Below are positions 1 through 64,000 of a stretch of 64,000 nucleotides of DNA, one piece after another. The stretch is taken from contig JAFXVX010000013.1 in assembly GCA_017534745.1 (NCBI GenBank), positions 210,342 through 274,341 of the forward strand, written 5' to 3'. The notes below the pieces were generated by a model. That model saw only the letters and a list, made by a program, of their open reading frames with translations, was not told the DNA's origin and made no database searches. How positions within the stretch are numbered: the stretch's first letter is position 1; every line of letters starts with the position of its first letter. A program made the translations under genes and the position numbers. The stretch comes from Bacteroidales bacterium. GTDB taxonomy: Bacteria > Bacteroidota > Bacteroidia > Bacteroidales > UBA932.

Positions 1-306
1 GGTCGAAGCAGTGATTTCGGAGACGCCGCTGCCGACAAGCGTCACGGCGCCCTCCTCATCAACCGTCGCCACATCGGGCTCGGACGATGTATAGGAAATC
101 TCCATCCCGTAGGGATTGGAGAGCACGGGGAAAACATTTTCCTGCCCCAGCAGCGCCACAAAGGAAGCTTCGCTCCACGACAGGGTCGGATCATTAAGCG
201 CGGCCACAGAGGCATCTGGCGCATCCGGGCCCTGCATCGCATCACCGGACTTGCAGCCGACGGCCACAGCGGCGGCCAAAACGGCTATGATCATAACTTT
301 TTTCAT
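1..306 (-). CDS. Lipoprotein with bacterial Ig-like domain (3' end beyond window)
   Basis: The first 102 codons of a gene that leaves the window at its left edge. The protein opens with a lipoprotein signal peptide (MKKVMIIAVLAAA, then VGC as lipobox), so it is probably exported and anchored by an acylated cysteine. From about residue 40 it reads like a Big_2-type immunoglobulin fold, with the hallmark pattern SSEPDVATVDEEGAVTLVGSG seen in residues about 73-93. The start is the ATG whose complement is at 304-306; a good Bacteroidetes promoter sits directly upstream. Such domains occur in cell-surface and adhesion proteins. The specific function cannot be told because most of the protein is missing. 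Confidence 0.8.
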   Translation of the reverse strand, partial: MKKVMIIAVLAAAVAVGCKSGDAMQGPDAPDASVAALNDPTLSWSEASFVALLGQENVFPVLSNPYGMEISYTSSEPDVATVDEEGAVTLVGSGVSEITAST

Positions 307-312
307 AACAGG

Positions 313-341
313 CAAATATAAGAAATTCCCCTATTTGCAAA
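313..341 (-). promoter_or_regulatory. Promoter of the left-edge lipoprotein gene
   Basis: Minus-strand TATATTTG (complement at 313-320) matches the Bacteroidetes -7 element TAnnTTTG, and TTTG (complement at 338-341) stands 17 bases further upstream. The usual spacing is 19-21, so the -33 match is slightly tight. The start codon lies 6 bases past the -7 box, giving a very short leader. Confidence 0.55.
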
Positions 342-379
342 AAAAGTGCTAAATTAGTGCCGTAAATATAGGATTTACT

Positions 380-478
380 ATGAAACTAACACTCTCCCCC
401 GACAAGACCAAACTCTACTTCACCGTCGAAGGCGAGACCACCGAGTTCCACAAAGTATCCTCCTGGGAAGAAGACTAG
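380..478 (+). CDS. Small hypothetical protein, 32 aa
   Basis: An ATG-to-TAG frame of 33 codons (MKLTLSPDKTKLYF at its start, ending SSWEED). Codon usage is GC-rich in third positions like the neighbouring real genes, and the peptide looks like a compact beta-strand pair with an acidic tail. It fills the gap between the left-edge lipoprotein and the 494-1423 gene, and its stop codon lies in a palindrome shared with the convergent gene. No family is recognised. It could be a genuine small protein or the remnant of a longer one. Confidence 0.45.
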   Translation: MKLTLSPDKTKLYFTVEGETTEFHKVSSWEED

Positions 479-500
479 CGCCCCACCGTCGGGCTAGTCT
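472..500. terminator. Convergent inverted repeat holding both stop codons
   Basis: AGACTAGC at 472-479 pairs with the sequence ending GCTAGTCT at 500, an 8-bp stem around a C/G-rich loop. The TAG stop of the 32-aa ORF (476-478) and the TAG stop of the convergent minus-strand gene (494-496) lie in opposite arms. U-tracts are weak, so its strength as a bidirectional terminator is uncertain. Confidence 0.45.
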
Positions 501-1423
501 CTTTCGAGATAGTCGAGCTCCATGTCGTATTCGATCTCGCGGTCGGGGCCCTCGTCGAGGCCCGGGTCGAACTCCGAATAGGGGCACACGAGTTCCGTCG
601 CCGTCATCTCTTCGATGATTTCCTGCAGGTGAGACGGCAGGCGCGGGAAGAGATTATAACGGATACGATTCTCCAGATAATTGACGCTACGCGTGTAGTC
701 ATAGATGCTCCGCTTCGGGTCCACACCCTCCGGCGGCACTATGAAAGCAATTGATTTCCAGCCCAGTCCACTGCGAGTTTTCTTACAAACAGCAGCGAAC
801 CATCCCCCGGAAGCACCCTGCGCCTGCCCTGCGCCTTGGCCCGCAACCTGCGCCTGCCCGGTACTCCGCCCCATCTTCTTCAGCGGCCCGCAGACAACGT
901 CTGCAGCCCCCTTCGGGCTCTCACCCGCCCATCCCCGGCAGAACTCAAACACCGGCGCGAGTTCCGCCGGCACCCCCGTCAGCGCGGTTGCGGCCGCCTG
1001 CTGCAACAGACTGCCCTGCAATGGCGCGGCCGCTGTGAGCGACGGTCCGCCCTGGCCCCGCGCCGAAGTTGCTGCCGCCTGCTGCTGGCTGACTCCCGGC
1101 TTCACCAGCGCGCTGCTCCCCTGCTGGGCGGGCAGCTGCACCGCGACGCCGGGGAGCGTCTCGGCGTACACCGCCCACATCGTCCAGCGGGGAACGGCGC
1201 GCACGGAGTCGGCGCCCTCCCAGTGGCCGTCGCGGTAGCGCACGACGCGGTCGATCTGCCCGTCGCTCTTCACGGGCAGCCCGAGCGCCGGCAGGAACCG
1301 CCGGTTCGCCCGCGCATGCACCCGCGACGCGCTCAGCACCTCCTGCCCCGCCCCCTCCAGGGGCAGCAGCAACAGCAGTAGCGTCGCCGCCAGCGCCGCC
1401 AGTATGTACGCCCGGTTTTTCAT
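494..1423 (-). CDS. Secreted hypothetical protein with low-complexity Ala/Gly/Gln middle
   Basis: About 309 residues from the ATG at 1423. An upstream in-frame ATG would add eight residues, but MKNRAYILAALAATLLLLLL is a proper signal peptide start. After the signal comes a short ordered part with DRVVRYRDGHWEG, then a long Ala/Gly/Gln-rich stretch (roughly residues 90-215, with repeated GQAQ/AGQ words), then a conserved-looking acidic C-terminus containing YDYTRSVNYLENRIRYNLFP and ending EYDMELDYLERD. I do not recognise a family. It is probably periplasmic or outer-membrane associated. The low-complexity DNA is extremely GC-rich, which produces long false ORFs on the other strand. Confidence 0.65.
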   Translation of the reverse strand: MKNRAYILAALAATLLLLLLPLEGAGQEVLSASRVHARANRRFLPALGLPVKSDGQIDRVVRYRDGHWEGADSVRAVPRWTMWAVYAETLPGVAVQLPAQQGSSALVKPGVSQQQAAATSARGQGGPSLTAAAPLQGSLLQQAAATALTGVPAELAPVFEFCRGWAGESPKGAADVVCGPLKKMGRSTGQAQVAGQGAGQAQGASGGWFAAVCKKTRSGLGWKSIAFIVPPEGVDPKRSIYDYTRSVNYLENRIRYNLFPRLPSHLQEIIEEMTATELVCPYSEFDPGLDEGPDREIEYDMELDYLERD

Positions 1424-1512
1424 CGTATCGCCGTAAAGGTAAAACATTTACCCCGAATAATAAAACCGACTGCCCCCGCTGTCCACAAAACAACCCCAAA
1501 ACGTGGACGAAG

Positions 1513-1965
1513 CTAGAGGGCCGAGGTGAGCATCGCCTCGCAGCCAGCGAGGATGTCCTGGAAGGCGGTTTCGAAATCGCCCGTGTACCACGGATCCGCG
1601 ACGTCGCGGCCGATGCCCGTATATGACATCAGCAAGTGAACTTTCCCCTCCGGATCTGACGGGAAAATATACCGCAGCCACCGCAGATTGGAGGCGTCCA
1701 TACAAATGATCCGGTCGAACCGGTCATAATCCGCACGCGTAACCTGACGCGCCCGCTTCCCCTCATCGAACGCCACGCCATGCTGCCTCAGACACCGCTT
1801 CGCCGGCGGATAGATCGGATTCCCCTCCTCCTCCGCTGACACTGCCGCCGACTCGACATAATACTCCCCCTCCATCCCCCTCGCCTTCACCAGCGCCTTC
1901 ATCACAAACTCCGCCATCGGACTCCTGCAAATATTCCCATGGCACACAAACAGAATCTTAACCAT
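1513..1965 (-). CDS. Low-molecular-weight protein-tyrosine phosphatase
   Basis: 150 residues, the normal family length. The N-terminus holds the catalytic P-loop CHGNICRS (C-x5-R-S, cysteine at residue 8), and the C-terminal half has the general-acid motif DPWYTGDF. In this family the cysteine attacks phosphotyrosine, the arginine binds phosphate and the DP aspartate protonates the leaving group. The start is the ATG at 1965, which puts the P-loop at the canonical position; a longer frame adds eight residues upstream. Members either act on small phosphorylated substrates or dephosphorylate tyrosine kinases of polysaccharide export. Nothing here ties it to the distant capsule locus. It is a cytoplasmic, apparently monocistronic gene. 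Confidence 0.93.
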   Translation of the reverse strand: MVKILFVCHGNICRSPMAEFVMKALVKARGMEGEYYVESAAVSAEEEGNPIYPPAKRCLRQHGVAFDEGKRARQVTRADYDRFDRIICMDASNLRWLRYIFPSDPEGKVHLLMSYTGIGRDVADPWYTGDFETAFQDILAGCEAMLTSAL

Positions 1966-1986
1966 AACTCTCAGTTTCTCTAGAGA

Positions 1987-1994
1987 CAAATATA
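1987..1994 (-). promoter_or_regulatory. -7 element of the phosphatase gene
   Basis: Minus-strand TATATTTG, a perfect TAnnTTTG match, lies 21 bases upstream of the ATG at 1965. No clear TTTG was found at the -33 position, where the sequence is A/T-rich. Confidence 0.45.
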
Positions 1995-2115
1995 AGATTT
2001 ATAAATTTTATCTACCCCTTAAAAACTTTCAGACTACCCTTCATTTTTTTCTGTTTTTTATTGTCGAAATTTTTGTTTTTTATCCTATTCTGACATAAAA
2101 ACATATATTATTGTA

Positions 2116-2147
2116 GCTCGGCTCTCCACACCATCGGAGAGCCGGGC
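2116..2147 (+). promoter_or_regulatory. Strong leader hairpin upstream of the A/T-rich gene
   Basis: GCTCGGCTCTCC (2116-2127) pairs with GGAGAGCCGGGC (2136-2147) around an 8-base loop, a 12-bp stem with a single G-U pair. It is a GC-rich island in very A/T-rich DNA, 44 bases before the ATG at 2192. No gene ends just upstream on either strand, so it is not an obvious terminator. It may be an attenuator or mRNA stability structure; the role is unknown. Confidence 0.4.
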
Positions 2148-2191
2148 ATTCTTCACGATGAAGGGTGCAATAAAAATTTCCTGGACTAAAA

Positions 2192-2773
2192 ATGGAAGAT
2201 AAGAACAAGCGTAAAAACAAAAAAGCCAGACGTCTGAACTTTCATAAGGGGAGACAATCTCGCAATCCTTCTCAAACGAATGGCACTCCAAAGATACAAA
2301 TTCATTCCGGAACTGCAATACCCAAATTGGCAGTTCTGTCGAAAAAATATCTAGGAGTGAATGATCCTATGGGCTTTTTGACGGATATAAGACTTGCCAT
2401 AGGTCTTCCTGATTCAAAAGGAGCCAGCAAATATGGGGAAGTTACGATTCCTAATAAAAACGGCCAGATTCTACACGCATCGCTACGAGTAACAAATCAT
2501 CAGGCAAATGCTGAACAATACATCATCCATAACGCGAACCTGGATTATAACCTAAGTATCGTTGTTCGTCGAAAATGGAGAAGAAACACATTCGTTCCAC
2601 ATGACGATGTAAAACTAGACGAATACGTATATTACGGCCGATCCATAGCTTCAGGCAAGGATACTCTGACTAAAATAATTAACAGTATAATTGAATTTTT
2701 AAAAAGCGGCGTTTATGTCGACACAACCGGCGTAGCCTTGAAAAACACTTCTCCGGTCAAAAAACAGAAATAG
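2192..2773 (+). CDS. Hypothetical protein, A/T-rich probable transfer
   Basis: 193 residues from the ATG at 2192. The N-terminal 35 residues are strongly basic (MEDKNKRKNKKARRLNFHKG) with no signal peptide; residues about 60-190 look like an alpha/beta domain with NGQILHASLRVTNHQANAEQ and NLSIVVRRKWRRNTF, and the C-terminus is basic again (SPVKKQK). The alternation of a basic charge patch and a conserved-looking RVTNH segment would fit a nucleic-acid-binding or nuclease-like protein, but that is inference; I do not recognise the family. Base composition is much more A/T-rich than the flanking genes, and the gene stands alone between minus-strand genes, both suggesting acquisition by transfer. 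Confidence 0.6.
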   Translation: MEDKNKRKNKKARRLNFHKGRQSRNPSQTNGTPKIQIHSGTAIPKLAVLSKKYLGVNDPMGFLTDIRLAIGLPDSKGASKYGEVTIPNKNGQILHASLRVTNHQANAEQYIIHNANLDYNLSIVVRRKWRRNTFVPHDDVKLDEYVYYGRSIASGKDTLTKIINSIIEFLKSGVYVDTTGVALKNTSPVKKQK

Positions 2774-2799
2774 CCAAAGCGATGCCGCCGGCGGTATAC

Positions 2800-2937
2800 T
2801 TAGAGCATATAAAGATTAAGTCCGGTCTCTTCGTCGAAGAAGCGCGGCAAATGAGCGCCATCGAAACTTTCGACATATAGCTCGCAGGCGCCGTTGACTA
2901 TGGCGGAAAGGAAATATTCCGGAGTCCAAAAGGTTCC
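2800..2937 (-). pseudogene. Coding remnant in frame after the M6 protease stop
   Basis: Directly after the TAG of the M6 protease gene the same frame stays open for 45 codons to a TAA at 2800-2802. The translation looks like a real protein end (for example WTPEYFLSAIVNGACELYV and ending TGLNLYML), with normal GC-rich codons, and it lacks any start codon of its own. It is either a decayed downstream gene fragment or the original C-terminal end of the protease, cut off by a nonsense mutation. Stop-codon readthrough is possible but unsupported. Confidence 0.4.
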
Positions 2938-4767
2938 CTATTGAGCGACGACCGTAAGCTCGACGACTTTGGTTTCGCCGCTGGTGAGAGTGAGATGAGC
3001 CTCAACGAGGTGAGGGCCGGCGGTGAGGGGGACGGCAGGGCCGGCGAAGGGCGATACGGTGACGGAGGAGCCGACGGGCTCATCGTCAAAATACCACTGA
3101 ACGGATGAGACCGGCTGGGTCTCTGAAGTCACAAGCGAGAGGTCGAAGTTGCTTCCGGCCGTATAGACGCCGTTTCCGGGATTTGCTATCACGTTGTAAT
3201 TCAAGACAATCGAAGGCACGGATGCGACAACCGTCACCTGACCGGTAGAGGAGTTATACGAGATGGATGTAAGACGAACCTCCGATTCGACCCCGTTCCA
3301 ACTCTTACCCGTGAAGGAATTCCTTCCGGAGGCTCCGGTGAAGGTGAAGCCGGTGCTGTAGGTATAGCCCTCACTGTCTGCGAAAAACAATGATGTCCTG
3401 GCAGTTGCCGGTATCACATAGAAGCAGGGATGCGAACCGTTCTCATTGATGGCGTTGTAGGTCTCCCAGCTGCTCCAGAGAGCTGAAGCCGTAACACTTA
3501 CCGTACTACCGTAATTGTCGAGAACGGTAACCCTGCGGTCGGACTTGTCCACATGGTACACCAGCAGGCCGGCTTCCGGAAGCCCGGCGTCCCACCCCGT
3601 CTTGCTCCGGCACTCATACGCGAAATACTCTCCTGTCTTGTCGGTGGGCGACCTGTAAGCCACATTACCGCTCACACTTCCGAATGTATAAGTGTTGGAA
3701 ACATTGAATTCGCTGTAGGCCGATTCCGTCTGCCAGCCAAGGAGAATCCTTTCTTCCAGGTTGAAATACGGAGGAGTGCGACCTTCGTTATTGTATGAGC
3801 CTCCGCACATAGTGGAGAAGTCATACAGACCGCCGCATTCGCCGTTATCATCGTAGTCCGTGTCGTAGAAATCCGGAAGACCCATCGCGTGACCGAACTC
3901 GTGGCAGGCTGTGCCGATTCCGCACATCTTGCCTGCAAGCTCACCGTAACTCACGATCTCGTTGGTACAGGCGTACTTGTCAATCTTTTTCCCGCCAAGC
4001 GTGAGAGAGATACCGCCGCTGGTGAGTTCCCACTGGTGCGGCCATATACAGTTTGAACCGCCGCCATCGGCCTCACCCTTGCCGGCGTAGTACATAAACA
4101 CGAGGTCCACCGCGCCGTCGCCATCGTTGTCGTAACGGGAAAAATCAATGGAGGATGCCAGTGCCTCACAACCTTCTTTCACCGCCAACTCAGGCTGGCG
4201 GTCACTCCCCTGCTGGGAGGATGTGTTCCCGCCGTAATATTTTTGATTATTGGTAAGCCTGACCGGGCCGTAAACATCAAATATCGGCTCAAAATAGCCG
4301 TCTGAATTATCGTAGTAGAAATCACGTGCACTTCCTGTCGCACCGTTGACGTCGTACCCCTGCTGGTTCAGCAGGGCAGTGAAATCATCATTTGCAGTGC
4401 TGCTCTTGAAATACACATCGGAGAACTCCACCAGAATAACAAGGAAACGCTTCCGCCCGGAGGCTACGCCAGCCTTGGCGATGCTCCTGCGGTGAGCATT
4501 AACCGCCGCCCTGCGCTCGGCTCCTGCCGTGCGCCTCGCCCGGAGAGTGGACGCCGACACCGGACGGTAAAAGCCGTCCTCATCCTGCTCCACGACGCGT
4601 CCGGAAGCGTCTGTCGCCCAGTGGCAGAATTCGTCGCCGTGAAGGCGGATCTGAATGGTACTGCCGTCGGGCTGGGTCTGTTTGATCCATCCTCTGTAAG
4701 CGGGGACCGCACCGGCGGTAAAACCAATGCAGACAGCTGCAACAATCAATAAAACTATCCTTTTCAT
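2938..4767 (-). CDS. Secreted M6-family metalloprotease
   Basis: About 609 residues from the ATG at 4767; an in-frame extension of 14 residues upstream would overlap the previous gene and lacks signal features. Signal peptide MKRIVLLIVAAVCIGFTAG, then a propeptide-like region, then the M6 (immune inhibitor A-like) catalytic domain. The zinc motif CHEFGHAMGLPDFYDTD (HExxHxxGxxD) is at about residues 286-302, followed by the usual YDFSTMCGGSYN. A beta-rich C-terminal part ends in a PKD-like segment (SVQWYFDDEPVGSS). It is probably secreted or surface-attached and degrades proteins. The gene follows the lipoprotein gene 4775-6511 by 7 bases, so the two likely form one operon. A coding remnant follows its stop codon. 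Confidence 0.9.
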   Translation of the reverse strand: MKRIVLLIVAAVCIGFTAGAVPAYRGWIKQTQPDGSTIQIRLHGDEFCHWATDASGRVVEQDEDGFYRPVSASTLRARRTAGAERRAAVNAHRRSIAKAGVASGRKRFLVILVEFSDVYFKSSTANDDFTALLNQQGYDVNGATGSARDFYYDNSDGYFEPIFDVYGPVRLTNNQKYYGGNTSSQQGSDRQPELAVKEGCEALASSIDFSRYDNDGDGAVDLVFMYYAGKGEADGGGSNCIWPHQWELTSGGISLTLGGKKIDKYACTNEIVSYGELAGKMCGIGTACHEFGHAMGLPDFYDTDYDDNGECGGLYDFSTMCGGSYNNEGRTPPYFNLEERILLGWQTESAYSEFNVSNTYTFGSVSGNVAYRSPTDKTGEYFAYECRSKTGWDAGLPEAGLLVYHVDKSDRRVTVLDNYGSTVSVTASALWSSWETYNAINENGSHPCFYVIPATARTSLFFADSEGYTYSTGFTFTGASGRNSFTGKSWNGVESEVRLTSISYNSSTGQVTVVASVPSIVLNYNVIANPGNGVYTAGSNFDLSLVTSETQPVSSVQWYFDDEPVGSSVTVSPFAGPAVPLTAGPHLVEAHLTLTSGETKVVELTVVAQ

Positions 4768-4774
4768 ATCCCCG

Positions 4775-6511
4775 TTACTTCTTGATAATGAAACCTTTGC
4801 CACGGCCATCGCTGAGCCAGACCTTCGGTCCGTCCTCCTTGACGAGCGTCATCGAATAGGAGTTACTGAGCACTGAAGTGCTGCCGCGCCGCCAGGCAAC
4901 CGTCAGTCTGACATTGTCGCCCTTGACGTAGGACTTTTTGTACCCGGAGATCTCAAGTTCCTCAACATTGTCCGGATTGATCAGAGTGCAAGTCAACACC
5001 CCGGCGGAATTATATGACCTTGTCATCTGGTCGGTGCCTGGGTTGTACTCCCACTCGTACCCGGCCCCAAGCCAGCATCCGTACACGCTGTTATCCAGAA
5101 GCGGATCGACAGTGACGTCGCCGGAGGAGTGAACTCCGCGGCGGTAGATTACAACCTTCTCTATCTGATTGGAAATTGATGAATAACCGGAAAAACGCGG
5201 AGAGCCGGAGTTGTAGCAAAGGTATTTGTATGTGCCGCTCTTTGCTAACACGGTGGCCTCGCCTCCGACTATGCTTACGATCCAACTGCTTGTAGCGTCG
5301 ATTGTTGAGGACAGGGAAATCTTGTTTCTGGAGGTTGATGTCGCGATATAACCATCCCCGTCGTGGAAAGCCCAGGTTCCGCTCGAACTGCCGGCAGAAA
5401 GAGTGAGTATGCTGGCATCGCCGACAGACGTGATGACGTCGTTGGAAACGGTAATAGCAACAGCTCTGCGGATGTTGTCGCTGAAAGCGCCAAGGGCCTT
5501 GTCTCCGTCGATGTTTGCGATAATCACCTCATTCCCTGCGCTGAGCGTAGAAGCGTCGGTGACAAGTTCAAAATCGGTGGAGGTGCTGCCCGCACCGACT
5601 GGCTCCACTCCGGCCATATCCACAGAGAAAACCGCGACTCGCCCGGCTTCAAACTTGCGGCCCTCAGGGAACTGTATCATCTGCTCGTACACGCCGGCAC
5701 TTGTGTAGGCATGGACAACCAGCATCTCTCCCGAAACGCTCACCGGCGCACAGCCGAACCAGATATTGCTGGGGCTCGATGTGATGACCTTCACCGTGGA
5801 AGAGGTGCCGTAGTCGATCAGCTCATGGCCGTTCTCCCCTTCGGTGCACTTCCAGTACCAGTCGCCGACGACCGGAGTGGTGAAGGTAAACTCCACAGCC
5901 TCAAGCTCTTCATCCTGCCCGAGGGTGAAATTCGCCAGCGAAACACGCGCATAGGAGGTCAGGTGATGGAAATACATATCGATATCACGGATATTCGACG
6001 CCGTCGCGAAAGAAGCGCTGGACGCCGCGATGATAATTGCATTTTCATCGGGCGAAGAAGCCGTAGGAGTCTGCTCGCAGGGGATGCTCACCTTCCAGGC
6101 TTCGCGGCTGGGGCTCAACGCCTTAGCCGACGACGAAGGGCTCACGGCGTAGAAGGTGTACGGCCCGCTCACCCCGGCGAAACTGACGTCCGCGCTGAAC
6201 AACGCCGTGACGTGATCCTCCGACGGGGAGATGTCCGCCTTAACAGCACTGCCGTAGTTGAGGGAGAGCTTCAGCTCGGAGTCGTTGTCGGTCCAGAGCG
6301 TCGGCCTCACCCCGTCCTCCGCCTCACCGAACCGGGCCCTTGTCCCGGTCGAAACGGCACGGAAATTCACCGTCCTCACCTCCCCGTCACCAGCGACGGG
6401 AGCCTCCTCATCCACCCCCGGCTCCACCGCTTCGCGGGAGCAGGAGAAAAAAGCGGCGGCCGCCACTCCTGCGAGCGCGGCCAGCCAAATTTTAGCATTG
6501 ATTCGTTTCAT
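4775..6511 (-). CDS. Fimbrillin-like lipoprotein
   Basis: 578 residues from the ATG at 6511; the codon before it is GTG. Lipoprotein signal with lipobox ending FFSCSREA. Residues about 45-300 resemble the Mfa-like fimbrillin module: TRARFGEAEDG at the threonine-arginine start, LWTDND as the conserved W/D turn, and DMYFHHLTSYARVSLANFTL in the second half. Around residues 310-465 comes a beta-rich module beginning DFELVTDASTLSAGNEVIIA, which recurs twice in the neighbouring 6643-10182 protein. The C-terminus is a short separate beta domain. The protein should be exposed on the outer membrane. It lies upstream of, and probably in one operon with, the M6 protease. Confidence 0.75.
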   Translation of the reverse strand: MKRINAKIWLAALAGVAAAAFFSCSREAVEPGVDEEAPVAGDGEVRTVNFRAVSTGTRARFGEAEDGVRPTLWTDNDSELKLSLNYGSAVKADISPSEDHVTALFSADVSFAGVSGPYTFYAVSPSSSAKALSPSREAWKVSIPCEQTPTASSPDENAIIIAASSASFATASNIRDIDMYFHHLTSYARVSLANFTLGQDEELEAVEFTFTTPVVGDWYWKCTEGENGHELIDYGTSSTVKVITSSPSNIWFGCAPVSVSGEMLVVHAYTSAGVYEQMIQFPEGRKFEAGRVAVFSVDMAGVEPVGAGSTSTDFELVTDASTLSAGNEVIIANIDGDKALGAFSDNIRRAVAITVSNDVITSVGDASILTLSAGSSSGTWAFHDGDGYIATSTSRNKISLSSTIDATSSWIVSIVGGEATVLAKSGTYKYLCYNSGSPRFSGYSSISNQIEKVVIYRRGVHSSGDVTVDPLLDNSVYGCWLGAGYEWEYNPGTDQMTRSYNSAGVLTCTLINPDNVEELEISGYKKSYVKGDNVRLTVAWRRGSTSVLSNSYSMTLVKEDGPKVWLSDGRGKGFIIKK

Positions 6512-6598
6512 CACAAATCTTCCCGATTATCATACGTCGCAGGAGCAACATTTTCCCCTCCTACAGAAGTTTTTAATGATCTCTCGTTCCGGAGCAAG

Positions 6599-6620
6599 AG
6601 CCCGGCCGTGGGGCCGGGCT
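6599..6620 (-). terminator. Hairpin after the giant lipoprotein gene
   Basis: AGCCCGGCC (6599-6607) and GGCCGGGCT (6612-6620) form a perfect 9-bp GC-rich stem with a 4-base loop, 23 bases past the stop codon of the gene read from the minus strand. No immediate U-run follows on that strand, so termination efficiency is uncertain. Confidence 0.5.
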
Positions 6621-6642
6621 GGGAAAGCATAATATAGGAGAA

Positions 6643-9600
6643 CTATTCATTTACCTTTTTAAAGATATAAATTGCCCTATATGCCGTGCTATTAGCATAT
6701 CCTCTAATTGCACCTGTAGCCGTTGAGTTTTCGCTAATTGTATAAGTCCCTGATGCTGCGCTAATATATACACCTCCAGTTATAAGAGGTGACGGTTTAG
6801 AATTAAACTTCCATTTCTGCGAAGACCCCGATGCGGCAAATGCAAGTTTCCTATTGCTATTTGCAGTGAAGTACAAATAGTTAGATCCATTACTTATGGT
6901 AAAACCATTTGAGTTATTTCCAGTTAGAGTAAACTCCACAGCACTTGAAGGCAGATTCGCTATTTCAAACTTCCTTTCTCCATTTGATTCAGCCACTGTA
7001 ACATACGAATCAGAGACAACCCAGTCACCAGAAGAAACCGATGCTTTAGCGAAGTAGAAGTTATTCGTTGCAGATGTAGATCTTAAAGCTCCTATTACAT
7101 AAGTTCCAGCGGTAATGTCGCTGACACTTGTTACAAGTTTATAATAGTCTTTCGTCGTGGATCCAGGATCAGATAACGTGACTGCCGTGCTAGATGTAGC
7201 AGAAACAGCATCAGAAGCCGACATAACGACAGACACATTATAAGTACCGTAGTCCGCCATCGTAAAGGTATGGCTACCGGCAGCGCTTGCATTATAAGTC
7301 TGGGAACCGCAGGTGACAACATAACTGATTGCACTTGTTGTTCCAGTAGCAGCGCCCCAGTCAACGGCAATCGATTTATTAGAGTTATTAGGCGTAGCTG
7401 TCAGCGAACCCGGCGTCAACCCCTTGGTTTTACCATTAAGGGAAACGAGATAGCCGCTAGTAGTTTCAGGCGTAGAGTTGTTATTGTTCGTGTAAACTGT
7501 TAAAGTACCATAGACTATCACCTCATCATCGAGAGCAATTTCGGCATTCCCCTCGACCCAGCTGACATTGTCAAAGTACTTTATCTTATAGCACTCAAAA
7601 ATAGTTTGAGACGTGCCATTTTCATCGATCCAGAAGTTTGCAGTTCCATAGCTGGAATCGTATTGATTCTGTATCTTTGTTACAATACCGGAAATATAAT
7701 ATGACCCCGTATCACCACCAAGTGCAAGTGCTCGAGCCTCAGACGCAGTATAAGGATGCTCAAGCGAACCATCGTTACCGATTGCGGTGGCTGCATCTTG
7801 TGTAATGGTGAACTGATAGCTATTAGGTGATACGCTGGCTGTAGTAGAAACTGTAACGGTATAGCTTACTGTGCTTGATGTATTCGTATTTGCCGGAATC
7901 TCGACGGTTACGGAACCGACTCCCGTTCCCGATGAAGGATTGACAGAAGCGCCGTTAGTAGCAGAAGCGGTCCAAGAAACATTTCCAGTCACATTAATGG
8001 TCTTTGTACCACCGGCTGCAAGAACATTATCCGTATTAGACATCGTTGCACCGAATGAAGCCGCAGGCTGCACAATTCCAGCCACAATGCTGACATCGTC
8101 AAGGAAGAAGCGAGAATTACTTGCTGCATTCCCTTCAAACGTCACAGTGAACGGGCTGACAAGATCCTTAAGATAAACGGTATATTCAGACCATGCTCCC
8201 TTTGTCATTGTAACTGAACTGATGGATGTAGACAATGAGGCATCGCTATACATAGAGCCGGCAGAAACAGACAGGTTCAAATTTGTACTCTCGCTGTTTC
8301 CATTCCATGCACCAGCCTTGAAGGTCAGGGTTGCATTGCCAGAATAGGAGATTTCTGGCGTTATAGCAGAGCCAAGTCCTGAAGCTTTTCCAAATTTTGC
8401 AGCACCATCAGCACCAGATGCATTCTCGACCAACCAATCCTCATAATCAGGAAGGAAATCTCCAGTAGCAACGCCACTACCAGACCATCCCATTGTTCCA
8501 TCGCAGTTTTCAAACGTTTCCAAGAATGGAAGTGTAGCAGGGGCGTGATTAACAGTAATTATGTAACTTGCGCTACCAGCCTTGAAGAATTCGTCGCCAG
8601 CGAAGGTTGCCGTAATCGTCGTTGTTCCCGTGGCGTTTGCAACAAATGTGACAACACCATCGCCGTCCACCGTTGCCACAGACGTATTGCTGGACGACCA
8701 AGCAATATCGGAAATGCTGTTCGGATTGTTCAGCGCCTGGCCTGGGAAGTTCGTGTAGTCGCTATCGCCCAGCGTGAAGGTATAGCTGGCATTCGTGAAG
8801 GACAGATTGGGAGCAGGCAGCCCAGCGGCTTGATAGATATAAACAGTCTGTTGGCCAGAGGCATAGCAAGAGAAAATTTTGCTCCCAGAGTTATACTGGA
8901 GAACATTACGTGTATTTGCCCCCCGTGCTGTAATCGTCGCTTCCTTGTTAGTGATAGCAATCGTCCAGGAAGCATTGGCATCAAGGTTGTCCTGCGACCG
9001 CAGATAATTATTATTGCTTGCCGCTGCATAAATATACTTCCCTGCCTGAGCTCCATTGCCGCAAAGGAATGCATACGTTCCGGAAGTCGTTCCGTTAGAA
9101 AGAGTGAAAACCTGAACCTGATCCGACACTTCAATTGTTGAGTAATCATCACTCTTTGTAGCGTCTGTCTCACTACGATTGTTGGTAGTCTGGGTTATGG
9201 ACAGTGCAACATTCTTGGAACCATTAGCAGCGATAACCACATCAGACCCTAAAACCAAATCGCTCACGTTCTCAACAAGTGTAAAAATCCTTCCGTCTGG
9301 CATTTCGCAACCAGAGAGATTGACACCGAAACGGCGGACCTTGCCGACTTCAAAGGTAATCGTCTTGGCAGAAGTCTTACGATACCTTGTCTGGTCAGTT
9401 GTAACAGAAACCGTGAATGTTGCATTCTCGACCGGAGCCGTGGTAAAGTACACCGGGAATTCACCAGAAGAAGGAACCGTATTGTTTTCGGTAAAGGTAA
9501 AAGTCAGTTTTTTCACTCCACTCGTGTAGGTCCCGGCACCCAACATACCATAAGTTGCAGCGTGCTGCTTGTCAGACTCAAAGGTAACTGTAGAGATAAC

Positions 9601-10182
9601 CTCGCCGGGGGTAAGCCCTTTCAACGTCATCTTGTTAACAGAGACCTTTCTTGTCATATTGAAGACAAATGACGATTCTTCGCGCCCGTCAGCAAAAACT
9701 TCTGAAACAAGCACATCCGCAGCCGGATCGAAAGTCGTGGGAAGCGGACTTTGCTCTGCAGGAATCTGAGGATTATGAGTCCCCGAAAAAGCACCGGCAT
9801 AAGCCGCCTGATACCCAATCAAAGCAGACGGAACCTCGCCAGAAAAAACAGCCGTAAATGTGGCAGACTTCCCGCCGTTCGAAATGGTCATATCAGTAAT
9901 GGTTCCCTTGGTGCCCTTAGTCTTGGTGGTGCCATTATCATCGTATTCATATAACTCAAGAATCTCCATTCTCGCCATATCTCCCTCAATCCACTTGTAG
10001 GAAACCACGCCATTATCTTCAGAGTCAATAGCGGTCTTGGAGTCAACCATTTTCTCCGCCGTGAAGGTCAGGGTGTGGGTGGGGCCTTCGAAAACGGGTT
10101 CTACATTTTTCTCTTTCTGGCATCCAGCCAAGAACAATGCGGCGACAATAGTAGCGCAAAGGGTTATAATGCTCTTTTTCAT
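6643..10182 (-). CDS. Giant multidomain surface lipoprotein
   Basis: About 1179 residues from the ATG at 10182 (lipobox LFLAGCQKE); an ATG at 10194, directly after the small-ORF stop, is an alternative start. In order: a fimbrillin-like module (about 25-290) with KTAIDSEDNGVVSYKWIEGD; a repeat module (about 295-450) starting RIFTLVENVSDLVLGSD; a Big_2-like Ig domain (about 455-545, with NTSVATVDGDGVVTF); a jelly-roll, carbohydrate-binding-like domain (about 550-710); a BACON-like domain (about 715-815, with NVSWTASATNG); an OB-fold-like domain (about 825-930, with YYISGIVTKIQNQYDSS); a fibronectin-III-like part; and a C-terminal copy of the repeat module (about 1035-1179). DNA is less GC-rich than its neighbours. 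Probably a surface adhesin or glycan-contacting protein; no catalytic domain is seen. Confidence 0.8.
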   Translation of the reverse strand: MKKSIITLCATIVAALFLAGCQKEKNVEPVFEGPTHTLTFTAEKMVDSKTAIDSEDNGVVSYKWIEGDMARMEILELYEYDDNGTTKTKGTKGTITDMTISNGGKSATFTAVFSGEVPSALIGYQAAYAGAFSGTHNPQIPAEQSPLPTTFDPAADVLVSEVFADGREESSFVFNMTRKVSVNKMTLKGLTPGEVISTVTFESDKQHAATYGMLGAGTYTSGVKKLTFTFTENNTVPSSGEFPVYFTTAPVENATFTVSVTTDQTRYRKTSAKTITFEVGKVRRFGVNLSGCEMPDGRIFTLVENVSDLVLGSDVVIAANGSKNVALSITQTTNNRSETDATKSDDYSTIEVSDQVQVFTLSNGTTSGTYAFLCGNGAQAGKYIYAAASNNNYLRSQDNLDANASWTIAITNKEATITARGANTRNVLQYNSGSKIFSCYASGQQTVYIYQAAGLPAPNLSFTNASYTFTLGDSDYTNFPGQALNNPNSISDIAWSSSNTSVATVDGDGVVTFVANATGTTTITATFAGDEFFKAGSASYIITVNHAPATLPFLETFENCDGTMGWSGSGVATGDFLPDYEDWLVENASGADGAAKFGKASGLGSAITPEISYSGNATLTFKAGAWNGNSESTNLNLSVSAGSMYSDASLSTSISSVTMTKGAWSEYTVYLKDLVSPFTVTFEGNAASNSRFFLDDVSIVAGIVQPAASFGATMSNTDNVLAAGGTKTINVTGNVSWTASATNGASVNPSSGTGVGSVTVEIPANTNTSSTVSYTVTVSTTASVSPNSYQFTITQDAATAIGNDGSLEHPYTASEARALALGGDTGSYYISGIVTKIQNQYDSSYGTANFWIDENGTSQTIFECYKIKYFDNVSWVEGNAEIALDDEVIVYGTLTVYTNNNNSTPETTSGYLVSLNGKTKGLTPGSLTATPNNSNKSIAVDWGAATGTTSAISYVVTCGSQTYNASAAGSHTFTMADYGTYNVSVVMSASDAVSATSSTAVTLSDPGSTTKDYYKLVTSVSDITAGTYVIGALRSTSATNNFYFAKASVSSGDWVVSDSYVTVAESNGERKFEIANLPSSAVEFTLTGNNSNGFTISNGSNYLYFTANSNRKLAFAASGSSQKWKFNSKPSPLITGGVYISAASGTYTISENSTATGAIRGYANSTAYRAIYIFKKVNE

Positions 10183-10195
10183 AGTCTCTGACATT

Positions 10196-10327
10196 TTAAT
10201 AATTTTCGTCATCATCGACAATAGTATCATCGCCGCCCGGATTTCCGGGACTCATGACGCTCTCCTCGAATCGTATCACGAGGAGTTCTGATGCGGGTGA
10301 GCTGTAGAGCTCTTTGAGTTTGTGCAT
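10196..10327 (-). CDS. Small Gly/Asp-rich ORF leading the giant lipoprotein gene
   Basis: 43 codons from the ATG at 10327 to a TAA at 10196-10198. The N-terminal half is MHKLKELYSSPASELLVIRF and the C-terminal half is a Pro/Gly/Asp tail ending DDTIVDDDENY. It abuts the lipoprotein gene: the TAA is followed two bases later by a possible ATG (10194), and the next ATG is at 10182. The same arrangement recurs at 25742-25891 before another fimbrillin-type lipoprotein, with tails ending GGNY and DENY. This matches a class of tiny ORFs often seen ahead of Bacteroidetes surface genes. It could be a leader peptide coupling translation, or a small exported or modified peptide. Function unknown. Confidence 0.6.
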   Translation of the reverse strand: MHKLKELYSSPASELLVIRFEESVMSPGNPGGDDTIVDDDENY

Positions 10328-10517
10328 AAGATATTGATTTTAAAGTTACTAACCTTTCCAAGGGGGTAAAGATACGGGCGGGGCGGGGCCCACGCGCGCA
10401 CTATACACCACTCCCAAGCCGCAAAATTAACCTTTCTGCCGCGGAAAAACAAGGAGTGTTTTAAATAAATTTAAAAGATTTTTTAACAGAGTTTTTAACA
10501 CCCTGTTGAGAGGAGAT

Positions 10518-10826
10518 TCATACTGACGTAGCAGTGTAAGACCTTACGGACCGAAGCCTTCGTCTAATCTCTGTATTCTGACGTGCAATCTTCATGTTGT
10601 AGTCCACTTGAAGCCCCATCAGCAGATCGGCCGAAATGCCGAGTGAGGCTTCGATGTACAGGGCAATAGCCGCGGAGAGCGGACGGCGTTCGTTTAAGAT
10701 GTCGTTGAGCATTGTGTAGGGAACACCTATGCAGCGGGCAAAATCCTTCTGCGGTATTCCTCGCGAAATTAACTCATCTTTTATTACTTCACCCGGATGG
10801 GTTGCGTTTGTGCTCTTGCTTACCAT
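10518..10826 (-). CDS. higA: HigA-family antitoxin (XRE)
   Basis: 102 residues. The N-terminal part has THPGEVIKDELISRGIPQKDF and the helix-turn-helix continues through IGVPYTMLNDILNERRPLSA, typical of HigA/VapI antitoxins, which have short N-termini and 90-110 residues. It begins 4 bases after the stop of the toxin-like gene, so the order is toxin first, antitoxin second, as in hig operons. In the family, HigA binds HigB and represses the shared promoter. The C-terminal tail (RRRLRSVRSYTATSV) is basic and may be disordered. Confidence 0.85.
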   Translation of the reverse strand: MVSKSTNATHPGEVIKDELISRGIPQKDFARCIGVPYTMLNDILNERRPLSAAIALYIEASLGISADLLMGLQVDYNMKIARQNTEIRRRLRSVRSYTATSV

Positions 10827-10830
10827 GGCC

Positions 10831-11145
10831 CTATTGATAGTGGTTTGACAATTCCAAAATGTTGCAGACCGTCACTACTGTGTCTTCCTCAAATTTCTCC
10901 GTCTGAAACTCCAGTCGGTATTTATCAGTCACACGCACAGATTCTTTATCGGACTTATCTCCTGATAGTTTCTCATAATTCAACGAGTTGAAAGGGAACA
11001 AGTCCTCAATTGTCCTGGCCTGTTTCAGGATATTTATCACCTTTATGTACTTTCTCACGACTTCTGGCTGAAAACGATGCTTCTTGTCAGATGTTTGGCA
11101 ATTGTACAGATTGGCTAAATATTCCTGTTTAAACACAATCAGCAT
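10831..11145 (-). CDS. higB: HigB/RelE-type toxin
   Basis: 104 residues from the ATG at 11145. A frame beginning at 11175 was rejected because that ATG overlaps the -7 promoter box. The protein has the RelE/ParE-fold pattern: LIVFKQEYLANLYNCQ at the start, a central helical part with VRKYIKVINILKQARTIEDL, LNYEKLSGDKSDKESVRV before the core strands, then YRLEFQT and VVTVCNILELSNHY as final strands. Family members cleave mRNA on the ribosome. In a HigB-like fold the conserved arginine and lysine in the VRVTDKYRLEF region would be the active residues (inference). Partner antitoxin directly downstream. Confidence 0.8.
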   Translation of the reverse strand: MLIVFKQEYLANLYNCQTSDKKHRFQPEVVRKYIKVINILKQARTIEDLFPFNSLNYEKLSGDKSDKESVRVTDKYRLEFQTEKFEEDTVVTVCNILELSNHYQ

Positions 11146-11161
11146 TGTTACAATACTTTTG

Positions 11162-11193
11162 CAAAGGTAAAACATTTTTCAATAATACACAAA
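11162..11193 (-). promoter_or_regulatory. Promoter of the higBA pair
   Basis: Minus-strand TTTG (complement 11190-11193), 20 bases, then TACCTTTG (complement 11162-11169): a textbook Bacteroidetes promoter. The ATG at 11145 lies 16 bases past the -7 box, which settles the start of the toxin gene. Confidence 0.8.
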
Positions 11194-11259
11194 AAAAGTG
11201 TATTTATGAACCACCTGGCGAGAAGTCCCGTGTGTCCCTGAGCAATCAAACATACGGGT

Positions 11260-11646
11260 TTAGTCTTTTAATGCCGCGACTTCATCTTCAGTTAGACCGG
11301 TTAGATTCATTATTGTGACGTCATCGAAGCCTTTTTCAAGCATTGCTTTAGCGATTTCTTTACTGCGTAGCCTCTTGGCCCACCCAATAGCAGGCGCCAA
11401 TGATTCCGAAATTATCGGCAAAGATTCGAGATATTCCTTGGATGGTTCTTCCGTGTAACCTATTAGAAATTCAAACGGAACACCCATGACTTCAGCAGCA
11501 CGGCGGATTGTCTCAAGATTTTTACTTTTAAACAGCACTTTCACATTCTGCTTTTTAATCCCCATTTTCTGGGCGAATACTGTCTTGGGGATTCCCAACT
11601 TCTTGAGGAGTTCCTCTCCCTTTTCTTCGAAATATATCTTGGGCAT
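11260..11646 (-). CDS. XRE-family transcriptional regulator
   Basis: 128 residues. After a short N-terminal strand (MPKIYFEEKG) comes a lambda-repressor-like helix-turn-helix at about residues 10-65 (LGIPKTVFAQKMGIKKQNVK, then LETIRRAAEVMGVPFEFLIG). Residues 85-128 form a helical tail, SKEIAKAMLEKGFDDVTIMN followed by LTGLTEDEVAALKD, which resembles the short helical repeat at the C-terminus of Rpn-type transposase/nuclease proteins. It is the last of three co-directional genes; the gene before it ends 3 bases upstream. It probably regulates this small operon, though no operator was identified. Confidence 0.75.
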   Translation of the reverse strand: MPKIYFEEKGEELLKKLGIPKTVFAQKMGIKKQNVKVLFKSKNLETIRRAAEVMGVPFEFLIGYTEEPSKEYLESLPIISESLAPAIGWAKRLRSKEIAKAMLEKGFDDVTIMNLTGLTEDEVAALKD

Positions 11647-11649
11647 GAT

Positions 11650-12168
11650 CTAGTAATGTATGTCGTTGATCCTGACAATTGTCGCATCTATAAGGTAATC
11701 GCTGGTAGATAGAGTATCTTTTAGGTGCTCTCTGAGTGGATGTGTAATCATTTTGAGTTCACCACTTATTTCAGTTTGTATTTTGTCGTTAGATAAATAA
11801 ATTTGAATGCCGCTTTGCTCTACCTTAAGTCCCCTCCTCAGAAAGCCGTTTTGGCTGGAGTCAAGTTCCATCCAATACGGGAAAGTAACCCAGTCAAACC
11901 TGGTAGAACTATGCCTAAAGTCCATCAGAGATAGTACTCCCTTCTGGATATCAACTAGTTGTTTAACCGGTATATTCTCTTTCAGGGAAAACACATAAGA
12001 GTCTAACGATTCGGAATGTGAGTACAGCTCTTCCGGAAATTTTCCTTGGAGTTGTCTGAGCACATCATTCCCTATAGTGTTCTGTTCGTCAATAAATCCC
12101 AAAGAAAGATTCTGCTTAGGGACACGTGTCTCCAATACAACAACAATGCTGAATACCGAATAATGCAT
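11650..12168 (-). CDS. Hypothetical protein of the accessory three-gene operon (B)
   Basis: 172 residues from the ATG at 12168, 4 bases after the stop of the preceding gene. An alternative ATG at 12204 adds 12 residues and overlaps that gene by 32 bases. The shorter start is preferred because it gives a tight, non-overlapping junction and opens straight into the strand MHYSVFSIVVVLETRV. The rest is alpha/beta without transmembrane segments; visible features are FRHSSTRFDWVTFPYWMEL and a C-terminal SDYLIDATIVRINDIHY. No family recognised. Cytoplasmic by sequence. The A/T-rich base composition is shared with its neighbours, so it travels as part of an accessory module. Confidence 0.6.
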   Translation of the reverse strand: MHYSVFSIVVVLETRVPKQNLSLGFIDEQNTIGNDVLRQLQGKFPEELYSHSESLDSYVFSLKENIPVKQLVDIQKGVLSLMDFRHSSTRFDWVTFPYWMELDSSQNGFLRRGLKVEQSGIQIYLSNDKIQTEISGELKMITHPLREHLKDTLSTSDYLIDATIVRINDIHY

Positions 12169-12172
12169 ATGG

Positions 12173-12619
12173 TTATAATATTTGTACGAAAACCAGTCTT
12201 CCAAGTCTGTTATTTTCGAGTCTCTTTTGTATTAGAGTGTCTAACAAGGACGTCGCCTCGCAAATAGGCCCGTTATCGAGGTGACAAAAACTCCTATCAG
12301 AAGAATAGATAAGAAAAAACTCCTCTTCTGCCCAGAAGCTGGTACCGTCGACACACGATCTAATATGTTTCTGTCTGTAAGAATCAAACGTATCATCTTC
12401 CTCTCCTTTAGATTTGATGAAATCAAGAACCTTTGCGCGCAAATCTCCGATGTCTTTCTTAGAAATTGTTGGATTCAAGGAGACGGCGGATGTTTCATAA
12501 TAATCATCATAATTGAAAAGATCGGGCGGATAAATCTCTTCGACCTTTTCCCTCGCAACTTTCTCCTTATTGATGATTCTAGCGTTATGCAAAATGCCAA
12601 TATGGATAAATTGAGCCAT
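12173..12619 (-). CDS. Hypothetical protein of the accessory three-gene operon (A)
   Basis: 148 residues from the ATG at 12619. An in-frame ATG at 12640 lies inside the -7 box and cannot be used by that promoter. The sequence starts with a strand (MAQFIHIGILHNARIINKEK), continues with charged helices including GDLRAKVLDFIKSKGEEDDT, and has an aromatic/acidic patch (WAEEEFFLIYSSDRSF) before a C-terminal strand GRLVFVQIL. No signal peptide or membrane segment and no recognised family. It heads an operon with the 11650-12168 gene and the XRE regulator. Like the next protein it begins with a hydrophobic strand, so the two might be distant relatives or partners (inference). Confidence 0.6.
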   Translation of the reverse strand: MAQFIHIGILHNARIINKEKVAREKVEEIYPPDLFNYDDYYETSAVSLNPTISKKDIGDLRAKVLDFIKSKGEEDDTFDSYRQKHIRSCVDGTSFWAEEEFFLIYSSDRSFCHLDNGPICEATSLLDTLIQKRLENNRLGRLVFVQIL

Positions 12620-12637
12620 AATAAATCGTATTTGACA

Positions 12638-12668
12638 CAAAGGTAATAAAAAAATATTATTTCACAAA
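12638..12668 (-). promoter_or_regulatory. Promoter of the three-gene accessory operon
   Basis: Minus-strand TTTG (complement 12665-12668), 19 bases, TACCTTTG (complement 12638-12645). The -7 octamer is identical to that of higBA. The ATG at 12619 begins 19 bases past the box. Confidence 0.8.
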
Positions 12669-12678
12669 TTCTTTATGA

Positions 12679-12733
12679 GATTCCTACGCCTTCGGCTCGG
12701 AATGACAAAGAAGCCTTCGACTCGGAATGACAA
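12679..12733. repeat. Two tandem REP-like repeat copies
   Basis: A copy of a dispersed motif beginning GATTCCTACGCC and ending CTCGGAATGACAA occupies 12679-12708; a shorter copy (AGCCTTCGACTCGGAATGAC) follows at 12712-12733. Related copies are at 12914-12941, 21848-21914 and 38328-38355. The region from 12646 to 12967 holds no gene, only such repeats and hairpins. Confidence 0.65.
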
Positions 12734-12783
12734 GGAGAGCGCTACCGCTCGGTGGAAATGATAGGAAATCGCTGTCTGTCGCG

Positions 12784-12863
12784 AGTAATGGCATTAAAAA
12801 TTTGCCATTACTTTCAAAAAAGACCGAAAATGCGAGTAACGGTACCTAATTTCTCCCATTACT
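12784..12863. repeat. Double-hairpin element
   Basis: AGTAATGGC (12784-12792) pairs perfectly with GCCATTACT (12804-12812) around an 11-base A/T loop. A second, degenerate copy, AGTAACGG (12835-12842) with CCATTACT (12856-12863), follows in the same orientation. Both are preceded by GCG and have A/T-rich loops containing AATTT. Another gene-free hairpin, GACCCGG (12871-12877) with CCGGGTC (12892-12898), comes next. These look like small non-autonomous palindromic elements. Confidence 0.55.
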
Positions 12864-12913
12864 AACACTCGACCCGGAGCGTTGACTCGCCCCGGGTCAA
12901 ATGTTTCTGTTAA

Positions 12914-12941
12914 GATTCCTTCGCCCCCCAGCACGGAATGG
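12914..12941. repeat. Degenerate REP-like repeat copy
   Basis: Starts GATTCCTTCGCC and ends CACGGAATGG, matching the ends of the dispersed repeat but with an altered middle. It lies just past the 3' end of the BACON lipoprotein gene. Confidence 0.45.
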
Positions 12942-12967
12942 CGGGGCAAGCCCGGAATAAAAGTTAT

Positions 12968-15670
12968 CTACTTCACCACGCGGACGGGGATGCGGTCGGA
13001 GGCGGAGTATGGATCGCGGGTGGCGATGGTGCCGTACTGGTCGCTGTGGTAATAGAACCAGGCGCACCAGTAGTAGTTGGACCAGTTGGGATCCGGGTAA
13101 CTACTCCAGTAAAAAGCGCGGTCGGTGTAAGACAGAACCGAGGGGGAGACGATCGGGTAGTAGCCGGAGGCTGGTATGAAGTACATGTCGATCCAGGCGT
13201 TGGATTCGTCTTTGGGCGTGGCGACGAAACCTACGACGCCGCCGACGGTTGTCTTAGTCCAGGTGAAGGCGTGCTGGAAGTCGTTCCACTCTCCGAGAGT
13301 AGGGAGCCGAGTGCCGGAAGGAAGATTAGACTGTGCCTGCGAATAGTTGTAGTAGTTGCCGATCTTGTCGCCGCCCGTCGCGCCGACGTTGCAGGAGGCC
13401 CAGTTGATGTGATACTGCGTCCCTCTGCCAGGATCATCCTGCCTTGTCAGCACCAGGTCGAAGTAGTCCCGGATGCCCTGGGTCACGGTGACAGTCTTTG
13501 TCGCCAGGCCTATGTAACTGATGTTGATGGTCGCGGTGCGGGCAAGGTTGGTCTTGTTCTCCGTGACGTTAACCATTGTCCCATTGCGATCGGGGGTGAA
13601 CGACACCCAGTCAGCGTCGCACTCGTAGGTCATTTCCTCGAAGATGCGCTCATACCCGGCGTAACATTTCATCCAGATACTTTCGGACTCGTAGCCCGCG
13701 GACAGGGATTCCGGCTCGACGTATATAATTGGAGCCGTGTACGTCTGGATTATCCTCAGCGTAGATGATTCAGTGCCGATGGAAAGGGTAAGGGTCGCTT
13801 CGCGGGTCGCACCCGAGTTGTTGTAATCGACCTCACAGCGGTATGAACGGCTGCCGTTATTCCACTCCCTCCACTTCGGGACCAGCCAGTCGGCGCTGCT
13901 CTCGGCCTGCATCTGCCCCTCATCCAGCGAACTGTCGAGGAGTTCGAAATTCACATGGATGGTAGCTTTACTGTAGTCGAGGTTCAGTTCAGAGTCCATG
14001 GCTATCGCCGACTGGACACCGGTCTGGATGACGGTGAGAACCGCCGAGGAATTACCGTCAGTGATTGTGACATGGCCGGTGCGCGTCTCGGTCGTGTGAT
14101 TGGCATCAAGCTGGATCCATCCCCACCAGCAGTTTCTGTCATTGTCCCAGCCACCCTTGTTGGGATACCATATCCAATCCGCGTCGTCGGTGAATGTCTC
14201 ATTACCGGTACCGTTGAGGATATTGTAATAGAAGTGCAGCTGGCCCTTATTGTGAAAATCTGTCGTGATTTCATCAGCAACGAGGGTTACGACCGGCTCT
14301 ATCCCCCTCTGGGTCAGGGTGTAGGTCGCGACTACGTCCTCGAAGATTTCGTACCACGAATGGTAGCGCAGCGTAATAGTCGCGGTGCGTGCTTCATCAC
14401 TCTGGTTTTCATTGACGGACAGGTAAAGATACTCCGTATTGGCCGAGCAGTAGAGCCAGTCGGCCTCGGTCTCGGTGAGGACCTCCCAATTGTCGCGGGG
14501 GTTTTTCACCGTCAGGGGCACGGTGATTTCTTCCTGCGCCCGGAAGTCGATCTCGCCGGTGGCGGACTCGAAGGAGATCACCGGGGCGTCGTAGGTCTGG
14601 GTAATAGTCACGGGGACCTCCGGGGCCGGCGGGTATTCATCGCTGCCGCTCTCTGAGTAATACATAAGAAGCAACTTCGCGGTGCGGGAGGCGCCGCTGT
14701 TGTTTTCTGCGATGCAGATGCAGGCTTCATTGGCGCTGTTGATAAAACCGTATATCCAGTCCGGATCCCCCTCGACGCGGATACCCGGCTGGTAGGCCGA
14801 CGACGGGTTGATGATGCTGAACGGCAGGCTGATGGCCGTGGTAAGGGATTCGTAGCCGCGCTGCCTGTAGTCGAATGTTTTCTCCGTCCACTCCGGAACA
14901 ATAGCGCGGGTAATCTCCCGGCGGATGGTAACCGCAAGGTCGGGAGCGCCGGGATAGTGGAGGGTCACATCGCCGGAAACCGCTGACTGAACGGCAGATA
15001 CGGAAACCAGCACCTCCCCTTCTCCATAGGCCACATTGCCTATGAAGGAGGCGCTGCCCTTTGTAGCCGTGAGCTCGCCCCACGGGACTGCCGGGGATAT
15101 CGTATATGGAATATGGACTACCTGCTCCTCGGAGCCGACGGTGATAGTGTTATCCTCGAGGGTCGTCGTGATGGAGGAATAGGTCTCGCCGACAAAACGG
15201 GTGACTTTCTTATAGGCTCTTCCCCCCAGAGTCAGGGTCTTCCCGGAGAGGCTCCACGTCGCCTCGCAGACATTCCCCTTGACTTCAAACCCTGCCGGCG
15301 GCTCCTCCCAGCGCCCAATCTCAGGATACCCCCTGCCATCCACGGGCACACTGATTTTGCCGGAGGTAATCGTGCAGGCGACTCCCATAACGACAGGCTC
15401 CCCTTCAATATCTCCGTAAACCTCATCCTGGTAGAAATAGCACCCGGCTTCAGGAGCCAATATTGAGAAGCAACCCTCAAAACGCTCTTTTTCAATCTCG
15501 AGGATTTCCTGGACACGGTAGTCTTCGCCCGCAAGCGCCCAGGCCCCGGAGATGTCCTCGACAACCGGACCGGGCCCCGGCTCGTCGCCTTTCTGCTTTT
15601 CTTCTTTTTTACACGAGGCCACCGCCATGGCAGCCATCGCAATGAATATCAGGTATCTCCAGGTTTTCAT
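12968..15670 (-). CDS. BACON-repeat lipoprotein with FISUMP-like C-terminal domain
   Basis: 900 residues from the ATG at 15670; a longer frame starting inside the ornithine carbamoyltransferase gene was rejected because MKTWRYLIFIAMAAMAVASC is a clean lipoprotein signal. After an N-terminal lipocalin-like region (about 35-150, with ISGAWALAGEDYRV) come about six BACON-type beta domains of 90-110 residues, each with an ADW or DPDW word followed by ARTATI or SRTAKL and closing in ITQTY, LTQRG or VTQG. The last 155 residues form a FISUMP-like domain (SGTRLPTLGEWNDFQ, FIPASGYY, FYWSSYPDP, ending RIPVRVVK). BACON domains are associated with glycan or mucin contact at the Bacteroidetes surface. It starts 43 bases after the ornithine carbamoyltransferase stop, but a functional link to arginine metabolism is unlikely. 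Confidence 0.85.
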   Translation of the reverse strand: MKTWRYLIFIAMAAMAVASCKKEEKQKGDEPGPGPVVEDISGAWALAGEDYRVQEILEIEKERFEGCFSILAPEAGCYFYQDEVYGDIEGEPVVMGVACTITSGKISVPVDGRGYPEIGRWEEPPAGFEVKGNVCEATWSLSGKTLTLGGRAYKKVTRFVGETYSSITTTLEDNTITVGSEEQVVHIPYTISPAVPWGELTATKGSASFIGNVAYGEGEVLVSVSAVQSAVSGDVTLHYPGAPDLAVTIRREITRAIVPEWTEKTFDYRQRGYESLTTAISLPFSIINPSSAYQPGIRVEGDPDWIYGFINSANEACICIAENNSGASRTAKLLLMYYSESGSDEYPPAPEVPVTITQTYDAPVISFESATGEIDFRAQEEITVPLTVKNPRDNWEVLTETEADWLYCSANTEYLYLSVNENQSDEARTATITLRYHSWYEIFEDVVATYTLTQRGIEPVVTLVADEITTDFHNKGQLHFYYNILNGTGNETFTDDADWIWYPNKGGWDNDRNCWWGWIQLDANHTTETRTGHVTITDGNSSAVLTVIQTGVQSAIAMDSELNLDYSKATIHVNFELLDSSLDEGQMQAESSADWLVPKWREWNNGSRSYRCEVDYNNSGATREATLTLSIGTESSTLRIIQTYTAPIIYVEPESLSAGYESESIWMKCYAGYERIFEEMTYECDADWVSFTPDRNGTMVNVTENKTNLARTATINISYIGLATKTVTVTQGIRDYFDLVLTRQDDPGRGTQYHINWASCNVGATGGDKIGNYYNYSQAQSNLPSGTRLPTLGEWNDFQHAFTWTKTTVGGVVGFVATPKDESNAWIDMYFIPASGYYPIVSPSVLSYTDRAFYWSSYPDPNWSNYYWCAWFYYHSDQYGTIATRDPYSASDRIPVRVVK

Positions 15671-15713
15671 AATAGTGTCATTTTGCGTCCAACCGCGAAT
15701 ATAACACTTTTTC

Positions 15714-16715
15714 TTAATTACCCAGCGTCGCAACCATCACTGCTTTAATGGTATGCATGCGGTTCTCGGCTTCGTCGAAGACGATGCTGGCGGGGCTCTC
15801 GAAGACTTCTTCGGTCACCTCGACGCCGTCGAGGCCGAACTTTTCGAAGACTTCGCGGCCGACGCGGGTCTCGAGATTGTGGTAGGCCGGGAGGCAGTGC
15901 ATGAATTTGCATGCGGGATTACCCGTGCGGGCCATAAGGGAGGCGTTGACCTGGTAGGGCTTAAGGATGGCGATGCGCTCCTTCCAGACCTCGTCGGGCT
16001 CGCCCATCGAGACCCAGACGTCGGTGTAGAGGAAGTCGCAGCCGCGGACGCCGAGATCGACATCGTCGGTGACGGTGATGCGCGCGCCGGTCTCGGCCGC
16101 GATGCGCCGGCACTCCTCGACGAGCTCAGCCGCCGGCTGCAGCGCCTTGGGCGCCACTATACGCACGTCCATGCCCATTTTCGCGCCACCGACAAGGAGG
16201 GAGTTGCCCATATTGTAGCGGGCGTCGCCGAGGTAGGCGTAGGACACCTCGCGGAGCGGCTTGCCGGCGTGCTCGCGCATCGTGAGGAAGTCGGCGAGGA
16301 TCTGAGTCGGGTGGAACTCGTTGGTGAGGCCGTTCCAGACGGGAACGCCGGCGTACTTCGCCAGCTCCTCGACGGTCGCCTGCGCGAAACCGCGGTACTC
16401 GATGCCGTCGTACATCCTCCCAATCACCCTTGCCGTGTCCTTCATCGACTCCTTGACGCCAATCTGCGAACCCGTCGGGCCTAGATACGTCACGTGCGCT
16501 CCCTGGTCGTAGGACGCCACCTCGAAGGAGCAGCGCGTCCTCGTCGAGGTCTTCTCGAAAATGAGGGCTATGTTCTTACCGGTCAGGTGCTTGACCTCGC
16601 GTCCCTCTTTCTTGTCCTTCTTCAGCGATGCCGCCAGATTGAGCAGATACTCTATCTCCTCCGGCTTAAAATCCAGCAGTTTCAAAAAACTGCGCTTTTT
16701 CAGATTGATTTCCAT
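15714..16715 (-). CDS. arcB: Ornithine carbamoyltransferase
   Basis: 333 residues, normal for the family. The carbamoyl-phosphate site [11 protein letters not shown] is at about residues 55-65, the second motif is [15 protein letters not shown], and the ornithine-binding/catalytic motif is MHCLPAYH near residue 270, where anabolic and catabolic enzymes both carry HCLP. The reaction interconverts ornithine plus carbamoyl phosphate and citrulline. Next to carbamate kinase and an arginine deiminase-like enzyme, the catabolic direction (citrulline to carbamoyl phosphate and ornithine) is the likely one, so arcB rather than argF; sequence alone does not separate them. Seven bases separate it from arcC upstream. 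Confidence 0.93.
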
Positions 16716-16721
16716 ATTATT

Positions 16722-17741
16722 TTAAGGTAAAATTCTTGTTCCACAGGATGGGTTGCCGAGCTGGCCGGCTTCGGTGATGACGCACTCGCCGCCGCAGGTC
16801 TCGACGAAGCGGATGCCGGCACGGACCTTCGGGGCCATCGAGCCTTCGGCGAACTGGCCCTCTGCGAGGTACCGCCGGGCCTCCTCCACGCTTATGCTGT
16901 CGAGCGCCTTCTCCCCCGGCTTCCTGAAGTTGATATACACCTTCGGCACATCGGTGAGGATATAAAACTCATCAGCCTTCATCGACGTCGCCGCAAGGGC
17001 ACTCGCGAGATCCTTGTCAATCACGGCCTCGACGCCGCGACACCCATCCCCCTCACGCACGACGGGAATCCCGCCCCCGCCTGCCGTGATTACGATATAC
17101 CCTTCACGCGCCAGCCTCTCCACCAAGTCGATGTTCTCAATCCTCACCGGCACCGGCGACGCCACGACCTTCCGCCAGCCGCGGCCGGCGGGGTCCTCCT
17201 TATACACGGCGCCCCCCGCCTCAGGTGTGCTTAGGTGGTCATTTTTTTGCCACCCAGTAACGTTTTCCCCGGTAAATTGTGCGTGGGTGGTAAAATTTTC
17301 GCCACCTATGCACACTCCGGGGTTCGAGGGATAATACGGGCCGACGGGCTTGGTGGGGTTGGTGAAGCCGGGATCGTCCGGGGAGACCTCGACGCGGGTG
17401 ACGAGGGAGACGACGGGGCGATCGATGCCCTCGCGGCGGAGGACTCGCTCGAGCGCGGTCTCGATGAGATACGCGATCGAGCCCTGCGTCTCGGCCCCGC
17501 AGAAGTCCATCGGCATGGCCTCGAGGCCATAGACCTGCTTGCCGGCCTCCTGCCGGAGCAGGCCGTTGCCGACCTGCGGGCCGTTGCCGTGGGCGATGAC
17601 GAGGCCGTAGCCGCGCCGCAGCAGGTGCACCAGCTGCGCGCACGTCGCCTCGACATTACGCAGCTGCTCCTCGAACGTCCCCTTCTCCCCCGCCCTCAGG
17701 AGCGCGTTGCCCCCGAAAGCGACCATTGCGAGCCTGTCCAT
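16722..17741 (-). CDS. arcC: Carbamate kinase with an in-frame inserted segment
   Basis: 339 residues, about 25-30 longer than the usual 310-315. Typical motifs are AFGGNAL near the start, VIAHGNGPQVGNGLL, VSLVTRVEVSPDDPGF, TKPVGPYY, KEDPAGRGWRKVVASP, VITAGGGGIPVV, IDKDLASALAA and GSMAPKVRA. The enzyme transfers phosphate from carbamoyl phosphate to ADP, giving ATP, ammonia and CO2. The extra residues lie between GPYY and KEDPAGRGWR, a surface-loop area in family structures, and are encoded by a palindromic element at about 17226-17314. All catalytic motifs flank it intact, so activity may be kept. It is third in the operon after the EamA and deiminase-like genes. Confidence 0.93.
   Translation of the reverse strand: MDRLAMVAFGGNALLRAGEKGTFEEQLRNVEATCAQLVHLLRRGYGLVIAHGNGPQVGNGLLRQEAGKQVYGLEAMPMDFCGAETQGSIAYLIETALERVLRREGIDRPVVSLVTRVEVSPDDPGFTNPTKPVGPYYPSNPGVCIGGENFTTHAQFTGENVTGWQKNDHLSTPEAGGAVYKEDPAGRGWRKVVASPVPVRIENIDLVERLAREGYIVITAGGGGIPVVREGDGCRGVEAVIDKDLASALAATSMKADEFYILTDVPKVYINFRKPGEKALDSISVEEARRYLAEGQFAEGSMAPKVRAGIRFVETCGGECVITEAGQLGNPSCGTRILP
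17226..17314. repeat. Palindromic element inserted in frame within arcC
   Basis: A 31-base left arm (17226-17256) and a 31-base right arm (17284-17314) are inverted copies of each other with 24 matches of 31, around a 27-base centre. Each arm is itself a small hairpin (GGTGG and CCACC around an A/T-rich loop). The stretch is more A/T-rich than the surrounding gene and keeps the reading frame, encoding a Gly/Asn/Thr-rich peptide. Its build resembles the double hairpin at 12784-12863, though the stems differ. Confidence 0.7.
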
Positions 17742-17742
17742 A

Positions 17743-18657
17743 TCAATCCCTCCTCAGCGGCAGGGTCGAGCAGCGGAGCAGCCCTCCCATCTTCGAGATT
17801 TCACGATACGGCACCGTCTCGACCGTCATGCCCCACACCTCACGGAGGTGGTGGTTCAGACGGGAGAAATGCTCCTCCGAGACGACAACGTCCTCGGAGA
17901 TCGAGAATATGTTGGAGTTCATCCAATACATCTCCTCGGCTGTCAGCTCGAACACATTTTCCGGTCCGAACATATCCACCAGGTGAGCCGCATCGCGCGG
18001 ATTGAGGAATCCGCCGCGGTAGATTATCGCCTTGTCGCGCCCCACCGGCATGAACGTGCAGTCGAGGTGAAGGATGCCGTCGTAGGGGTCCGTGTCGCTC
18101 TTCCGCAGGTTAAGAGGGATGATCTCCTTTTCGGGTAACAGCATCTTGAGGTAGTCCAGCGCCAGCCGGTTGGTCCGCGCCGTCTTCACCTCCGAGTAAT
18201 CCGGGAACGCATACTGCCCGAGGAAGATCTTACCTCCGTAGAGGATGACGTCGCCGCCCTCCACGTGGACCGCCTCCGGAAGGTTATATATCTGCTTATA
18301 CCGTATCTGCCGGTAAATATTTTCATACGCGTCGATCTCATCCTGCCTGTCGGGGATAATGTTGCTGACGATGATCTTGTCGTCGATCACGAACCCCACG
18401 TCGCGGGAGAATATCTGGTTGCAGCCGGCCACGTGGTCGGGCCTGTACACCTTGACGTCGTATTTTTTGAGCACGGCCTCGAAGGCATTCATCTCGCGCA
18501 CGATGTCCTCCTCCTTCGGATAGACCCCGTGAAGCACTGATTCATAGGACTTTGCATCGAAAGTCTCCTCCAGCTTCGGCGTGGGCCCCGGAGAATAGGG
18601 CCAGCCGAGAACGACCTCCCTGAGGCGCGAAGTTTCTGAGTGTATATTGAGTTCCAT
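17743..18657 (-). CDS. Arginine deiminase-like amidinotransferase-superfamily enzyme
   Basis: 304 residues, shorter than classical ArcA (about 400) and close to DDAH-like deiminases. Superfamily signs: RDVGFVIDD in the first half, EGGDVILYGGKIFLG (Glu-Gly-Gly-Asp substrate/structural motif), LHLDCTFMPVG with the catalytic histidine-aspartate region, and the near-terminal GGLLRCSTLPLRR with the catalytic cysteine at about residue 297. Family enzymes hydrolyse guanidino groups, for example arginine to citrulline and ammonia. Because the downstream genes encode carbamate kinase and ornithine carbamoyltransferase, arginine deiminase activity is the best guess. Agmatine or a modified arginine as substrate is possible. 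It ends 2 bases from the arcC start. Confidence 0.8.
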   Translation of the reverse strand: MELNIHSETSRLREVVLGWPYSPGPTPKLEETFDAKSYESVLHGVYPKEEDIVREMNAFEAVLKKYDVKVYRPDHVAGCNQIFSRDVGFVIDDKIIVSNIIPDRQDEIDAYENIYRQIRYKQIYNLPEAVHVEGGDVILYGGKIFLGQYAFPDYSEVKTARTNRLALDYLKMLLPEKEIIPLNLRKSDTDPYDGILHLDCTFMPVGRDKAIIYRGGFLNPRDAAHLVDMFGPENVFELTAEEMYWMNSNIFSISEDVVVSEEHFSRLNHHLREVWGMTVETVPYREISKMGGLLRCSTLPLRRD

Positions 18658-18663
18658 ATATAA

Positions 18664-19563
18664 TTATGTGGTTTTCTTTTCAGGGGTCCACTGCGTCAGG
18701 AAAATGCCCACCATCGCGACCGCCATCCCGGCCCACTGGAGGACGGTCAGGCGCTCGTCGCCGAAAAGGAAGGCGAGGATCGCCGTCAGCAGCGGGCACA
18801 CGGCGAGGAACACGCTGACATGCGCGACGCCGAGGTGCTTGATGGCATAGGCCCACAGGGTGAACGCCGTCGCCGAGCAGAGCACGGCAAGGGACAGCGT
18901 CGGATAGAGCACCTGCCAACTGAGGTGCAGCGCAGGGTCGAATCCGCGTATCCCCTTCGTAAGGAACAGCGGGAGGAACAGTACCGCCCCGAACAGGAAC
19001 TGGTACATCACTATCACCGACGGCTTGTAGGTCGAGGAAAGCGACTTTGTGAACGCTATCTGGCTCACTTCGCTCGCCACCGCGATAAAGAGGATGAGTA
19101 TGCCCCAGTAGAACAGCGGCCCGGCCTCGGCCCTCGTGTTCGTCACGAGGAAGAGGCCGGCCAGGGTCACGAATACACCTATAATATTACTTATGGTAAA
19201 CCGCTCCCGGAATATGAACAGCCCCACCATCATCGAGAACAGCGGGTTCGTCGCTATTATCAGCGAGGTGATGGTCGGGGAATCGGTGAGTTTGAGCCCG
19301 TAGGTCTCCGCCACGAAATAGACGAACGGCATACACAGCGCCAGAAGCAGGTACTTGACCCAGTCGCAGCGCCGGATACGCATATCGTAATGGCAGATTC
19401 TGTTGAGAACAAACAGCAGGAAGCCCGCCAGCGCAATCCTCACCGGCACGAAAAACTCCACAGGAATCTCCAGCTGCAGAAGCCGGTCCGCCCAAATATA
19501 AGACATACCCCAGAGGGTAATCGTTCCCATCGCCGCAAGCAGCGCAGTCCATTTTCCTTTCAT
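18664..19563 (-). CDS. EamA/DMT-family transporter
   Basis: 299 residues from the ATG at 19563 (the codon before it is GTG). Ten hydrophobic segments in two EamA repeats; the first begins MGTITLWGMSYIWADRLLQL and contains LTDSPTITSLIIATNPLFSM, the second contains YQFLFGAVLFLPLF and LGVAHVSVFLAVCPLLTAIL. These drug/metabolite-type carriers move amino acids or other small metabolites across the inner membrane. Only 6 bases separate it from the deiminase-like gene, so it heads the arginine operon, where an arginine/ornithine exchanger (ArcD) would be expected; a role in moving arginine, citrulline or ornithine is inferred from that position only. Confidence 0.85.
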   Translation of the reverse strand: MKGKWTALLAAMGTITLWGMSYIWADRLLQLEIPVEFFVPVRIALAGFLLFVLNRICHYDMRIRRCDWVKYLLLALCMPFVYFVAETYGLKLTDSPTITSLIIATNPLFSMMVGLFIFRERFTISNIIGVFVTLAGLFLVTNTRAEAGPLFYWGILILFIAVASEVSQIAFTKSLSSTYKPSVIVMYQFLFGAVLFLPLFLTKGIRGFDPALHLSWQVLYPTLSLAVLCSATAFTLWAYAIKHLGVAHVSVFLAVCPLLTAILAFLFGDERLTVLQWAGMAVAMVGIFLTQWTPEKKTT

Positions 19564-19568
19564 CACTA

Positions 19569-19576
19569 CAAATGTA
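19569..19576 (-). promoter_or_regulatory. -7 element of the arginine operon
   Basis: Minus-strand TACATTTG lies only 5 bases before the ATG at 19563. If used, the transcript would be leaderless or nearly so. The nearest TTTG upstream is 27 bases away, too far for a normal -33 element. Confidence 0.4.
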
Positions 19577-19617
19577 AGGATTTTTTTATTATATTGTGAC
19601 GGTCAAATCACACGCTT

Positions 19618-21807
19618 ATGAAACGCTTCCCCCTCCTTCTGCTGTTTTCAGCGCTTACGATTTTCTCCTGTACAAAGACTCCGACCCCTCCTGGCGACGG
19701 TGAGACGACGGTCGGGTCGGACATGATCACCCCCGCGGGCGGGGTCTACGACCTCGGTGCCGTGAGACTCAGCGTGCCCGAGGGCGCGGTGGACCGGGAC
19801 GTCGAGGTGCGCGTGGAATTCTCCCCCGCAGCCCCGGACCCGGAGAGATTCAAGGACGACAAGGGCGTCGCCGTCGGCCTTCCCGGCGATGCGCTGTCCA
19901 TGATTGAATTCGGCCCCGACGGGGTATCCTTCAAAGAGCCCGTGACGGTGGAGTTCCCGGCGCCGGCCTGCCCGGCGGAGGAGATCTCTGTGTTCTACTT
20001 CGACAAAGACGCCGGCGCATGGCAGCTCCAGCGCGGCGTGACGGTGGTCGGAGACCGGGCGCATTTCAAGACCTCCCATTTCTCGACCTACATCGCCTCG
20101 CAGCTCGGCATCGCCCAGCTGAAAAAGTTCCCCTCCTACGTCGATGCCGGCATCGCCGCCGGAAAGAGCAACGAAGGCATAGTCGCCGATTTCCACACCT
20201 ACCTGCTCAACGGCGACGACCGCGACCTTTTCAATGAGCCGAGGTTCATCCGGGGACTCTGGTACACCCCGATGTCCAGCCTCTGCTCCGGCGCCTGGGC
20301 CGTCCACGCCGACGGGCTTGACAGCGAGCCGGACTACGACGTCGTCGAAGGCCGCGGCGAGCCCTTCCCTGAGAACGCCTCATTCTACGGAGAGCAGACC
20401 ATACTTTCTTATCTTTCAAGCTACGAGAAAGAGGACGTGTTCCGCAAAGTAATCCAGGAGACGTCCCTCGAAGAGAAGAGGGAGAGTCAGATGAAGCTCT
20501 ACTACACGATGTTCGCGCTCTACTACCGCCTTGCAAAGCCCCGCCTCGAGGCCTCCGTATCCGGCAGCCTCGACAGGAAGGGCGCCGAAGCGACCGTCAC
20601 CGTGACCCTTGACGTACCCATCCCCAAGACCGGCCAGTACGCCGCCTACCCTGGCGCCGAACTCACCGTCGTCTCCAGCGACCCTTCCGCAGTCGCCGTC
20701 TCGGCCTCGAGCATCACGACCAACTCCGATGGCGAAGCGACCTTCAAGATCACTGTCCTCTCCGACGAGGCATCCGCCGATGTCACCGTCGGTTTCCACA
20801 AGGAAAAGCCCCTTTGGAAATACGACAACGGCACCTCTCAGGACGACGTAGTAGATGTGACAAAAGTCATCCCCGTCAACCTCGAGGGCGAAGAGTGGGA
20901 AGCCGAGTTCGAGATCGAACTGGAGCACAAGTTCCACACGACTGTGGACAGTTATATGGGCAGTCTCGACAACCAGTACAATTTCCCGGATGCTTCGTAC
21001 AAACTCAAGTTTGGCGGCAGCCTTCACATGAAAGTAACCCGCGCCAGCGGGACCAACTCCCAGATTTATTTCGACACGACCGGTGAGACCCTTTCACAGG
21101 AGGAATGGGCCGACCTCGGTGTGGACCCGGACGGCGTGACCGAATACGATAAGGTCAGCGGCACATATTCGCTCTCTATCGATCCGTCAACCGACGTGAC
21201 CTGTGACTACCAGGACCGTTCCTGCTCCTGGCGCAATCACTATGAGTTGCAGGATGAATTAGGAGTGTTTTTCTGGAATCGGGACGAGTATTGCAACACA
21301 AGCGTTTCCTTCTCGTTCAGTTGGCCGAAGAACAACAGTTGCAGCGACGTTTCCTTCCTTTCTACGGCAAGGGATGCCCACAAAATGACTCCGATAGCGT
21401 TCATCTCGGAAGCTGGCCTGTCAGCTTCCGACCCTTCGTGGATATATGAAAAGGCCCTCCTTCAGACAAGGATGCACTCGGTCTATTCAACTACGGTACG
21501 AATAGTTGACAACCTCCTTGAAGAATCTAATACCAGCTCCGAGAGCAAGGAGTATGACGAGGACGGCTTCCTGCTTGTTATGGGAATGTATATCTCGCTT
21601 CAGGAAGGGACACACACTCTTTCTTTCGAGCCCTCCGCGGCTGCCGTTTCCGGATCATTGCCGGAAGTTTTCCTCGCCATGGCCGAGTCCGAAGCACCAA
21701 CCCCCGGCGACGGCGCCGAAGGGTGGCTTACAACGACCGACGAGACCCACAACGCCTCCGGCACTATCACCATCCGCAAGTTGAGCGGGCAAGAAGAAGG
21801 AGAATAA
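19618..21807 (+). CDS. Surface lipoprotein with ZU5-like and Ig-like domains
   Basis: 729 residues. Lipoprotein signal ending LTIFSCTKT. Residues about 35-160 look like a ZU5 domain: TPAGGVYDLGAVRLSVPEGA, FGPDGVSFKEPVTVEFPAP, and ISVFYFDKDAGAWQ. A helical region follows (about 165-300). At about 305-415 there is a Big_1-like Ig domain (VTVTLDVPIPKTG, SSDPSAVAVSASSITTNSDG, EATFKITVL). The remaining 310 residues are beta-rich with DNQYNFPDASYKLKF and no recognised domain. It is divergent from the EamA gene with 51-54 bases between, and ends at a strong bidirectional terminator. Function unknown; probably outer-membrane surface. Confidence 0.8.
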   Translation: MKRFPLLLLFSALTIFSCTKTPTPPGDGETTVGSDMITPAGGVYDLGAVRLSVPEGAVDRDVEVRVEFSPAAPDPERFKDDKGVAVGLPGDALSMIEFGPDGVSFKEPVTVEFPAPACPAEEISVFYFDKDAGAWQLQRGVTVVGDRAHFKTSHFSTYIASQLGIAQLKKFPSYVDAGIAAGKSNEGIVADFHTYLLNGDDRDLFNEPRFIRGLWYTPMSSLCSGAWAVHADGLDSEPDYDVVEGRGEPFPENASFYGEQTILSYLSSYEKEDVFRKVIQETSLEEKRESQMKLYYTMFALYYRLAKPRLEASVSGSLDRKGAEATVTVTLDVPIPKTGQYAAYPGAELTVVSSDPSAVAVSASSITTNSDGEATFKITVLSDEASADVTVGFHKEKPLWKYDNGTSQDDVVDVTKVIPVNLEGEEWEAEFEIELEHKFHTTVDSYMGSLDNQYNFPDASYKLKFGGSLHMKVTRASGTNSQIYFDTTGETLSQEEWADLGVDPDGVTEYDKVSGTYSLSIDPSTDVTCDYQDRSCSWRNHYELQDELGVFFWNRDEYCNTSVSFSFSWPKNNSCSDVSFLSTARDAHKMTPIAFISEAGLSASDPSWIYEKALLQTRMHSVYSTTVRIVDNLLEESNTSSESKEYDEDGFLLVMGMYISLQEGTHTLSFEPSAAAVSGSLPEVFLAMAESEAPTPGDGAEGWLTTTDETHNASGTITIRKLSGQEEGE

Positions 21808-21810
21808 AAA

Positions 21811-21847
21811 AATCGAGGTGGCCTTGCGGTCACCTCGATTGCTTTTA
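21811..21847. terminator. Bidirectional terminator
   Basis: AATCGAGGTGGCC (21811-21823) pairs with GGTCACCTCGATT (21828-21840), 13 bp with one G-U pair and a 4-base loop. A-tract before and GCTTTT after give U-runs on both strands, serving the plus-strand lipoprotein gene and the convergent LRR gene. Confidence 0.85.
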
Positions 21848-21914
21848 GATTCCTTCGCTTACGCTCGGAATGACAGTTGTCATTTCGACCAAGCGAAGCG
21901 CGTGGAGAAATCTA
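21848..21914. repeat. Full-length REP-like palindromic repeat
   Basis: Begins GATTCCTTCGCTTACGCTC and ends GTGGAGAAATCTA, with GGAATGACA and TGTCATTTCGACC forming the centre of an imperfect palindrome. It is the fullest copy of the dispersed repeat in this window, and it touches the stop codon of the LRR gene (complement 21912-21914). Confidence 0.65.
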
Positions 21915-23114
21915 GAACTTAAACTCGGAGAAGCGCTCCATGGCCTGGACCTGGGCGGGGATGTCCGGGGAGAACTGGTTGCCGGAGAAGTCGTTGAAAA
22001 CGCCCTTTCCGAGCTTGGTGCACTTGGACATCTCGGCCGGGATGGTCCCGCTGAGCTCGTTGTTGGCAATGTAGATGCTCTCGAGGTTGACAAGGTTTCC
22101 GATCTCCTTGGGGAGAGGTCCTGTCAGGTGGTTGCGCTGGAGCCAGAGCTGCTTGAGGGTCGTGGCGTTGAAGAGCTCCGGAGGGATCTGGCCGGTCAGC
22201 TCGTTCTCGTATATCTCGAGGGTCTCGATCTTCGGCAGGTCGCCGAGCTGCTTGGGAAGCTCGCCGGTCAGGCCGAGGTCGCAGAGGATCATTGACTTAA
22301 GCTCTGGCATGTCACCGATAGACTCAGGAAGGACACCGCTGGTCGAGCACCTGCGGAGGAAGAGGTACTTCAGGCTCTTGAGGTTGTCGAAGATCTCGGC
22401 GGCGGGAAGGTCGCTGTCGGGAGCGTCAACTGCGCCGATGAACTGCGAGTTGTCGATGTGGAGCTCGGTGAGGTTGTAGAGATTGCCAACCTCAGGGGCG
22501 AGACCGCCCTTGAGCTCGGAAGTGTAAACGTAGAGCTCCTCGAGGGCAGGCTGCTCATAGATCCATGCAGGAAGGACGCCGGTGAAGTCGCAGAGCCTGA
22601 GGGTGGTGAGGTTACGGCTTGCGATGTCCTCGGGATACTCCGCACCGTCAAGGGTGAGGATAAGTGTCTCGAGATCAGGCATCTCCATAAGCGAAGGGGC
22701 CTGGCAGGAAACGCCGCCGCAGTAGAGCTCAAGTTTCCTGAGCTTTGAGAGCTTGGAGATCGAAAGAGGGAGCGGGTTCTCCGGGTCGCCGTCGGAGGAG
22801 GAGTTCTTGCAATAGATGTAGAGCTTCTCCAGCTCGGTCAGGTCGCCGATCTCGGCAGGGATAATGCCCTTCGGCTCCTCGAGACGGAGCTCAATGACGC
22901 GACCTTCTTCGTTGACCTTGACACCGTGCCAGTCGTTGAGGTCTTCCTCGACGAGCCAGCCGTCCTGGTCGTACTCGCTCCACTCGGGACCGCCGGTGGA
23001 GTTGTAGATGAGTTCGAGAATCTGCCTATCGGAGAGCTTCTTAGGCCCGCAGGAGACAATCATCGCCGCCAGGGCAACCCCGGCCGCAAGAAAAGAAAAA
23101 CTGAAATGCTTCAT
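21912..23114 (-). CDS. Leucine-rich-repeat lipoprotein
   Basis: 400 residues from the ATG at 23114; a longer frame adds 29 residues without signal features. Lipoprotein signal MKHFSFSFLAAGVALAAMIV then SCGPKK. Residues about 25-70 resemble the N-cap of plant-type LRR proteins (LELIYNSTGGPEWSEYDQDG and WHGVKVNEEGRVIEL), followed by about ten LRRs of 23-25 residues such as LTGELPKQLGDLPKIETLEI and LTGPLPKEIGNLVNLESIYI. Plant-type LxGxIPxE repeats in Bacteroidetes occur in surface binding proteins. It stands alone between terminators. A repeat element abuts its stop codon and may have supplied it. Confidence 0.9.
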   Translation of the reverse strand: MKHFSFSFLAAGVALAAMIVSCGPKKLSDRQILELIYNSTGGPEWSEYDQDGWLVEEDLNDWHGVKVNEEGRVIELRLEEPKGIIPAEIGDLTELEKLYIYCKNSSSDGDPENPLPLSISKLSKLRKLELYCGGVSCQAPSLMEMPDLETLILTLDGAEYPEDIASRNLTTLRLCDFTGVLPAWIYEQPALEELYVYTSELKGGLAPEVGNLYNLTELHIDNSQFIGAVDAPDSDLPAAEIFDNLKSLKYLFLRRCSTSGVLPESIGDMPELKSMILCDLGLTGELPKQLGDLPKIETLEIYENELTGQIPPELFNATTLKQLWLQRNHLTGPLPKEIGNLVNLESIYIANNELSGTIPAEMSKCTKLGKGVFNDFSGNQFSPDIPAQVQAMERFSEFKF

Positions 23115-23181
23115 ATTGTTTGATTTTGGGTTTGTTATCCTTTCAATCCGTAAATGTAAGAAAATATTTCCTAAAACGAAT

Positions 23182-23215
23182 AAAAAAGGGCCGGCCCCCA
23201 AAAAGAGGCCGACCC
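23182..23215 (-). terminator. Terminator of the cleaved-adhesin lipoprotein gene
   Basis: On the minus strand GGGTCGGCC (complement 23207-23215) pairs with GGCCGGCCC (complement 23188-23196), 9 bp with one G-U pair, followed by a run of six or seven T. It lies 22 bases after the stop codon at 23237. Confidence 0.85.
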
Positions 23216-23236
23216 ATTATTAGAGAAGTTGAAAGG

Positions 23237-25729
23237 CTACTTCTTGATTTCAGTTAACCCCGGAACCGGAATTCCCTTCCGGACGGGACGCCGATCCTTC
23301 CTCATCTCCGGCAGGCTGTACTTGCCGGCGCCGCTGAAGGATTTGGGCGCAGCCTTAGGCGCCGGAGCCGGCGAACCGGACGGATCATCGAGTGATTCAA
23401 CTACCAATATATCATCCAAGAAGAAACGCCAGTTATCCCTGCTTTCGAAGTGGCGGAAGCAGATATAGACGGTCTGTCCATCATACGCTGATGGAATAGC
23501 CACCTCAACTTTTTCATATTCGCCGTCTCCAGATGTACCGTCATAAATCTGTTCACAATCATCAATACTGGCAGCAGGAGCAGAAGTTGTGATGTAGATT
23601 CCATAATGTTCGGGCCACGAGCCGGAGTAGGATAAGACCCAAAAACGCAGATAATTGTTGGAAGTAAGGGTGATGGCCGGTGTGTAAGCATAGTTGTCCG
23701 GATCCAGAGCACCGGTACCGCTTATGTAAGAATCGCCCTCCAAACAATAATTTCCTGAATGAGAGTATTCAGAAGTCTCCAACAATTCCCAATTGTGTCC
23801 GTCACCGTCGGCATCGAACAGTGTCCATCCATCAAGGCCATTTTCAAAATCATCTTTGAAAATTTCCACAACAGGTTCCGGGACATACGGATACAAAACA
23901 TCGGGCAAAGTAGCGTAGGTACCATAAGAATCGTATACCTGGTCGATGTAGTTGAGCCAGATGTAATTGGTGTATGCGTTCTTGGGCGAAATTTTCAAGA
24001 CATCCTGCTCCTCATCATAGACTGCGACGATGAGTATTCTGTCTTCGCCTACAGGATAATCATACCAATTAAGATAACCACCGGAAGGATACAGTCCCTG
24101 CAGAGCGACTTCGTTACTTCCGTCCGAGTACACGACCTGATCATAGATAACAAGGGTGTTGCCTTCAAAGAAAGCTTCTACCGGATAGTCCTGACCACTG
24201 AATCCGCTTACGAAGTAGCTGACCCCATCTTCATTTACTGAGATGGAATAGACATTTTCATTATCGGTCACCCAGTCGCCTAAATAATCGTCATAGGAGG
24301 CAGTAGGAGGTTTATATGGATACTCTTCCGTGACGGAGACGTCATCAATATTAAGCCAGAAACAGTCCGTGCAATTGAAGTGACGGAAACCGATACAGAC
24401 GATCTCGTTGTCGAACTCGGCCGGAATTTGAATAATGTGATGCTGATAGCCGTTTTCTCCGGTCTCAACATAATCTCCACCGGGATACTCGGTCTCGGGT
24501 ACAAGTTCCGTAAGTTCTCCCGCGGGGGAACCCTTTGCAATATAGACAGCATAATGCTCCGCCGACCAATTCAAATCCTGTGCAGTAACCCAGAAACTCA
24601 GGTAATTACCTTCCGTCAACTGAATTTTCGGGGTAAAAGCCCAGTTGTCAGGAGTAAGGGCACCGTAATCATTGATATAGGATTCACTTCTCAGAATATA
24701 ATCTCCGGAGTTGGTATATACACCCGAAGAGGTATATAAATCCCAGATATTGCCGTCTCCATCACTATCGATGAAGGTCCAGAAATCCGCCCCGGTTTCG
24801 AAATCCCACAGGCACGGCACGGCGACCGGAGGAAGAACGGAAGAGGAGATGTCAACGCCAAGCTTTGTGAGGCCGCCGTCGGGGAACTCAAGGTTGGACG
24901 TAAGGGTAATATCTTTTTTGTAGATGTCCTTGTCAGTCAAGACCTCAACACTGATCTCTTCTCCTGCACCCCAGTTACGGGCGGGAAGGACGCGGAACCA
25001 AATGGGATCACCGCTTCCGCTGGATTCATATTCGTCCAGATAGAGGGTGATGGAGTTTGAAGTGTAGAACAGCGAGGTCGGATCAACCGTTCCGGTCAAA
25101 GGGTCGAAATCGAGAAAACCTGATAAGCCATCAGGGCCGGAAAAGACAATCTTGCTGATTTTCTCCCCGGCGGGAAGGCCGATGAGGTTGAGCCGGACGA
25201 CCGTTCCGAGACGGCTGAAGCTGAACATAATGGGCTGACCGTCCTCCACTCGGGATGCACCGTGATCATAGACCGTTGAGATAAGGATATCGGAATCATC
25301 CGAGAAGTTGTTTCCGTTCAGATGCTGCTCTGCAGGAGAATAGACGTAATAATTTCCGTCATTCTCGGAGACACAGCTTGAGGGATAGACGGCCGTGTAC
25401 TTGTAGGAAGTACCGGAGGCCTCCCAGCCAAGGGTCGTGCTGAAATCGGCCTTGCCGTCCTGGATGTAGGCATCTGATGACTCGGCCACGCCCTTGATCT
25501 CGTCGTTGACAATCTCGATGAGGCTGATCCTGTCAGTGTCGAGCCACTTGACGACGGGAATCTCGCCGTCCTCGACGGCTGTCCTCGTTGAAGCGTCCTC
25601 GGCAATCACGTTGACAGTAATGCCCTTGGGGGCCTTGATGCTGTCCCCAATCGATGCCTCTTTGGCGCAGGACAGAAGTGCCAGGGCGGCTGCGGCCAGG
25701 CTGATAAAAGAAATAAAAGTTTTTCTCAT
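23237..25729 (-). CDS. Fimbrillin-type lipoprotein with two cleaved-adhesin domains
   Basis: 830 residues from the ATG at 25729, chosen because AGGAGG lies 8 bases before it, a rare Shine-Dalgarno match in this window; a GTG lies 6 bases further up. Lipobox ALLSCAKEA. Residues about 30-290 are a fimbrillin-like module (STRTAVEDGEIPVVKWLDTD, SPAEQHLNGNNFSDDSDILI, SFSRLGTVVRLNLIGLPAGE) homologous to the start of the 6643-10182 protein. Two choice-of-anchor/cleaved-adhesin domains follow, at about 305-460 (CLWDFETGADFWTFIDSDGD) and 625-780 (FENGLDGWTLFDADGDGHNW), separated by a beta domain. The end is basic and proline-rich (RRPVRKGIPVPGLTEIKK). Such adhesin domains bind host proteins or glycans in Porphyromonas gingipains. 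Surface location is likely. Confidence 0.85.
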   Translation of the reverse strand: MRKTFISFISLAAAALALLSCAKEASIGDSIKAPKGITVNVIAEDASTRTAVEDGEIPVVKWLDTDRISLIEIVNDEIKGVAESSDAYIQDGKADFSTTLGWEASGTSYKYTAVYPSSCVSENDGNYYVYSPAEQHLNGNNFSDDSDILISTVYDHGASRVEDGQPIMFSFSRLGTVVRLNLIGLPAGEKISKIVFSGPDGLSGFLDFDPLTGTVDPTSLFYTSNSITLYLDEYESSGSGDPIWFRVLPARNWGAGEEISVEVLTDKDIYKKDITLTSNLEFPDGGLTKLGVDISSSVLPPVAVPCLWDFETGADFWTFIDSDGDGNIWDLYTSSGVYTNSGDYILRSESYINDYGALTPDNWAFTPKIQLTEGNYLSFWVTAQDLNWSAEHYAVYIAKGSPAGELTELVPETEYPGGDYVETGENGYQHHIIQIPAEFDNEIVCIGFRHFNCTDCFWLNIDDVSVTEEYPYKPPTASYDDYLGDWVTDNENVYSISVNEDGVSYFVSGFSGQDYPVEAFFEGNTLVIYDQVVYSDGSNEVALQGLYPSGGYLNWYDYPVGEDRILIVAVYDEEQDVLKISPKNAYTNYIWLNYIDQVYDSYGTYATLPDVLYPYVPEPVVEIFKDDFENGLDGWTLFDADGDGHNWELLETSEYSHSGNYCLEGDSYISGTGALDPDNYAYTPAITLTSNNYLRFWVLSYSGSWPEHYGIYITTSAPAASIDDCEQIYDGTSGDGEYEKVEVAIPSAYDGQTVYICFRHFESRDNWRFFLDDILVVESLDDPSGSPAPAPKAAPKSFSGAGKYSLPEMRKDRRPVRKGIPVPGLTEIKK

Positions 25730-25741
25730 AGCCACGCCCTC

Positions 25742-25891
25742 CTAATAATTGCCACCGTCATAGATGTCGCCGCCGCCGAAACCGGCGCCCGGCTCACCGC
25801 TGCCTCCTACCGCTCCCTGGGAGAGGCAGATCATACCCTCAATGTGTAAATCAAGGGCTCTCAATGCAGGTTTTTGATAATTCTTTTCCAT
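25742..25891 (-). CDS. Small Gly-rich ORF leading the cleaved-adhesin lipoprotein gene
   Basis: 49 codons from the ATG at 25891 to a TAG at 25742-25744. The first half is MEKNYQKPALRALDLHIEGM, then ICLSQGAVGG, and the end is very Gly/Asp-rich (GFGGGDIYDGGNY). The stop overlaps the AGGAGG that precedes the next ATG by 8 bases, so the two genes are probably translationally coupled. Layout and tail composition mirror the 43-codon ORF at 10196-10327. The pattern fits tiny Bacteroidetes ORFs ahead of surface-protein genes; whether the peptide acts itself is unknown. Confidence 0.6.
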   Translation of the reverse strand: MEKNYQKPALRALDLHIEGMICLSQGAVGGSGEPGAGFGGGDIYDGGNY

Positions 25892-26128
25892 ACGCAAAAA
25901 GGTTTAAAATTGTGTTTGCATACTATCTAACGGCTACGAAAATATGAATAATAATCCTTAATTGCAAGCGCTGTAACTACCCTTATTTCAAGCCAGTACT
26001 TTTAAATTTTAAGTCAAATTAAAATATTTTCAAAATTTTTGTAAGGAATATGGCCATACAAAACGCCAAATATTATCTGCATCAGCGCTATAACTTAATC
26101 TAATTTTTTTTAAAAATTTTTCTTTCCG

Positions 26129-26148
26129 CCCTCTTTTGTCAAAGAGGG
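26129..26148. promoter_or_regulatory. Palindrome over the parA -33 element (candidate operator)
   Basis: CCCTCTTT (26129-26136) and AAAGAGGG (26141-26148) form a perfect 8-bp inverted repeat around TGTC. It overlaps the -33 TTTG, a classic place for a repressor. ParA or ParB autoregulation is possible but unproven. The rest of the gene-free stretch 25892-26194 is very A/T-rich, with no ORF and no parS-like palindrome that I could see. Confidence 0.4.
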
Positions 26149-26166
26149 GGAATTTTATTAGCTTTG
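26135..26166 (+). promoter_or_regulatory. Promoter of the parAB operon
   Basis: TTTG (26135-26138), 20 bases, TAGCTTTG (26159-26166): a perfect Bacteroidetes promoter, 28 bases before the parA ATG. Confidence 0.85.
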
Positions 26167-26194
26167 CAGGTTATATATATTTTCATAGCAACAG

Positions 26195-26965
26195 ATGAGT
26201 AAGATTATAGCTATAGCGAACCAGAAGGGCGGAGTCGGGAAGACGACGACGGCGATAAACCTGTCGGCGTCGCTGGCGGTGCTGGAAAAGAAGGTGCTGA
26301 TTATCGACGCGGACCCGCAGGCGAACACGACCTCCGGTCTCAACTTCTCCCCGGGGAGCAAGGACAAAAGGACTCTGTATGAGGTCCTTATCGGCGAGAT
26401 CGGGATCACCGACGCACTTATCCAGACGGAGATCCATAACCTCCACATGATCCCCTCCCACATCAACCTCGTGGGGGCGGAGTTCGAACTGGCGGACATC
26501 GATGACAAGGAGACCGTCCTGAAGCGTGCCCTCGAGCCGATCAGGGACGACTACGACTACATCATCATCGACTGCTCCCCTTCCCTCGGGCTCATTACGA
26601 TCAACACCCTTGCGGCCGCGGACTCTGTAATTATCCCGGTCCAGCCGGAGTTCTTCGCACTCGAGGGTCTCGGCAAGCTGCTGCAGACGATCATGATCGT
26701 CCAGCGCAGCATCAACACCGACCTTACGATCGAAGGCTTCGTCGTGACGATGTTCGACGGGAGGACCAGGGTCCACACCCAGGTCGTCCGCGAGCTCCGC
26801 GAAAGGTTCAAGGACATGGTCTTCGAGACTATTATCCAGCGCAATATCCGGCTCAGCGAGGCCCCGGGCTACGGCAAGCCCATCATCCTCTACGACGTGA
26901 TGAGTAACGGCACCTCCAACTACCTGAGCCTTGCAAAAGAAATACTTGAAAGAAATGGCAAATAA
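26195..26965 (+). CDS. parA: Chromosome-partitioning ATPase ParA/Soj
   Basis: 256 residues, the length of small chromosomal ParA proteins. The deviant Walker A motif KGGVGKTTTAINLSASL is at residues about 11-27, with the signature lysine; Walker A' IIDADPQANTT at about 40-50; and DYIIIDCSPSLGLITINTL as Walker B. The ATP-bound dimer binds DNA non-specifically and is released by ParB, moving the replication origin region. There is no N-terminal helix-turn-helix, so it is Soj-like rather than plasmid P1-type. parB overlaps its 3' end by 11 bases. ParAB usually lies near the chromosome origin, but no origin was recognised here. Confidence 0.96.
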   Translation: MSKIIAIANQKGGVGKTTTAINLSASLAVLEKKVLIIDADPQANTTSGLNFSPGSKDKRTLYEVLIGEIGITDALIQTEIHNLHMIPSHINLVGAEFELADIDDKETVLKRALEPIRDDYDYIIIDCSPSLGLITINTLAAADSVIIPVQPEFFALEGLGKLLQTIMIVQRSINTDLTIEGFVVTMFDGRTRVHTQVVRELRERFKDMVFETIIQRNIRLSEAPGYGKPIILYDVMSNGTSNYLSLAKEILERNGK

Positions 26966-27860
26966 ACCGCAGAGAGGACTCGGAAGGGGGCTCAGCGCCA
27001 TCCTCGGAGAAGAAGTAGATGTCGATAGCCTGCGCAAGCCCGTCGGCTACATCAACAAGGAAATCGCCCGCGGCGGCGTCTCGCGCGCCTCGTCGCCGGA
27101 CGTCCTGAAGGTCCGGACGGACCTTGTGGACGCGAACCCGTTCCAGCCCAGGAGCGCCTTCGACGAGGAGGCCCTCCGCGAGCTCACGGAGTCGATCCGC
27201 ACCCTCGGGCTGATCCAGCCTATCAGCGTGAGGCCGGTCGGCGACCGCTATCAGATCATAAGCGGCGAGCGACGTTTCCGCGCCTGCCAGGCCCTCGGGA
27301 TGGAGTTCGTCCCCGCCTATATCCTGACCCCTGACGATCAGGGCATGCTCGAAATGGCAATCGTGGAGAACGTCCAGAGGCAGGACCTCGACCCCATCGA
27401 GGTCGCCCTCGGCTACGAGCGCCTCATCGAAGAGTGCGGACTCACACAGGAGAAGCTCGCCGAGCGCCTCGGCAAGAAAAGAGTCACTGTAACGAACACT
27501 CTCCGCCTCCTCCGGCTCCCGGCCAAGGTCCAGCACGACCTCAAGGTCGGCCTTATCACGACCGGCCACGCCAAGGTTCTCCTTGGAGTGGAAGATCCTG
27601 CGTATCAGGAGTTTCTCTGTGACGTGATTATCCGCGACGGGCTGTCCGTGAGGCAGACCGAGGAGCGGATAAGGCGCGGCGAGTCGGCCCCGAAGGTCGA
27701 GGCCGCCCTGCCGGAGCTCTGCAACAAGGTGCTCGAGAGCGTCGGGCGTTATTTCCGTTCTGCGAAAATCCACCGCTCCCCTTCAGGAAAGGGTTCGCTC
27801 ACTGTCCGTTTCGACGGTGACGACGAGTTGGAACAGTTCTTGAGGCTGCTTGAGAAATAG
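26955..27860 (+). CDS. parB: Chromosome-partitioning protein ParB/Spo0J
   Basis: 301 residues from the ATG at 26955, giving the canonical start MANKPQRGLGRGLSAILGEE, where RGLGRGLSALL is the ParA-stimulating tail. An upstream frame adds eight residues inside parA. The ParB/Srx N-domain has LVDANPFQPRS, the CTP-binding patch ISGERRFRACQALG, and VENVQRQDLDPIE. The central helix-turn-helix (EKLAERLGKKRVTVTNTLRL) binds parS. The C-terminal dimer domain ends DDELEQFLRLLEK. It loads on parS, slides as a CTP clamp and works with ParA in chromosome segregation. Confidence 0.96.
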   Translation: MANKPQRGLGRGLSAILGEEVDVDSLRKPVGYINKEIARGGVSRASSPDVLKVRTDLVDANPFQPRSAFDEEALRELTESIRTLGLIQPISVRPVGDRYQIISGERRFRACQALGMEFVPAYILTPDDQGMLEMAIVENVQRQDLDPIEVALGYERLIEECGLTQEKLAERLGKKRVTVTNTLRLLRLPAKVQHDLKVGLITTGHAKVLLGVEDPAYQEFLCDVIIRDGLSVRQTEERIRRGESAPKVEAALPELCNKVLESVGRYFRSAKIHRSPSGKGSLTVRFDGDDELEQFLRLLEK

Positions 27861-27863
27861 CAG

Positions 27864-28808
27864 ATGTTTCGTCTCCGTCATATCCTTCTGACCCTGCTGC
27901 TTCTCACGGCAGGGCTGACGGCTTCCGCCCAGTTCAAGGAGGAAGCCTTCAACCAGAACTATGACACGGGACAGGACACAACTGCCCAGGACACCTCCAA
28001 GCACCTGTTTTCCTTCAAGGAATATTTCGGCGGCCTCGCCCATAAGCGGACGGCGCGCATCGGCACCCTTTTCGGCGGATCGACCGTCTTCATCGGCGGT
28101 ATGCAGATCTACAACAAGGACTACTGGAAACTCCCCATCGTTTACGGCGGTATAGGCACAGGAATCGGCCTCGGCATCTATTACGGCCAGAGGTACAAGG
28201 CGACAGGAGAGCAGAAATACCGCACCGGAAGCATAATCGCCTACAGCGGCGCGGCGCTGTTCTGGTGGGCCTCGCTGATGGACGGCACGGCCTCGTATAA
28301 ATCGAACCGCAAGCCGCACCCGGGCAAATCGACGCTCTATTCCATCCTCTTCCCCGGACTGGGCCAGATGTACAACGGCGAATACTGGAAGGTCCCGATC
28401 TACTGGGGCGCACTGATGGGCTCCACCTATTTCCTCGTCAACAACCACACGAACTATATCCGATACAAGCGCATCCACAACGAAGCGACCTCGCCAGATG
28501 TGCAGTACACCGGCCCGATAGCGGCGGAGACGGCCCTCTACTACCGCAACGTCTTCCGACGGTACCGCGACTACTCGATAGTCGCGCTCGTCGGATTCTA
28601 CCTGCTGCAGGTGATAGACGCCAATGTCTTCGCATATATGCAGGATTTCGAGCTCTCTGACGACCTTTCGGTCCACATAGAGCCGAAAATCTACTCGCCG
28701 CTGGAAGCCTATGCCTACTCGGGAGTGACATCCTCCGTCTCGGTTCCGGCCATGCCGGCCGGAGGGCCCCAGGCCGGGGTCGGGCTTTCAATCGGTCTAA
28801 GATTCTGA
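27864..28808 (+). CDS. DUF5683 membrane protein
   Basis: 314 residues. Signal peptide MFRLRHILLTLLLLTAGLTA followed by SAQF. The conserved DUF5683 part (about 50-260) has hydrophobic segments IGGMQIYNKDYWKLPIVYGG and a repeat-like second unit, YSILFPGLGQMYNGEYWKVP, with the GLGQ-Y-N-G-YWK signature, then a final segment YSIVALVGFYLLQVIDANVF. Function is not known. The order parA-parB-DUF5683-LysM transglycosylase is a recurring Bacteroidetes arrangement, suggesting a link between segregation and envelope growth. It starts 3 bases after parB and overlaps the next gene by one base (TGATG). Confidence 0.88.
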   Translation: MFRLRHILLTLLLLTAGLTASAQFKEEAFNQNYDTGQDTTAQDTSKHLFSFKEYFGGLAHKRTARIGTLFGGSTVFIGGMQIYNKDYWKLPIVYGGIGTGIGLGIYYGQRYKATGEQKYRTGSIIAYSGAALFWWASLMDGTASYKSNRKPHPGKSTLYSILFPGLGQMYNGEYWKVPIYWGALMGSTYFLVNNHTNYIRYKRIHNEATSPDVQYTGPIAAETALYYRNVFRRYRDYSIVALVGFYLLQVIDANVFAYMQDFELSDDLSVHIEPKIYSPLEAYAYSGVTSSVSVPAMPAGGPQAGVGLSIGLRF

Positions 28809-30442
28809 TGCTTATGAATTTAAACAGGATAATCATCGGCCTGGCACTGCTTGCCGCTGCCGCACCGCTCCAGGCCCAGAGCAAAAAAGACCTCCTGCGC
28901 CAGAACGAACTTCTGGTCCGCAAGGTCGAATCCCTGCAGGAAGAGCTCGACAACCTGAAGAAGGAAGAGACCCGCAAGGACGGGATCCGTGACGAGATGA
29001 TCGAAATCTTTCGGGAAAACGAGGATAAGTCAGCCGCCGGCATGTCGGCGGAGAACTACTCTCCCGAGTCCACCGACAGCCTCCTGAGCCTCTGGTACAT
29101 ACACCGCCAGGCCCGCGCCTCCGACGAGGGCGGCGGGTTCAATATGGACAGCGTCCACTTCACTTCCAATGTCCCAGACAAAGTGATGATAGAGAGGCTG
29201 GAGAAGATGAATTCGTTCATCACCCTCCCCTACAACGAGACCGTCAAGAACTACATGATCCTCTACTCGGAGAAGATGCCGCGCAAGATGAGCCACATCC
29301 TTGGCCTTTGCACATACTACATGCCTATCTTCGAGGAGACCTTCGTCCGCTACAACCTGCCGGTGGAGCTTAAATATGTCGCCATCATCGAGTCGGCGCT
29401 CAATCCGCTGGCCGTTTCGAGGGCCGGGGCGACGGGAATGTGGCAGTTCATGTACAACACCGCCAAGGGCTACGGCCTCGAAATCGACTCCTTCGTCGAT
29501 GAGAGGCGGGATCCGTTCGCATCTGTCGATGCGGCGGCGCGCTACCTCAAGGACGCGTATGCCATCTTCGGCGACTGGTCGCTTGCGATTTCCTCCTACA
29601 ACTGCGGCTCCGGCAACGTCAACAAAGCCATCAAGCGCAGCGGCAGCCGCGACTTCTGGTCCATATATCCCTATCTCCCGAAGGAGACGAGGGGATATGT
29701 CCCCGCGATGGTCGGTGCGATGTACGCCGTTAATTATGCGAAGGAATATGGGCTTGAGCCCTCCCCCGTCGTGATGCCGGCCCACACCGACACTTTCCAC
29801 ATCCACAAGAACCTCCACTTCCGCCAGGTCGAGGAGCTCATAGGCATCCCCGTGGGAGATCTACGCGACCTCAATCCGCAGTATTACAAGGACATAGTCC
29901 CCGGCAGCCAGGGCGACTACATCCTCCGCCTCCCCTACAACTACAGCGCTGCGTTCATCGATGTCCAGGACACCGTCTATAACCACAGGGCCAAGGAGAT
30001 CTTCAGCGGAGTCGATGTGGACCGTTACGGCAATGCCGGCGAGGGGCCGTCCGTCAGCAGCGGCGCTTCCGGCAGCTACTCCTGGATATACTATAAGGTA
30101 AAGAGCGGAGATTCTCTCGGAAAAATCGCGTCCAAATACCACACGACGGTCAACCAGCTCAAGAGCTGGAACGGGCTGAAGGGCACGACCATCCGGGTCG
30201 GGCAGTCGCTCAAGGTCGGGAAGAAGACCGGCGGTTCTTCTGGAAGGTCATCATCATCGTCATCCTCTTCTTCAAGCTCCGGTTCCGGCGGCGGGTACAC
30301 GACCTACACCGTCAAGAGCGGCGACACCTTATATAAAATAGCGTCGCAGTATTCCGGGGTGACCGCCAATGACATCATGAAATACAACAACATCAGCGAG
30401 AACATACAGCCGGGACAGAAGATCAAGATCCCTAAAAAGTAA
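28808..30442 (+). CDS. mltD: LysM-containing lytic transglycosylase (MltD-like)
   Basis: 544 residues; an ATG six bases further in would also work. Signal peptide IIIGLALLAAAAPLQAQ, then a short coiled coil (LVRKVESLQEELDNLKKEE). The SLT catalytic domain is at about 165-310: VAIIESALNPLAVSRAGATG holds the catalytic ES glutamate, with MWQFMYNTAKGYGLEID and AISSYNCGSGNVNKAIK. Two LysM peptidoglycan-binding motifs follow at about 430-475 (YYKVKSGDSLGKIASKYHTT) and 500-543 (YTVKSGDTLYKIASQYSGV), joined by a serine/glycine-rich linker. It cleaves the glycan strand of peptidoglycan with 1,6-anhydro-muramic acid formation, in the periplasm. Last gene of the parAB operon; a hairpin terminator follows. 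Confidence 0.94.
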   Translation: MLMNLNRIIIGLALLAAAAPLQAQSKKDLLRQNELLVRKVESLQEELDNLKKEETRKDGIRDEMIEIFRENEDKSAAGMSAENYSPESTDSLLSLWYIHRQARASDEGGGFNMDSVHFTSNVPDKVMIERLEKMNSFITLPYNETVKNYMILYSEKMPRKMSHILGLCTYYMPIFEETFVRYNLPVELKYVAIIESALNPLAVSRAGATGMWQFMYNTAKGYGLEIDSFVDERRDPFASVDAAARYLKDAYAIFGDWSLAISSYNCGSGNVNKAIKRSGSRDFWSIYPYLPKETRGYVPAMVGAMYAVNYAKEYGLEPSPVVMPAHTDTFHIHKNLHFRQVEELIGIPVGDLRDLNPQYYKDIVPGSQGDYILRLPYNYSAAFIDVQDTVYNHRAKEIFSGVDVDRYGNAGEGPSVSSGASGSYSWIYYKVKSGDSLGKIASKYHTTVNQLKSWNGLKGTTIRVGQSLKVGKKTGGSSGRSSSSSSSSSSSGSGGGYTTYTVKSGDTLYKIASQYSGVTANDIMKYNNISENIQPGQKIKIPKK

Positions 30443-32114
30443 ATTCTCCCTGGACATTGAGCCCGGCCTTCCAAGGCACGGGCTTTTTCATTGTCAGGAA
30501 GCCACGAATGGCTGCTTTGAGGACGAAACGCCGCCGAATCCTGAACTTGCAGGAGCCGAAGGCGGAGAGCGATACGCCCCTGCCATAATAGGCCGGGGCG
30601 CTGAAGGATCCTGGGATATCCCGTTCATACGCATAGACCCTGTCAGCCCACACGTCGGCGGCAAAACCGGTGACACGGAAAAAGCCTTTGGCCAGTTTTC
30701 CAGTGTAACCGGCTTCCAGGTATGACAGCACGCCGTAACGCTTCGAAAAGACCATTTCAAGGCGGGCGTCCGCCGACCATTTTCCGAAGCTCGAACGGAG
30801 CTCAGTCCGGAAGCCGTGGCGAGAGGCCTGGTAGGTGTAAAGATTGGTGTAAACCTTTGACTGTATGAGGAAATTGGAAGACAACCTGAAGGAGTACTGC
30901 GCTGAAGCCTTTATGCGGGCCCTCGAAGTGTCTCCGGATTTCGGAAGGGACGCAGCCTCGAATGATAGGACAACTTTATGCCGCTGCTCGGACGAGCCGA
31001 AGCCCTCCTTTCCGGAGACGGGGACATAGCGCCCGCCGGCGTACTCCGCCGCGAGCGCTCCGCCGTACTCACCGTTCTTTTTACCCGAATAACCGGAAGG
31101 GATGACCGACGCCCTGAGACCTGTCTTGAAACCCTTGAAGGAAGGCGTGGAAACGGTGATGATGCCGGCGCAGCGCCCCTTAAGGGCCTGCACGGCGACC
31201 TCCCCGGCAAGGCCCCAGCCGCGGATGCTCACCGCGGCGTCGGCCGAAACCCGGACGGACGGCTTCCTGAGCACGTTCTCCCCTATTACGTGTACTCCGG
31301 CCTGACCGCTCGCGAAAAGGATACTCCAGGCGGCGCCGGCGCTGATGTCCCGGAACGAATCGGTCGCGACAAACAGCGTGAGGTCATTGCGGGCAAAGCC
31401 CATGCTCGCGCCAAGGCCTCTGAAGGAGCCCGGCGAGGAATAGGAAAAGGAAGGTGATAGTCCGGACGGGCGCTTTGTCAGAGACGAGACGCCGTAGATC
31501 CCGGACAGGGAAAAACCGCTCCAAATCGAAAGCCCCTGCCCGAAGCGCAGGTTGTAATCGCCTGCGATGAGTGACCAGGGCCTTCGCCGGCCATAGACCG
31601 TCGCATTCGCCCTGAGGCCGTAGGGCGAATAGGCGGCCGAGCACTCGAAGCGCCCGCCTATGGAAAAACGGTCCTTGACGCCGTAGCCGATCCTGCTGCC
31701 GGTGCGGAACGACCCCTTGGCTATCAGGTCGTTATGGAAAATCAACGTGTCCTTTGCCGGAGCGCCGGGGGCGGAGCGGGAAGCGAAGGAGACAAAGGGC
31801 GCCATCGCTTCTGCGATCCCCCCGGCGAAGCCGTCCACGAGGGACAACTCCATCACTGACAGGACATCTCCGCACCTTGTCCGGTAATCCTGAAGGGATG
31901 CCGCCTGGTAGGCCGTGAAAAGGCCGGAGGAAAGCAGGCGGCTCACCGGAGCGAAATTGATTGCAAGAGGGTGTGACTCAAGGGCCTCGAAGCGCTCCAG
32001 GACGCTCTCGTCGAGCTCCTCGGCGGAGGATGCACCGGTCAGGATGAGTATCTCCCGGATGCGGTCTTCCCCGGAAATGGCGAAGATAAGGGACAGTATG
32101 ACGAGAAGGCTCAT
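30432..32114 (-). CDS. ComEA-like helix-hairpin-helix and outer-membrane barrel protein
   Basis: 560 residues. An N-terminal signal-like hydrophobic segment (MSLLVILSLIFAISG) is followed by a region (about 30-115) resembling the helix-hairpin-helix part of Bacteroidetes ComEA-type proteins: ELDESVLERFEALESHPLAI with NFAPVSRLLSSGLFTAYQAA. From about residue 130 the protein is a string of amphipathic beta strands with aromatic girdles (IAGDYNLRFGQGLSIWSGFS; GYTGKLAKGFFRVTGFAADV), ending in phenylalanine (GEFTF) as outer-membrane barrels do. A role in DNA uptake is suggested by the annotation of relatives but is not shown. It overlaps the zinc-ribbon gene by 4 bases and convergently overlaps mltD by 11. 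Confidence 0.7.
   Translation of the reverse strand: MSLLVILSLIFAISGEDRIREILILTGASSAEELDESVLERFEALESHPLAINFAPVSRLLSSGLFTAYQAASLQDYRTRCGDVLSVMELSLVDGFAGGIAEAMAPFVSFASRSAPGAPAKDTLIFHNDLIAKGSFRTGSRIGYGVKDRFSIGGRFECSAAYSPYGLRANATVYGRRRPWSLIAGDYNLRFGQGLSIWSGFSLSGIYGVSSLTKRPSGLSPSFSYSSPGSFRGLGASMGFARNDLTLFVATDSFRDISAGAAWSILFASGQAGVHVIGENVLRKPSVRVSADAAVSIRGWGLAGEVAVQALKGRCAGIITVSTPSFKGFKTGLRASVIPSGYSGKKNGEYGGALAAEYAGGRYVPVSGKEGFGSSEQRHKVVLSFEAASLPKSGDTSRARIKASAQYSFRLSSNFLIQSKVYTNLYTYQASRHGFRTELRSSFGKWSADARLEMVFSKRYGVLSYLEAGYTGKLAKGFFRVTGFAADVWADRVYAYERDIPGSFSAPAYYGRGVSLSAFGSCKFRIRRRFVLKAAIRGFLTMKKPVPWKAGLNVQGEFTF
30460..30488 (+). terminator. Terminator of the parAB operon
   Basis: AGCCCG (30460-30465) and CGGGCT (30479-30484) enclose an inner GCCTT/AAGGC stem, followed by TTTTT. 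It lies 17 bases past the mltD stop and within the 3' end of the convergent gene. Confidence 0.8.
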
Positions 32115-32491
32115 AAAAGGTAGCTCCTCTCAAGGGAGAATATCCTCGTCGGTGTCATGTAATATCTCATGTCGTAACAGTGGCACTCAGTGCGGGTTCC
32201 CCTTTTTATAAATGAGGTAATGTACTCCGGCTTGAAGCCCATCTGGGCAAGATCCACGAGGGACATCGCTGTGACTCCCATCCGGAGCAGCTTACCTAGG
32301 ACATCATGATTGCGCTCAAGGGCCGCGTTGACCCTGTGCTTTATTACGCGGCCGTTGTGGTGCGACTTGTTGTGGTAGGAGTTGCGGCATCCGCAGGAAC
32401 AGAATTTCTTGTCCGAACGGTCGCCGTAATCGAGGGGTTCGCCGCACTCGAGGCAGTAGCGCCTCTCTTTTGTTTTAAGGTCGTATCCCAT
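32111..32491 (-). CDS. Zinc-ribbon DNA-binding-like protein
   Basis: 126 residues. A four-cysteine zinc ribbon lies at about residues 10-40: RYCLECGEPLDYGDRSDKKF followed by CSCGCRNSYHNK, a treble-clef layout seen in small nucleic-acid-binding proteins. A helical second half (NAALERNHDVLGKLLRMG; ALVDLAQ-like SLVDLAQMGFKPEYIT) follows, ending in a strand-rich tail RIFSLERSYLL. It starts at a promoter with one mismatch and shares a 4-base overlap with the ComEA-like gene, so they are co-transcribed. The pair is common in Bacteroidales; the function is unproven. Confidence 0.7.
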   Translation of the reverse strand: MGYDLKTKERRYCLECGEPLDYGDRSDKKFCSCGCRNSYHNKSHHNGRVIKHRVNAALERNHDVLGKLLRMGVTAMSLVDLAQMGFKPEYITSFIKRGTRTECHCYDMRYYMTPTRIFSLERSYLL

Positions 32492-32513
32492 GTTCCGGTC
32501 TTTCTCTCGGCCG

Positions 32514-32544
32514 CAAAGATTGCAAGGGGAAATGTGCCCTGCAA
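32514..32544 (-). promoter_or_regulatory. Promoter of the zinc-ribbon/ComEA-like operon
   Basis: Minus-strand TTG (complement 32542-32544), 20 bases, AATCTTTG (complement 32514-32521), one mismatch to TAnnTTTG, 22 bases before the ATG at 32491. Confidence 0.55.
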
Positions 32545-32736
32545 GGGTTTATAAAAAAGATTTTTGAGATTTTTTTGTTTTTTAAATACCTATGAAAAAA
32601 CGAGCGTAAAAATAAATTGAGGGGTAGAAAAGAAAAATGTATAAAAAACCGCAAAAGTCTTTAAAAAACATAAATATCCGTACCCCAAAGGGCCTTTTGC
32701 GATGGATTTACACTCCCCTTGTCCTTACTTTGCCGT

Positions 32737-32773
32737 CGGCTTATTCCACCAGGGTGCGCACCCGGAGAAGCCG
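32737..32773 (+). promoter_or_regulatory. Nested palindrome in the ssb leader
   Basis: CGGCTT (32737-32742) pairs with AAGCCG (32768-32773) around the perfect 12-base palindrome GGGTGCGCACCC (32752-32763). It ends 31 bases before the ssb ATG. It may be an mRNA leader structure or an operator. The rest of the gene-free stretch 32492-32804 is A/T-rich, and no clear plus-strand -7/-33 pair was found. Confidence 0.4.
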
Positions 32774-32804
32774 TGGTGAACAACAAAACAATAAAGTAAA
32801 GACA

Positions 32805-33152
32805 ATGGAACAGATCAACAGAATCGAACTAAGGGGTTATGTCGGCTTCACCCACATGAACACCTTCGGAGACTCGCGCATGGTGCGATTCTCCCTCGGC
32901 ACAAGTTATTTCTACAAAGCCTCGGACGGCTCCGCCGCCGTCGAGACGACCTGGCACAACGTTTCCGTCTGGGACGGCCGCAGCGACGTCAACATCGACG
33001 ACATCAAAAAGGGTACTATCGTAGAAGTGGTCGGCCGCATGAAAGGGACCAAATACACGACCGCCGAAGGCGTCGTGAAGACCTTCTATGAAGTAGTCCC
33101 CTACAGCGTAAAAATACTGGAAGGCAAGATGCAGCCCCAATGCAGTTTCTGA
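32805..33152 (+). CDS. ssb: Single-stranded DNA-binding protein
   Basis: 115 residues from the ATG at 32805; a longer frame from 32637 adds 56 unrelated residues and is rejected. OB-fold SSB pattern: NRIELRGYVG, VRFSLGTSYFYKASDG, ETTWHNVSVWDGR, IKKGTIVEVVGRMKGTKYTT and FYEVVPYSVKIL. It binds single-stranded DNA as a tetramer in replication and repair. It lacks the long acidic C-terminal tail of housekeeping SSB (the end is EGKMQPQCSF), so partner recruitment through the usual acidic tip is absent. This short form is common in Bacteroidetes. The next gene begins 1 base after its stop. Confidence 0.88.
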   Translation: MEQINRIELRGYVGFTHMNTFGDSRMVRFSLGTSYFYKASDGSAAVETTWHNVSVWDGRSDVNIDDIKKGTIVEVVGRMKGTKYTTAEGVVKTFYEVVPYSVKILEGKMQPQCSF

Positions 33153-33153
33153 G

Positions 33154-33903
33154 ATGAAAAAGACAGTCCTGCTAGTACTTCTCCTTGCCCTCTCCTGCTC
33201 CATCAAGGAGGACAGGACAGGCTGCCCCTGCCGGCTTACGGTCGTACTCACCGAAGCCGGCGGGGTGGACGGAGAGGACATGGTGCTTGGAATCAGCGGG
33301 CTCCCGGACGTCAGGCTCGCCGGAGCAAAGATACCGGCCACGGTCGAACGTACCGTCGAAAAGGGCGTCCACAGGGTGACGGCCTTCTGTGGTGACGAGG
33401 GTATGGTGCTTCGCTCCGGTGTGCTCTCCGTCCCTTACGGGGAGGCCTGCGGCCCCCTGATGGCAAGGGCCGAGAGCATAGAGTGCGTCAGCGAGGGCGC
33501 AATTGACACCGTAAGGCTTCGAAAGCAGCATATAGTCCTGACATTCAGGCTGGATCCATCCGGGAGCGGAGTCCGCGTCAAGAGCCCCTGGAACGGACTC
33601 TCTGTCAGCGACCTTTCCCCGGCGGCCGGCGATTACCGCGCCCTCGCGGTGCGGACCGGACCGGGCGAATTCAAAGTGCTCCTCCCGCGCCAGGGTGACG
33701 CATCGATGGTGGCGGACATCCTGGGCGGCGACGGAGCCGTCGCGCAGACGCTTCCGGTCGGGAATATGCTCCTCAGCGCCGGCTATGATTTCGAAGCGGA
33801 GAATCTCGACGACGCGATAATCTGCCTGGACAAGGCCCCGGACGGGTTTTCGGTAAGTATCAGTGAATGGGAAAAGGGAGAGGCCGATGAGGTCAATGTC
33901 TGA
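33154..33903 (+). CDS. FimB/Mfa2-family fimbrial anchor-like lipoprotein
   Basis: 249 residues. Lipoprotein signal MKKTVLLVLLLALSC, then the family-typical SIKEDRTGCPCRLTVVL (lipobox cysteine followed by E-D/R-x-CP-C). The remaining beta-rich part shows HRVTAFCGDEGMVLRSGVLS and a second lobe from about residue 125 (QHIVLTFRLDPSGSG), as in the two-domain Mfa2/FimB proteins that anchor and limit the length of fimbriae in Porphyromonas. No fimbrillin shaft gene is adjacent; fimbrillin-like proteins occur elsewhere in the window. It probably shares a transcript with ssb, 1 base apart, which is an odd pairing. Confidence 0.7.
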   Translation: MKKTVLLVLLLALSCSIKEDRTGCPCRLTVVLTEAGGVDGEDMVLGISGLPDVRLAGAKIPATVERTVEKGVHRVTAFCGDEGMVLRSGVLSVPYGEACGPLMARAESIECVSEGAIDTVRLRKQHIVLTFRLDPSGSGVRVKSPWNGLSVSDLSPAAGDYRALAVRTGPGEFKVLLPRQGDASMVADILGGDGAVAQTLPVGNMLLSAGYDFEAENLDDAIICLDKAPDGFSVSISEWEKGEADEVNV

Positions 33904-33912
33904 GATTTTTAA

Positions 33913-33920
33913 TATCTTTG
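33913..33920 (+). promoter_or_regulatory. -7 element before the beta-propeller gene
   Basis: TATCTTTG, a perfect TAnnTTTG match, lies 21 bases before the ATG at 33942. No -33 TTG was found at the right distance. Confidence 0.45.
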
Positions 33921-33941
33921 TTCTCCCAAAGGAGACAAAGG

Positions 33942-35237
33942 ATGAATCTGAAGGCACTTGCCCTCGCGGCCCTGCTCTTTCCCCCTGCGCTTGCCGCGCA
34001 GGTAAGGGCCGTGCCGCCCATCGTCCACCCAGATCTGGGAGATTCCTTCTCCAAGGACGGCATCCACATCACCCTCATCGCCAAAAGGCAGTACTACAAG
34101 CCCACGGACACGCTTACGGCCGACAGCAACGTCCGCTCCCCAAAGTCCGTCAGCGTGACTCCGGACGGGACGAAGTTCTACGTCAACGCCCTGGAAGGCG
34201 GAAACACTGTGGTCTTCGAGACCTCGTCCCTGAGGAAGATGGCCGTGGTGAGCCACAAGATCACCTCGGAAAAGGATTCCCTCTGGGTAAAGTCGCCGCA
34301 GTTTTTCTCCTTCCACAGGGTACGGAAAGATCCCGACACCTTCACAGGGAAGCCGGTAGAAGGGACATTCTCCCACGGAGGCAAGTATTTCTGGGTCCCC
34401 TATTACAGGAGAAACTACGACCACAACGCCGTCGAGCCCTCCGCCGTAGCCGTAATCAACACCCTGACTGACAGGATAGTCCGCATCTTCGAGACCGGTC
34501 CCCTGCCCAAGATGATAGCAACCTCTCCGGACAGCAGGGTCATCGCCGTGACCCACTGGGGAGACAACACGGTCGGGCTCATAGACATCGCCAGCTGGGA
34601 TCCCGCCGAGTGGCACTACTCCGACCTCATCACCGTGGAGTACAAGCTTGCGCTCAACTTCTCGCCGGCAGTGACCGTCGATCGGGATGTCAACAGCGGC
34701 TTCTGCCTCCGCGGCACCGTATTCACGCCGGACGGGAAGTACCTTCTAGTCGGCTGTATGGGCGGCAGCGGCGGCATCGCCGTCATCGACATGACGACAA
34801 GGACCTACCTTGGCCGCATCTTCGGTATGCGCTCCAACCTCCGCCATCTCGTCCTCCGCGACGGCTGGCTCTATATGAGTATCAATAACGCCGGTTATAT
34901 TCAGAAAGTCCCTCTGCAGACCGTCCTGGATGCCATTCCTCAGATGAAAGGGAGGATTGCACGCATAGACGGCATCTCCGAATGCAAGGTCCCGGCCGGA
35001 GCCAGGACCATAGAACTCTCCCCGGACGGGAAGTATGTTTTCGCAGCGTGCAATTTCTCAAGCCGCCTTGCGATAGTGGATGCGGAAAAAATGGTCCTGG
35101 TCGGGCAGATGCCGGTGGACTCGTATCCTGTCGGGCTGGATCTCTCCCGCGACGGCTCGCTTATCTTCGTCACCTCGCAGGCCCGCATGGGCTACGGAGG
35201 CAACTGCGTCGGCATCTACCGCATCGAGTACGATTAG
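33942..35237 (+). CDS. Secreted YncE-like beta-propeller protein
   Basis: 431 residues from the ATG at 33942, which opens the signal peptide MNLKALALAALLFPPALAAQ; a frame eight residues longer begins before it. The mature part is a string of propeller blades with repeated (S/T)PDG or SPDS turns: VTPDGTKFYVNALEGGNTV, FSHGGKYFWVPYY, ATSPDSRVIAVTHWGDNTVG, FTPDGKYLLVGCMGGSGGIA, LSPDGKYVFAACNFSSRLAI and LSRDGSLIFVTSQ. YncE-type propellers act in binding and are found in the periplasm or at the surface. The ligand is unknown. It overlaps the convergent NlpC/P60 gene by 4 bases. Confidence 0.82.
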   Translation: MNLKALALAALLFPPALAAQVRAVPPIVHPDLGDSFSKDGIHITLIAKRQYYKPTDTLTADSNVRSPKSVSVTPDGTKFYVNALEGGNTVVFETSSLRKMAVVSHKITSEKDSLWVKSPQFFSFHRVRKDPDTFTGKPVEGTFSHGGKYFWVPYYRRNYDHNAVEPSAVAVINTLTDRIVRIFETGPLPKMIATSPDSRVIAVTHWGDNTVGLIDIASWDPAEWHYSDLITVEYKLALNFSPAVTVDRDVNSGFCLRGTVFTPDGKYLLVGCMGGSGGIAVIDMTTRTYLGRIFGMRSNLRHLVLRDGWLYMSINNAGYIQKVPLQTVLDAIPQMKGRIARIDGISECKVPAGARTIELSPDGKYVFAACNFSSRLAIVDAEKMVLVGQMPVDSYPVGLDLSRDGSLIFVTSQARMGYGGNCVGIYRIEYD

Positions 35238-35752
35238 TCTTCCGGAAGGATGCGCCGGGCCGTCATATAGCGCATCAGGTAATATGGATGTGAAAATTTC
35301 TGCAACTCCACCCCGCCGGAAACGGCACAGTGGATAAAAGTGAAATTACACCTTGCAAGGTCCACATCGACGACTATCCCTATATGGCCTATCTCCCTGA
35401 CGCCCTGACGTTTGCCGAAAAAGACCAGGTCTCCGCGCCTGAGCTCCTGCACGTCGTCGATCTCCTTGCCGACTTTGATCTGCGTCCAGGTGTACCTGGG
35501 GATGTCCAGTCCGATTCCCGAGTAAGCCTTCCTCACAAAGGACGAACAGTCATACTTGTCCGGCCCCGTCGCACCGAGAAGATAAGGTGTCCCCATAAAG
35601 GTCTTGGCATACGAAATCAGCGAATCCGCCAGCTCCGTCGGGCTCACCCTGAAGGCCAGGCTGTCAATATACGTAACCTCCTGCCCCTGCGCCGACGTCA
35701 TCGCCGCGAGAGACAGGATGATTGCTATACAAATCTCTCCAAGTTTTTTCAT
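35234..35752 (-). CDS. NlpC/P60-family cell-wall hydrolase
   Basis: 172 residues. Signal peptide MKKLGEICIAIILSLAAMTS with AQGQ, then an NlpC/P60 (C40) domain: the catalytic cysteine in YDCSSFVRKAYSGIGL (about residue 68), the histidine in IGHIGIVVDVD and a third residue in FTFIHCAVSGG. TPYLLGATGP and RRGDLVFFG are family landmarks. These enzymes cut peptide stems of peptidoglycan in the periplasm, usually between D-Glu and the diamino acid. There are no SH3 or other targeting domains, so it is a minimal form. A divergent gene starts 87 bases away. Confidence 0.92.
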   Translation of the reverse strand: MKKLGEICIAIILSLAAMTSAQGQEVTYIDSLAFRVSPTELADSLISYAKTFMGTPYLLGATGPDKYDCSSFVRKAYSGIGLDIPRYTWTQIKVGKEIDDVQELRRGDLVFFGKRQGVREIGHIGIVVDVDLARCNFTFIHCAVSGGVELQKFSHPYYLMRYMTARRILPED

Positions 35753-35801
35753 TCAAATAAAAAACTTGCAATTAGTGCGCCAAATTACAGATTTTTTTTC
35801 A

Positions 35802-35809
35802 TATATTTG
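35802..35809 (+). promoter_or_regulatory. -7 element of the 154-aa gene
   Basis: TATATTTG, a perfect -7 match, 30 bases before the ATG at 35840; the -33 region is A/T-rich without a clear TTTG. Confidence 0.5.
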
Positions 35810-35839
35810 CAGGGTATGCGCCTATAAACGCACTTTTTG

Positions 35840-36301
35840 ATGGAGTCCTATCCTCTCGATATTGAGAAGATCTATTATTCTCGGGATATGCTGTCGCTTC
35901 CGACCGACGGCGGAGAGGTAACCCTTTCCCTCGGCGCGTGGCTCAACACAGACCCCATCAGGATCCACAAGATGATTGTCAGGGAGAAGACTCTCCACGT
36001 GGACCAGGCCGAAGTATTCAACCCCCTTATCAGCAAGCTCAGAAGAGCGGATCCCGCTTATTTTAAAAGAGTTATGGGTCTGCGCATCACCATTGATTTT
36101 CCCGGATTCGGCACCGACATCGAAGCCAAGATCCCCTTCGACAACGACCCCATCGCTTTCTACAAATGGTGGCGCAAGGGCAAGCACGAGGAGACCGTCT
36201 ATCTCTCCCCCGTCAACCAGTTCCGCCTTTTCCAAAAGGTCTCCCTGATGGAGCCCAAGGTGATGCTGAAAAAAGACATCGATTTCGTCAAGACCTTCTG
36301 A
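35840..36301 (+). CDS. Hypothetical protein, 153 aa
   Basis: Start taken at the ATG at 35840 (the preceding codon is TTG). No signal peptide and no membrane segment. Sequence landmarks are MLSLPTDGGEVTLSLGAWLN, KTLHVDQAEVFNPLISKLRR, ITIDFPGFGTDIEAKIPFDN and a terminal FQKVSLMEPKVMLKKDIDF. It looks like a small alpha/beta cytoplasmic protein with GC-rich codon use like the core genes. No family recognised. It precedes the pseudouridine synthase gene by 12 bases and is probably co-transcribed, so a link to RNA modification or translation is conceivable but only inferred. Confidence 0.7.
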   Translation: MESYPLDIEKIYYSRDMLSLPTDGGEVTLSLGAWLNTDPIRIHKMIVREKTLHVDQAEVFNPLISKLRRADPAYFKRVMGLRITIDFPGFGTDIEAKIPFDNDPIAFYKWWRKGKHEETVYLSPVNQFRLFQKVSLMEPKVMLKKDIDFVKTF

Positions 36302-36313
36302 TTTCCCCAGGCC

Positions 36314-37285
36314 ATGACAGTCCTTTCCGTCCGCGAAGACACAACCCTGCTCCCCTTCCTTCTGGCGTCGTTTCCGGAGCGGAGCCGTACCTCCGTCAAG
36401 GAGATGCTCTCCAAGGGGATGGTCTGCGTCGGAGGCGAGAGCGTGACAACCTTCAATTTTCCGCTCCACAAAGGGCAAAGGGTTGAAATCCTTCCCAAAG
36501 GCATCTCAGTGGCACGCTCCAAAAAGAGTGACGCGCTCGAGAGCCTGACCGGAAAGGGAGTCCGCATCCTCCACGAGGACGCCCACCTTCTCGTCGTTGA
36601 CAAACCTTCCGGCATGCCGACGATTGCCGAGGGCGGCAAGCGCACCGGCGGCCTTTCGCTCTACCGCCTTCTCAACGACTACCTCCGCATCAGCGCCGCC
36701 TCCGCGAGAAAGGAGGCTCTCCTTTCCGGCGGCCCCGTGGACCGTTCCACCCCGCGCGTCTGGATAGTCCACCGCATCGACAAAGGGACCTCCGGCATCC
36801 TCCTTTTCGCCAAGGACGAGAGGACCAAAGACCTTCTCCAGAGCAAGTGGAAGGAGATTGTTTCCGAGAGAAAATACATCGCCTTCGCCGAAGGCTACAT
36901 TGCCGAAGGCGGCCGCATCGAAAGTTACCTCCGGGAGAACGACAAATCCCTCAAAGTCACCTCATGGGACACTCCCTCCGACGGCGCCAAACTCGCTGTG
37001 ACCCATTACAAACCCCTCCAGCACATCTACAAGAGAGGTTCTTCAAAGACCGTCCTCTGGACAAAGACCGAATTCTCCCTTGAGACCGGCCGCAAGAACC
37101 AGATCCGTGTCCACTCCGCCCTCATCGGCCACCCCATCGCCGGCGACGAAAAATACGGCGCCTCGTCCAACCCCATCGGCCGGCTCGCCCTCCACGCCGC
37201 CACCCTCGCCTTCCGCGACCCTTACTCCCCCCGCCTCCTCCGCTTCACCTCCCCCCTCCCCGAAGCGTTCAACAAATTCGAATAG
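36314..37285 (+). CDS. RluA/RluD-family pseudouridine synthase
   Basis: 323 residues. An S4-like RNA-binding segment at the N-terminus (SVKEMLSKGMVCVGGESVTT) precedes the catalytic domain. The active-site motif is HRIDKGTSGILLFAKDERTK, where the family has HRLD with the catalytic aspartate; here the leucine is an isoleucine, a conservative change. Other landmarks are LLVVDKPSGMPTI, TGRKNQIRVH and HPIAGDEKYG. It isomerises specific uridines in rRNA or tRNA. The RluA, RluC and RluD classes cannot be separated by eye. Likely co-transcribed with the 153-aa gene. Confidence 0.9.
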   Translation: MTVLSVREDTTLLPFLLASFPERSRTSVKEMLSKGMVCVGGESVTTFNFPLHKGQRVEILPKGISVARSKKSDALESLTGKGVRILHEDAHLLVVDKPSGMPTIAEGGKRTGGLSLYRLLNDYLRISAASARKEALLSGGPVDRSTPRVWIVHRIDKGTSGILLFAKDERTKDLLQSKWKEIVSERKYIAFAEGYIAEGGRIESYLRENDKSLKVTSWDTPSDGAKLAVTHYKPLQHIYKRGSSKTVLWTKTEFSLETGRKNQIRVHSALIGHPIAGDEKYGASSNPIGRLALHAATLAFRDPYSPRLLRFTSPLPEAFNKFE

Positions 37286-37401
37286 CGTGGCGGATAATCA
37301 GTTATATCACAGACCATTACGCAAAAGCCTGTAGTTGATTTGGAGCATAGGCTTTCGCACAAATTATTAATCTTCAAACAGTTAAAAGCCACGAATACCT
37401 T

Positions 37402-38319
37402 ATGGAAACATTCACGATTGAAGGATCCGGAAGATACAAGCTGGTGACGGCGGTGTCGAGGCCGGAAGGGCAGCCGAAGGCGGTGCTGCAGATGGTCCAC
37501 GGGATGGCAGAGCACAAGGAGCGCTACTACCCGATGATGGAGTTCCTCTCCGAGAGGGGTTACATCTGCGTGATGAACGACCTCAGGGGCCACGGCGCCT
37601 CGGTGGAGAGCGAGAAGGATCTCGGTTTCTTCGGTAGGGGCGGCTACAGGAACCTCGTTGAGGATGAGCGTCTCGTGACGCTCTGGGCCCGCAACGAGTT
37701 CCCCGGCCTGCCGATCTACCTCTACGGCCACAGCATGGGCTCGATGATAGTCCGTGAATACATCAAAAAGAACGACGACCTGATCTCCGGCCTTGTCGTC
37801 TGCGGCAGCCCCAGCGCCAACGGCGCGGTAGGCTTCGCGAAGTTCCTTGCAGTGATGGTGTGGATGTTCAACGGCTGGCGCTACCGTTCCTCCTTCCTCC
37901 AGTCCATCGCGACGGGAGGCTACGACAAAGTCTTCAAGAAGGAGCAGACGCCGAACTCATGGATCTGCACGGACAAGAACGTCGTGGACATCTACAATGC
38001 TGACCCGCTGTGCGGTTTCCGTTTCACGGCAAACGGCTACCACGCCCTTTTCGCCCTGCTGAAATCCATCTACTCCAAGGGCGGCTGGCAGCTCAAGAAC
38101 CCCGGCCTGCCGATTATGTTTATAGCCGGCGCTGAGGACCCGTGCATTGTGAGCACGAAGAAATACTCGGAGGCAGTCAACTTCCTTCGCGACAGGGGCT
38201 ACACCTCAGTCACCTCGAAGATCTACCCCGAGATGCGTCACGAAATCCACAACGAGCCTGGCAAGGAAGCCGTCTGGCAGGACATCGTGAGCGCGATGGA
38301 GCTCTGGAGCTCCAAATAG
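37402..38319 (+). CDS. Alpha/beta hydrolase, monoacylglycerol-lipase-like
   Basis: 305 residues, no signal peptide. Serine hydrolase of the S33/lysophospholipase type: VLQMVHGMAEHKERYYPMME at the oxyanion region, NDLRGHGASVESEKDLGFF, the nucleophile elbow YGHSMGSMIVREYI (serine near residue 115), MFIAGAEDPCIVSTKKYSEA for the acid, and PEMRHEIHNEPGKE for the histidine. It probably hydrolyses lipid esters such as monoacylglycerol or lysophospholipid. Standing alone with about 115 bases before it, in which I saw only a weak hairpin (37324-37355) and no clear promoter. Confidence 0.85.
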   Translation: METFTIEGSGRYKLVTAVSRPEGQPKAVLQMVHGMAEHKERYYPMMEFLSERGYICVMNDLRGHGASVESEKDLGFFGRGGYRNLVEDERLVTLWARNEFPGLPIYLYGHSMGSMIVREYIKKNDDLISGLVVCGSPSANGAVGFAKFLAVMVWMFNGWRYRSSFLQSIATGGYDKVFKKEQTPNSWICTDKNVVDIYNADPLCGFRFTANGYHALFALLKSIYSKGGWQLKNPGLPIMFIAGAEDPCIVSTKKYSEAVNFLRDRGYTSVTSKIYPEMRHEIHNEPGKEAVWQDIVSAMELWSSK

Positions 38320-38327
38320 AGAGTAGG

Positions 38328-38355
38328 AGATACTCTCGCTGGCGCTCGGTATGAC
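38328..38355. repeat. Degenerate REP-like repeat copy
   Basis: Starts GAGATACTCTCGC and ends CTCGGTATGACA, a diverged copy of the dispersed repeat, in the 41-base space between two convergent genes. Confidence 0.5.
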
Positions 38356-38360
38356 AAGTT

Positions 38361-39206
38361 CTAAATAAGACTGCTGCGGGGGACGAAATCGCCGGAAGGC
38401 TGCATGGAATAGACCCTGGAGCGGAGGAAGGCGGAGAGTTCATCCAAAGAAAGATTCCCGTACTCTTCGGGAGAGATGACAGGACCGATGCCAAGGCGCA
38501 CGGTCCTGCCTTTTTTGTTGAACACTTCGTGGCAGAGACGGATCAGGCGGATCCTGTAATCCATAAGGCCCAGGCAGTAGTAGAACAAGGAATTGCGGTC
38601 GAAAAAGCGCACTGGAAGGACCGGGACGGCCGCCTTGCGGATGAGCTTCAGGGCGGCCTCCTGCCACTTCCGGTCGCGGATGCGGAAGCCGTCGCGGACA
38701 GAGAGGTCGGAGACGGCCCCGGAGGGGAAGAGCCCCAGCGGCTCCCCTTCCCGGAGGGTCGTCAGCGCCGCCCTGACTCCGCCGACGCTCTTCTGCGTCG
38801 CGGCGAGGCGCTCGCTGCCCGTCGGGTCCACTTCTATGAAGTTGACCCCGAGGGCGCGGATATGGGCGAGAACGCTGTTGACCATAAGCTTGAAACCGGG
38901 ACGCAGGTGTCCGACGAGGTCGATGAGCATCATGCCGTCGAGGTGTCCGTAGGGATGATTGCTGATGGTGATGAAAGGGCCCTCGGCAAGCGCCTTCAGG
39001 TGCTCGAAGCCGCCCACGAGGTAGTCTATGCCCACATCACGGAGGAGAGCAGCGGAAAAACCGGCGCCCTCGAGGGGAAGGCACCTGTCGTAGAGCGCGT
39101 TGACCTTATCGACGCCGGTAATCTTCATCCCGGCGCGCACGAGCCCTTCCCTGCCCTTCAGGGCGGGAACGAGGGCAGTCGCCTCTTCCGGGGTGATGAC
39201 TGGCAT
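38361..39206 (-). CDS. Lysophospholipid/glycerol acyltransferase (PlsC-like)
   Basis: 281 residues. The acyltransferase block I motif is ITISNHPYGHLDGMMLIDL, in the NHPxGxLDG form typical of a Bacteroidetes subgroup rather than NHxxxxD. Block III is LGLFPSGAVSDLSVRDGFRI, with further VPVLPVRFFDRNSLFYYCLG. It transfers an acyl group from ACP or CoA to a lyso-lipid or related acceptor at the inner membrane. Relatives with this motif include enzymes of glycine or ornithine lipid synthesis, so the exact substrate is open. It follows a CDP-alcohol phosphatidyltransferase gene by 3 bases, indicating a small lipid-synthesis operon. Confidence 0.85.
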   Translation of the reverse strand: MPVITPEEATALVPALKGREGLVRAGMKITGVDKVNALYDRCLPLEGAGFSAALLRDVGIDYLVGGFEHLKALAEGPFITISNHPYGHLDGMMLIDLVGHLRPGFKLMVNSVLAHIRALGVNFIEVDPTGSERLAATQKSVGGVRAALTTLREGEPLGLFPSGAVSDLSVRDGFRIRDRKWQEAALKLIRKAAVPVLPVRFFDRNSLFYYCLGLMDYRIRLIRLCHEVFNKKGRTVRLGIGPVISPEEYGNLSLDELSAFLRSRVYSMQPSGDFVPRSSLI

Positions 39207-39209
39207 GGG

Positions 39210-39926
39210 TCAGAATTTTTTTGGAGGATCCAGCCGGGCGAATTCGATGCCGCTCTGAATCAGGCTGACTATATATATGACGGAAAGAATCATCACGATC
39301 GCAAGACCGACGAAATCGAAGACGCCGAAAGTAAATCCGTGGCCGAAAAGCGAGAAGCTGAAGGACCACTCGCGAAGCGGGGCCGCATAGAGATAGACAG
39401 TGTTGACGATTATGACCAGGATACGGAACTCGGTGGGGCCGAGGCCGGCGTAGGTGAGGCGGAACTCGTTCTTGAGGTGGGCGTTGATGTAGACATACAT
39501 CGACAGGAGAAGGTAAGCCGAGAGGGCGAGAAGGGCGATCCTGATGTCGAAAAGCGGCGAAAGTCCGGCTCCGATTATCATCAGCGACTCGTTGATGCCG
39601 TCGATGTTGTGATCGAGGAAAAAGCCGTAAACCGGCCTCTGGGTGCCGCGGACGCGGGCGAGGGTGCCGTCCAGGGAGTCGCCGAACCAGTTGATGACAA
39701 AACCGGCGGAGGCGAGCCAGAGCCAGGCGAGATTGCGTGAGGAAAGGGCGTAGCCGGCGGCGACTACGAGGGCGCCGAAGGTCCCGACGAGAGTCAGCAT
39801 ATCCGAGTTGACCCAGCGGGGCATCCTTTCAGCCATCCACACGAGAACTTTCTTCTCAAGAAGATTGAGGAGCGAAGTCTGAATCCGGACAGACTGCGTC
39901 CTGTGATTTATTTCATTTTTGTCCAT
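39210..39926 (-). CDS. CDP-alcohol phosphatidyltransferase family protein
   Basis: 238 residues from the ATG at 39926. The family signature D-G-x2-A-R-x8-G-x3-D-x3-D is complete: DGTLARVRGTQRPVYGFF followed by LDHNID, within about residues 85-115. Several membrane segments flank it, including MLTLVGTFGALVVAAGYAL and VFDFVGLAIVMILSVIYIVS. Such enzymes condense CDP-diacylglycerol with an alcohol (inositol, glycerol phosphate or similar) in the inner membrane. The acceptor is not identifiable. It is first in a two-gene operon with the PlsC-like acyltransferase and is divergent from the GT2 gene. Confidence 0.88.
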   Translation of the reverse strand: MDKNEINHRTQSVRIQTSLLNLLEKKVLVWMAERMPRWVNSDMLTLVGTFGALVVAAGYALSSRNLAWLWLASAGFVINWFGDSLDGTLARVRGTQRPVYGFFLDHNIDGINESLMIIGAGLSPLFDIRIALLALSAYLLLSMYVYINAHLKNEFRLTYAGLGPTEFRILVIIVNTVYLYAAPLREWSFSFSLFGHGFTFGVFDFVGLAIVMILSVIYIVSLIQSGIEFARLDPPKKF

Positions 39927-39936
39927 TACAAGCGTA

Positions 39937-39971
39937 TTTGTGCACAAAATACGGATTTTTTATTATTTTTG
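39937..39971 (+). promoter_or_regulatory. Promoter of the GT2 gene
   Basis: TTTG (39937-39940), 23 bases, TATTTTTG (39964-39971). The -7 box is a perfect match; the spacing is 2-3 bases longer than usual. Confidence 0.45.
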
Positions 39972-39979
39972 TCTTCACT

Positions 39980-40705
39980 ATGGACAAGAAAATCGTCATA
40001 ATCCCGACCTACAACGAGAAGGAAAACATCAAGGACATTATCCTTGAGGTCTTTACCCTCGAGGGCCGTTATGACGTTCTCGTCATCGACGACGGCTCCC
40101 CCGACGGGACCGCCTCGATAGTCAAAAGCCTCATGGAAGAGTGGCCCGAAAGGCTGTTCCTGATTGAAAGGGAAGGCAAGCTCGGCCTCGGCACCGCGTA
40201 CCTGACGGGCTTCCGTAGGTGCCTCGAGATGGGCTACGACTACATCTTCGAGATGGACGCCGACTTCTCCCACAACCCCAAGGATCTTCCCCGCCTCTAC
40301 GCCGCCTGCGCGGAGGACGGAGCCGACCTTGCAATCGGCTCCCGCTACTGCCACGGCGTCAGCGTGGTGGACTGGCCCATCGGCCGTATAGTGATGTCCT
40401 ATTTCGCATCGGTCTATGTCCGTACCGTCCTCAGGATGAAGGTCTATGACACGACGGCAGGCTTCAAGTGCTACTCCCGCAAAGTCCTCGAGACGATGGA
40501 CCTCGACGACGTCCGTATGAAAGGCTACGGCTTCCAGATCGAGATGAAATACACAGCCTACCGGCTCGGCTTCAAAATAAAAGAAGTCCCCATCATCTTT
40601 ATTAACAGACAAAAGGGATCTTCCAAAATGAGCGGCGGCATCTTCGGCGAAGCCTTCTGGGGCGTCATGCGCCTGCGCTTCCGCCGCTTTAACCGCAAAG
40701 CGTAA
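39980..40705 (+). CDS. Polyprenol-phosphate mannosyltransferase-like GT2
   Basis: 241 residues from the ATG at 39980, giving the family start MDKKIVIIPTYNEKENIKDI; the longer frame adds 14 hydrophobic residues. GT2 landmarks are VIDDGSPDGTASIVKSLMEE, REGKLGLGTAYLTGFRRCLE and FEMDADFSHNPKDLPRL (DxD metal site). The length and the motifs, with no C-terminal membrane domain, match soluble dolichyl-phosphate-mannose synthase type enzymes, which load a sugar onto polyprenol phosphate at the inner membrane. The downstream user is unknown. Convergent with ffh with no space between. Confidence 0.88.
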   Translation: MDKKIVIIPTYNEKENIKDIILEVFTLEGRYDVLVIDDGSPDGTASIVKSLMEEWPERLFLIEREGKLGLGTAYLTGFRRCLEMGYDYIFEMDADFSHNPKDLPRLYAACAEDGADLAIGSRYCHGVSVVDWPIGRIVMSYFASVYVRTVLRMKVYDTTAGFKCYSRKVLETMDLDDVRMKGYGFQIEMKYTAYRLGFKIKEVPIIFINRQKGSSKMSGGIFGEAFWGVMRLRFRRFNRKA

Positions 40706-42022
40706 TTACCTTCGACGCATCTGCTGCATGAGAGTGCCGGTCACGGCGCCCTTCATCACCTTGCGTGTTCCTTCAAACTGCTTGAGAAGGCGATTGACTT
40801 CGGCGACAGAGGTCCCGGAGCCGTCGGCAATCCTCTTGCGGCGGCTGCCGTTGAGAGCCTCCGGATGCTCCCTCTCGTAGGGAGTCATGGAGAGAATGAT
40901 GGCCTCGGTCCCCTTGAAGGCGGAATTGTCCATATCGACATCCTTTATGGCCTTGCCGACGCCGGGGATCATCGAAGCGAGGTCCTTGATGTTTCCCATC
41001 TTTTTGACCTGCTGGATCTGGTCGTAGAAGTCCTGGAGGGTGAACTTGTCGCGGGCGAGCTTTTTCTTGAGCTCGCGCGCCTGCTTTTCGTCGAACTGCT
41101 CCTGGGCTTTCTCCACGAGGGAAACGACGTCGCCCATGCCGAGAATCCTGTCCGCAATACGCTCAGGATGAAATATATCCAGCGTCTCCGGTTTCTCGCC
41201 CGAAGAAACGAATTTGATCGGCTTCCCGACTACTGCCTTGATGGAGAGGGCCGCACCGCCTCTGGTGTCGCCGTCCATCTTGGTGAGGACAACGCCGTCG
41301 AAATCGAGGCGCTCGTTGAAGACCTTTGCGGTCTCCACGGCGTCCTGGCCTGTCATCGCATCCACGACGAAAAGCGTCTCGGACGGCTTCACCGCGCCAT
41401 GGACCGCGGCAATCTCGTCCATCAGCTCGTCATCGACCGCGAGGCGGCCGGCGGTATCGACGATGACCACCGGGATCCCCTGCTTCTTCGCCTCAGCGAC
41501 GGCATCGCGCGCGACCTTCACGGGATCCTTCTCCCCTTCCTCGGAGAACACGGGGACTCCGACAGCCTCGCCGAGCACCTTCAGCTGCTCTATCGCGGCC
41601 GGACGGAAAGTGTCGCAGGCGGCAAGAAGGACTTTCGTCCCCTTCTTGCTGCGGAGGAAGTTGGCAAGCTTGGCCGAGAAGGTCGTCTTACCGGAACCGT
41701 TGAGACCGGCAACGAGGATAACGGCCGGGCTGCCGGCGAGGTTGACGTCCGTCGAGGTACCGCCCATGAAGGCGGCAAGCTCGTCGTGGACTATCTTCAC
41801 CATCATCTGCTGCGGCTTCACCGCCGTCAGCACATTCTGGCCGAGGGCCTTCGCCTTGACCGTGTCGCAGAAATCCTTTGCGACGCGGTAGCTGACGTCG
41901 GCGTCAAGGAGGGCCTTCCGGATGTCCTTGACGGTCTCTGCTACGTTGATTTCGGTTATACGGCCTTCGCCGCGGAGTATTTTGAACGAGCGTTCAAGCC
42001 TTTCGCTTAGGTTCTCAAACAT
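40706..42022 (-). CDS. ffh: Signal recognition particle GTPase Ffh
   Basis: 438 residues, the usual length. N domain with MFENLSERLERSFKILRGEG, G domain with P-loop GLNGSGKTTFSAKLANFL, DTFRPAAIEQLK, VIVDTAGRLAVDDELM, LTKMDGDTRGGAALS, and the closing GEKPETLDIFHPERIADRIL. The M domain follows from about residue 300 (FTLQDFYDQIQQVKKMGNIK, MIPGVGKAI) and is followed by SRRKRIADGSGTSVAEVN for 4.5S RNA binding. It delivers nascent membrane proteins to the FtsY receptor. Promoter present upstream; convergent with the GT2 gene. Confidence 0.97.
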   Translation of the reverse strand: MFENLSERLERSFKILRGEGRITEINVAETVKDIRKALLDADVSYRVAKDFCDTVKAKALGQNVLTAVKPQQMMVKIVHDELAAFMGGTSTDVNLAGSPAVILVAGLNGSGKTTFSAKLANFLRSKKGTKVLLAACDTFRPAAIEQLKVLGEAVGVPVFSEEGEKDPVKVARDAVAEAKKQGIPVVIVDTAGRLAVDDELMDEIAAVHGAVKPSETLFVVDAMTGQDAVETAKVFNERLDFDGVVLTKMDGDTRGGAALSIKAVVGKPIKFVSSGEKPETLDIFHPERIADRILGMGDVVSLVEKAQEQFDEKQARELKKKLARDKFTLQDFYDQIQQVKKMGNIKDLASMIPGVGKAIKDVDMDNSAFKGTEAIILSMTPYEREHPEALNGSRRKRIADGSGTSVAEVNRLLKQFEGTRKVMKGAVTGTLMQQMRRR

Positions 42023-42043
42023 ATTAAAAAAAAATTTCGGTCA

Positions 42044-42075
42044 CAAATTTATGAATTTTTAACTGACATTACGAA
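42044..42075 (-). promoter_or_regulatory. Promoter of ffh
   Basis: Minus-strand TTCG (complement 42072-42075), 20 bases, TAAATTTG (complement 42044-42051). The -7 box is perfect and the -33 has one mismatch to TTTG. It ends 21 bases before the ffh ATG. Confidence 0.65.
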
Positions 42076-42098
42076 AAAATACATATTTTGCCGCCGCC

Positions 42099-42470
42099 AT
42101 GAAGGAGAAAAAGGGACATACAGGCGAATTCGCCATCCGGCGGGCGCTCCGGAAATACGTCCGGAAGAAGCTCTTCCTCGTGCCGAGTTCCGTCTCCGGC
42201 ACCCTCGGCAGGGAACTCGGCCTGGACAGCAAGGCGCTGCACAACTACCTGATGAGGGCAAAAGGGTGCGATGCCGCCCAATGGCGCACCGGCCTCCGGG
42301 TGGAGTGGGCGAAGCAACTGCTTATCGCCGACCCGGGCGCCCTCCTCAGCGAGATCGCCGCCCGCAGCGGCTTCAGCGACCGTTCCAACTTCTCCCGCCA
42401 GTTCCTCGCCCACACCGGCCTCACCCCCGCCAAATGGCGGGAGCAGAAAAAAACAATTGCGGAATCCTGA
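42099..42470 (+). CDS. Single-domain AraC-family transcriptional regulator
   Basis: 123 residues, only the DNA-binding part of an AraC protein. Two helix-turn-helix units are visible: GRELGLDSKALHNYLMRAKG and the conserved second one LSEIAARSGFSDRSNFSRQF followed by TGLTPAKWREQ. There is no N-terminal sensor domain. It lies immediately upstream of the exopolysaccharide locus in the same direction, and the promoter of that locus sits in its last codons, so it is a candidate regulator of the locus. It is divergent from ffh by about 76 bases. Confidence 0.85.
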   Translation: MKEKKGHTGEFAIRRALRKYVRKKLFLVPSSVSGTLGRELGLDSKALHNYLMRAKGCDAAQWRTGLRVEWAKQLLIADPGALLSEIAARSGFSDRSNFSRQFLAHTGLTPAKWREQKKTIAES

Positions 42471-42487
42471 AAAAAAAGTTAACTTTG
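42457..42487 (+). promoter_or_regulatory. Promoter of the exopolysaccharide locus (plus strand)
   Basis: TTG (42457-42459), 20 bases, TAACTTTG (42480-42487), matching the Bacteroidetes consensus. It starts inside the last codons of the AraC gene and gives a leader of about 15-17 bases before the ATG at 42510. No UpxY-like antiterminator gene is present. Confidence 0.75.
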
Positions 42488-42509
42488 ACGGCTTTATCCG
42501 CAAGTAACA

Positions 42510-43937
42510 ATGGCCCAGTATAACCGTCAAAAATCAAAGGAGTCCTGGCTGGTCAAGCTCCCGACTGCCCTTTTTGACCTCGTCATCCAGTTCGGGACGC
42601 TGTCGTTCCTCATTTTCGGGACGACGATGGTCCGTGACGAGAATATGCCCCTGTACCTCAAAGAAGGGACTTTCCTTCTTCTCGCCATAAGCTATATCTT
42701 CAGTGTCGCAATAGTCGGCATCTCCGTCAACGAAAGGGAGCGGTCCGCCGTCGGCACAATCAGCAGTGCCCTGCTGCTGAGCATCCTGTGCTGGATGTTC
42801 TTCAACGGCTCCATCGCCATCGTCTATGAAGTTAAGCTACAGGGCAAGCTCCTGGCCCTTCAGCTGGGGATCACCGCGTCCCTGACTGCCCTCTGGCACC
42901 TCCTTGCCCGCCAGATTATGGCCATAATCCGGAAGAAGGGCAAAAACAACTACCTTGTCGTCCTCGTCGGGACGGGGAAAAACATGGCCTCCCTTTACCA
43001 GTATATGATTGGTACAAAGGCAGAAAAGGGATACCAGGTAATGGGATTCTTCACCGAAAAGCCGGAAGACCCCATCCCTGAAGGAGCGATCCGCCTCGGC
43101 ACGGTGGATGGACTGGAAGGCTTTCTCGAGACATGCAAGCCGGAGGAAATCCTCTGCTCCATCAATCCCGCCCTCCACACCGAGACGGTCAACAGGATCG
43201 CTCTCCACTGCGAGCAGCAGGTCATCCGCTTCCGCTATGTCCCTGAGATGGAAGGCTATCCTCCGCGCCAGCTGGAGACCAGCCGCCTCGGCAACGTGAC
43301 CGTCATCAATCTTTACGAGGAGCCGCTCAACAATCCGGTCGCCAAAGCGACCAAGCGGGCATTCGACCTCGTCATCTCAGGACTGTTCCTCATTACGCTG
43401 TATCCCCTGGTGTGGCTGTTCTGCGCCATCGGGATAAAGATATCCTCCCCGAAAGGCCCCATTCTTTTCCGCCAGAAAAGGACAGGTTACGAAGGCAAGG
43501 AATTCGAATGCCTGAAGTTCCGCTCCATGCATCCGAACACCCAGGCCGACACGCTTCAGGCGACCAAGGAAGACAGCCGTACCTTCCGGTTCGGCCGCTT
43601 CCTCAGGCGTTCGTCGCTGGACGAGCTGCCACAGTTCATCAATGTATTCAAAGGGGATATGTCCATCATAGGCCCGAGGCCCCACATGCTTCGCCACACT
43701 GAGGTTTACTCCGAACTGATCGGCGATTATATGGTCCGCCACCTCGCCAAGCCGGGCATCACCGGCTGGGCCCAGGTCAACGGTTGCCGCGGAGAGACGA
43801 AGGAACTCTCCGAGATGAAGGACAGGGTTGAAAAAGACATCTGGTACATCGAGCACTGGTCTGTCGAGCTCGACATTTCCATATTCTTCATGACAGCCTG
43901 GCAAATCCTGACACGGAAAGGAGACAAAGCCTACTAA
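42510..43937 (+). CDS. Undecaprenyl-phosphate sugar phosphotransferase (WcaJ/CpsE type)
   Basis: 475 residues. Four N-terminal membrane segments (for example FGTLSFLIFGTTMVR and LLLAISYIFSVAIVGIS), then a Rossmann-like CoA-binding-type domain (YLVVLVGTGKNMASLYQYM), a fifth hydrophobic segment (DLVISGLFLITLYPLVWLFC), and the catalytic bacterial sugar-transferase domain: SPKGPILFRQKRTGYEGKEF, CLKFRSMHPN, RRSSLDELPQFINVFKGDMS, IIGPRPHMLRH and KPGITGWAQVNGCRGETKEL. It starts polymer synthesis by moving a sugar-1-phosphate from a UDP-sugar to undecaprenyl phosphate in the inner membrane. The gene overlaps the next by 1 base (TAATG). Confidence 0.95.
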   Translation: MAQYNRQKSKESWLVKLPTALFDLVIQFGTLSFLIFGTTMVRDENMPLYLKEGTFLLLAISYIFSVAIVGISVNERERSAVGTISSALLLSILCWMFFNGSIAIVYEVKLQGKLLALQLGITASLTALWHLLARQIMAIIRKKGKNNYLVVLVGTGKNMASLYQYMIGTKAEKGYQVMGFFTEKPEDPIPEGAIRLGTVDGLEGFLETCKPEEILCSINPALHTETVNRIALHCEQQVIRFRYVPEMEGYPPRQLETSRLGNVTVINLYEEPLNNPVAKATKRAFDLVISGLFLITLYPLVWLFCAIGIKISSPKGPILFRQKRTGYEGKEFECLKFRSMHPNTQADTLQATKEDSRTFRFGRFLRRSSLDELPQFINVFKGDMSIIGPRPHMLRHTEVYSELIGDYMVRHLAKPGITGWAQVNGCRGETKELSEMKDRVEKDIWYIEHWSVELDISIFFMTAWQILTRKGDKAY

Positions 43938-45466
43938 TGCGGAGAAGCCTCAGAATATTGTCAGGACTGATTATCTGGTGGTGCTGTCTTGCCGGCAACG
44001 CTTCCGGCAAGGGCATTTCTTCCATCAGGATCTCCAGCCAGGAGGATTTTGAACGCCTTGACACGCTGATAAAATCCTACCTGGCCGAGTCCCCCGATTC
44101 CATCGACATCACGATTGCCCCCGGCAATTATTTCTTTCACGAGGGGCACATATCGCTCTCGAACATCCAAGCGGAGAACACGTCCATCGCAATCCACGGA
44201 CAGGATGTCAGAATTTACCCTGATATGCATGAAGGCGGAAGTTTCTCTCCGGACCTTTCATTCTACCTGCCCGCCGCCGACGGAACCGGTCCCTCCCTCA
44301 TTTTCAGGAGCGACACCATCCGCCAGGCCCGTTCCCTTGTCCGGATCGTGGATAGAAAACAAAAAATCTGCCGCGTGAAAATACACGGGCAGATTTCCGA
44401 AGAGGACGTCAGAGACGGCTATATTTACATCACAGAGTGGTTCCGCGGGCGGATCTACAGGATTACGGGGGTAAAGGATGATTTCGTTTACTTCCTGGCT
44501 GACGATTTGAAGCAGAAGCGGTTCCTGTACAATGTCAACCTGGACTGGACATTCTCCCTGCAGCGCCCGAGGTACAAACTCATCCACTGCGGCGAGGCCC
44601 GGCAGGAAGACGGAGCGCTTTGCGCCGGAGCGACTAACTTCCTCTCTGTCCAGAGTTCCGTACTGGGCGGACTGAACTGCTCCGGACTGTCTTTTTATGG
44701 GAACAACTACAACCCCGCGGACCCGTGGGACGGGCTCATTTCATTCACCCTTTCGGAGGTGAGGGCCTCCTTCAGGGACTGCATGTTTTCCGGGATGAAA
44801 TCCGATTGCATCTCCATTAGGAAAAGCGACGATATCCTTATCCAGGGGTGTTCATTTTCAGGCAATTACCGTCACTGCCTGAGATCCAACATCTCAAGCA
44901 GAAGGACCCGCTTTGTCGGGAACGACGTCCATGGCTCCGGTCTCTCGGGGGACAACGTCTGCGTCGTGACCTGCAAGGGAGAGGATTTTCTTGTAAAGGA
45001 CAACACCATCTCCGACTATGGCTACGGAGCCATCTGCATCGGGCTTCACTACACGGAAGATAAAGACGGACTTGTCTCCGGACTTGTAGAAGGGAACGAA
45101 ATATTCCAGAGCGAGGAATATTTCCGGTCGGCCCCGCAGAATCTCCTGATGGATTCAGGGGCGATTTACATCGGCACGCAGAATGACGATGTCAGGATTG
45201 AGAATAATTATATCCACGACATCGGCGGGCCGACCTACAACAGGGGCATCTTTGCCGACGACGGCGCCTCTCATATCCAGATCCGTCGCAACCGGGTGGA
45301 AAACGTCAGCAATTACTACTGCATCGACATCGACCCGCGGTCAGCGTGGAAGATGAGATTCCGCAAAAACCGGAAAGTCTCCGTTTTCCACCACGACATC
45401 ACCGTCTGCGACAACACTGTCGTGGGCAGGGTGCGAATCCCCCGGTGGATTAAAACGGAAGATTAG
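43937..45466 (+). CDS. Secreted right-handed beta-helix protein (paralogue 1)
   Basis: 509 residues. Signal peptide MRRSLRILSGLIIWWCCLAG with NASGKG. After IRISSQEDFERLDTLI and APGNYFFHEGHISLSNI, typical of pectate-lyase-like parallel beta-helix proteins, the core from about residue 225 has repeating strands (FRDCMFSGMKSDCISI, LIQGCSFSGNYRHCL, FLVKDNTISDYGYGAI). The most conserved stretch is MDSGAIYIGTQNDDVRIENN followed by IFADDGASHIQIRRN. It is about a 500-residue paralogue of the protein at 55598-57106. Likely periplasmic or surface; may process or bind the polymer (lyase, epimerase or scaffold), which is an inference from fold and locus. Confidence 0.85.
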   Translation: MRRSLRILSGLIIWWCCLAGNASGKGISSIRISSQEDFERLDTLIKSYLAESPDSIDITIAPGNYFFHEGHISLSNIQAENTSIAIHGQDVRIYPDMHEGGSFSPDLSFYLPAADGTGPSLIFRSDTIRQARSLVRIVDRKQKICRVKIHGQISEEDVRDGYIYITEWFRGRIYRITGVKDDFVYFLADDLKQKRFLYNVNLDWTFSLQRPRYKLIHCGEARQEDGALCAGATNFLSVQSSVLGGLNCSGLSFYGNNYNPADPWDGLISFTLSEVRASFRDCMFSGMKSDCISIRKSDDILIQGCSFSGNYRHCLRSNISSRRTRFVGNDVHGSGLSGDNVCVVTCKGEDFLVKDNTISDYGYGAICIGLHYTEDKDGLVSGLVEGNEIFQSEEYFRSAPQNLLMDSGAIYIGTQNDDVRIENNYIHDIGGPTYNRGIFADDGASHIQIRRNRVENVSNYYCIDIDPRSAWKMRFRKNRKVSVFHHDITVCDNTVVGRVRIPRWIKTED

Positions 45467-46338
45467 CCGTTATTCCGGGCGAATCCCTCCTCGATAAGGG
45501 TCTTGGTCTGGAGGATATGCGGTTTGGTCGATGCGCCGAAAAGCACGCTTTCAATCTTCGGAAACCTTGTGACATACTCCATCGCCTCATCCGGACGCAG
45601 CGCGCCGGCCGCAAGGCATTGCATCGCCATGGGGCGGAATTCCCTGTCGGAGGTCAGATATTCTTCATATTCCGCGATGGAGCCGCTCATCCTGAATCCT
45701 ATCTTGTTGATTGATGAGCAGATAATCGGACTGCTGATGCCGACCCGCTGGCACAGGTCAACCATCCGCGGCATATTCATGGTGATAAATCCGGGCTCCG
45801 CATTATAACGGCTTCTGATGTAGTCGGCGAAATGGACGAACATCTCGTCAGTGCCAAGCCCGAGCATCAGGTCCACGATAACATTCTGAAGGAAGATGAC
45901 CGGAGTGTTCATCCCCTCGAACATTTTCATTTCGGCATCGACGAGAAGTTCCATCATGGACGGAAAGTCCTTTTTCAGAAATGCGATGCCGGCCTTGCCG
46001 GTCACGGAGAAAATATTGCCCGGCATATAAGCCTTCAATGTGCCGAGTATGCCCAGTTCGGTGATGGCATTGGCATATTTGTGCGCATACGGCATGCATG
46101 GGAAAAACTTGAAATCCGCATAACGCTCCGGATTCTTCCGCATATAGTCGCAGATGTGCGCTATGCGGTCGTGGGTCGTACACATGAACGTTTTGATGCC
46201 GCAATCCATGGCCGCATCAAGGACATCGATAATGGCTTTGTCGTCCTTGAAGCGGATGGCCTGGGCGCGGCTGCGCTCGTCAGAGAGATGATTGACGGCG
46301 AAGAACTGATTGTCTCCCAATATAACTCTGTCCATCAT
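45463..46338 (-). CDS. TIM-barrel-like protein of unknown function
   Basis: 291 residues, no signal peptide. Sequence order of strands and helices is barrel-like: MMDRVILGDNQFFAVNHLSD, GIKTFMCTTHDRIAHICDYM, FKFFPCMPYAHKYANAITEL, NTPVIFLQNVIVDLMLGLGT, PGFITMNMPRMVDLCQRVG, SPIICSSINKIGFRMSG and RFPKIESVLFGASTKPHI, the last resembling the end of aldo/keto reductases. No catalytic residue set is certain. It overlaps the Gfo/Idh oxidoreductase gene by 4 bases, so both may act on the same nucleotide-sugar intermediate. Last gene of the long minus-strand run, convergent with the beta-helix gene (4-base overlap). Confidence 0.65.
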   Translation of the reverse strand: MMDRVILGDNQFFAVNHLSDERSRAQAIRFKDDKAIIDVLDAAMDCGIKTFMCTTHDRIAHICDYMRKNPERYADFKFFPCMPYAHKYANAITELGILGTLKAYMPGNIFSVTGKAGIAFLKKDFPSMMELLVDAEMKMFEGMNTPVIFLQNVIVDLMLGLGTDEMFVHFADYIRSRYNAEPGFITMNMPRMVDLCQRVGISSPIICSSINKIGFRMSGSIAEYEEYLTSDREFRPMAMQCLAAGALRPDEAMEYVTRFPKIESVLFGASTKPHILQTKTLIEEGFARNNG

Positions 46339-47372
46339 ACCTTTGCTGCTTTAAAATTACTCTCCCAGTCAGCTATCATCTTATGGATAATGATATCCGT
46401 CTGAAGGGCAGATTCGAAACTGTTCCTCCCGTCAACCTCGCCGGTGGCTATACCTTTTATAAATGCGGCATCCTCAAGTGTGTATTCCTCCCCGCGGAGG
46501 TTGAAGTCAACCTGCGGGGTCAGCCCGGTGATATACCGGAAGTTCCAGCCCTTTTCAAGGCCGTACTCCGGTTTGTCTTCCCGGACGTAAATCTTAAGCG
46601 TAGTCGCATCAGCCTCCAGTTTGCCGCCGTCGCCGGCGATCTTGACTGAAGTGGTCATCTTGCGGACCGTGTCATCGCTCCAGTTGACGGAGATCTGGCC
46701 GCACATCCCGTTCTCAAGCCTAAGAGAGCCATACGTGGCGTCATCGACTTCTCCGCTGAAAATGCCGGGCATCTGCACGCCGGCGCAGTCAACAAGGGTG
46801 CTTCCTGTCACATAATTGATCAGATTCAGCACGTGGGCGGCATAATCCTCGATGCAGCCGCCGCCACTCCCCTTCTCGGAGCGCCACGTGCCGCCCTTCT
46901 TTTTCAGGATGACCGGGCCGTAGGCCTCGCCCATGAAATAGAAGGGCCTGCCGATGACACCGGCGGCAAGCAGCCGTTTCATCTCATTGAAGGTGCCAAT
47001 ATAGCGGTTGTGGTAACCGACCTGGCCCACAAGCCCTTTTGATTTCGCAAGGGCGGCCATCTGCTCCCCCTGCTCGATGGTGAGCGCAAACGGCTTCTCG
47101 CAGAACACGTGACAACCCTTTTCAAGGGCATACATCACCATGTCGAAATGAAGCCTTGTCGGCGTGATGACATACACGCAGTCGGGCCTGACCTCCTCGA
47201 TCATCTTTTTATAATCCGAATAGAAGGGTATCCTCGTAAGCTTCTCGAAACCGCTTCGAATCAAGCTGTCAGTGTCACACACTGCAGCCAGCTCGACGCC
47301 CGGAAGCCCGCCGAGGATTGCGGCATGGCTGATGCCCATTTTCCCCAATCCTATCAATGCTGCCTTAATCAT
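46335..47372 (-). CDS. Gfo/Idh/MocA-family oxidoreductase
   Basis: 345 residues. N-terminal NAD(P)-binding fold with ALIGLGKMGISHAAILGGLP, DCVYVITPTRLHFDMVMYAL and the family EKPFALT motif at about residue 95 (CHVFCEKPFALTIEQGEQMA). The C-terminal half is the alpha/beta substrate domain with HNRYIGTFNEMKRLLAAGVI and GGGCIEDYAAHVLNLINYVT, where the D-x3-H pattern supports catalysis. Family enzymes oxidise or reduce sugar hydroxyl or keto groups using NAD(P). In this locus it probably makes a modified sugar precursor. It shares a 4-base overlap with the TIM-barrel gene. Confidence 0.9.
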   Translation of the reverse strand: MIKAALIGLGKMGISHAAILGGLPGVELAAVCDTDSLIRSGFEKLTRIPFYSDYKKMIEEVRPDCVYVITPTRLHFDMVMYALEKGCHVFCEKPFALTIEQGEQMAALAKSKGLVGQVGYHNRYIGTFNEMKRLLAAGVIGRPFYFMGEAYGPVILKKKGGTWRSEKGSGGGCIEDYAAHVLNLINYVTGSTLVDCAGVQMPGIFSGEVDDATYGSLRLENGMCGQISVNWSDDTVRKMTTSVKIAGDGGKLEADATTLKIYVREDKPEYGLEKGWNFRYITGLTPQVDFNLRGEEYTLEDAAFIKGIATGEVDGRNSFESALQTDIIIHKMIADWESNFKAAKV

Positions 47373-47376
47373 AGTG

Positions 47377-48114
47377 TTATTTTTTTATTCTCAGTAAACG
47401 AAGGAAAAGGTGCCAGAAGAAAACCATCTGGTTGCCAAGGTTGCGCCTCAGTATCTCCGGGCGCATAAAAATCCGGACCAGCCACTCCATCCCGATTTTC
47501 TGCCAGAAAACGGAAGGGCGCTTAGTGTTGCCGGCGTACCAGTCAAAGACATTGCCGACGGCAATGCTGACGTGGGCGTTGAGAAAAGGCATGTTCTGCC
47601 AGGTCCATTTTTCCTGCTTGGGAGCGGTCATCCCGACGACAAGGATATCAGGGCTGAAAGCGTTGACCGCTTCCCGCATCTTCTCATTGTCCGCATCGTC
47701 GAACTCTTTCTTGAAAGGAGGGGAATATGTCGCCACCTTTACATCAGGATACTCCTCCGACATCTTTCCCGCCATCTTCGCAAGAGTCTCTTCCGTAGAG
47801 CCGAGCAGAAACACCTTACCGCCAATCTTTTCCGCATAGCCGAGATAATAGCGGAAGGCATCCCAGCCGGTTATCCTCCTGACGCGCTTTCCGTAGCGCA
47901 GCAGGGGCCAGAGGCCGAAATAGACCCCGTCCAGCACGAGATAATCGGAGCCTTTGAGCGCATCCATCATGACGGGATCCTTGCATGCAAGCCCGTACGA
48001 ATTGGGACTTATGGTATTGACCACGCTCTTCCCGTCAGTCGGCACACAATCCAGCGAATCCCTGACAAGCGTGTACCCGTCAAAAATCACGCATCCGTCT
48101 CTCTCTTCCAACAT
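47377..48114 (-). CDS. WecG/TagA/CpsF-family glycosyltransferase (GT26)
   Basis: 245 residues from the ATG at 48114, 5 bases past the previous stop (a TTG three codons earlier overlaps that stop). GT26 landmarks: VNTISPNSYGLACKD, LVLDGVYFGLWPLLRYGKRV, RITGWDAFRYYLGYAEKIGG, KVFLLGSTEETLAKM, DILVVGMTAPKQEKWTWQNM and AVGNVFDWYAGNTKRP (GxxFD-type), with RPSVFWQKIGMEWLVRIFMR near the end. These enzymes add N-acetylmannosamine-type or related sugars to a lipid-linked acceptor at the cytoplasmic face of the membrane. Here it probably adds a residue of the polymer repeat unit. Confidence 0.93.
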   Translation of the reverse strand: MLEERDGCVIFDGYTLVRDSLDCVPTDGKSVVNTISPNSYGLACKDPVMMDALKGSDYLVLDGVYFGLWPLLRYGKRVRRITGWDAFRYYLGYAEKIGGKVFLLGSTEETLAKMAGKMSEEYPDVKVATYSPPFKKEFDDADNEKMREAVNAFSPDILVVGMTAPKQEKWTWQNMPFLNAHVSIAVGNVFDWYAGNTKRPSVFWQKIGMEWLVRIFMRPEILRRNLGNQMVFFWHLFLRLLRIKK

Positions 48115-48119
48115 GTCTT

Positions 48120-49190
48120 TCAAATTAAATGTTTCAGCAGCCCGTCAAGGGCTGAAGCGAATTCTACCGGCAGCAGGCTGGGCCTGATTCCGCCTGGAGA
48201 CCTCTGGAGAACCGGCATATCCAGCAGGGTTGCAAGGGCCTGACTCATTGATTCAACCTTGCAGGGCTCCACGACAAGCCCGTTCTCCCCTTCCCTCACG
48301 AGCGAAGCCGAACCGGCCCTGGAGGACACCATCACGCGGCAGCCGCAGGTGAGCGCCTCGCCGGTCACGGCGCCGAACGCCTCCTGCGTGCTCGGAAGCG
48401 CGAGCACGTCGGCGATATTGTACCATGCAAGCAGGTCATTCCCAAAGAGGGCGCCTGTAAAAATCACGTCAAGGCCCAGGGACGCCGAGAGCGCCTCCAG
48501 GGAAGCCCTCTCCGGACCGTATCCCACAATCACAAGACGCGCACGGTCCCTGACCGCGGCGTATGCCTCGATGAGGCGCGGGATGTTCTTAAGTCCGACA
48601 AGGCGGCCGACAAAGAGGATAATCTTTTTCCCTTCGAGGCCATATTCTCCCACTATACGTGATGAATCCGGCGCGGAAGCAGCCAGCCTCTCCCTCATCA
48701 GCGCATCATCTGCTATAATTGGCATCAGAACCCCTTTCCCGAACCTTTCCCTATACCACCCCAGCACATCAGGACTGTGGAGGATAATGTTGTCCAGATA
48801 CCGGGGAACTATCTTCCTTGCGAGAGTATGTGTCGCTGAAAAATCGTTCCCTCCTATCATGTCCATACTGTCGTCGCAGATGGCGACCAGTTTGTACCCG
48901 AATTGCTTCCTCAGCTGCAGAAGTTTCAGTGTAATAAGCGAATACTCCTGCGAAAAGACAATCTCAGGCCGGTTGTCCGAGAGCAGTTTACGGAGTCCGG
49001 TCGCATAGGTCTTGCCGGCGAAACTGCCTGTTTCCAGGCGGTTGTTTTCAAAGACGGCCCGCTGCAGCATCCCCTCTTCATTTTCAGCCGGGACGTAATG
49101 GTAAATCTTACAACCCAGCCTTTCCGCAAGGGCGTTGCAGAAATCTATGCGATACGGCGCCAGATATGTGGAGATGTACAGATTGCTCAT
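48120..49190 (-). CDS. Glycosyltransferase family 4 protein
   Basis: 356 residues. The N-terminal Rossmann half starts MSNLYISTYLAPYRIDFCNA, includes FSQEYSLITLKLLQLRKQFG, and the C-terminal half starts with KIILFVGRLVGLKNIPRLIE, then LVIVGYGPERASLEALSAS, FTGALFGNDLLAWYNIADVL and the donor-binding E-x7-E site, LPSTQEAFGAVTGEALTCGC. A retaining GT-B enzyme using a nucleotide sugar at the membrane's cytoplasmic side. It resembles the 49725-50807 protein in start, layout and the FGAV motif, suggesting a duplication. Overlaps the acetyltransferase gene by 4 bases. Confidence 0.9.
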   Translation of the reverse strand: MSNLYISTYLAPYRIDFCNALAERLGCKIYHYVPAENEEGMLQRAVFENNRLETGSFAGKTYATGLRKLLSDNRPEIVFSQEYSLITLKLLQLRKQFGYKLVAICDDSMDMIGGNDFSATHTLARKIVPRYLDNIILHSPDVLGWYRERFGKGVLMPIIADDALMRERLAASAPDSSRIVGEYGLEGKKIILFVGRLVGLKNIPRLIEAYAAVRDRARLVIVGYGPERASLEALSASLGLDVIFTGALFGNDLLAWYNIADVLALPSTQEAFGAVTGEALTCGCRVMVSSRAGSASLVREGENGLVVEPCKVESMSQALATLLDMPVLQRSPGGIRPSLLPVEFASALDGLLKHLI

Positions 49191-49738
49191 ACCTGATCCA
49201 GATGAAGCTGCTTCTGCGCTTCATCCGCGAATCTGTCCTTAATTTTAACGGCCGGATTTCCGCCCCAAATTTCACAGGGCGGAATATCACGGGTGACGAC
49301 GGCCCCGGCGGCGACGATGGCTCCCTTCCCTATCCTTACTCCGGAGAGGATAATCGCACCGCTTCCGATCCAGACGTCATCTTCGACGACGGTCGGCCTG
49401 TTTTCCCCGCGGGGACCTTTCCAGATGGAGACTCCCGGCGTCCCGAAAGTGTGGTCGTTTTTCCCGACAAAAAGCACATGTGAGCCGGTCAGAACCTGAT
49501 TCCCCACTATAAGGTCGCAGGCAATCTCATTGTAGGCCCCGAACTGCACCCTGTCCCCGAGTTCCACGTGCATACCTTTGTAAAACCGGGTATCGTGACG
49601 CACACGGACAAAGCCACTGTATTTGACCCACGGCCACCTGATATTGAAACAGTACCAGGTCCGGATCTTATTCATAAGATAGTTGACCCTGCAGGCAAAA
49701 CTCCCGCGTCCGGGCATAGGATTCTCACTTGGCATCAT
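49187..49738 (-). CDS. Hexapeptide-repeat acyltransferase
   Basis: 183 residues from the ATG at 49738; ATGs at 49735 and 49717 are also possible, and a TTG at 49744 is less likely. The 49738 start overlaps the upstream glycosyltransferase gene by 14 bases. The left-handed beta-helix shows repeated [LIV]-G-x4 hexads: LGDRVQFGAYNEIACDLIVG, NQVLTGSHVLFVG, VVEDDVWIGSGAIILSGVRI and GKGAIVAAGAVVTRDIPPCE, closing with IWGGNPAVKI, the usual WbbJ-type ending. It probably O-acetylates a sugar of the repeat unit. The catalytic histidine is likely in GKNDHTFG. Confidence 0.9.
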   Translation of the reverse strand: MMPSENPMPGRGSFACRVNYLMNKIRTWYCFNIRWPWVKYSGFVRVRHDTRFYKGMHVELGDRVQFGAYNEIACDLIVGNQVLTGSHVLFVGKNDHTFGTPGVSIWKGPRGENRPTVVEDDVWIGSGAIILSGVRIGKGAIVAAGAVVTRDIPPCEIWGGNPAVKIKDRFADEAQKQLHLDQV

Positions 49739-50807
49739 CGTCAATTGTTTTAAAAGTCTTTACGGCCTCATCGAACGAAACATCAAGAAGGCCTTCCCTC
49801 GGGCCGCCCCCGCTGTGGGAGGGGAAACGGGCCATTGCAGAAGAGAGCGCACTGCGGAAGGCTTCCGAATCAAGGGGATCGAACACTATTCCGTTTCTGT
49901 CATTTATAAAGCCCAGGGCACCTATATATTTACTCGCAAGAACGGGACAGCCGAGGACAAGAGACTCATTGACGACTGCACCGAAGGGTTCAAACCGGCT
50001 CGGAAGGACAAAGAAATCAGCCCTGTCATACCATTCATACAGTTTTGCACCAAACTGGAAACCGGCGAATAACACATCTGAGGCAATCTCAAGACGTTCA
50101 GCCTGCCTTTGGAGAGGCTCTCTCTCCCGTCCCTCGCCTACAAGCACCAGCCTGTATCCGGCGTGCTCCACGGCGGCGAAAGTGTCGAGGAGAAGGTCAA
50201 GGCCCTTGACATCCACAAGGCGCCCCATGTATAGGATAACACGGCTACCGTCCGGTAGAGGGTTTTTAAAGTCCGGCCTCATTGCAAGGAGGCTCTCAGG
50301 GTTCTGAATATTCGGACAGATTCCTGTTTTAAGCCAGGGGAAACGAGTCTTGTAGAAAGCCTCTACAGGTCTGCTGTACAGCACGATACCTTCGGCGCGC
50401 CGGAGAACAAAACCTCTGGCGGCCGCCTTGAGCCCGCCGGAAGATTCCGCCATATCCACAGTGTCCGATGTCGTCAGGTACAGGCGGTAACCGAACCGGC
50501 GTTTCAAAAGGGAAAGTTCGACGCTGACGGTCGAATACTCATGCACAAAGACCACATCCGGACGGATTTCCTTCAGCAAGGCAGGTATTCCGAAACGCAC
50601 GGGTCTTGATCCGACGCTGAACCCTTTCGTGAGAAAACGCACATCGATTCCCTTCAGTTTCGAAAGGAGAACCTTTCTGTCGTAGGTGAACCCCTCCTGT
50701 TCGGCGTTGAAGAAGACCACGGTCAGGTCATAATATTCAGCCATCCGGTTGAACACATCAACCCTCCACGGAGGAAGATACTGGAAAAAATATATGGCCT
50801 TTTTCAT
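49725..50807 (-). CDS. Glycosyltransferase family 4 protein
   Basis: 360 residues. N-terminal half begins MKKAIYFFQYLPPWRVDVFN with VVFVHEYSTVSVELSLLKRR; the C-terminal half has VILYMGRLVDVKGLDLLLDT, LVLVGEGREREPLQRQAERL, FAGFQFGAKLYEWYDRADFF and LPSRFEPFGAVVNESLVLGC as donor-binding site. A retaining GT-B enzyme adding one sugar to the lipid-linked repeat unit; donor and linkage cannot be told. Parallel features with the 48120-49190 protein suggest paralogues. Overlaps the split glycosyltransferase gene by 4 bases. Confidence 0.9.
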   Translation of the reverse strand: MKKAIYFFQYLPPWRVDVFNRMAEYYDLTVVFFNAEQEGFTYDRKVLLSKLKGIDVRFLTKGFSVGSRPVRFGIPALLKEIRPDVVFVHEYSTVSVELSLLKRRFGYRLYLTTSDTVDMAESSGGLKAAARGFVLRRAEGIVLYSRPVEAFYKTRFPWLKTGICPNIQNPESLLAMRPDFKNPLPDGSRVILYMGRLVDVKGLDLLLDTFAAVEHAGYRLVLVGEGREREPLQRQAERLEIASDVLFAGFQFGAKLYEWYDRADFFVLPSRFEPFGAVVNESLVLGCPVLASKYIGALGFINDRNGIVFDPLDSEAFRSALSSAMARFPSHSGGGPREGLLDVSFDEAVKTFKTIDDDAK

Positions 50808-51316
50808 AAACCCTCCACGATATCCCTTAAACGTTTTACTCCTGCTTCAAAGGAGAAGCACTCACGGTAAAGACCGATAAGTTCTTCCCTGTCACAATGC
50901 ATCCCCATTGCATCTGCAACAGCCTTTCGGAAAGTGTCTCCACTGTCATAGAGAAAGACTGACTTCCCGACAAACATTTCATATCCCCTTGACGCAAGGA
51001 CATGGGCGACCACGGGAAGCCCCTGTTTCAGACCGTCCATCATCCTGAGTTTTATGCCGCTGCCGTTGTCAGATGGACAAATATATATATCGGCTTCCTT
51101 AAGCAACGCTGACATATCTTCGGGCGAAGGAACCACCCTGGCTCCCACTGCAGAAGCCGCCTCAAGTATGGTTGCGGCCGGACTCCTTCCCGCGACGGTC
51201 AGTGCCATACCGGGATCGACATCCTTCAGCACCGGTGCATACTCCCTGAGCCAGGCAGTAATACTCGCCACGTTCTGGGGGGAAGACAAGTTCCCTGTAA
51301 TAATATACCTACTCAT
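50804..51316 (-). CDS. C-terminal half of a split GT4 glycosyltransferase
   Basis: 170 residues from the ATG at 51316, opening MSRYIITGNLSSPQNVASIT, the family sequence that normally starts the second Rossmann domain. It continues with TVAGRSPAATILEAASAVG, ADIYICPSDNGSGIKLRMMD and GLKQGLPVVAHVLASRGYEM, the usual donor-binding and closing regions. A longer frame from 51364 adds residues unlike the family. On its own it has no acceptor domain. It overlaps the preceding N-terminal half by 8 bases (ATGAGTAG), so either the pair is translationally coupled and works as two subunits, or one base was lost and a single gene was broken. Confidence 0.75.
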   Translation of the reverse strand: MSRYIITGNLSSPQNVASITAWLREYAPVLKDVDPGMALTVAGRSPAATILEAASAVGARVVPSPEDMSALLKEADIYICPSDNGSGIKLRMMDGLKQGLPVVAHVLASRGYEMFVGKSVFLYDSGDTFRKAVADAMGMHCDREELIGLYRECFSFEAGVKRLRDIVEGL

Positions 51317-51890
51317 ACTCGAACGGCGGACAGACAACAATTCTGGACGAACGGGAAGGGTCATATTGCCTGTACAGCGTCTCCCGGTCCTGCTCCGTCA
51401 AAGCGATGTTCAGGTCGCTTGAGAGGACCGCCTTCCTTTCACACCGGGGCATCCAGAACAGTTTGATCGGTCCGGCAAGCCCCACTGCGTTGTCCTTTTC
51501 GTAAGCGTACTGCCAGTTGTGATGGATTGTGACAACCCTGGCACCGCTTTTCTTAGCGCGGCCGGCCAGATCCCCGGCAGGATAACAGGTATCGAAAACT
51601 ATTATATCGAAATGCTCCTCCGACAACAGCGCAGGGAAAACCTTCCCGAACCGGTGAAACCGTCCGCTCAAAAGATCAAATGCCTTTCTCAGGGAAGACC
51701 TCTCCTCCGGCACCTCTACGATTTTCCGCACTTTTGATGATATATGCTCCGGGTGGACACCCCGCTTTACAGGGCACATAAGCGTCACGTCATCATACAG
51801 ACAGGCAAAAGCGTTAATAAAGCCTCTGGAAGCGAAAACCCCGCCTCCGTTGCCGTCAAGATAATGATGTGAGACTATAAGTGCCTTCAT
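51309..51890 (-). CDS. N-terminal half of a split GT4 glycosyltransferase
   Basis: 193 residues. It has the N-terminal Rossmann domain of a GT4/GT1-type enzyme: MKALIVSHHYLDGNGGGVFA, FDIIVFDTCYPAGDLAGRAK, RVVTIHHNWQYAYEKDNAVG and FWMPRCERKAVLSSDLNIAL, ending SSRIVVCPPFEYE at a TAG. In intact family members this CPPF segment leads directly into the sequence that starts the next ORF. Continuity of both halves and full conservation of each suggest recent splitting or true two-subunit function. In either case the residue-level function is addition of one sugar to the repeat unit. Confidence 0.75.
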   Translation of the reverse strand: MKALIVSHHYLDGNGGGVFASRGFINAFACLYDDVTLMCPVKRGVHPEHISSKVRKIVEVPEERSSLRKAFDLLSGRFHRFGKVFPALLSEEHFDIIVFDTCYPAGDLAGRAKKSGARVVTIHHNWQYAYEKDNAVGLAGPIKLFWMPRCERKAVLSSDLNIALTEQDRETLYRQYDPSRSSRIVVCPPFEYE

Positions 51891-51897
51891 AACACGT

Positions 51898-53301
51898 CTA
51901 TTCCTGTTCCTTCACGAACGAGTAGGTGCAGTTCTTCTCAGCCTTGAAACCATTCAGCTGGCGGGCGTCGAGATGGAAATACAGATCGCATTCCGCCTCT
52001 TCCGGAGCAAGTAGATGCTCCCTGAATTCGCCGTCAGCGAGCTGGTATGACCTTGCCTGGAAGACAAATTTTTCCGGATAGCCGTCCTCTGCCACCCTGT
52101 CCCTCAGCCTGCCGAACTCATACTGATACTTGATGTCCGGAATGGATGTATAGGCGACGTACACCTTCTCATATTTGGAAAGGTCCAACGCTTCAAACTC
52201 CCTTGAAATATCGACAAACTCCCTGTGGGTCGTCCTGTAACACAGGAAGAGAGAGCATAATACCACCAGCCCTTCCAAAGGGTAAATCACCCATTTCCTT
52301 TCCGCAAGCTCCCCGGCGAAATAAGTAAAATGAATCATCAGGGACAACAGATTAAGAAGAGTCACCGAAGCGGCTCTTTTCAGATCCCAGGGGAAAAGTG
52401 AACAGATGGAAAGGATAAAGAACACGGACGACACCCCCAGCGCATAGACAAGGATGAACGGAACCTTCTTTTCCTTCCTGTACCTCAGGGCGAACAAAAT
52501 GATATTCAGATAGAAAAGAAGAGTAAGCGGGCTCAAAAGCAGAAGCCTTGGATTCTTCCCTATGTACCCCACATAATTCAGAGTCCCCGAATCCTGGAGC
52601 CTTGTCATAAAGAAGAAGATCAGAAGCACAGTCGAAAGAAGCGGAGCTCCGAAAACAGCCGCCTTTGCGATAAACCGTCCGAACGTCTCCTTCCTGAAAA
52701 GGTCGAAGATAATAAACAGCGCCAGGCAGAACGCCACCATTATAAATGAATACCTGGAGATGCAGAAAAAGCAGGCGACCAGTGAAATCGTAAGAAGACG
52801 CCTGTAGTCCAGCTTATCTGAATACTTAAGATACAGCCAAAGCGTCATCAGCGTACCGCATATCTCCATCGAATAGGCTCTGAACTCGGCAATAAGGAAG
52901 AAAAGGCCGGCGAAGACCACATAAGCGCCGAGAAAAACAGTCACATAAGAACTGCTGACTTTCTCGTGAGTAAGAATCCTGTACAGAAAGTAAACGGAGG
53001 CAAGAAAGAACAGCAGAGGAAGGACTCTTAAAAAGTACACCGAAGTCGAAAAAAGCGTCCAGAAATAAACCATGATGGAGAAGCCGCCCGGGTCAAGGTT
53101 ATAGAAACGGTTATTGACGATCACATCGTAGAGGGTACCGCGGGTCAGGAAAGGATCCGAATAATGGTTCAGTCCCAGACCGATGAAGAACTGGCCGCTC
53201 TCGTCAAACCATAAGAACGGATCCAGAAACTGGAAAGCGCAAAGCGAAAGCGCCGCGGCGGCGACTATCAGCGCCAGTATCTTGTCAAGCGTTATTTTCA
53301 T
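51898..53301 (-). CDS. Multi-pass GT-C-like glycosyltransferase
   Basis: 467 residues with about 10-11 membrane segments. The first ends in FLDPFLWFDESGQFFIGLGL, where the acidic pair D-E after the first segment is the GT-C/GT39 hallmark. Further loops carry FRAYSMEICGTLMTLWLYLK and segments such as FFCISRYSFIMVAFCLALFI. The C-terminal 90 residues form a soluble domain (VYVAYTSIPDIKYQYEFGRL). Family enzymes use polyprenol-phosphate sugars on the periplasmic side to decorate lipid-linked glycans or proteins. With the GT2 and GtrA genes immediately downstream or upstream, it may form the usual trio for periplasmic side-chain sugar addition. Start overlaps the stop of the GT2 gene by 1 base. Confidence 0.8.
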   Translation of the reverse strand: MKITLDKILALIVAAAALSLCAFQFLDPFLWFDESGQFFIGLGLNHYSDPFLTRGTLYDVIVNNRFYNLDPGGFSIMVYFWTLFSTSVYFLRVLPLLFFLASVYFLYRILTHEKVSSSYVTVFLGAYVVFAGLFFLIAEFRAYSMEICGTLMTLWLYLKYSDKLDYRRLLTISLVACFFCISRYSFIMVAFCLALFIIFDLFRKETFGRFIAKAAVFGAPLLSTVLLIFFFMTRLQDSGTLNYVGYIGKNPRLLLLSPLTLLFYLNIILFALRYRKEKKVPFILVYALGVSSVFFILSICSLFPWDLKRAASVTLLNLLSLMIHFTYFAGELAERKWVIYPLEGLVVLCSLFLCYRTTHREFVDISREFEALDLSKYEKVYVAYTSIPDIKYQYEFGRLRDRVAEDGYPEKFVFQARSYQLADGEFREHLLAPEEAECDLYFHLDARQLNGFKAEKNCTYSFVKEQE

Positions 53302-54032
53302 TACTGTACCTCTGCCTTTTTAAGATTACGGTTAATCTTCCTGAAATCGCCGAGAGCCTTCCAGCCGATTTTGAAGATGCGCTTCATATTTATGGAATTA
53401 ACGCCGCCCTGACGTGGTTTGAAGCTTATATCATACCATCCTATGTTGTAGTTCCATTTCACCGCTATCGCCGAAATGGCCACATTGCACAGGAAATAAT
53501 CCTCAGGTATGACTTTCATAATGGAAAGAAGCTTGTCCGCACGCATCAGGCGGAACGGAGTGTTGGCATCCGTCACCCACTCGTGGAACATAAGCCACAC
53601 GACAAGCCTAAGCGTCTTCGTCACGAAGACCCGGCTTGCCCCGTCCTGCCTTCCCTTACGGTAGCCGATCTGGAAATCATACTCGTCGCGATGCTCCCAC
53701 ATCTGCCAGAACTCATCCGGATCGGTCTGTCCGTCGCTGTCTGTCTGGAACACCCAGTCGGCACCGTTTTCAATCGCGTAGCGGTACAGATAGAGCACGG
53801 TCGCACCGTGGCCGCCGTTCGGCTTGTCAAGAGGGACAAGCAGAGGGTGATCCGCCTGAAGTTCCTGCATTATTTTGAACGTGCTGTCCCTGCTGCCGTC
53901 GTTGGCGATCACGAGCCTGGCGTCAATCCCGTCTTTATCAATCCGTTCCACAACGGGATACCACTGCTCGACAACACCCTTGATGTTTTCTTCCTCATTG
54001 TAGGCAGGAAGGACGAAAAATACCTTACTCAT
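53301..54032 (-). CDS. Polyprenol-phosphate glycosyltransferase-like GT2
   Basis: 243 residues from the ATG at 54032 (MSKVFFVLPAYNEEENIKGV); a frame eight residues longer is rejected, because this ATG overlaps the GtrA stop by 8 bases in a typical coupled junction. GT2 motifs are VIANDGSRDSTFKIMQEL, GGHGATVLYLYRYAIENGAD and VFQTDSDGQTDPDEFWQMWE (DxD), with NTPFRLMRADKLLSIMKVIP later. It probably loads a sugar onto polyprenol phosphate. GtrA would flip it and the GT-C enzyme would use it in the periplasm, as in GtrABC-type systems; this is inference from gene order and families. Confidence 0.88.
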   Translation of the reverse strand: MSKVFFVLPAYNEEENIKGVVEQWYPVVERIDKDGIDARLVIANDGSRDSTFKIMQELQADHPLLVPLDKPNGGHGATVLYLYRYAIENGADWVFQTDSDGQTDPDEFWQMWEHRDEYDFQIGYRKGRQDGASRVFVTKTLRLVVWLMFHEWVTDANTPFRLMRADKLLSIMKVIPEDYFLCNVAISAIAVKWNYNIGWYDISFKPRQGGVNSINMKRIFKIGWKALGDFRKINRNLKKAEVQ

Positions 54033-54456
54033 TGCTTTTTTCTTTTTTATCCTCACGGAAAGATATGTATTTGTTAAGGAGGAACTGAATGATCACTACT
54101 ATAACGATGGATGCGAGTTTGGAGACCAGTTCGTTCCATTCCCACTTATCAATAAACAGCTTCAGAAGGACCGAGCTGAGGAACAACCCGAAAATCCCAA
54201 CTGAGAAAAATATCAGCATCCGCCTGAAAGTATGGTCAGTGACCTTGAAATTATACTTCCTGTTGAGAAGGAAACTGCACAGGATACCTGTTGAGCAGCT
54301 GATGACGTTGGCCACTATGTAATGGACCGGTGTCCAACGGGTCAGGCCGGAGAAAATCAGAAAATCGAGCGTCGCCGTGCAACCGCCGATTATTCCGTAC
54401 AGGATCAGGTTCCTGTACTTATTGTACAACGAAAGGATTAATTCCCCGATGCGCAT
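54025..54456 (-). CDS. GtrA-family membrane protein
   Basis: 143 residues with four membrane helices: GIIGGCTATLDFLIFSGLTR, NVISCSTGILCSFLLNRKYN, FSVGIFGLFLSSVLLKLFID and ASIVIVVIIQFLLNKYISFR. The F-LNR-Y-F and W-x-LN-Y-F words are GtrA signatures. In phage and O-antigen systems it flips polyprenol-phosphate-linked glucose across the inner membrane. Followed by the GT2 and GT-C genes, consistent with a side-branch pathway. One base separates it from glf. Confidence 0.92.
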   Translation of the reverse strand: MRIGELILSLYNKYRNLILYGIIGGCTATLDFLIFSGLTRWTPVHYIVANVISCSTGILCSFLLNRKYNFKVTDHTFRRMLIFFSVGIFGLFLSSVLLKLFIDKWEWNELVSKLASIVIVVIIQFLLNKYISFREDKKEKSNE

Positions 54457-54457
54457 A

Positions 54458-55588
54458 CTATTTCCAAATATTCAATACTTTTTCGATAACCGGAGCCATA
54501 TCGTAATAGCGGTACTCCGCAAGGCGACCGCCGAACAGCACTCCATCCTCTTTTTCCGCCAGGGACCTGTACTTCTCCGCCAAAAGATTGTTGCGCTCGT
54601 CATTGACTGCGTAGAAAGGTTCCATACCTTCCTTATATTCCGTCGAATACTCCTCGGAAACAACGGTCTTTGGACAATCGTACACAGCCTGTCCGAACAT
54701 CTCGAAATGCTTGTGTTCGATGATCCTGGTGAAAGGCTTCTCATGGGAGGTATAATTCACGACGGCATTGCCCTGATAATTCGGCATATCGAGGATACGG
54801 GTCTTGAAACTCACCGTACGCCAGTCCAGTTTGCCGTAGCGGAACCCGAAATATGCATCCAGGGGCCCGGTATAGACAAGCCGGTCCGCAAAGGAGCGCC
54901 AATCCCTGTATTCGGAGTTGAAGAAATCCGTTTCAACTCTGCAGTCGGCCCCCTGGAGCAGCGCATCAATCAGTTTGTTGTAACCACCGATCGGAATGCC
55001 CTGATAAGGGTCGTTGAAATAATTGTTGTCATAGACCAGGCGGACCGGCAGCCTCTTGATGATGAAGGCCGGCAGTTCGCTGCAGGGACGCCCCCACTGT
55101 TTCTCCGTGTACTCCTTAATCAGTTTCTCAAAAATATCCTTCCCCACCAGGCAAAGGCCCTGTTCCTCAAGATTGCGTGGTTCTGTCGCACCCTCCTCCT
55201 TCATCCTTGCTACAGCCTCCGCTCTCTGCTCGTCAATTTTTGCCTTTGCTTCCTCCGGCGTGGTCACTCCCCACATCCGGTGGAAAGTATTCATATTGAA
55301 GGGAAGATTGTAAAGTTCACCGTGATAGTTGGCGACCGGACAATTGGTGTAGCGGTTGAACGGGACAAGGCTGTTGACAAAGTCCCAGACCTCCTTATTG
55401 GAGGTGTGGAAGATGTGGGCTCCGTACTTGTGGACATTTATTCCCTCTATCCGTTCACAATAGACATTGCCTCCGGTGTGCGGACGCTTCTCGATAACAA
55501 GACAGGACTTGCCCGAATGAACAGCCTTGTATGCAAAGGTCGCCCCGAAAAGACCGGACCCTACAATCAGATAGTCATAACGTTTCAT
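54458..55588 (-). CDS. glf: UDP-galactopyranose mutase
   Basis: 376 residues, normal length. FAD-binding N-terminus YDYLIVGSGLFGATFAYKAV, then VIEKRPHTGGNVYCERIEGI and KYGAHIFHTSNKEVWDFVNS; further landmarks are EYTEKQWGRPCSELPAFIIK, RLPVRLVYDNNYFNDPYQGI, GPLDAYFGFRYGKLDWRTV and HKHFEMFGQAVYDCPKTVVS, with the C-terminal GRLAEYRYYDMAPVIEKVL. The flavoenzyme interconverts UDP-galactopyranose and UDP-galactofuranose in the cytoplasm. It implies a galactofuranose residue in the polymer. One base separates it from the GtrA gene. Confidence 0.97.
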   Translation of the reverse strand: MKRYDYLIVGSGLFGATFAYKAVHSGKSCLVIEKRPHTGGNVYCERIEGINVHKYGAHIFHTSNKEVWDFVNSLVPFNRYTNCPVANYHGELYNLPFNMNTFHRMWGVTTPEEAKAKIDEQRAEAVARMKEEGATEPRNLEEQGLCLVGKDIFEKLIKEYTEKQWGRPCSELPAFIIKRLPVRLVYDNNYFNDPYQGIPIGGYNKLIDALLQGADCRVETDFFNSEYRDWRSFADRLVYTGPLDAYFGFRYGKLDWRTVSFKTRILDMPNYQGNAVVNYTSHEKPFTRIIEHKHFEMFGQAVYDCPKTVVSEEYSTEYKEGMEPFYAVNDERNNLLAEKYRSLAEKEDGVLFGGRLAEYRYYDMAPVIEKVLNIWK

Positions 55589-55597
55589 AGGCGTTCA

Positions 55598-57106
55598 TCA
55601 ATCACGGTTCTCGAATCTGACTTTTCCGTCCACCACGTTGTCTTTCAACACGTTACCCACATTGACCTTCTTGATTCTGCTGCCGGGAATCGTTTCCACC
55701 GACAGTACAAGACGCAGGTCAATGCAGAAGGAATTGGCGATCCTCTCCACCCTGTTGCCGATAAGTTTGACGTTGACTGTCCCGTCGTCGCAGAAAATCC
55801 CCCTGTTATCCCTCGGACCGGAAATGTCGTGGACATAATTATTCCGGATTGTCACATCTTCGTTGATTGTCCCGGTGTAAATGGCACCGGAATCCATCAG
55901 GTTACGGTAAACCCCGGAATTGTATGACGGGGAAAGGCAGCACTCGTTGTTCTCGACAATACCCGAGCAGATGTGCGGTTCGTCGGATTTGTACCAGACG
56001 CCGACATCGATGGCCGCATAAGTAAAGTCCTCAAAGTAGTTGTCGGAAATAAGGAAATCAGATCCCCGGCAGATTACGCAGAAATACTGGCTTACATCCG
56101 TGCCGTTGTTGTAGAAGCGGTTCCCGCTGACGACGGTCCGGGCCGACTCATATCTGGAGTAAACTCCGTTGGTGTGGCAGTTGCGGACCGTGTTGTCCTT
56201 AAAACTGACATTGGAAGTTGCGATTATCCTGAGCACGTCTCCTTTGATTCCGTCAAAGGTGCAGCCGGAGACCTGTGCCCCTTCCAGCGAACTGCGGTAA
56301 AGATGGAGAAGCGGCTCGCTCCCTCCGCTCCCGAGGAAATTCAAACCGCTTACTTTCAGAGATTTGAATTCACAGGCGCGGATAGAGAGGAAACAACCGG
56401 CGTCGCAGCGTATCACCTTGCTGCCGGACGGGGACTTTATCTTCCCTTTCGCCGTCACACGGAGCTCTTTTGAAACCGGGTTGTTGACGAGCGCATAGCG
56501 CGGCAACACTTTGCCGTACATGTGGTCCCGGTTGGGATTGATCGATGAATTGACGGAATTGCCGTCCGCCCCGGGGGCATAAAAGTAAACATAACCGTCC
56601 GAAATGTCCCTGACAGGGTAATACCTGCCGAGATACGCCTGGGTGAGCAGGATGTACATATTCGACACCTTTTTTGCCTTTACCGGCTTCTCATCGACCG
56701 GCATGCGGCAAAGACCGCTTTCTGCGTCCAGGAACTCGACTATTCCAAGCGCGTTTTTCATCTGGTGAAAAGCCGGCATTGCAGTCCGTCCCTTAAGGTC
56801 GATAAAGCCCGTCCCCAGGTCGAACGGCCCTTTCTTTCCCTCTCCGGTCAGAAAAGCGCCGTGCCCCTCGATTGAAAGACTTACATCGGGACGCTTGACC
56901 TTAATAAAGTCTATGTGGCTCTCCCTGAAAAAATACTGTCCGGGAGAGATCACGACGCGAACCTCCTTTTCGCCCCTGGCAATCTCCCTCTGAATCGAAG
57001 CGCCTACAGCGTCAAACTCCTCCTGGCTCGAAACCCTGATTTCAGAAGCGAAACAGGAAAAAGAGACTAAAACCGCAGCGAAGGATATTATTTTCTTACA
57101 AAACAT
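55598..57106 (-). CDS. Secreted right-handed beta-helix protein (paralogue 2)
   Basis: 502 residues, signal peptide MFCKKIISFAAVLVSFSCFA. The start IRVSSQEEFDAVGASIQREI and SPGQYFFRESHIDFIKVK matches paralogue 1 (43937-45466), and the core shares MDSGAIYTGTINEDVTIRNN followed by IFCDDGTVNVKLIGNRVERI. The parallel beta-helix begins about residue 230 (FLSIRACEFKSLKVSGLNFL, VSGCTFDGIKGDVLRIIATS). Possible roles are polymer modification or a surface scaffold. No lyase-type catalytic set is obvious by eye. It lies 9 bases past the Wzy-like gene's stop and 9 bases before glf. Confidence 0.85.
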   Translation of the reverse strand: MFCKKIISFAAVLVSFSCFASEIRVSSQEEFDAVGASIQREIARGEKEVRVVISPGQYFFRESHIDFIKVKRPDVSLSIEGHGAFLTGEGKKGPFDLGTGFIDLKGRTAMPAFHQMKNALGIVEFLDAESGLCRMPVDEKPVKAKKVSNMYILLTQAYLGRYYPVRDISDGYVYFYAPGADGNSVNSSINPNRDHMYGKVLPRYALVNNPVSKELRVTAKGKIKSPSGSKVIRCDAGCFLSIRACEFKSLKVSGLNFLGSGGSEPLLHLYRSSLEGAQVSGCTFDGIKGDVLRIIATSNVSFKDNTVRNCHTNGVYSRYESARTVVSGNRFYNNGTDVSQYFCVICRGSDFLISDNYFEDFTYAAIDVGVWYKSDEPHICSGIVENNECCLSPSYNSGVYRNLMDSGAIYTGTINEDVTIRNNYVHDISGPRDNRGIFCDDGTVNVKLIGNRVERIANSFCIDLRLVLSVETIPGSRIKKVNVGNVLKDNVVDGKVRFENRD

Positions 57107-57115
57107 AACTGACCT

Positions 57116-58366
57116 TTAAGAAGATATGGAACGATACTTCTGCATCCTTATCATCCTCTCGTATCTGCGTCTCTCCCTCTCCAGCTTGACAGTCTCGCTT
57201 TCACGTACAAGAAGGAACCAGTAGAGGGACATCCAGAATATGCACTCAAGCACCGCGAAATATCCGATGGTGGCTGAACTGACAAGAATAAAAACCGCTG
57301 TTCCGCGAACCACAAAAGAGTAGTCGCGGGACAGTCCCTTAAAAGCGTAGAACAAAATAACGATGATGGAAATGAGCCCAAATTGGTGCCACATACCTAC
57401 AAGACCCACATCCGAATGGAAAATACCCTGTTCCTGCAACTCGTAAACGATTTCGCTCACATGGCCGGAAATATATCCATTCCCCAACAGTATAGTCCAG
57501 AAGTCCCTCTGGGATGCAAACATATAGATGAGGGCCTTGTTTCTGTTGTATTCCACGTCGCCCAGCTGGGTAGTCGTCTCCTCGATAAACATTCCCAGGC
57601 GGTCCATCGCCAGATAAGTAAAGATGGCGAAGAACAAAATTGAAACAGCAACACCCGTCATCTTGGACGAGATGGTACGGCCGCTGACCGTTGCAAGGAG
57701 AATAACCGCCAGCGCTGCGATAAGGATTGTCCTGGAGAACATTATGAAAACGCACAGGAACATTAAAATGCTCATCAGGAGATTCTCAGTCGTCTTGTTG
57801 TGCAGATAATGATCCAGGGTAAAAATAAATGACAGGCAGACAAGTCTTCCTCCCGGCAGGGTGTGGAGGATATCCCCTTCTTCAACGAACAGGAGTCCAT
57901 CCCCGATATCTACCCAGGCCTGCATATAGAACGTAACCAGGACGGTCATCACTAGCCAGAGAACGGAAAAAATAGTGAATGCACGCCTGATTTCATCATT
58001 GGTCGGGTTGACAACGAGCAATAGCGGCAGGGTCAGGTAGCAGAGGAATTTGCGATATGTAAGGATTGACTGGAACGGATCCTGGGTATAATAGATATAT
58101 GCCGGGATGAAGGACAGCAGGATACCGAACATGAACCACATAAGAGGCCTCATCTGCCTCAACCTCAGCCTGTTCTTGTTCGGACCGGCCTTTATCAGAA
58201 TAAAGAGTGCGATGACGAAGAATGTGGCAAAACTCATATTCCCTTCCGACAGCGGAAGGAGTGGTACCAGTCTGAAGAACTGGACCATCACCAGCATCAG
58301 GAGGACCATGAGGAAGATCAGCCACTTCCTCGGTCCTGTGTATCTTGATGCACTCCAGGCGTCCAT
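57116..58366 (-). CDS. Wzy-like O-antigen polymerase/ligase family membrane protein
   Basis: 416 residues with about ten membrane segments. Segments include KWLIFLMVLLMLVMVQFFRL, MSFATFFVIALFILIKAG and ILMFLCVFIMFSRTILIAAL, with a large periplasmic loop of about residues 240-320 holding DVEYNRNKALIYMFASQRDF and HSDVGLVGMWHQFGLISIIV. That H-S-D-x-G word is typical of Wzy_C/O-antigen ligase proteins, where a histidine in the loop is functional. It would polymerise repeat units or ligate them to a carrier in the periplasm. Next to the flippase and other transferases, Wzy is the better guess. Confidence 0.82.
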   Translation of the reverse strand: MDAWSASRYTGPRKWLIFLMVLLMLVMVQFFRLVPLLPLSEGNMSFATFFVIALFILIKAGPNKNRLRLRQMRPLMWFMFGILLSFIPAYIYYTQDPFQSILTYRKFLCYLTLPLLLVVNPTNDEIRRAFTIFSVLWLVMTVLVTFYMQAWVDIGDGLLFVEEGDILHTLPGGRLVCLSFIFTLDHYLHNKTTENLLMSILMFLCVFIMFSRTILIAALAVILLATVSGRTISSKMTGVAVSILFFAIFTYLAMDRLGMFIEETTTQLGDVEYNRNKALIYMFASQRDFWTILLGNGYISGHVSEIVYELQEQGIFHSDVGLVGMWHQFGLISIIVILFYAFKGLSRDYSFVVRGTAVFILVSSATIGYFAVLECIFWMSLYWFLLVRESETVKLERERRRYERMIRMQKYRSISS

Positions 58367-58369
58367 CCG

Positions 58370-59212
58370 CTAAATCGTTTTAAGAAAGAGAATACAGCGA
58401 TAAATCAATCCGGCAAAAAAGGCGCTGAGCCGGGAGACACCGCGGTATGTACAGTAGTAATACTTCATGCTGCGCCACTGCATCCAGGCCCGCCGCCGGA
58501 AATCGAAATCCTTTGATATGGTTTCCCCGTGCTCGTGGAGCACCGAAACGGACGGGGTGAACCAACAGACCCTGCCTATGCGTGACATCCTGTCGGAAAG
58601 GATATTTTCCTCTGCATAAAGGAAAGTCGCCTCATCAAACATCCCGGCCTCTGCAAATGCACGCGCATCTGCCATAAAGAATGACCCGGAAAGTTTGTAG
58701 CAGGGGCCTTCCACCGCCTCCGAAGGAGCGTCGAGCAGAAACTTCCTGCGCTTTTTCGCAGCTGACATAAACGGCGTCGCAAGATACATCCAGACGTACC
58801 GGTTCCACATTCCGAGATACGGCTCCGGGCTTTGCCTCAGGCCGTCAGTGCCAAGCACTTCCGGGCCTGCAAGGCCTGCCTCGGGATGCGCAGCGAGAGT
58901 CTCCGCCAACACTTCGACGACATTCTTCGATATGAAGTGAATGTCATTGTTGGAAATCAGCACGTAATCCGGGGAGTATTTTTCCATCAGATACATGAAC
59001 CCCAGATTGTTACCGGCGGCATATCCTCTGTTGGGCGCAGCAATGACATCCGCTTCCGGAATCCTCGCCGCAAGCGCGGCAGCCTCCTCTTCGGAAGCGC
59101 CGTTTGCGACGACTACGATTTTGTGGGGAGATGAGATGTGGCAAAGCTCATCCCTGACAAAACCGACGGTCTCGTCGTCACTGCGATAACTCACTATGAC
59201 AATCCCTATCAT
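58370..59212 (-). CDS. Glycosyltransferase family 2 (rhamnosyltransferase-like)
   Basis: 280 residues. GT-A features: IGIVIVSYRSDDETVGFVRD, IVVVANGASEEEAAALAAR, NRGYAAGNNLGFMYLMEKYS, YVLISNNDIHFISKNVVEVL (NND as metal site), and ATFLYAEENILSDRMSRIGR. Proteins of this type often transfer rhamnose or related residues. With the dTDP-glucose pathway enzyme at the right edge of the window, a deoxysugar donor is plausible. It overlaps the flippase gene by 4 bases. Confidence 0.9.
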   Translation of the reverse strand: MIGIVIVSYRSDDETVGFVRDELCHISSPHKIVVVANGASEEEAAALAARIPEADVIAAPNRGYAAGNNLGFMYLMEKYSPDYVLISNNDIHFISKNVVEVLAETLAAHPEAGLAGPEVLGTDGLRQSPEPYLGMWNRYVWMYLATPFMSAAKKRRKFLLDAPSEAVEGPCYKLSGSFFMADARAFAEAGMFDEATFLYAEENILSDRMSRIGRVCWFTPSVSVLHEHGETISKDFDFRRRAWMQWRSMKYYYCTYRGVSRLSAFFAGLIYRCILFLKTI

Positions 59213-60723
59213 GCCTCAGCCTTTCCGGAGCCTCTGAATTTAACCACATCCGACAGAATACGCGCCCTGCCTTCCCTGCCGAGAAGGATCAGGACCAAAG
59301 CGCCATACAGCGCCGTGAAAATAGTGCCCTTAAGGGCCAGCAGCAACCAGCGGTTCATCGTCCATTCCGGCCAGACCGCAGCAAAGAAGGCTGCGATGCC
59401 TGCAAGGACGAACGGGATGAAATCCCTGGAAAAAACCCTCCAGGAGTTAATCCCCATCTTCCTTGGCCAGTAATAGATGTAATAAAAACCAATTTGGATG
59501 ACCGAATAGACGACAAATGCTATCACGACTCCTCCCAAATCAAATTTCGGTATCAGGAACCATGAAAGCACAAGCCCGATTACCGAGGAAAACGCGCTGC
59601 ACCAGGTGATGGCCCTGATATCGGACCCGGCCAGAATAAGGCTGGAGATGGCCTGGTTATGGGTTGCAAGGGTGCAGAGCAGCCATATATTGAGCCAGGG
59701 CAGAAGATACAGGAACGACTCTCCGACATACAGCGTCAGGAGTTCCTTCCCCACCGCCATCATACCGAAACAGCACAGGCAGATGAGGATGGATATGTAC
59801 CTCGTCCCATCGTAGGCTATTTTGTTGTAAGCATCCCTGTTCTCCTGCGCCACGACCCGGGAGGAAGACGGCAGCAGTACGCTCAGGAACGCCCCGCCAA
59901 GCATGGTGACGACCGTCACTATTGCATTCAGGACCCGGAAATCCGCAACAGACTCCATCGTGCCGCGGATGCCGAGAAAAACCGGCCGGAGATTGTAGAA
60001 GGAATACTGGAATATGCTGAAAGAGAAGATATTCAGGCAGTAGGGCAGCAGTTCCTTCAGGACCGGCACATACATTTTAGGGACAAAACTCACATCCGGG
60101 ACCTCTTTCTTGATCTTGAAGACCAGAAGCGGTATCAGTAGAACTATCGCAAGGGAGGTCAGCAGGAAGTACGTCACAATCCCGAACTTCAGGCAAACGG
60201 TAAGTACAAGGATGACAATCTGGGCGATTTTCGGTACCAGCTGCATCATCTGCAGCCAGGCAACATTTTCCGTCGCTCTGACAAGCTGATTGAGGCAGGA
60301 GGAGAACCAGTTGACGACAGCCGAAATCATAAGCACATAAAACAGCTGACGCAGTATAATGCACTGCTCAGGGGACACATTGAAAATACTGTCCGAGAAC
60401 AGCGCGACTCCAAGAAGGATCAGCGCGTTGAGCAGTCCGACTATCGTGTAGAACGACAGGCTGGTACTGAATCCCCTGCGGAGACTCTCCCTGTCGTCCT
60501 TAGCCATCCAGTAGGAGAAGAACCGCACATTGGTGGCATCCGCGCCCATGTCCATGAGGCGCATATAGACGTTGACGGACATCGCAAGGCCGATAAGGCC
60601 ATACTCGGCCTTCCCGAAGTAACCGATAAGTATCGGCACCGAGATAAAGCCATAGACCGCATTGACGATGTTGTAGATCGTCGTCCAGACAACTCCTTTA
60701 ACTATTTTCTTACCGCTTCCCAC
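59209..60723 (-). CDS. Wzx-type polysaccharide flippase
   Basis: 504 residues from a GTG start at 60723, because no ATG is in the expected region and the frame opens GSGKKIVKGVVWTTIYNIVN, the usual flippase N-terminus. It overlaps the upstream gene by 14 bases. About 14 hydrophobic segments, including AVYGFISVPILIGYFGKAEY, GLLNALILLGVALFSD, MISAVVNWFSSCLNQLVRAT and VTMLGGAFLSVLLPSSSRVV. It moves lipid-linked repeat units from the cytoplasmic to the periplasmic face of the inner membrane. Confidence 0.9.
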   Translation of the reverse strand: MGSGKKIVKGVVWTTIYNIVNAVYGFISVPILIGYFGKAEYGLIGLAMSVNVYMRLMDMGADATNVRFFSYWMAKDDRESLRRGFSTSLSFYTIVGLLNALILLGVALFSDSIFNVSPEQCIILRQLFYVLMISAVVNWFSSCLNQLVRATENVAWLQMMQLVPKIAQIVILVLTVCLKFGIVTYFLLTSLAIVLLIPLLVFKIKKEVPDVSFVPKMYVPVLKELLPYCLNIFSFSIFQYSFYNLRPVFLGIRGTMESVADFRVLNAIVTVVTMLGGAFLSVLLPSSSRVVAQENRDAYNKIAYDGTRYISILICLCCFGMMAVGKELLTLYVGESFLYLLPWLNIWLLCTLATHNQAISSLILAGSDIRAITWCSAFSSVIGLVLSWFLIPKFDLGGVVIAFVVYSVIQIGFYYIYYWPRKMGINSWRVFSRDFIPFVLAGIAAFFAAVWPEWTMNRWLLLALKGTIFTALYGALVLILLGREGRARILSDVVKFRGSGKAEA

Positions 60724-61906
60724 CTTTGTGTGAAATACATCTGCGCACAGTCCCCAGGCACTCCTTTATGCCGGAAACTAAAGGATACCGGCGCATCCGG
60801 CTCCATGACGCATATTTTCCGAAGTCAAACCTGATTCCGGTTGCAATCCTTACCCCAAGGATTCTCCAAGGGGAACGAAGATTTCTTTGATACTGAGACG
60901 GTTGGATGCCTTCAAGGGAGGCCGTGTCTGCCTCCTCGGCAACTATATATCCACTGTCGGACGCTTCGGAGAGAATCCGGAGGCCGGACTCGGAACGGGC
61001 GATTGCGAAATTGATCCCGTCCCGTTCGGTAAAATCCGGGTATCCATTTGCAGTCTCCCAGGCGTCGCCCGCGGAGATGTCCGCGAGCGCCCCAGTCCCG
61101 TCCGGACAGATTTTGCACCTGAGTCCGAGCGATCTGCCGAGAACTTTTCCCCAGCTGTCCCCGTAGGACATCGAGCGGACCTCTCCGTCGGAATACCGGA
61201 CAGAGAACAGTCCCGGCCACCCTTCGCCCCTGTAGCGTATAGCAGCGGGTGTCCCGGATGGATAGTCCAACTGCCTGACTGCTTCCATCGAAGCACTGGC
61301 CGACGGCACGCCGGCGCAGAATATGGCTATCCTGAACCGCACCCTGCCCCGGTACTCGGGATATGCCTTCTCAAAATTGACAAAACCGGCGATATCACAG
61401 GGTTTTCCGATAAAACAATAACGCTCATCCGAAGAATCCATTATCTCACGGATGCGGTCAAAAACAGCCGCTGGAGCATAGCGGGATGCACATCCAGACA
61501 ACACTTCATCGCGTGTCCTGCTGACACCAAGTTCATTTTTAAGGAGGCCGTCGGAGGATTTAACGTGCAGGACGGCATCTACTTGTCCAGTCTCCAAAAG
61601 GTATATCGACAAAGCGGAAACCAGCCCACCGGAAGAAGCCCTGAATCTTGTCTCAGGGTCAGCCGCCCAGGCTTTGACACTCTTCAGGGCAGGACCCCAG
61701 GACGAGTCGCTTTCACTGACAGCCTTCAAGTGGACGGAAGGGCAGATCTCAGATATCGCCTTCTCCTCCTCCGGCGAGACACCAGCGGTGTCCGGAACCA
61801 GGAAACCGTCCGGAGACATCCTCATCACATCCCTCCGCGTGACCGCCGAACAGAGTCCGCAGCCGAGGCAAAGGCCCGAATCCACTATTTTACGAAGACT
61901 CGCCAT
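60710..61906 (-). CDS. FrhB-family iron-sulfur flavoprotein in polysaccharide locus
   Basis: 398 residues from the ATG at 61906 (MASLRKIVDSGLCLGCGLCS); a frame five residues longer overlaps more. The CLGCGLC word is an iron-sulfur ligand set at the N-terminus. The FrhB-type domains follow: RASSGGLVSALSIYLLETGQ, HVKSSDGLLKNELGVSRTRD, ERYCFIGKPCDIAGFVNFEK, IAIFCAGVPSASASMEAVRQ and KICPDGTGALADISAGDAWE. This family, named after coenzyme F420 hydrogenase beta, occurs in bacterial polysaccharide loci next to pyruvyl transferases. A redox role in making the pyruvylated or modified sugar is assumed, without proof. It overlaps the pyruvyl transferase gene by 17 bases. Confidence 0.85.
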   Translation of the reverse strand: MASLRKIVDSGLCLGCGLCSAVTRRDVMRMSPDGFLVPDTAGVSPEEEKAISEICPSVHLKAVSESDSSWGPALKSVKAWAADPETRFRASSGGLVSALSIYLLETGQVDAVLHVKSSDGLLKNELGVSRTRDEVLSGCASRYAPAAVFDRIREIMDSSDERYCFIGKPCDIAGFVNFEKAYPEYRGRVRFRIAIFCAGVPSASASMEAVRQLDYPSGTPAAIRYRGEGWPGLFSVRYSDGEVRSMSYGDSWGKVLGRSLGLRCKICPDGTGALADISAGDAWETANGYPDFTERDGINFAIARSESGLRILSEASDSGYIVAEEADTASLEGIQPSQYQRNLRSPWRILGVRIATGIRFDFGKYASWSRMRRYPLVSGIKECLGTVRRCISHKGGKR

Positions 61907-63065
61907 ACAGTATTCTGCCAATATCCTCCCTGAGGCGACCCCCTTCCGGCTCTATTATCTCCCTGATTCTCAGGGCTATCATATCCTTCAACTCACTTCT
62001 GCGCCCGAAAGCGTCTGCAAGGAATCCAAGACATTCATCCGCGTCTTTTTCACGTAGGTCTATCATGAACGGATAGTTCAAAGAAGACTCGAACAGGCCG
62101 CTGAACTTCCTGCTGTAGGCCATCGGCACGACCGGGACTCCGGCGGAGAAGGCGGCGATAGTGGAGTGCATCCTGGACCCGATGAAAAAATCCATTCCGG
62201 CAATATACCCTTTCGCCTCTTCCGGGCTGAAGAAAAACGGGGCCAGGACCAGTCTTCCGCTCCCAAAGCGCTTCACAATCTTCTGCATCTCCCAGTAATC
62301 GTTCTCGACATGCTGAAAAGAAGTCAGAACGTGGGGAATAAGGTGGACGCAGACATTGTCCATTGAAAGGAACATCTCAATTATCCTGTCCGTTAGAAGC
62401 CTGTAGTCTGCCTTCAAGCCGAACTGGTTGCCTCCGGTGTATCCGCCATTCAGCAAAAGGGCTGATATATTGACACCTACATGAATAAATTGCTCCGAAA
62501 AATGCTGACGCTCATAAGGCAGGAAGAAGGCCACGTCCGTGTAGGTATCCACAGCGGACAAAGATGGACACAGAGATTTCGCATACTCCATGCTTTCTTC
62601 ATCGCGGCACATAACAAAATGTGCCTTCCGAAGGGTTCTGGCGGCCTTCTCCTTGACAGACGGATTGCCGAACGGGCCTATGGTCTGAGGTAGCAGCACG
62701 TATTTTTTCCTCAGTAACCGGGCAGTAATATGGATTCTGTCGATAACGGCAAACCTTTTAAGGCCGTAAATATCTGAAAAACTGTCGCCCTGTCCTATAT
62801 CAAAGATAACATCGGCTCTCCTGAAAGCCTTCCAGGCCTTCAGGAAGCGCGCCGGATGCATGACGTCTCTCACCAATTCCTTTATGCTGCGCGGGAAAGG
62901 ATAATAAGGCGCAGATTCCTCATTGCTGTCCGGAAGGAGGATTTCAACTTCATCCCCTCTCCGGGCCGCAATTTCCCGGATGAGCGCGCAGGCGGCATTG
63001 GTCAGTGCCCGACACCCCAGGTTGCCGTTCCTTACAGTTGCGTTGGCGAGAATGACTCTTTTCAT
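61890..63065 (-). CDS. Polysaccharide pyruvyl transferase family protein
   Basis: 391 residues. Start KRVILANATVRNGNLGCRAL and FDIGQGDSFSDIYGLKRFAV in the N-terminal part, LLPQTIGPFGNPSVKEKAAR in the middle, and the conserved C-terminal motif FFIGSRMHSTIAAFSAGVPV followed by VPMAYSRKFSGLFES. Family enzymes use phosphoenolpyruvate to form ketal pyruvate on a sugar. The FrhB-type gene immediately follows, which is a common pairing. It lies 10 bases after the acyltransferase gene. Confidence 0.9.
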   Translation of the reverse strand: MKRVILANATVRNGNLGCRALTNAACALIREIAARRGDEVEILLPDSNEESAPYYPFPRSIKELVRDVMHPARFLKAWKAFRRADVIFDIGQGDSFSDIYGLKRFAVIDRIHITARLLRKKYVLLPQTIGPFGNPSVKEKAARTLRKAHFVMCRDEESMEYAKSLCPSLSAVDTYTDVAFFLPYERQHFSEQFIHVGVNISALLLNGGYTGGNQFGLKADYRLLTDRIIEMFLSMDNVCVHLIPHVLTSFQHVENDYWEMQKIVKRFGSGRLVLAPFFFSPEEAKGYIAGMDFFIGSRMHSTIAAFSAGVPVVPMAYSRKFSGLFESSLNYPFMIDLREKDADECLGFLADAFGRRSELKDMIALRIREIIEPEGGRLREDIGRILYGESS

Positions 63066-63075
63066 CTTGACCCGA

Positions 63076-63750
63076 TTAAAATTCTTCTACTCCCCAGCGG
63101 ATTTTTTCCTTCAGCAGAGTCCCGCCCTGGGTTCCCCCATAGATACAATTGGGCTCAGGAAGCTTCCTGGTAATGGTGGAAGCGGCGGCAATGACGGACC
63201 CGTCCGGAATCACAGCACCTTTAAGCACAGTGCTCCGACATCCGATCCAAACCTTATCCCCTATGTGGACAGGCCTGTCCTCATTGACGACTCTTCCATC
63301 CTCGTCATATATAGGATGAAAATCCGTATCCATAATCAGGGTATCCCACGAAAACAGGCAGTCCGCCCCTATATCGATCTTGTGCTTGCAGATTATGGTA
63401 CAGCCGCCGGTAACATTGAATCCGTCTCCAAGCGTCAGTTCTCCTCCTACCGATATGCGGCTTCCCTTTCCGAAACCGGCTACGCCCTTAAGCACTATCA
63501 GGCCGCTGACCTCCCACAAAGTTCTGTTATACTTTGGATCCAGGGTCCCGAGACTTGAGTATCCAAGCCTGATCAGACCCGTACGGACCGGACATTCCGC
63601 CTTGACAGTCCCTTCCAATTTAATAATACGACATCCGCGCGCGACAAGTACCGGCAAACGGAGCGCCTCCCTGAAAGGGAAATAATGGAGACTGAAACGC
63701 AGGGATTTCAGGAAATCCGTTTCAAAGAAATACTTTCGGAACTTTTGCAT
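63076..63750 (-). CDS. Hexapeptide-repeat acyltransferase
   Basis: 224 residues. The left-handed beta-helix shows VAGFGKGSRISVGGELTLGD, GFNVTGGCTIICKHKIDIGA, HIGDKVWIGCRSTVLKGAVI and PDGSVIAAASTITRKLPEPN, with terminal CIYGGTQGGTLLKEKIRW. A catalytic histidine is likely in MDTDFHPIYDEDGR. It probably O-acetylates a residue of the polymer. It differs clearly from the 49187-49738 protein and may act on another sugar. Start at the ATG with complement at 63748-63750. Confidence 0.9.
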   Translation of the reverse strand: MQKFRKYFFETDFLKSLRFSLHYFPFREALRLPVLVARGCRIIKLEGTVKAECPVRTGLIRLGYSSLGTLDPKYNRTLWEVSGLIVLKGVAGFGKGSRISVGGELTLGDGFNVTGGCTIICKHKIDIGADCLFSWDTLIMDTDFHPIYDEDGRVVNEDRPVHIGDKVWIGCRSTVLKGAVIPDGSVIAAASTITRKLPEPNCIYGGTQGGTLLKEKIRWGVEEF

Positions 63751-63756
63751 TCTGTC

Positions 63757-64000
<244 letters not shown>

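Follow-up and report, generated by a model that had tools for sequence, protein, structure and literature searches.

The palindrome lying in frame within the carbamate kinase gene arcC of this Bacteroidales genome is probably a REPIN-like copy that landed in the gene, presumably moved by a Y1/HUH protein of the RAYT kind; it is predicted to be tolerated and translated. Its family is dispersed, has a covarying structure and is found beside one RAYT-like clade; copies differ in presence between sister species, and the position in frame is shared. The original prediction, that a small mobile palindrome had landed in a core enzyme, is supported by the dispersed copies and by relatives without the insert; mobility itself is presumed. 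Coordinates refer to the window, i.e. the whole 64-kb stretch of DNA that was analysed.

Palindrome within the carbamate kinase gene

The host gene arcC (16722-17741, reverse strand) is an open reading frame of 339 amino acids with matches to Pfam AA_kinase (2.6e-25) and to the carbamate kinase 1e19 in the PDB (2e-77). On the same strand it is preceded by an arginine-deiminase-family gene (17743-18657; Pfam ADI, 9.5e-9) and followed by an ornithine/aspartate carbamoyltransferase gene (15714-16715; Pfam OTCace, 1e-51). The palindrome was found exactly where it had been reported: 24 of 31 positions pair between the arms 17226-17256 and 17284-17314, which enclose a 27-nt centre, and this was the top score for that geometry in the window (runners-up 21, 20 and 19). 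As had also been claimed, the stretch is richer in A/T than the surrounding gene (G+C 0.46 versus 0.66 in the remaining arcC) and the frame stays open. Compared with shuffled sequences, z-scores of -3.8 were obtained for the fold as single-stranded DNA (equally good in 1 of 200 shuffles) and of -4.3 for the fold as RNA (0 of 200).

The full element extends slightly beyond the span first noted (17226-17314), to approximately 17222-17318 on the reverse strand, and scored 81.4 bits (E 1.4e-22) with the covariance model R1, to which this copy itself belongs, and 74.4 bits with the model R2. On this strand it comprises hairpin 1 (17286-17306) and hairpin 2 (17234-17254), both GGTGG-loop-CCACC and both identical in the sister species RUG13713 (G240), a 31-nt centre between them (17255-17285) and the outer arms GTGTGC (17310-17315) and GCACAC (17225-17230), which are partners according to sequence and fold. 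A repeat listing of the window with default settings did not contain the arcC palindrome, and an Rfam scan of 12500-18000 yielded no matching family for the element. A BTnc060 match in that scan (E 0.64), located away from the element, was rejected.

Between the motifs KPVGPYY and DPAGRGWR, the ArcC loop reads PSNP-GVCIGGENFTTHAQFTGENVTGWQKNDHLSTPEAGGAVYKE and comprises 45 residues, compared with 18 in the commonest form and 11-16 in many near relatives. The protein, predicted to be about 25-30 residues longer than usual, exceeds the 18-residue loop by 27 residues and a loop of 12 by 33. The alignment with 1e19, the closest solved relative, breaks between chain residues 140 and 150, and the structural report on the Mycoplasma penetrans enzyme (PMC3474736) assigns Lys126-Val159, a stretch containing poorly resolved density, to the mobile protruding subdomain. 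From this break and these limits the insert is positioned, by homology, in the mobile protruding subdomain.

Among 101 genomes of the genus, 31 had an arcC match, and 29 of these hold the arcC loci read; the matches in G013 and G036 were weak and partial and were left out as arcC. Named genomes contributed 80 loci, some on the same contigs as the genus set; by title, nearly all are from Bacteroidales, Bacteroidia or Bacteroidetes MAGs and many from ruminant gut samples. The loop was readable in 104 of the 109 loci in these two overlapping sets, the other five not being parsed by the pattern. It had 11-18 residues in 90 loci, with 18 in most and 11-16 in many of the nearest group, and was longer in 14 (21-51 residues, 11 distinct loop strings). 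Among the 104 readable loci the element was present only in this genome and in RUG13713, the extra stretch being absent from all others, as anticipated for an insertion, and a covariance-model search of 86 sources found it in no further arcC.

The longer loops of L004, L005, L006, L007 and L011 were searched for the element, and none was found. Unrelated longer loops were VIPSEAKES (L004, L006), GNDG types (L007, L011, L190, L194), KWKVESG-like sequences (L224, L236) and another sequence in L005. In L004, VIPSEAKES is encoded by a TGTCATTCCGAGCGAAGCGAAGGAATC stretch, close to the TTCGCTCGGAATGACA repeat described below, and in our reading the remaining longer arcC loops are also of repeat origin. 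The arcC of G089 (L031) contains an extra stretch, NTATEDRAPSAGQGDDASEFRQ, at a second place near the ArcC C-terminus. In G040 (L010) a CHSRLDPES-coding sequence lies directly upstream of the likely arcC start and RQAQDP within the gene; we read both as repeat-like.

Divergence between the sister species

Outside the insert, arcC of this genome and of RUG13713 show approximately 89 synonymous and 30 non-synonymous differences over 300 codons (dS 0.56, dN 0.046). The 31 codons of the insert differ from this pattern, with no synonymous and nine non-synonymous changes (Fisher 1.1e-5 versus the rest of arcC; probability of no synonymous change 4e-5). Over 97 nt there were 11 differences, none in the 42 hairpin nucleotides and all in the other 55; seven of them fell in the 31-nt centre (Fisher 0.002). 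Set against the numbers of sites (73 non-synonymous, 20 synonymous), the nine-to-nil distribution had a P of 0.11 and is, at these small numbers, compatible with an absence of protein-level selection. The total divergence of the insert was far below the synonymous rate around it. Taken together, the nine-to-nil pattern and the low total divergence indicate, small as the numbers are, either that the hairpins are constrained as nucleic acid, with the insert conserved as DNA rather than as protein, or that the insert was recently replaced or homogenised.

At two places tested, comprising three copies, the sister species was without a copy beside the same conserved gene. Neither a clean empty site nor a target duplication was seen; these two comparisons align on one flank only, and divergence of the loci is too great for an exact junction to show.

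A dispersed family of double hairpins

A BLAST search of the genome with the insert returned the insert itself and one 26-nt match on contig C9 (L002), which looks like chance; six other sites were missed, presumably because their stems differ. By BLAST alone the element would have seemed to be without other copies, an outcome that the original prediction had named as an argument against insertion. The structure model R1 recovered seven sites (14 strand matches), and the further copies looked for in the genome were thereby found. Those outside arcC have different stems (TAATGG, CCTAATGG). One of them, of the TAATGG-stem subfamily, lies in the window at 12776-12871 (no strand assigned); it was also detected by the geometry scan, is not covered by any ORF of at least 60 amino acids and scored 23.1 bits with R1 and 57.6 bits with R2, a model of which it is itself part. 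On contig C8 (L099, 1533-1743) a single pair of ORFs encloses two elements with different stems, whose starts are separated by 115 nt.

A DNA search of 400 genomes of the genus gave matches in six, including the arcC orthologue of G240 (91%) and dispersed copies in G240, G005 and G038. The matches in G047 and G313 were chance-like, and L037 and L038, by eye ordinary gene sequence, were not counted as copies. A single-hairpin pattern with at most two mismatches matched in 10 of 101 genomes, compared with one match overall for a control pattern; in six of the ten, paired hairpins occur at a spacing of 51 nt (52 in this arcC), and G017, G042, G073 and G090, with a single hairpin-like match only, were not counted. 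R1 was built from 15 aligned copies (A1) and run on eight chosen genomes, with no site in G061; weak or partial R1 matches were left unused (G005 C42, C59, C80 and C182; G037 C39, C2 and C5; G089 C49 and C4:104389). The alignment A5 contains 40 copies, the G037 element being omitted as identical to one of G005. This identical copy in two genomes of the genus (L115 in G005, L120 in G037) possibly reflects a shared contig or a recent transfer.

With R2, matches at E ≤ 1e-4 were obtained in 157 of 400 genomes of the genus and, at family level, in 62 of 299 genomes belonging to 6 of 25 genera; most sampled genomes are thus without a match at this threshold. Since about ten candidates were scored per genome in the genus scan, per-genome copy counts are floors. 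In 530,652 bases (the window plus the arcC loci) R2 gave three sites up to E = 1, all of them previously known copies. The gene context of 41 sites, with genes called by ORF only, placed three in nameable genes (arcC twice, hydF) and two in long doubtful ORFs (L110, L112). The remaining 36 had no covering ORF of at least 200 amino acids, some overlapping an ORF end. The family is therefore dispersed in the genome and mostly extragenic; one site of this genome and copies in relatives adjoin transposase-like genes.

The element is a double hairpin of about 96 bp, in which two palindromic hairpins are contained in one larger palindrome. Among the first 15 copies, the hairpin starts were 51 nt apart in 12 and 52 nt apart in three, in a test that allowed 48-55 nt; the spacing of 52 nt is that of the three translated copies. 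Across the 40 copies of A5, of which 25 were collected with the structure model and lean towards the structure, 27 of 32 pairs had changed on both sides, and the covariation score was 0.398 versus 0.186 when shuffled and at most 0.139 when slid. The first 15 copies, collected by sequence pattern, covary too (0.221 versus 0.144). Stems thus differ between subfamilies while pairing is kept. Readings as a full palindrome and as two hairpins scored almost alike (0.398 and 0.393), and a cloverleaf (0.373) was no better than the full palindrome and was discarded; near-equal scores would follow from a common origin of all four arms in one stem.

In L280, L288 and L289, entirely different stems are combined with (A)GTGC...GCAC(T) ends and a GCAAAA-GGCC-TTTTTGC centre. 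Of the 40 copies in A5, 28 have TGC and 22 have GCA at the respective end, so that the ends are mostly TGC...GCA; a canonical GT[AG]G foot is absent. The arcC copies have the opposite centre polarity (TTTT...AAAA).

Association with RAYT-like genes

Y1_Tnp (PF01797) was searched in six genomes, chosen because they hold copies, and 22 genes were found. Six of them (G000_C19b, G240_C125, G038_C5, G089_C4, G000_C1 and G037_C57) form one clade in a midpoint-rooted tree with long inner branches, at moderate support (83/98). Copies adjoin the first four of these, whereas none of the other 16 Y1 genes is flanked by copies at E ≤ 1e-4, one having a weak match (L152, E 0.022). This difference corresponds to a Fisher value of 0.002, or 0.010 with orthologous pairs counted once. 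The flanking copies contributed to R2, but had already been located with DNA, pattern or R1 searches when the search for Y1 genes began. In both G038 and G089 the Y1 gene is bracketed by elements. A GGTGG-type copy lies beside a clade gene in G038 only; none of the five Y1 genes in this genome and the six in G240 is flanked by the GGTGG-stem subfamily, so that no source gene for the arcC copy was found.

The placement of element copies beside a RAYT-like Y1 gene is the arrangement called REPtron. For all four proteins tested, the best NCBIfam match was the REP-associated tyrosine transposase, with REP_Tyr_transpos scores of 24.8-41.2 bits that are all below the cut-off of 80; with Pfam Y1_Tnp, two of the four were just over the cut-off and two just under. 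G000_C1 and G037_C57 have other palindromes nearby, with geometry scores of 28 and 30, and no score of at least 28 occurred in 129,030 shuffled bases. Another Y1 gene, on contig C1 of this genome, has GGAGGGTCACC palindromes on both sides (L137, 1091-1188, and following the gene); their core, TGCAAAAA...CCTTTTT, is similar, and they may represent a further subfamily. By analogy with REPIN/RAYT systems as described in the literature (PMC3116915; PMC6006769), the elements would be moved by the RAYT-like protein.

Translated repeats in HydF and other enzymes

RUG13713 holds a second translated copy, in frame in HydF (L073). The reading frame of the element agrees between ArcC and HydF (GGENFTT... 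and GGEKNTT...; shared pattern GGE..TT...F.G.NV.GWQ..DH), which, with two independent cases only, may be due to chance; the number of open frames per copy ranges from 0 to 5 of six. For the hydF copy the orientation is unsure: the DNA search favours that of arcC (E 1.3e-10 versus 2.3e-7), R1 the opposite one (66.7 versus 51.6 bits). HydF was compared among 61 genomes, with a match in 17. In the HydF of this genome (L155) the same loop holds a GTCATTCC-type array, LGMTEGALGMTEGALGMTEGAKES, instead; this genome and G240 thus carry two unrelated repeats in the same HydF loop. G040 has a similar array, G051 another repeat-like peptide, and L156 and L157 shorter, different loops.

A GTCATTCC-type short repeat is also present in the window at 12688-12736. 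Searched as TTCGCTCGGAATGACA with at most two mismatches, this repeat type, which is unrelated to the arcC element family, has 110 sites in this genome, versus 0 for a control pattern. ORFs were read around 30 exact repeat sites, and nine of them plus HydF were put to Pfam, which assigned a family to seven of the ten repeat-bearing ORFs. Six of these ORFs encode unambiguous enzymes that contain the repeat in frame: PriA (L315), UDP-glucose dehydrogenase (L299), an NAD-dependent epimerase (L300), an M20 peptidase (L316), a GH2 glycosidase (L295) and HydF (L155). L306 had a distant lectin-like match only, and L297, L308 and L310 had no Pfam family; in DNA this rich in G+C, chance alone produces long ORFs. 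The comparison with orthologues without the repeat covered HydF only. The arcC insert is one of several translated repeats in this genome, and comes from a different element family.

Discussion

In the most probable course of events, the elements would be moved as single-stranded hairpin DNA by a RAYT-type transposase-like protein (Y1/HUH), and one of them would have landed in the mobile protruding subdomain of ArcC in a common ancestor of this species and RUG13713. The gene would have gained about 33 codons while the frame was kept. Given such an in-frame gain with the conserved motifs on both sides in place, the insert is predicted to be tolerated and, from its open frame, to be translated.

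A plain MITE-like palindrome, served by an unrelated DDE or tyrosine enzyme, would have the same terminal inverted arms and small size, and its proximity to RAYT-like genes would be coincidental, owing to a preference for intergenic sites; indeed, the arcC copy and the majority of R1-listed copies have none of the 22 Y1 genes beside them. We nevertheless hold this explanation to be improbable, as copies flank four of the six genes of one Y1 clade and none of the 16 others, on both sides in two genomes, and a simple MITE needs no two nested hairpins at fixed spacing. Domestication of the stretch, e.g. as a regulated lid or binding loop that now serves the enzyme, appears quite unlikely. It would account for the retention of the insert in two species with an open frame, for the similar peptides that ArcC and HydF read from the element and for the predicted place, by homology, within the mobile protruding subdomain, but the nine-to-nil changes of the insert against approximately 89 to 30 elsewhere give no sign of protein constraint, and in the nearest other relatives the loop is either short or unrelated in sequence. 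We infer that the insert lacks a role at the protein level.

That no insertion occurred at all, the stretch being an ordinary fast-evolving carbamate kinase loop and palindromic by accident, is scarcely credible. The loop does vary widely in length and sequence in this group. However, the occurrence of the same palindrome family outside arcC, between genes and in HydF, already contradicts an accident, the hairpins are unchanged while the synonymous sites of arcC differ strongly, and the structure model had no chance matches in the bases searched for specificity. A REPIN-like insertion remains the reading that we favour.

The arrangement described here works like a REPIN/RAYT system, albeit a non-canonical one without the GT[AG]G foot. 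As in REPIN/RAYT systems, two palindromic repeats form a larger hairpin with fixed spacing and compensatory changes, and the copies are mostly intergenic, some of them beside a Y1/HUH transposase-like gene. Differences are the ends, mostly TGC...GCA, the recurring GCAAAA-GGCC-TTTTTGC-like centre, stems that are wholly different between subfamilies, AT-rich hairpin loops, the low copy number here and the host genes, which in this family are enzymes. The nearest described groups are subclasses 2.6 and 2.4, as treated by Quentin et al. (2018; PMC6006769). Subclass 2.6, mostly from Bacteroidetes, has according to these authors atypical flanking structures that lack GT[AG]G and of which further copies exist in the genome; in subclass 2.4 (Cyanobacteria and Bacteroidetes) REPs occur inside tnpAREP genes with the frame unbroken. 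The missing foot is common to subclass 2.6 and the present family. Compared by motif, our clade (NHVH, YVQMNP in several members) does not exactly match the table row of that subclass. The atypical structures in Table S1 of that paper may include the family described here.

The insert had originally been likened to Rickettsia palindromic elements, which are in-frame, translated palindromes in metabolic genes according to the review PMC10969869 and to PMC3733652. This comparison holds for the mode of insertion, in frame in protein genes (arcC; hydF of G240), but not for anatomy and gene partner, in which REPIN/RAYT systems are closer: phylum and architecture differ, only 3 of 41 copies lie in nameable genes here, and a RAYT-like partner is present. 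REP dimers in frame in known genes, tagged by GTAG or CGTC, are described in section 15 of PMC3733652 (Di Nocera and co-workers, 2013), a paper that also reports CGTC repeats from five phyla, Bacteroidetes among them; however, the section names other species as carriers of in-ORF copies and mentions neither ArcC nor HydF. A description of the present element family was not found in the open-access literature searched.

A broader picture can be offered tentatively, as one that may well hold but on which we would not quite rely. Palindromes of constant frame and variable stem would occur throughout the Bacteroidales and co-diverge with one RAYT-like clade; unrelated repeat families would repeatedly enter, in frame, the same permissive loops of core enzymes (ArcC and HydF; for the GTCATTCC-type repeat PriA, UDP-glucose dehydrogenase and others); and the translated parts would be kept by conservation at the level of DNA, not of protein.

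In the case of arcC, selfish DNA has apparently been incorporated into a protein. These findings extend translated palindromic elements, known chiefly from Rickettsia, to ordinary metabolic enzymes of Bacteroidales and supply a plausible mobilising gene. As sister species carry different repeats in the same enzyme loop, the genus offers natural before-and-after sets for studying the conversion of selfish DNA into protein sequence, the loops that admit it and the level, DNA hairpin or peptide, at which selection operates.
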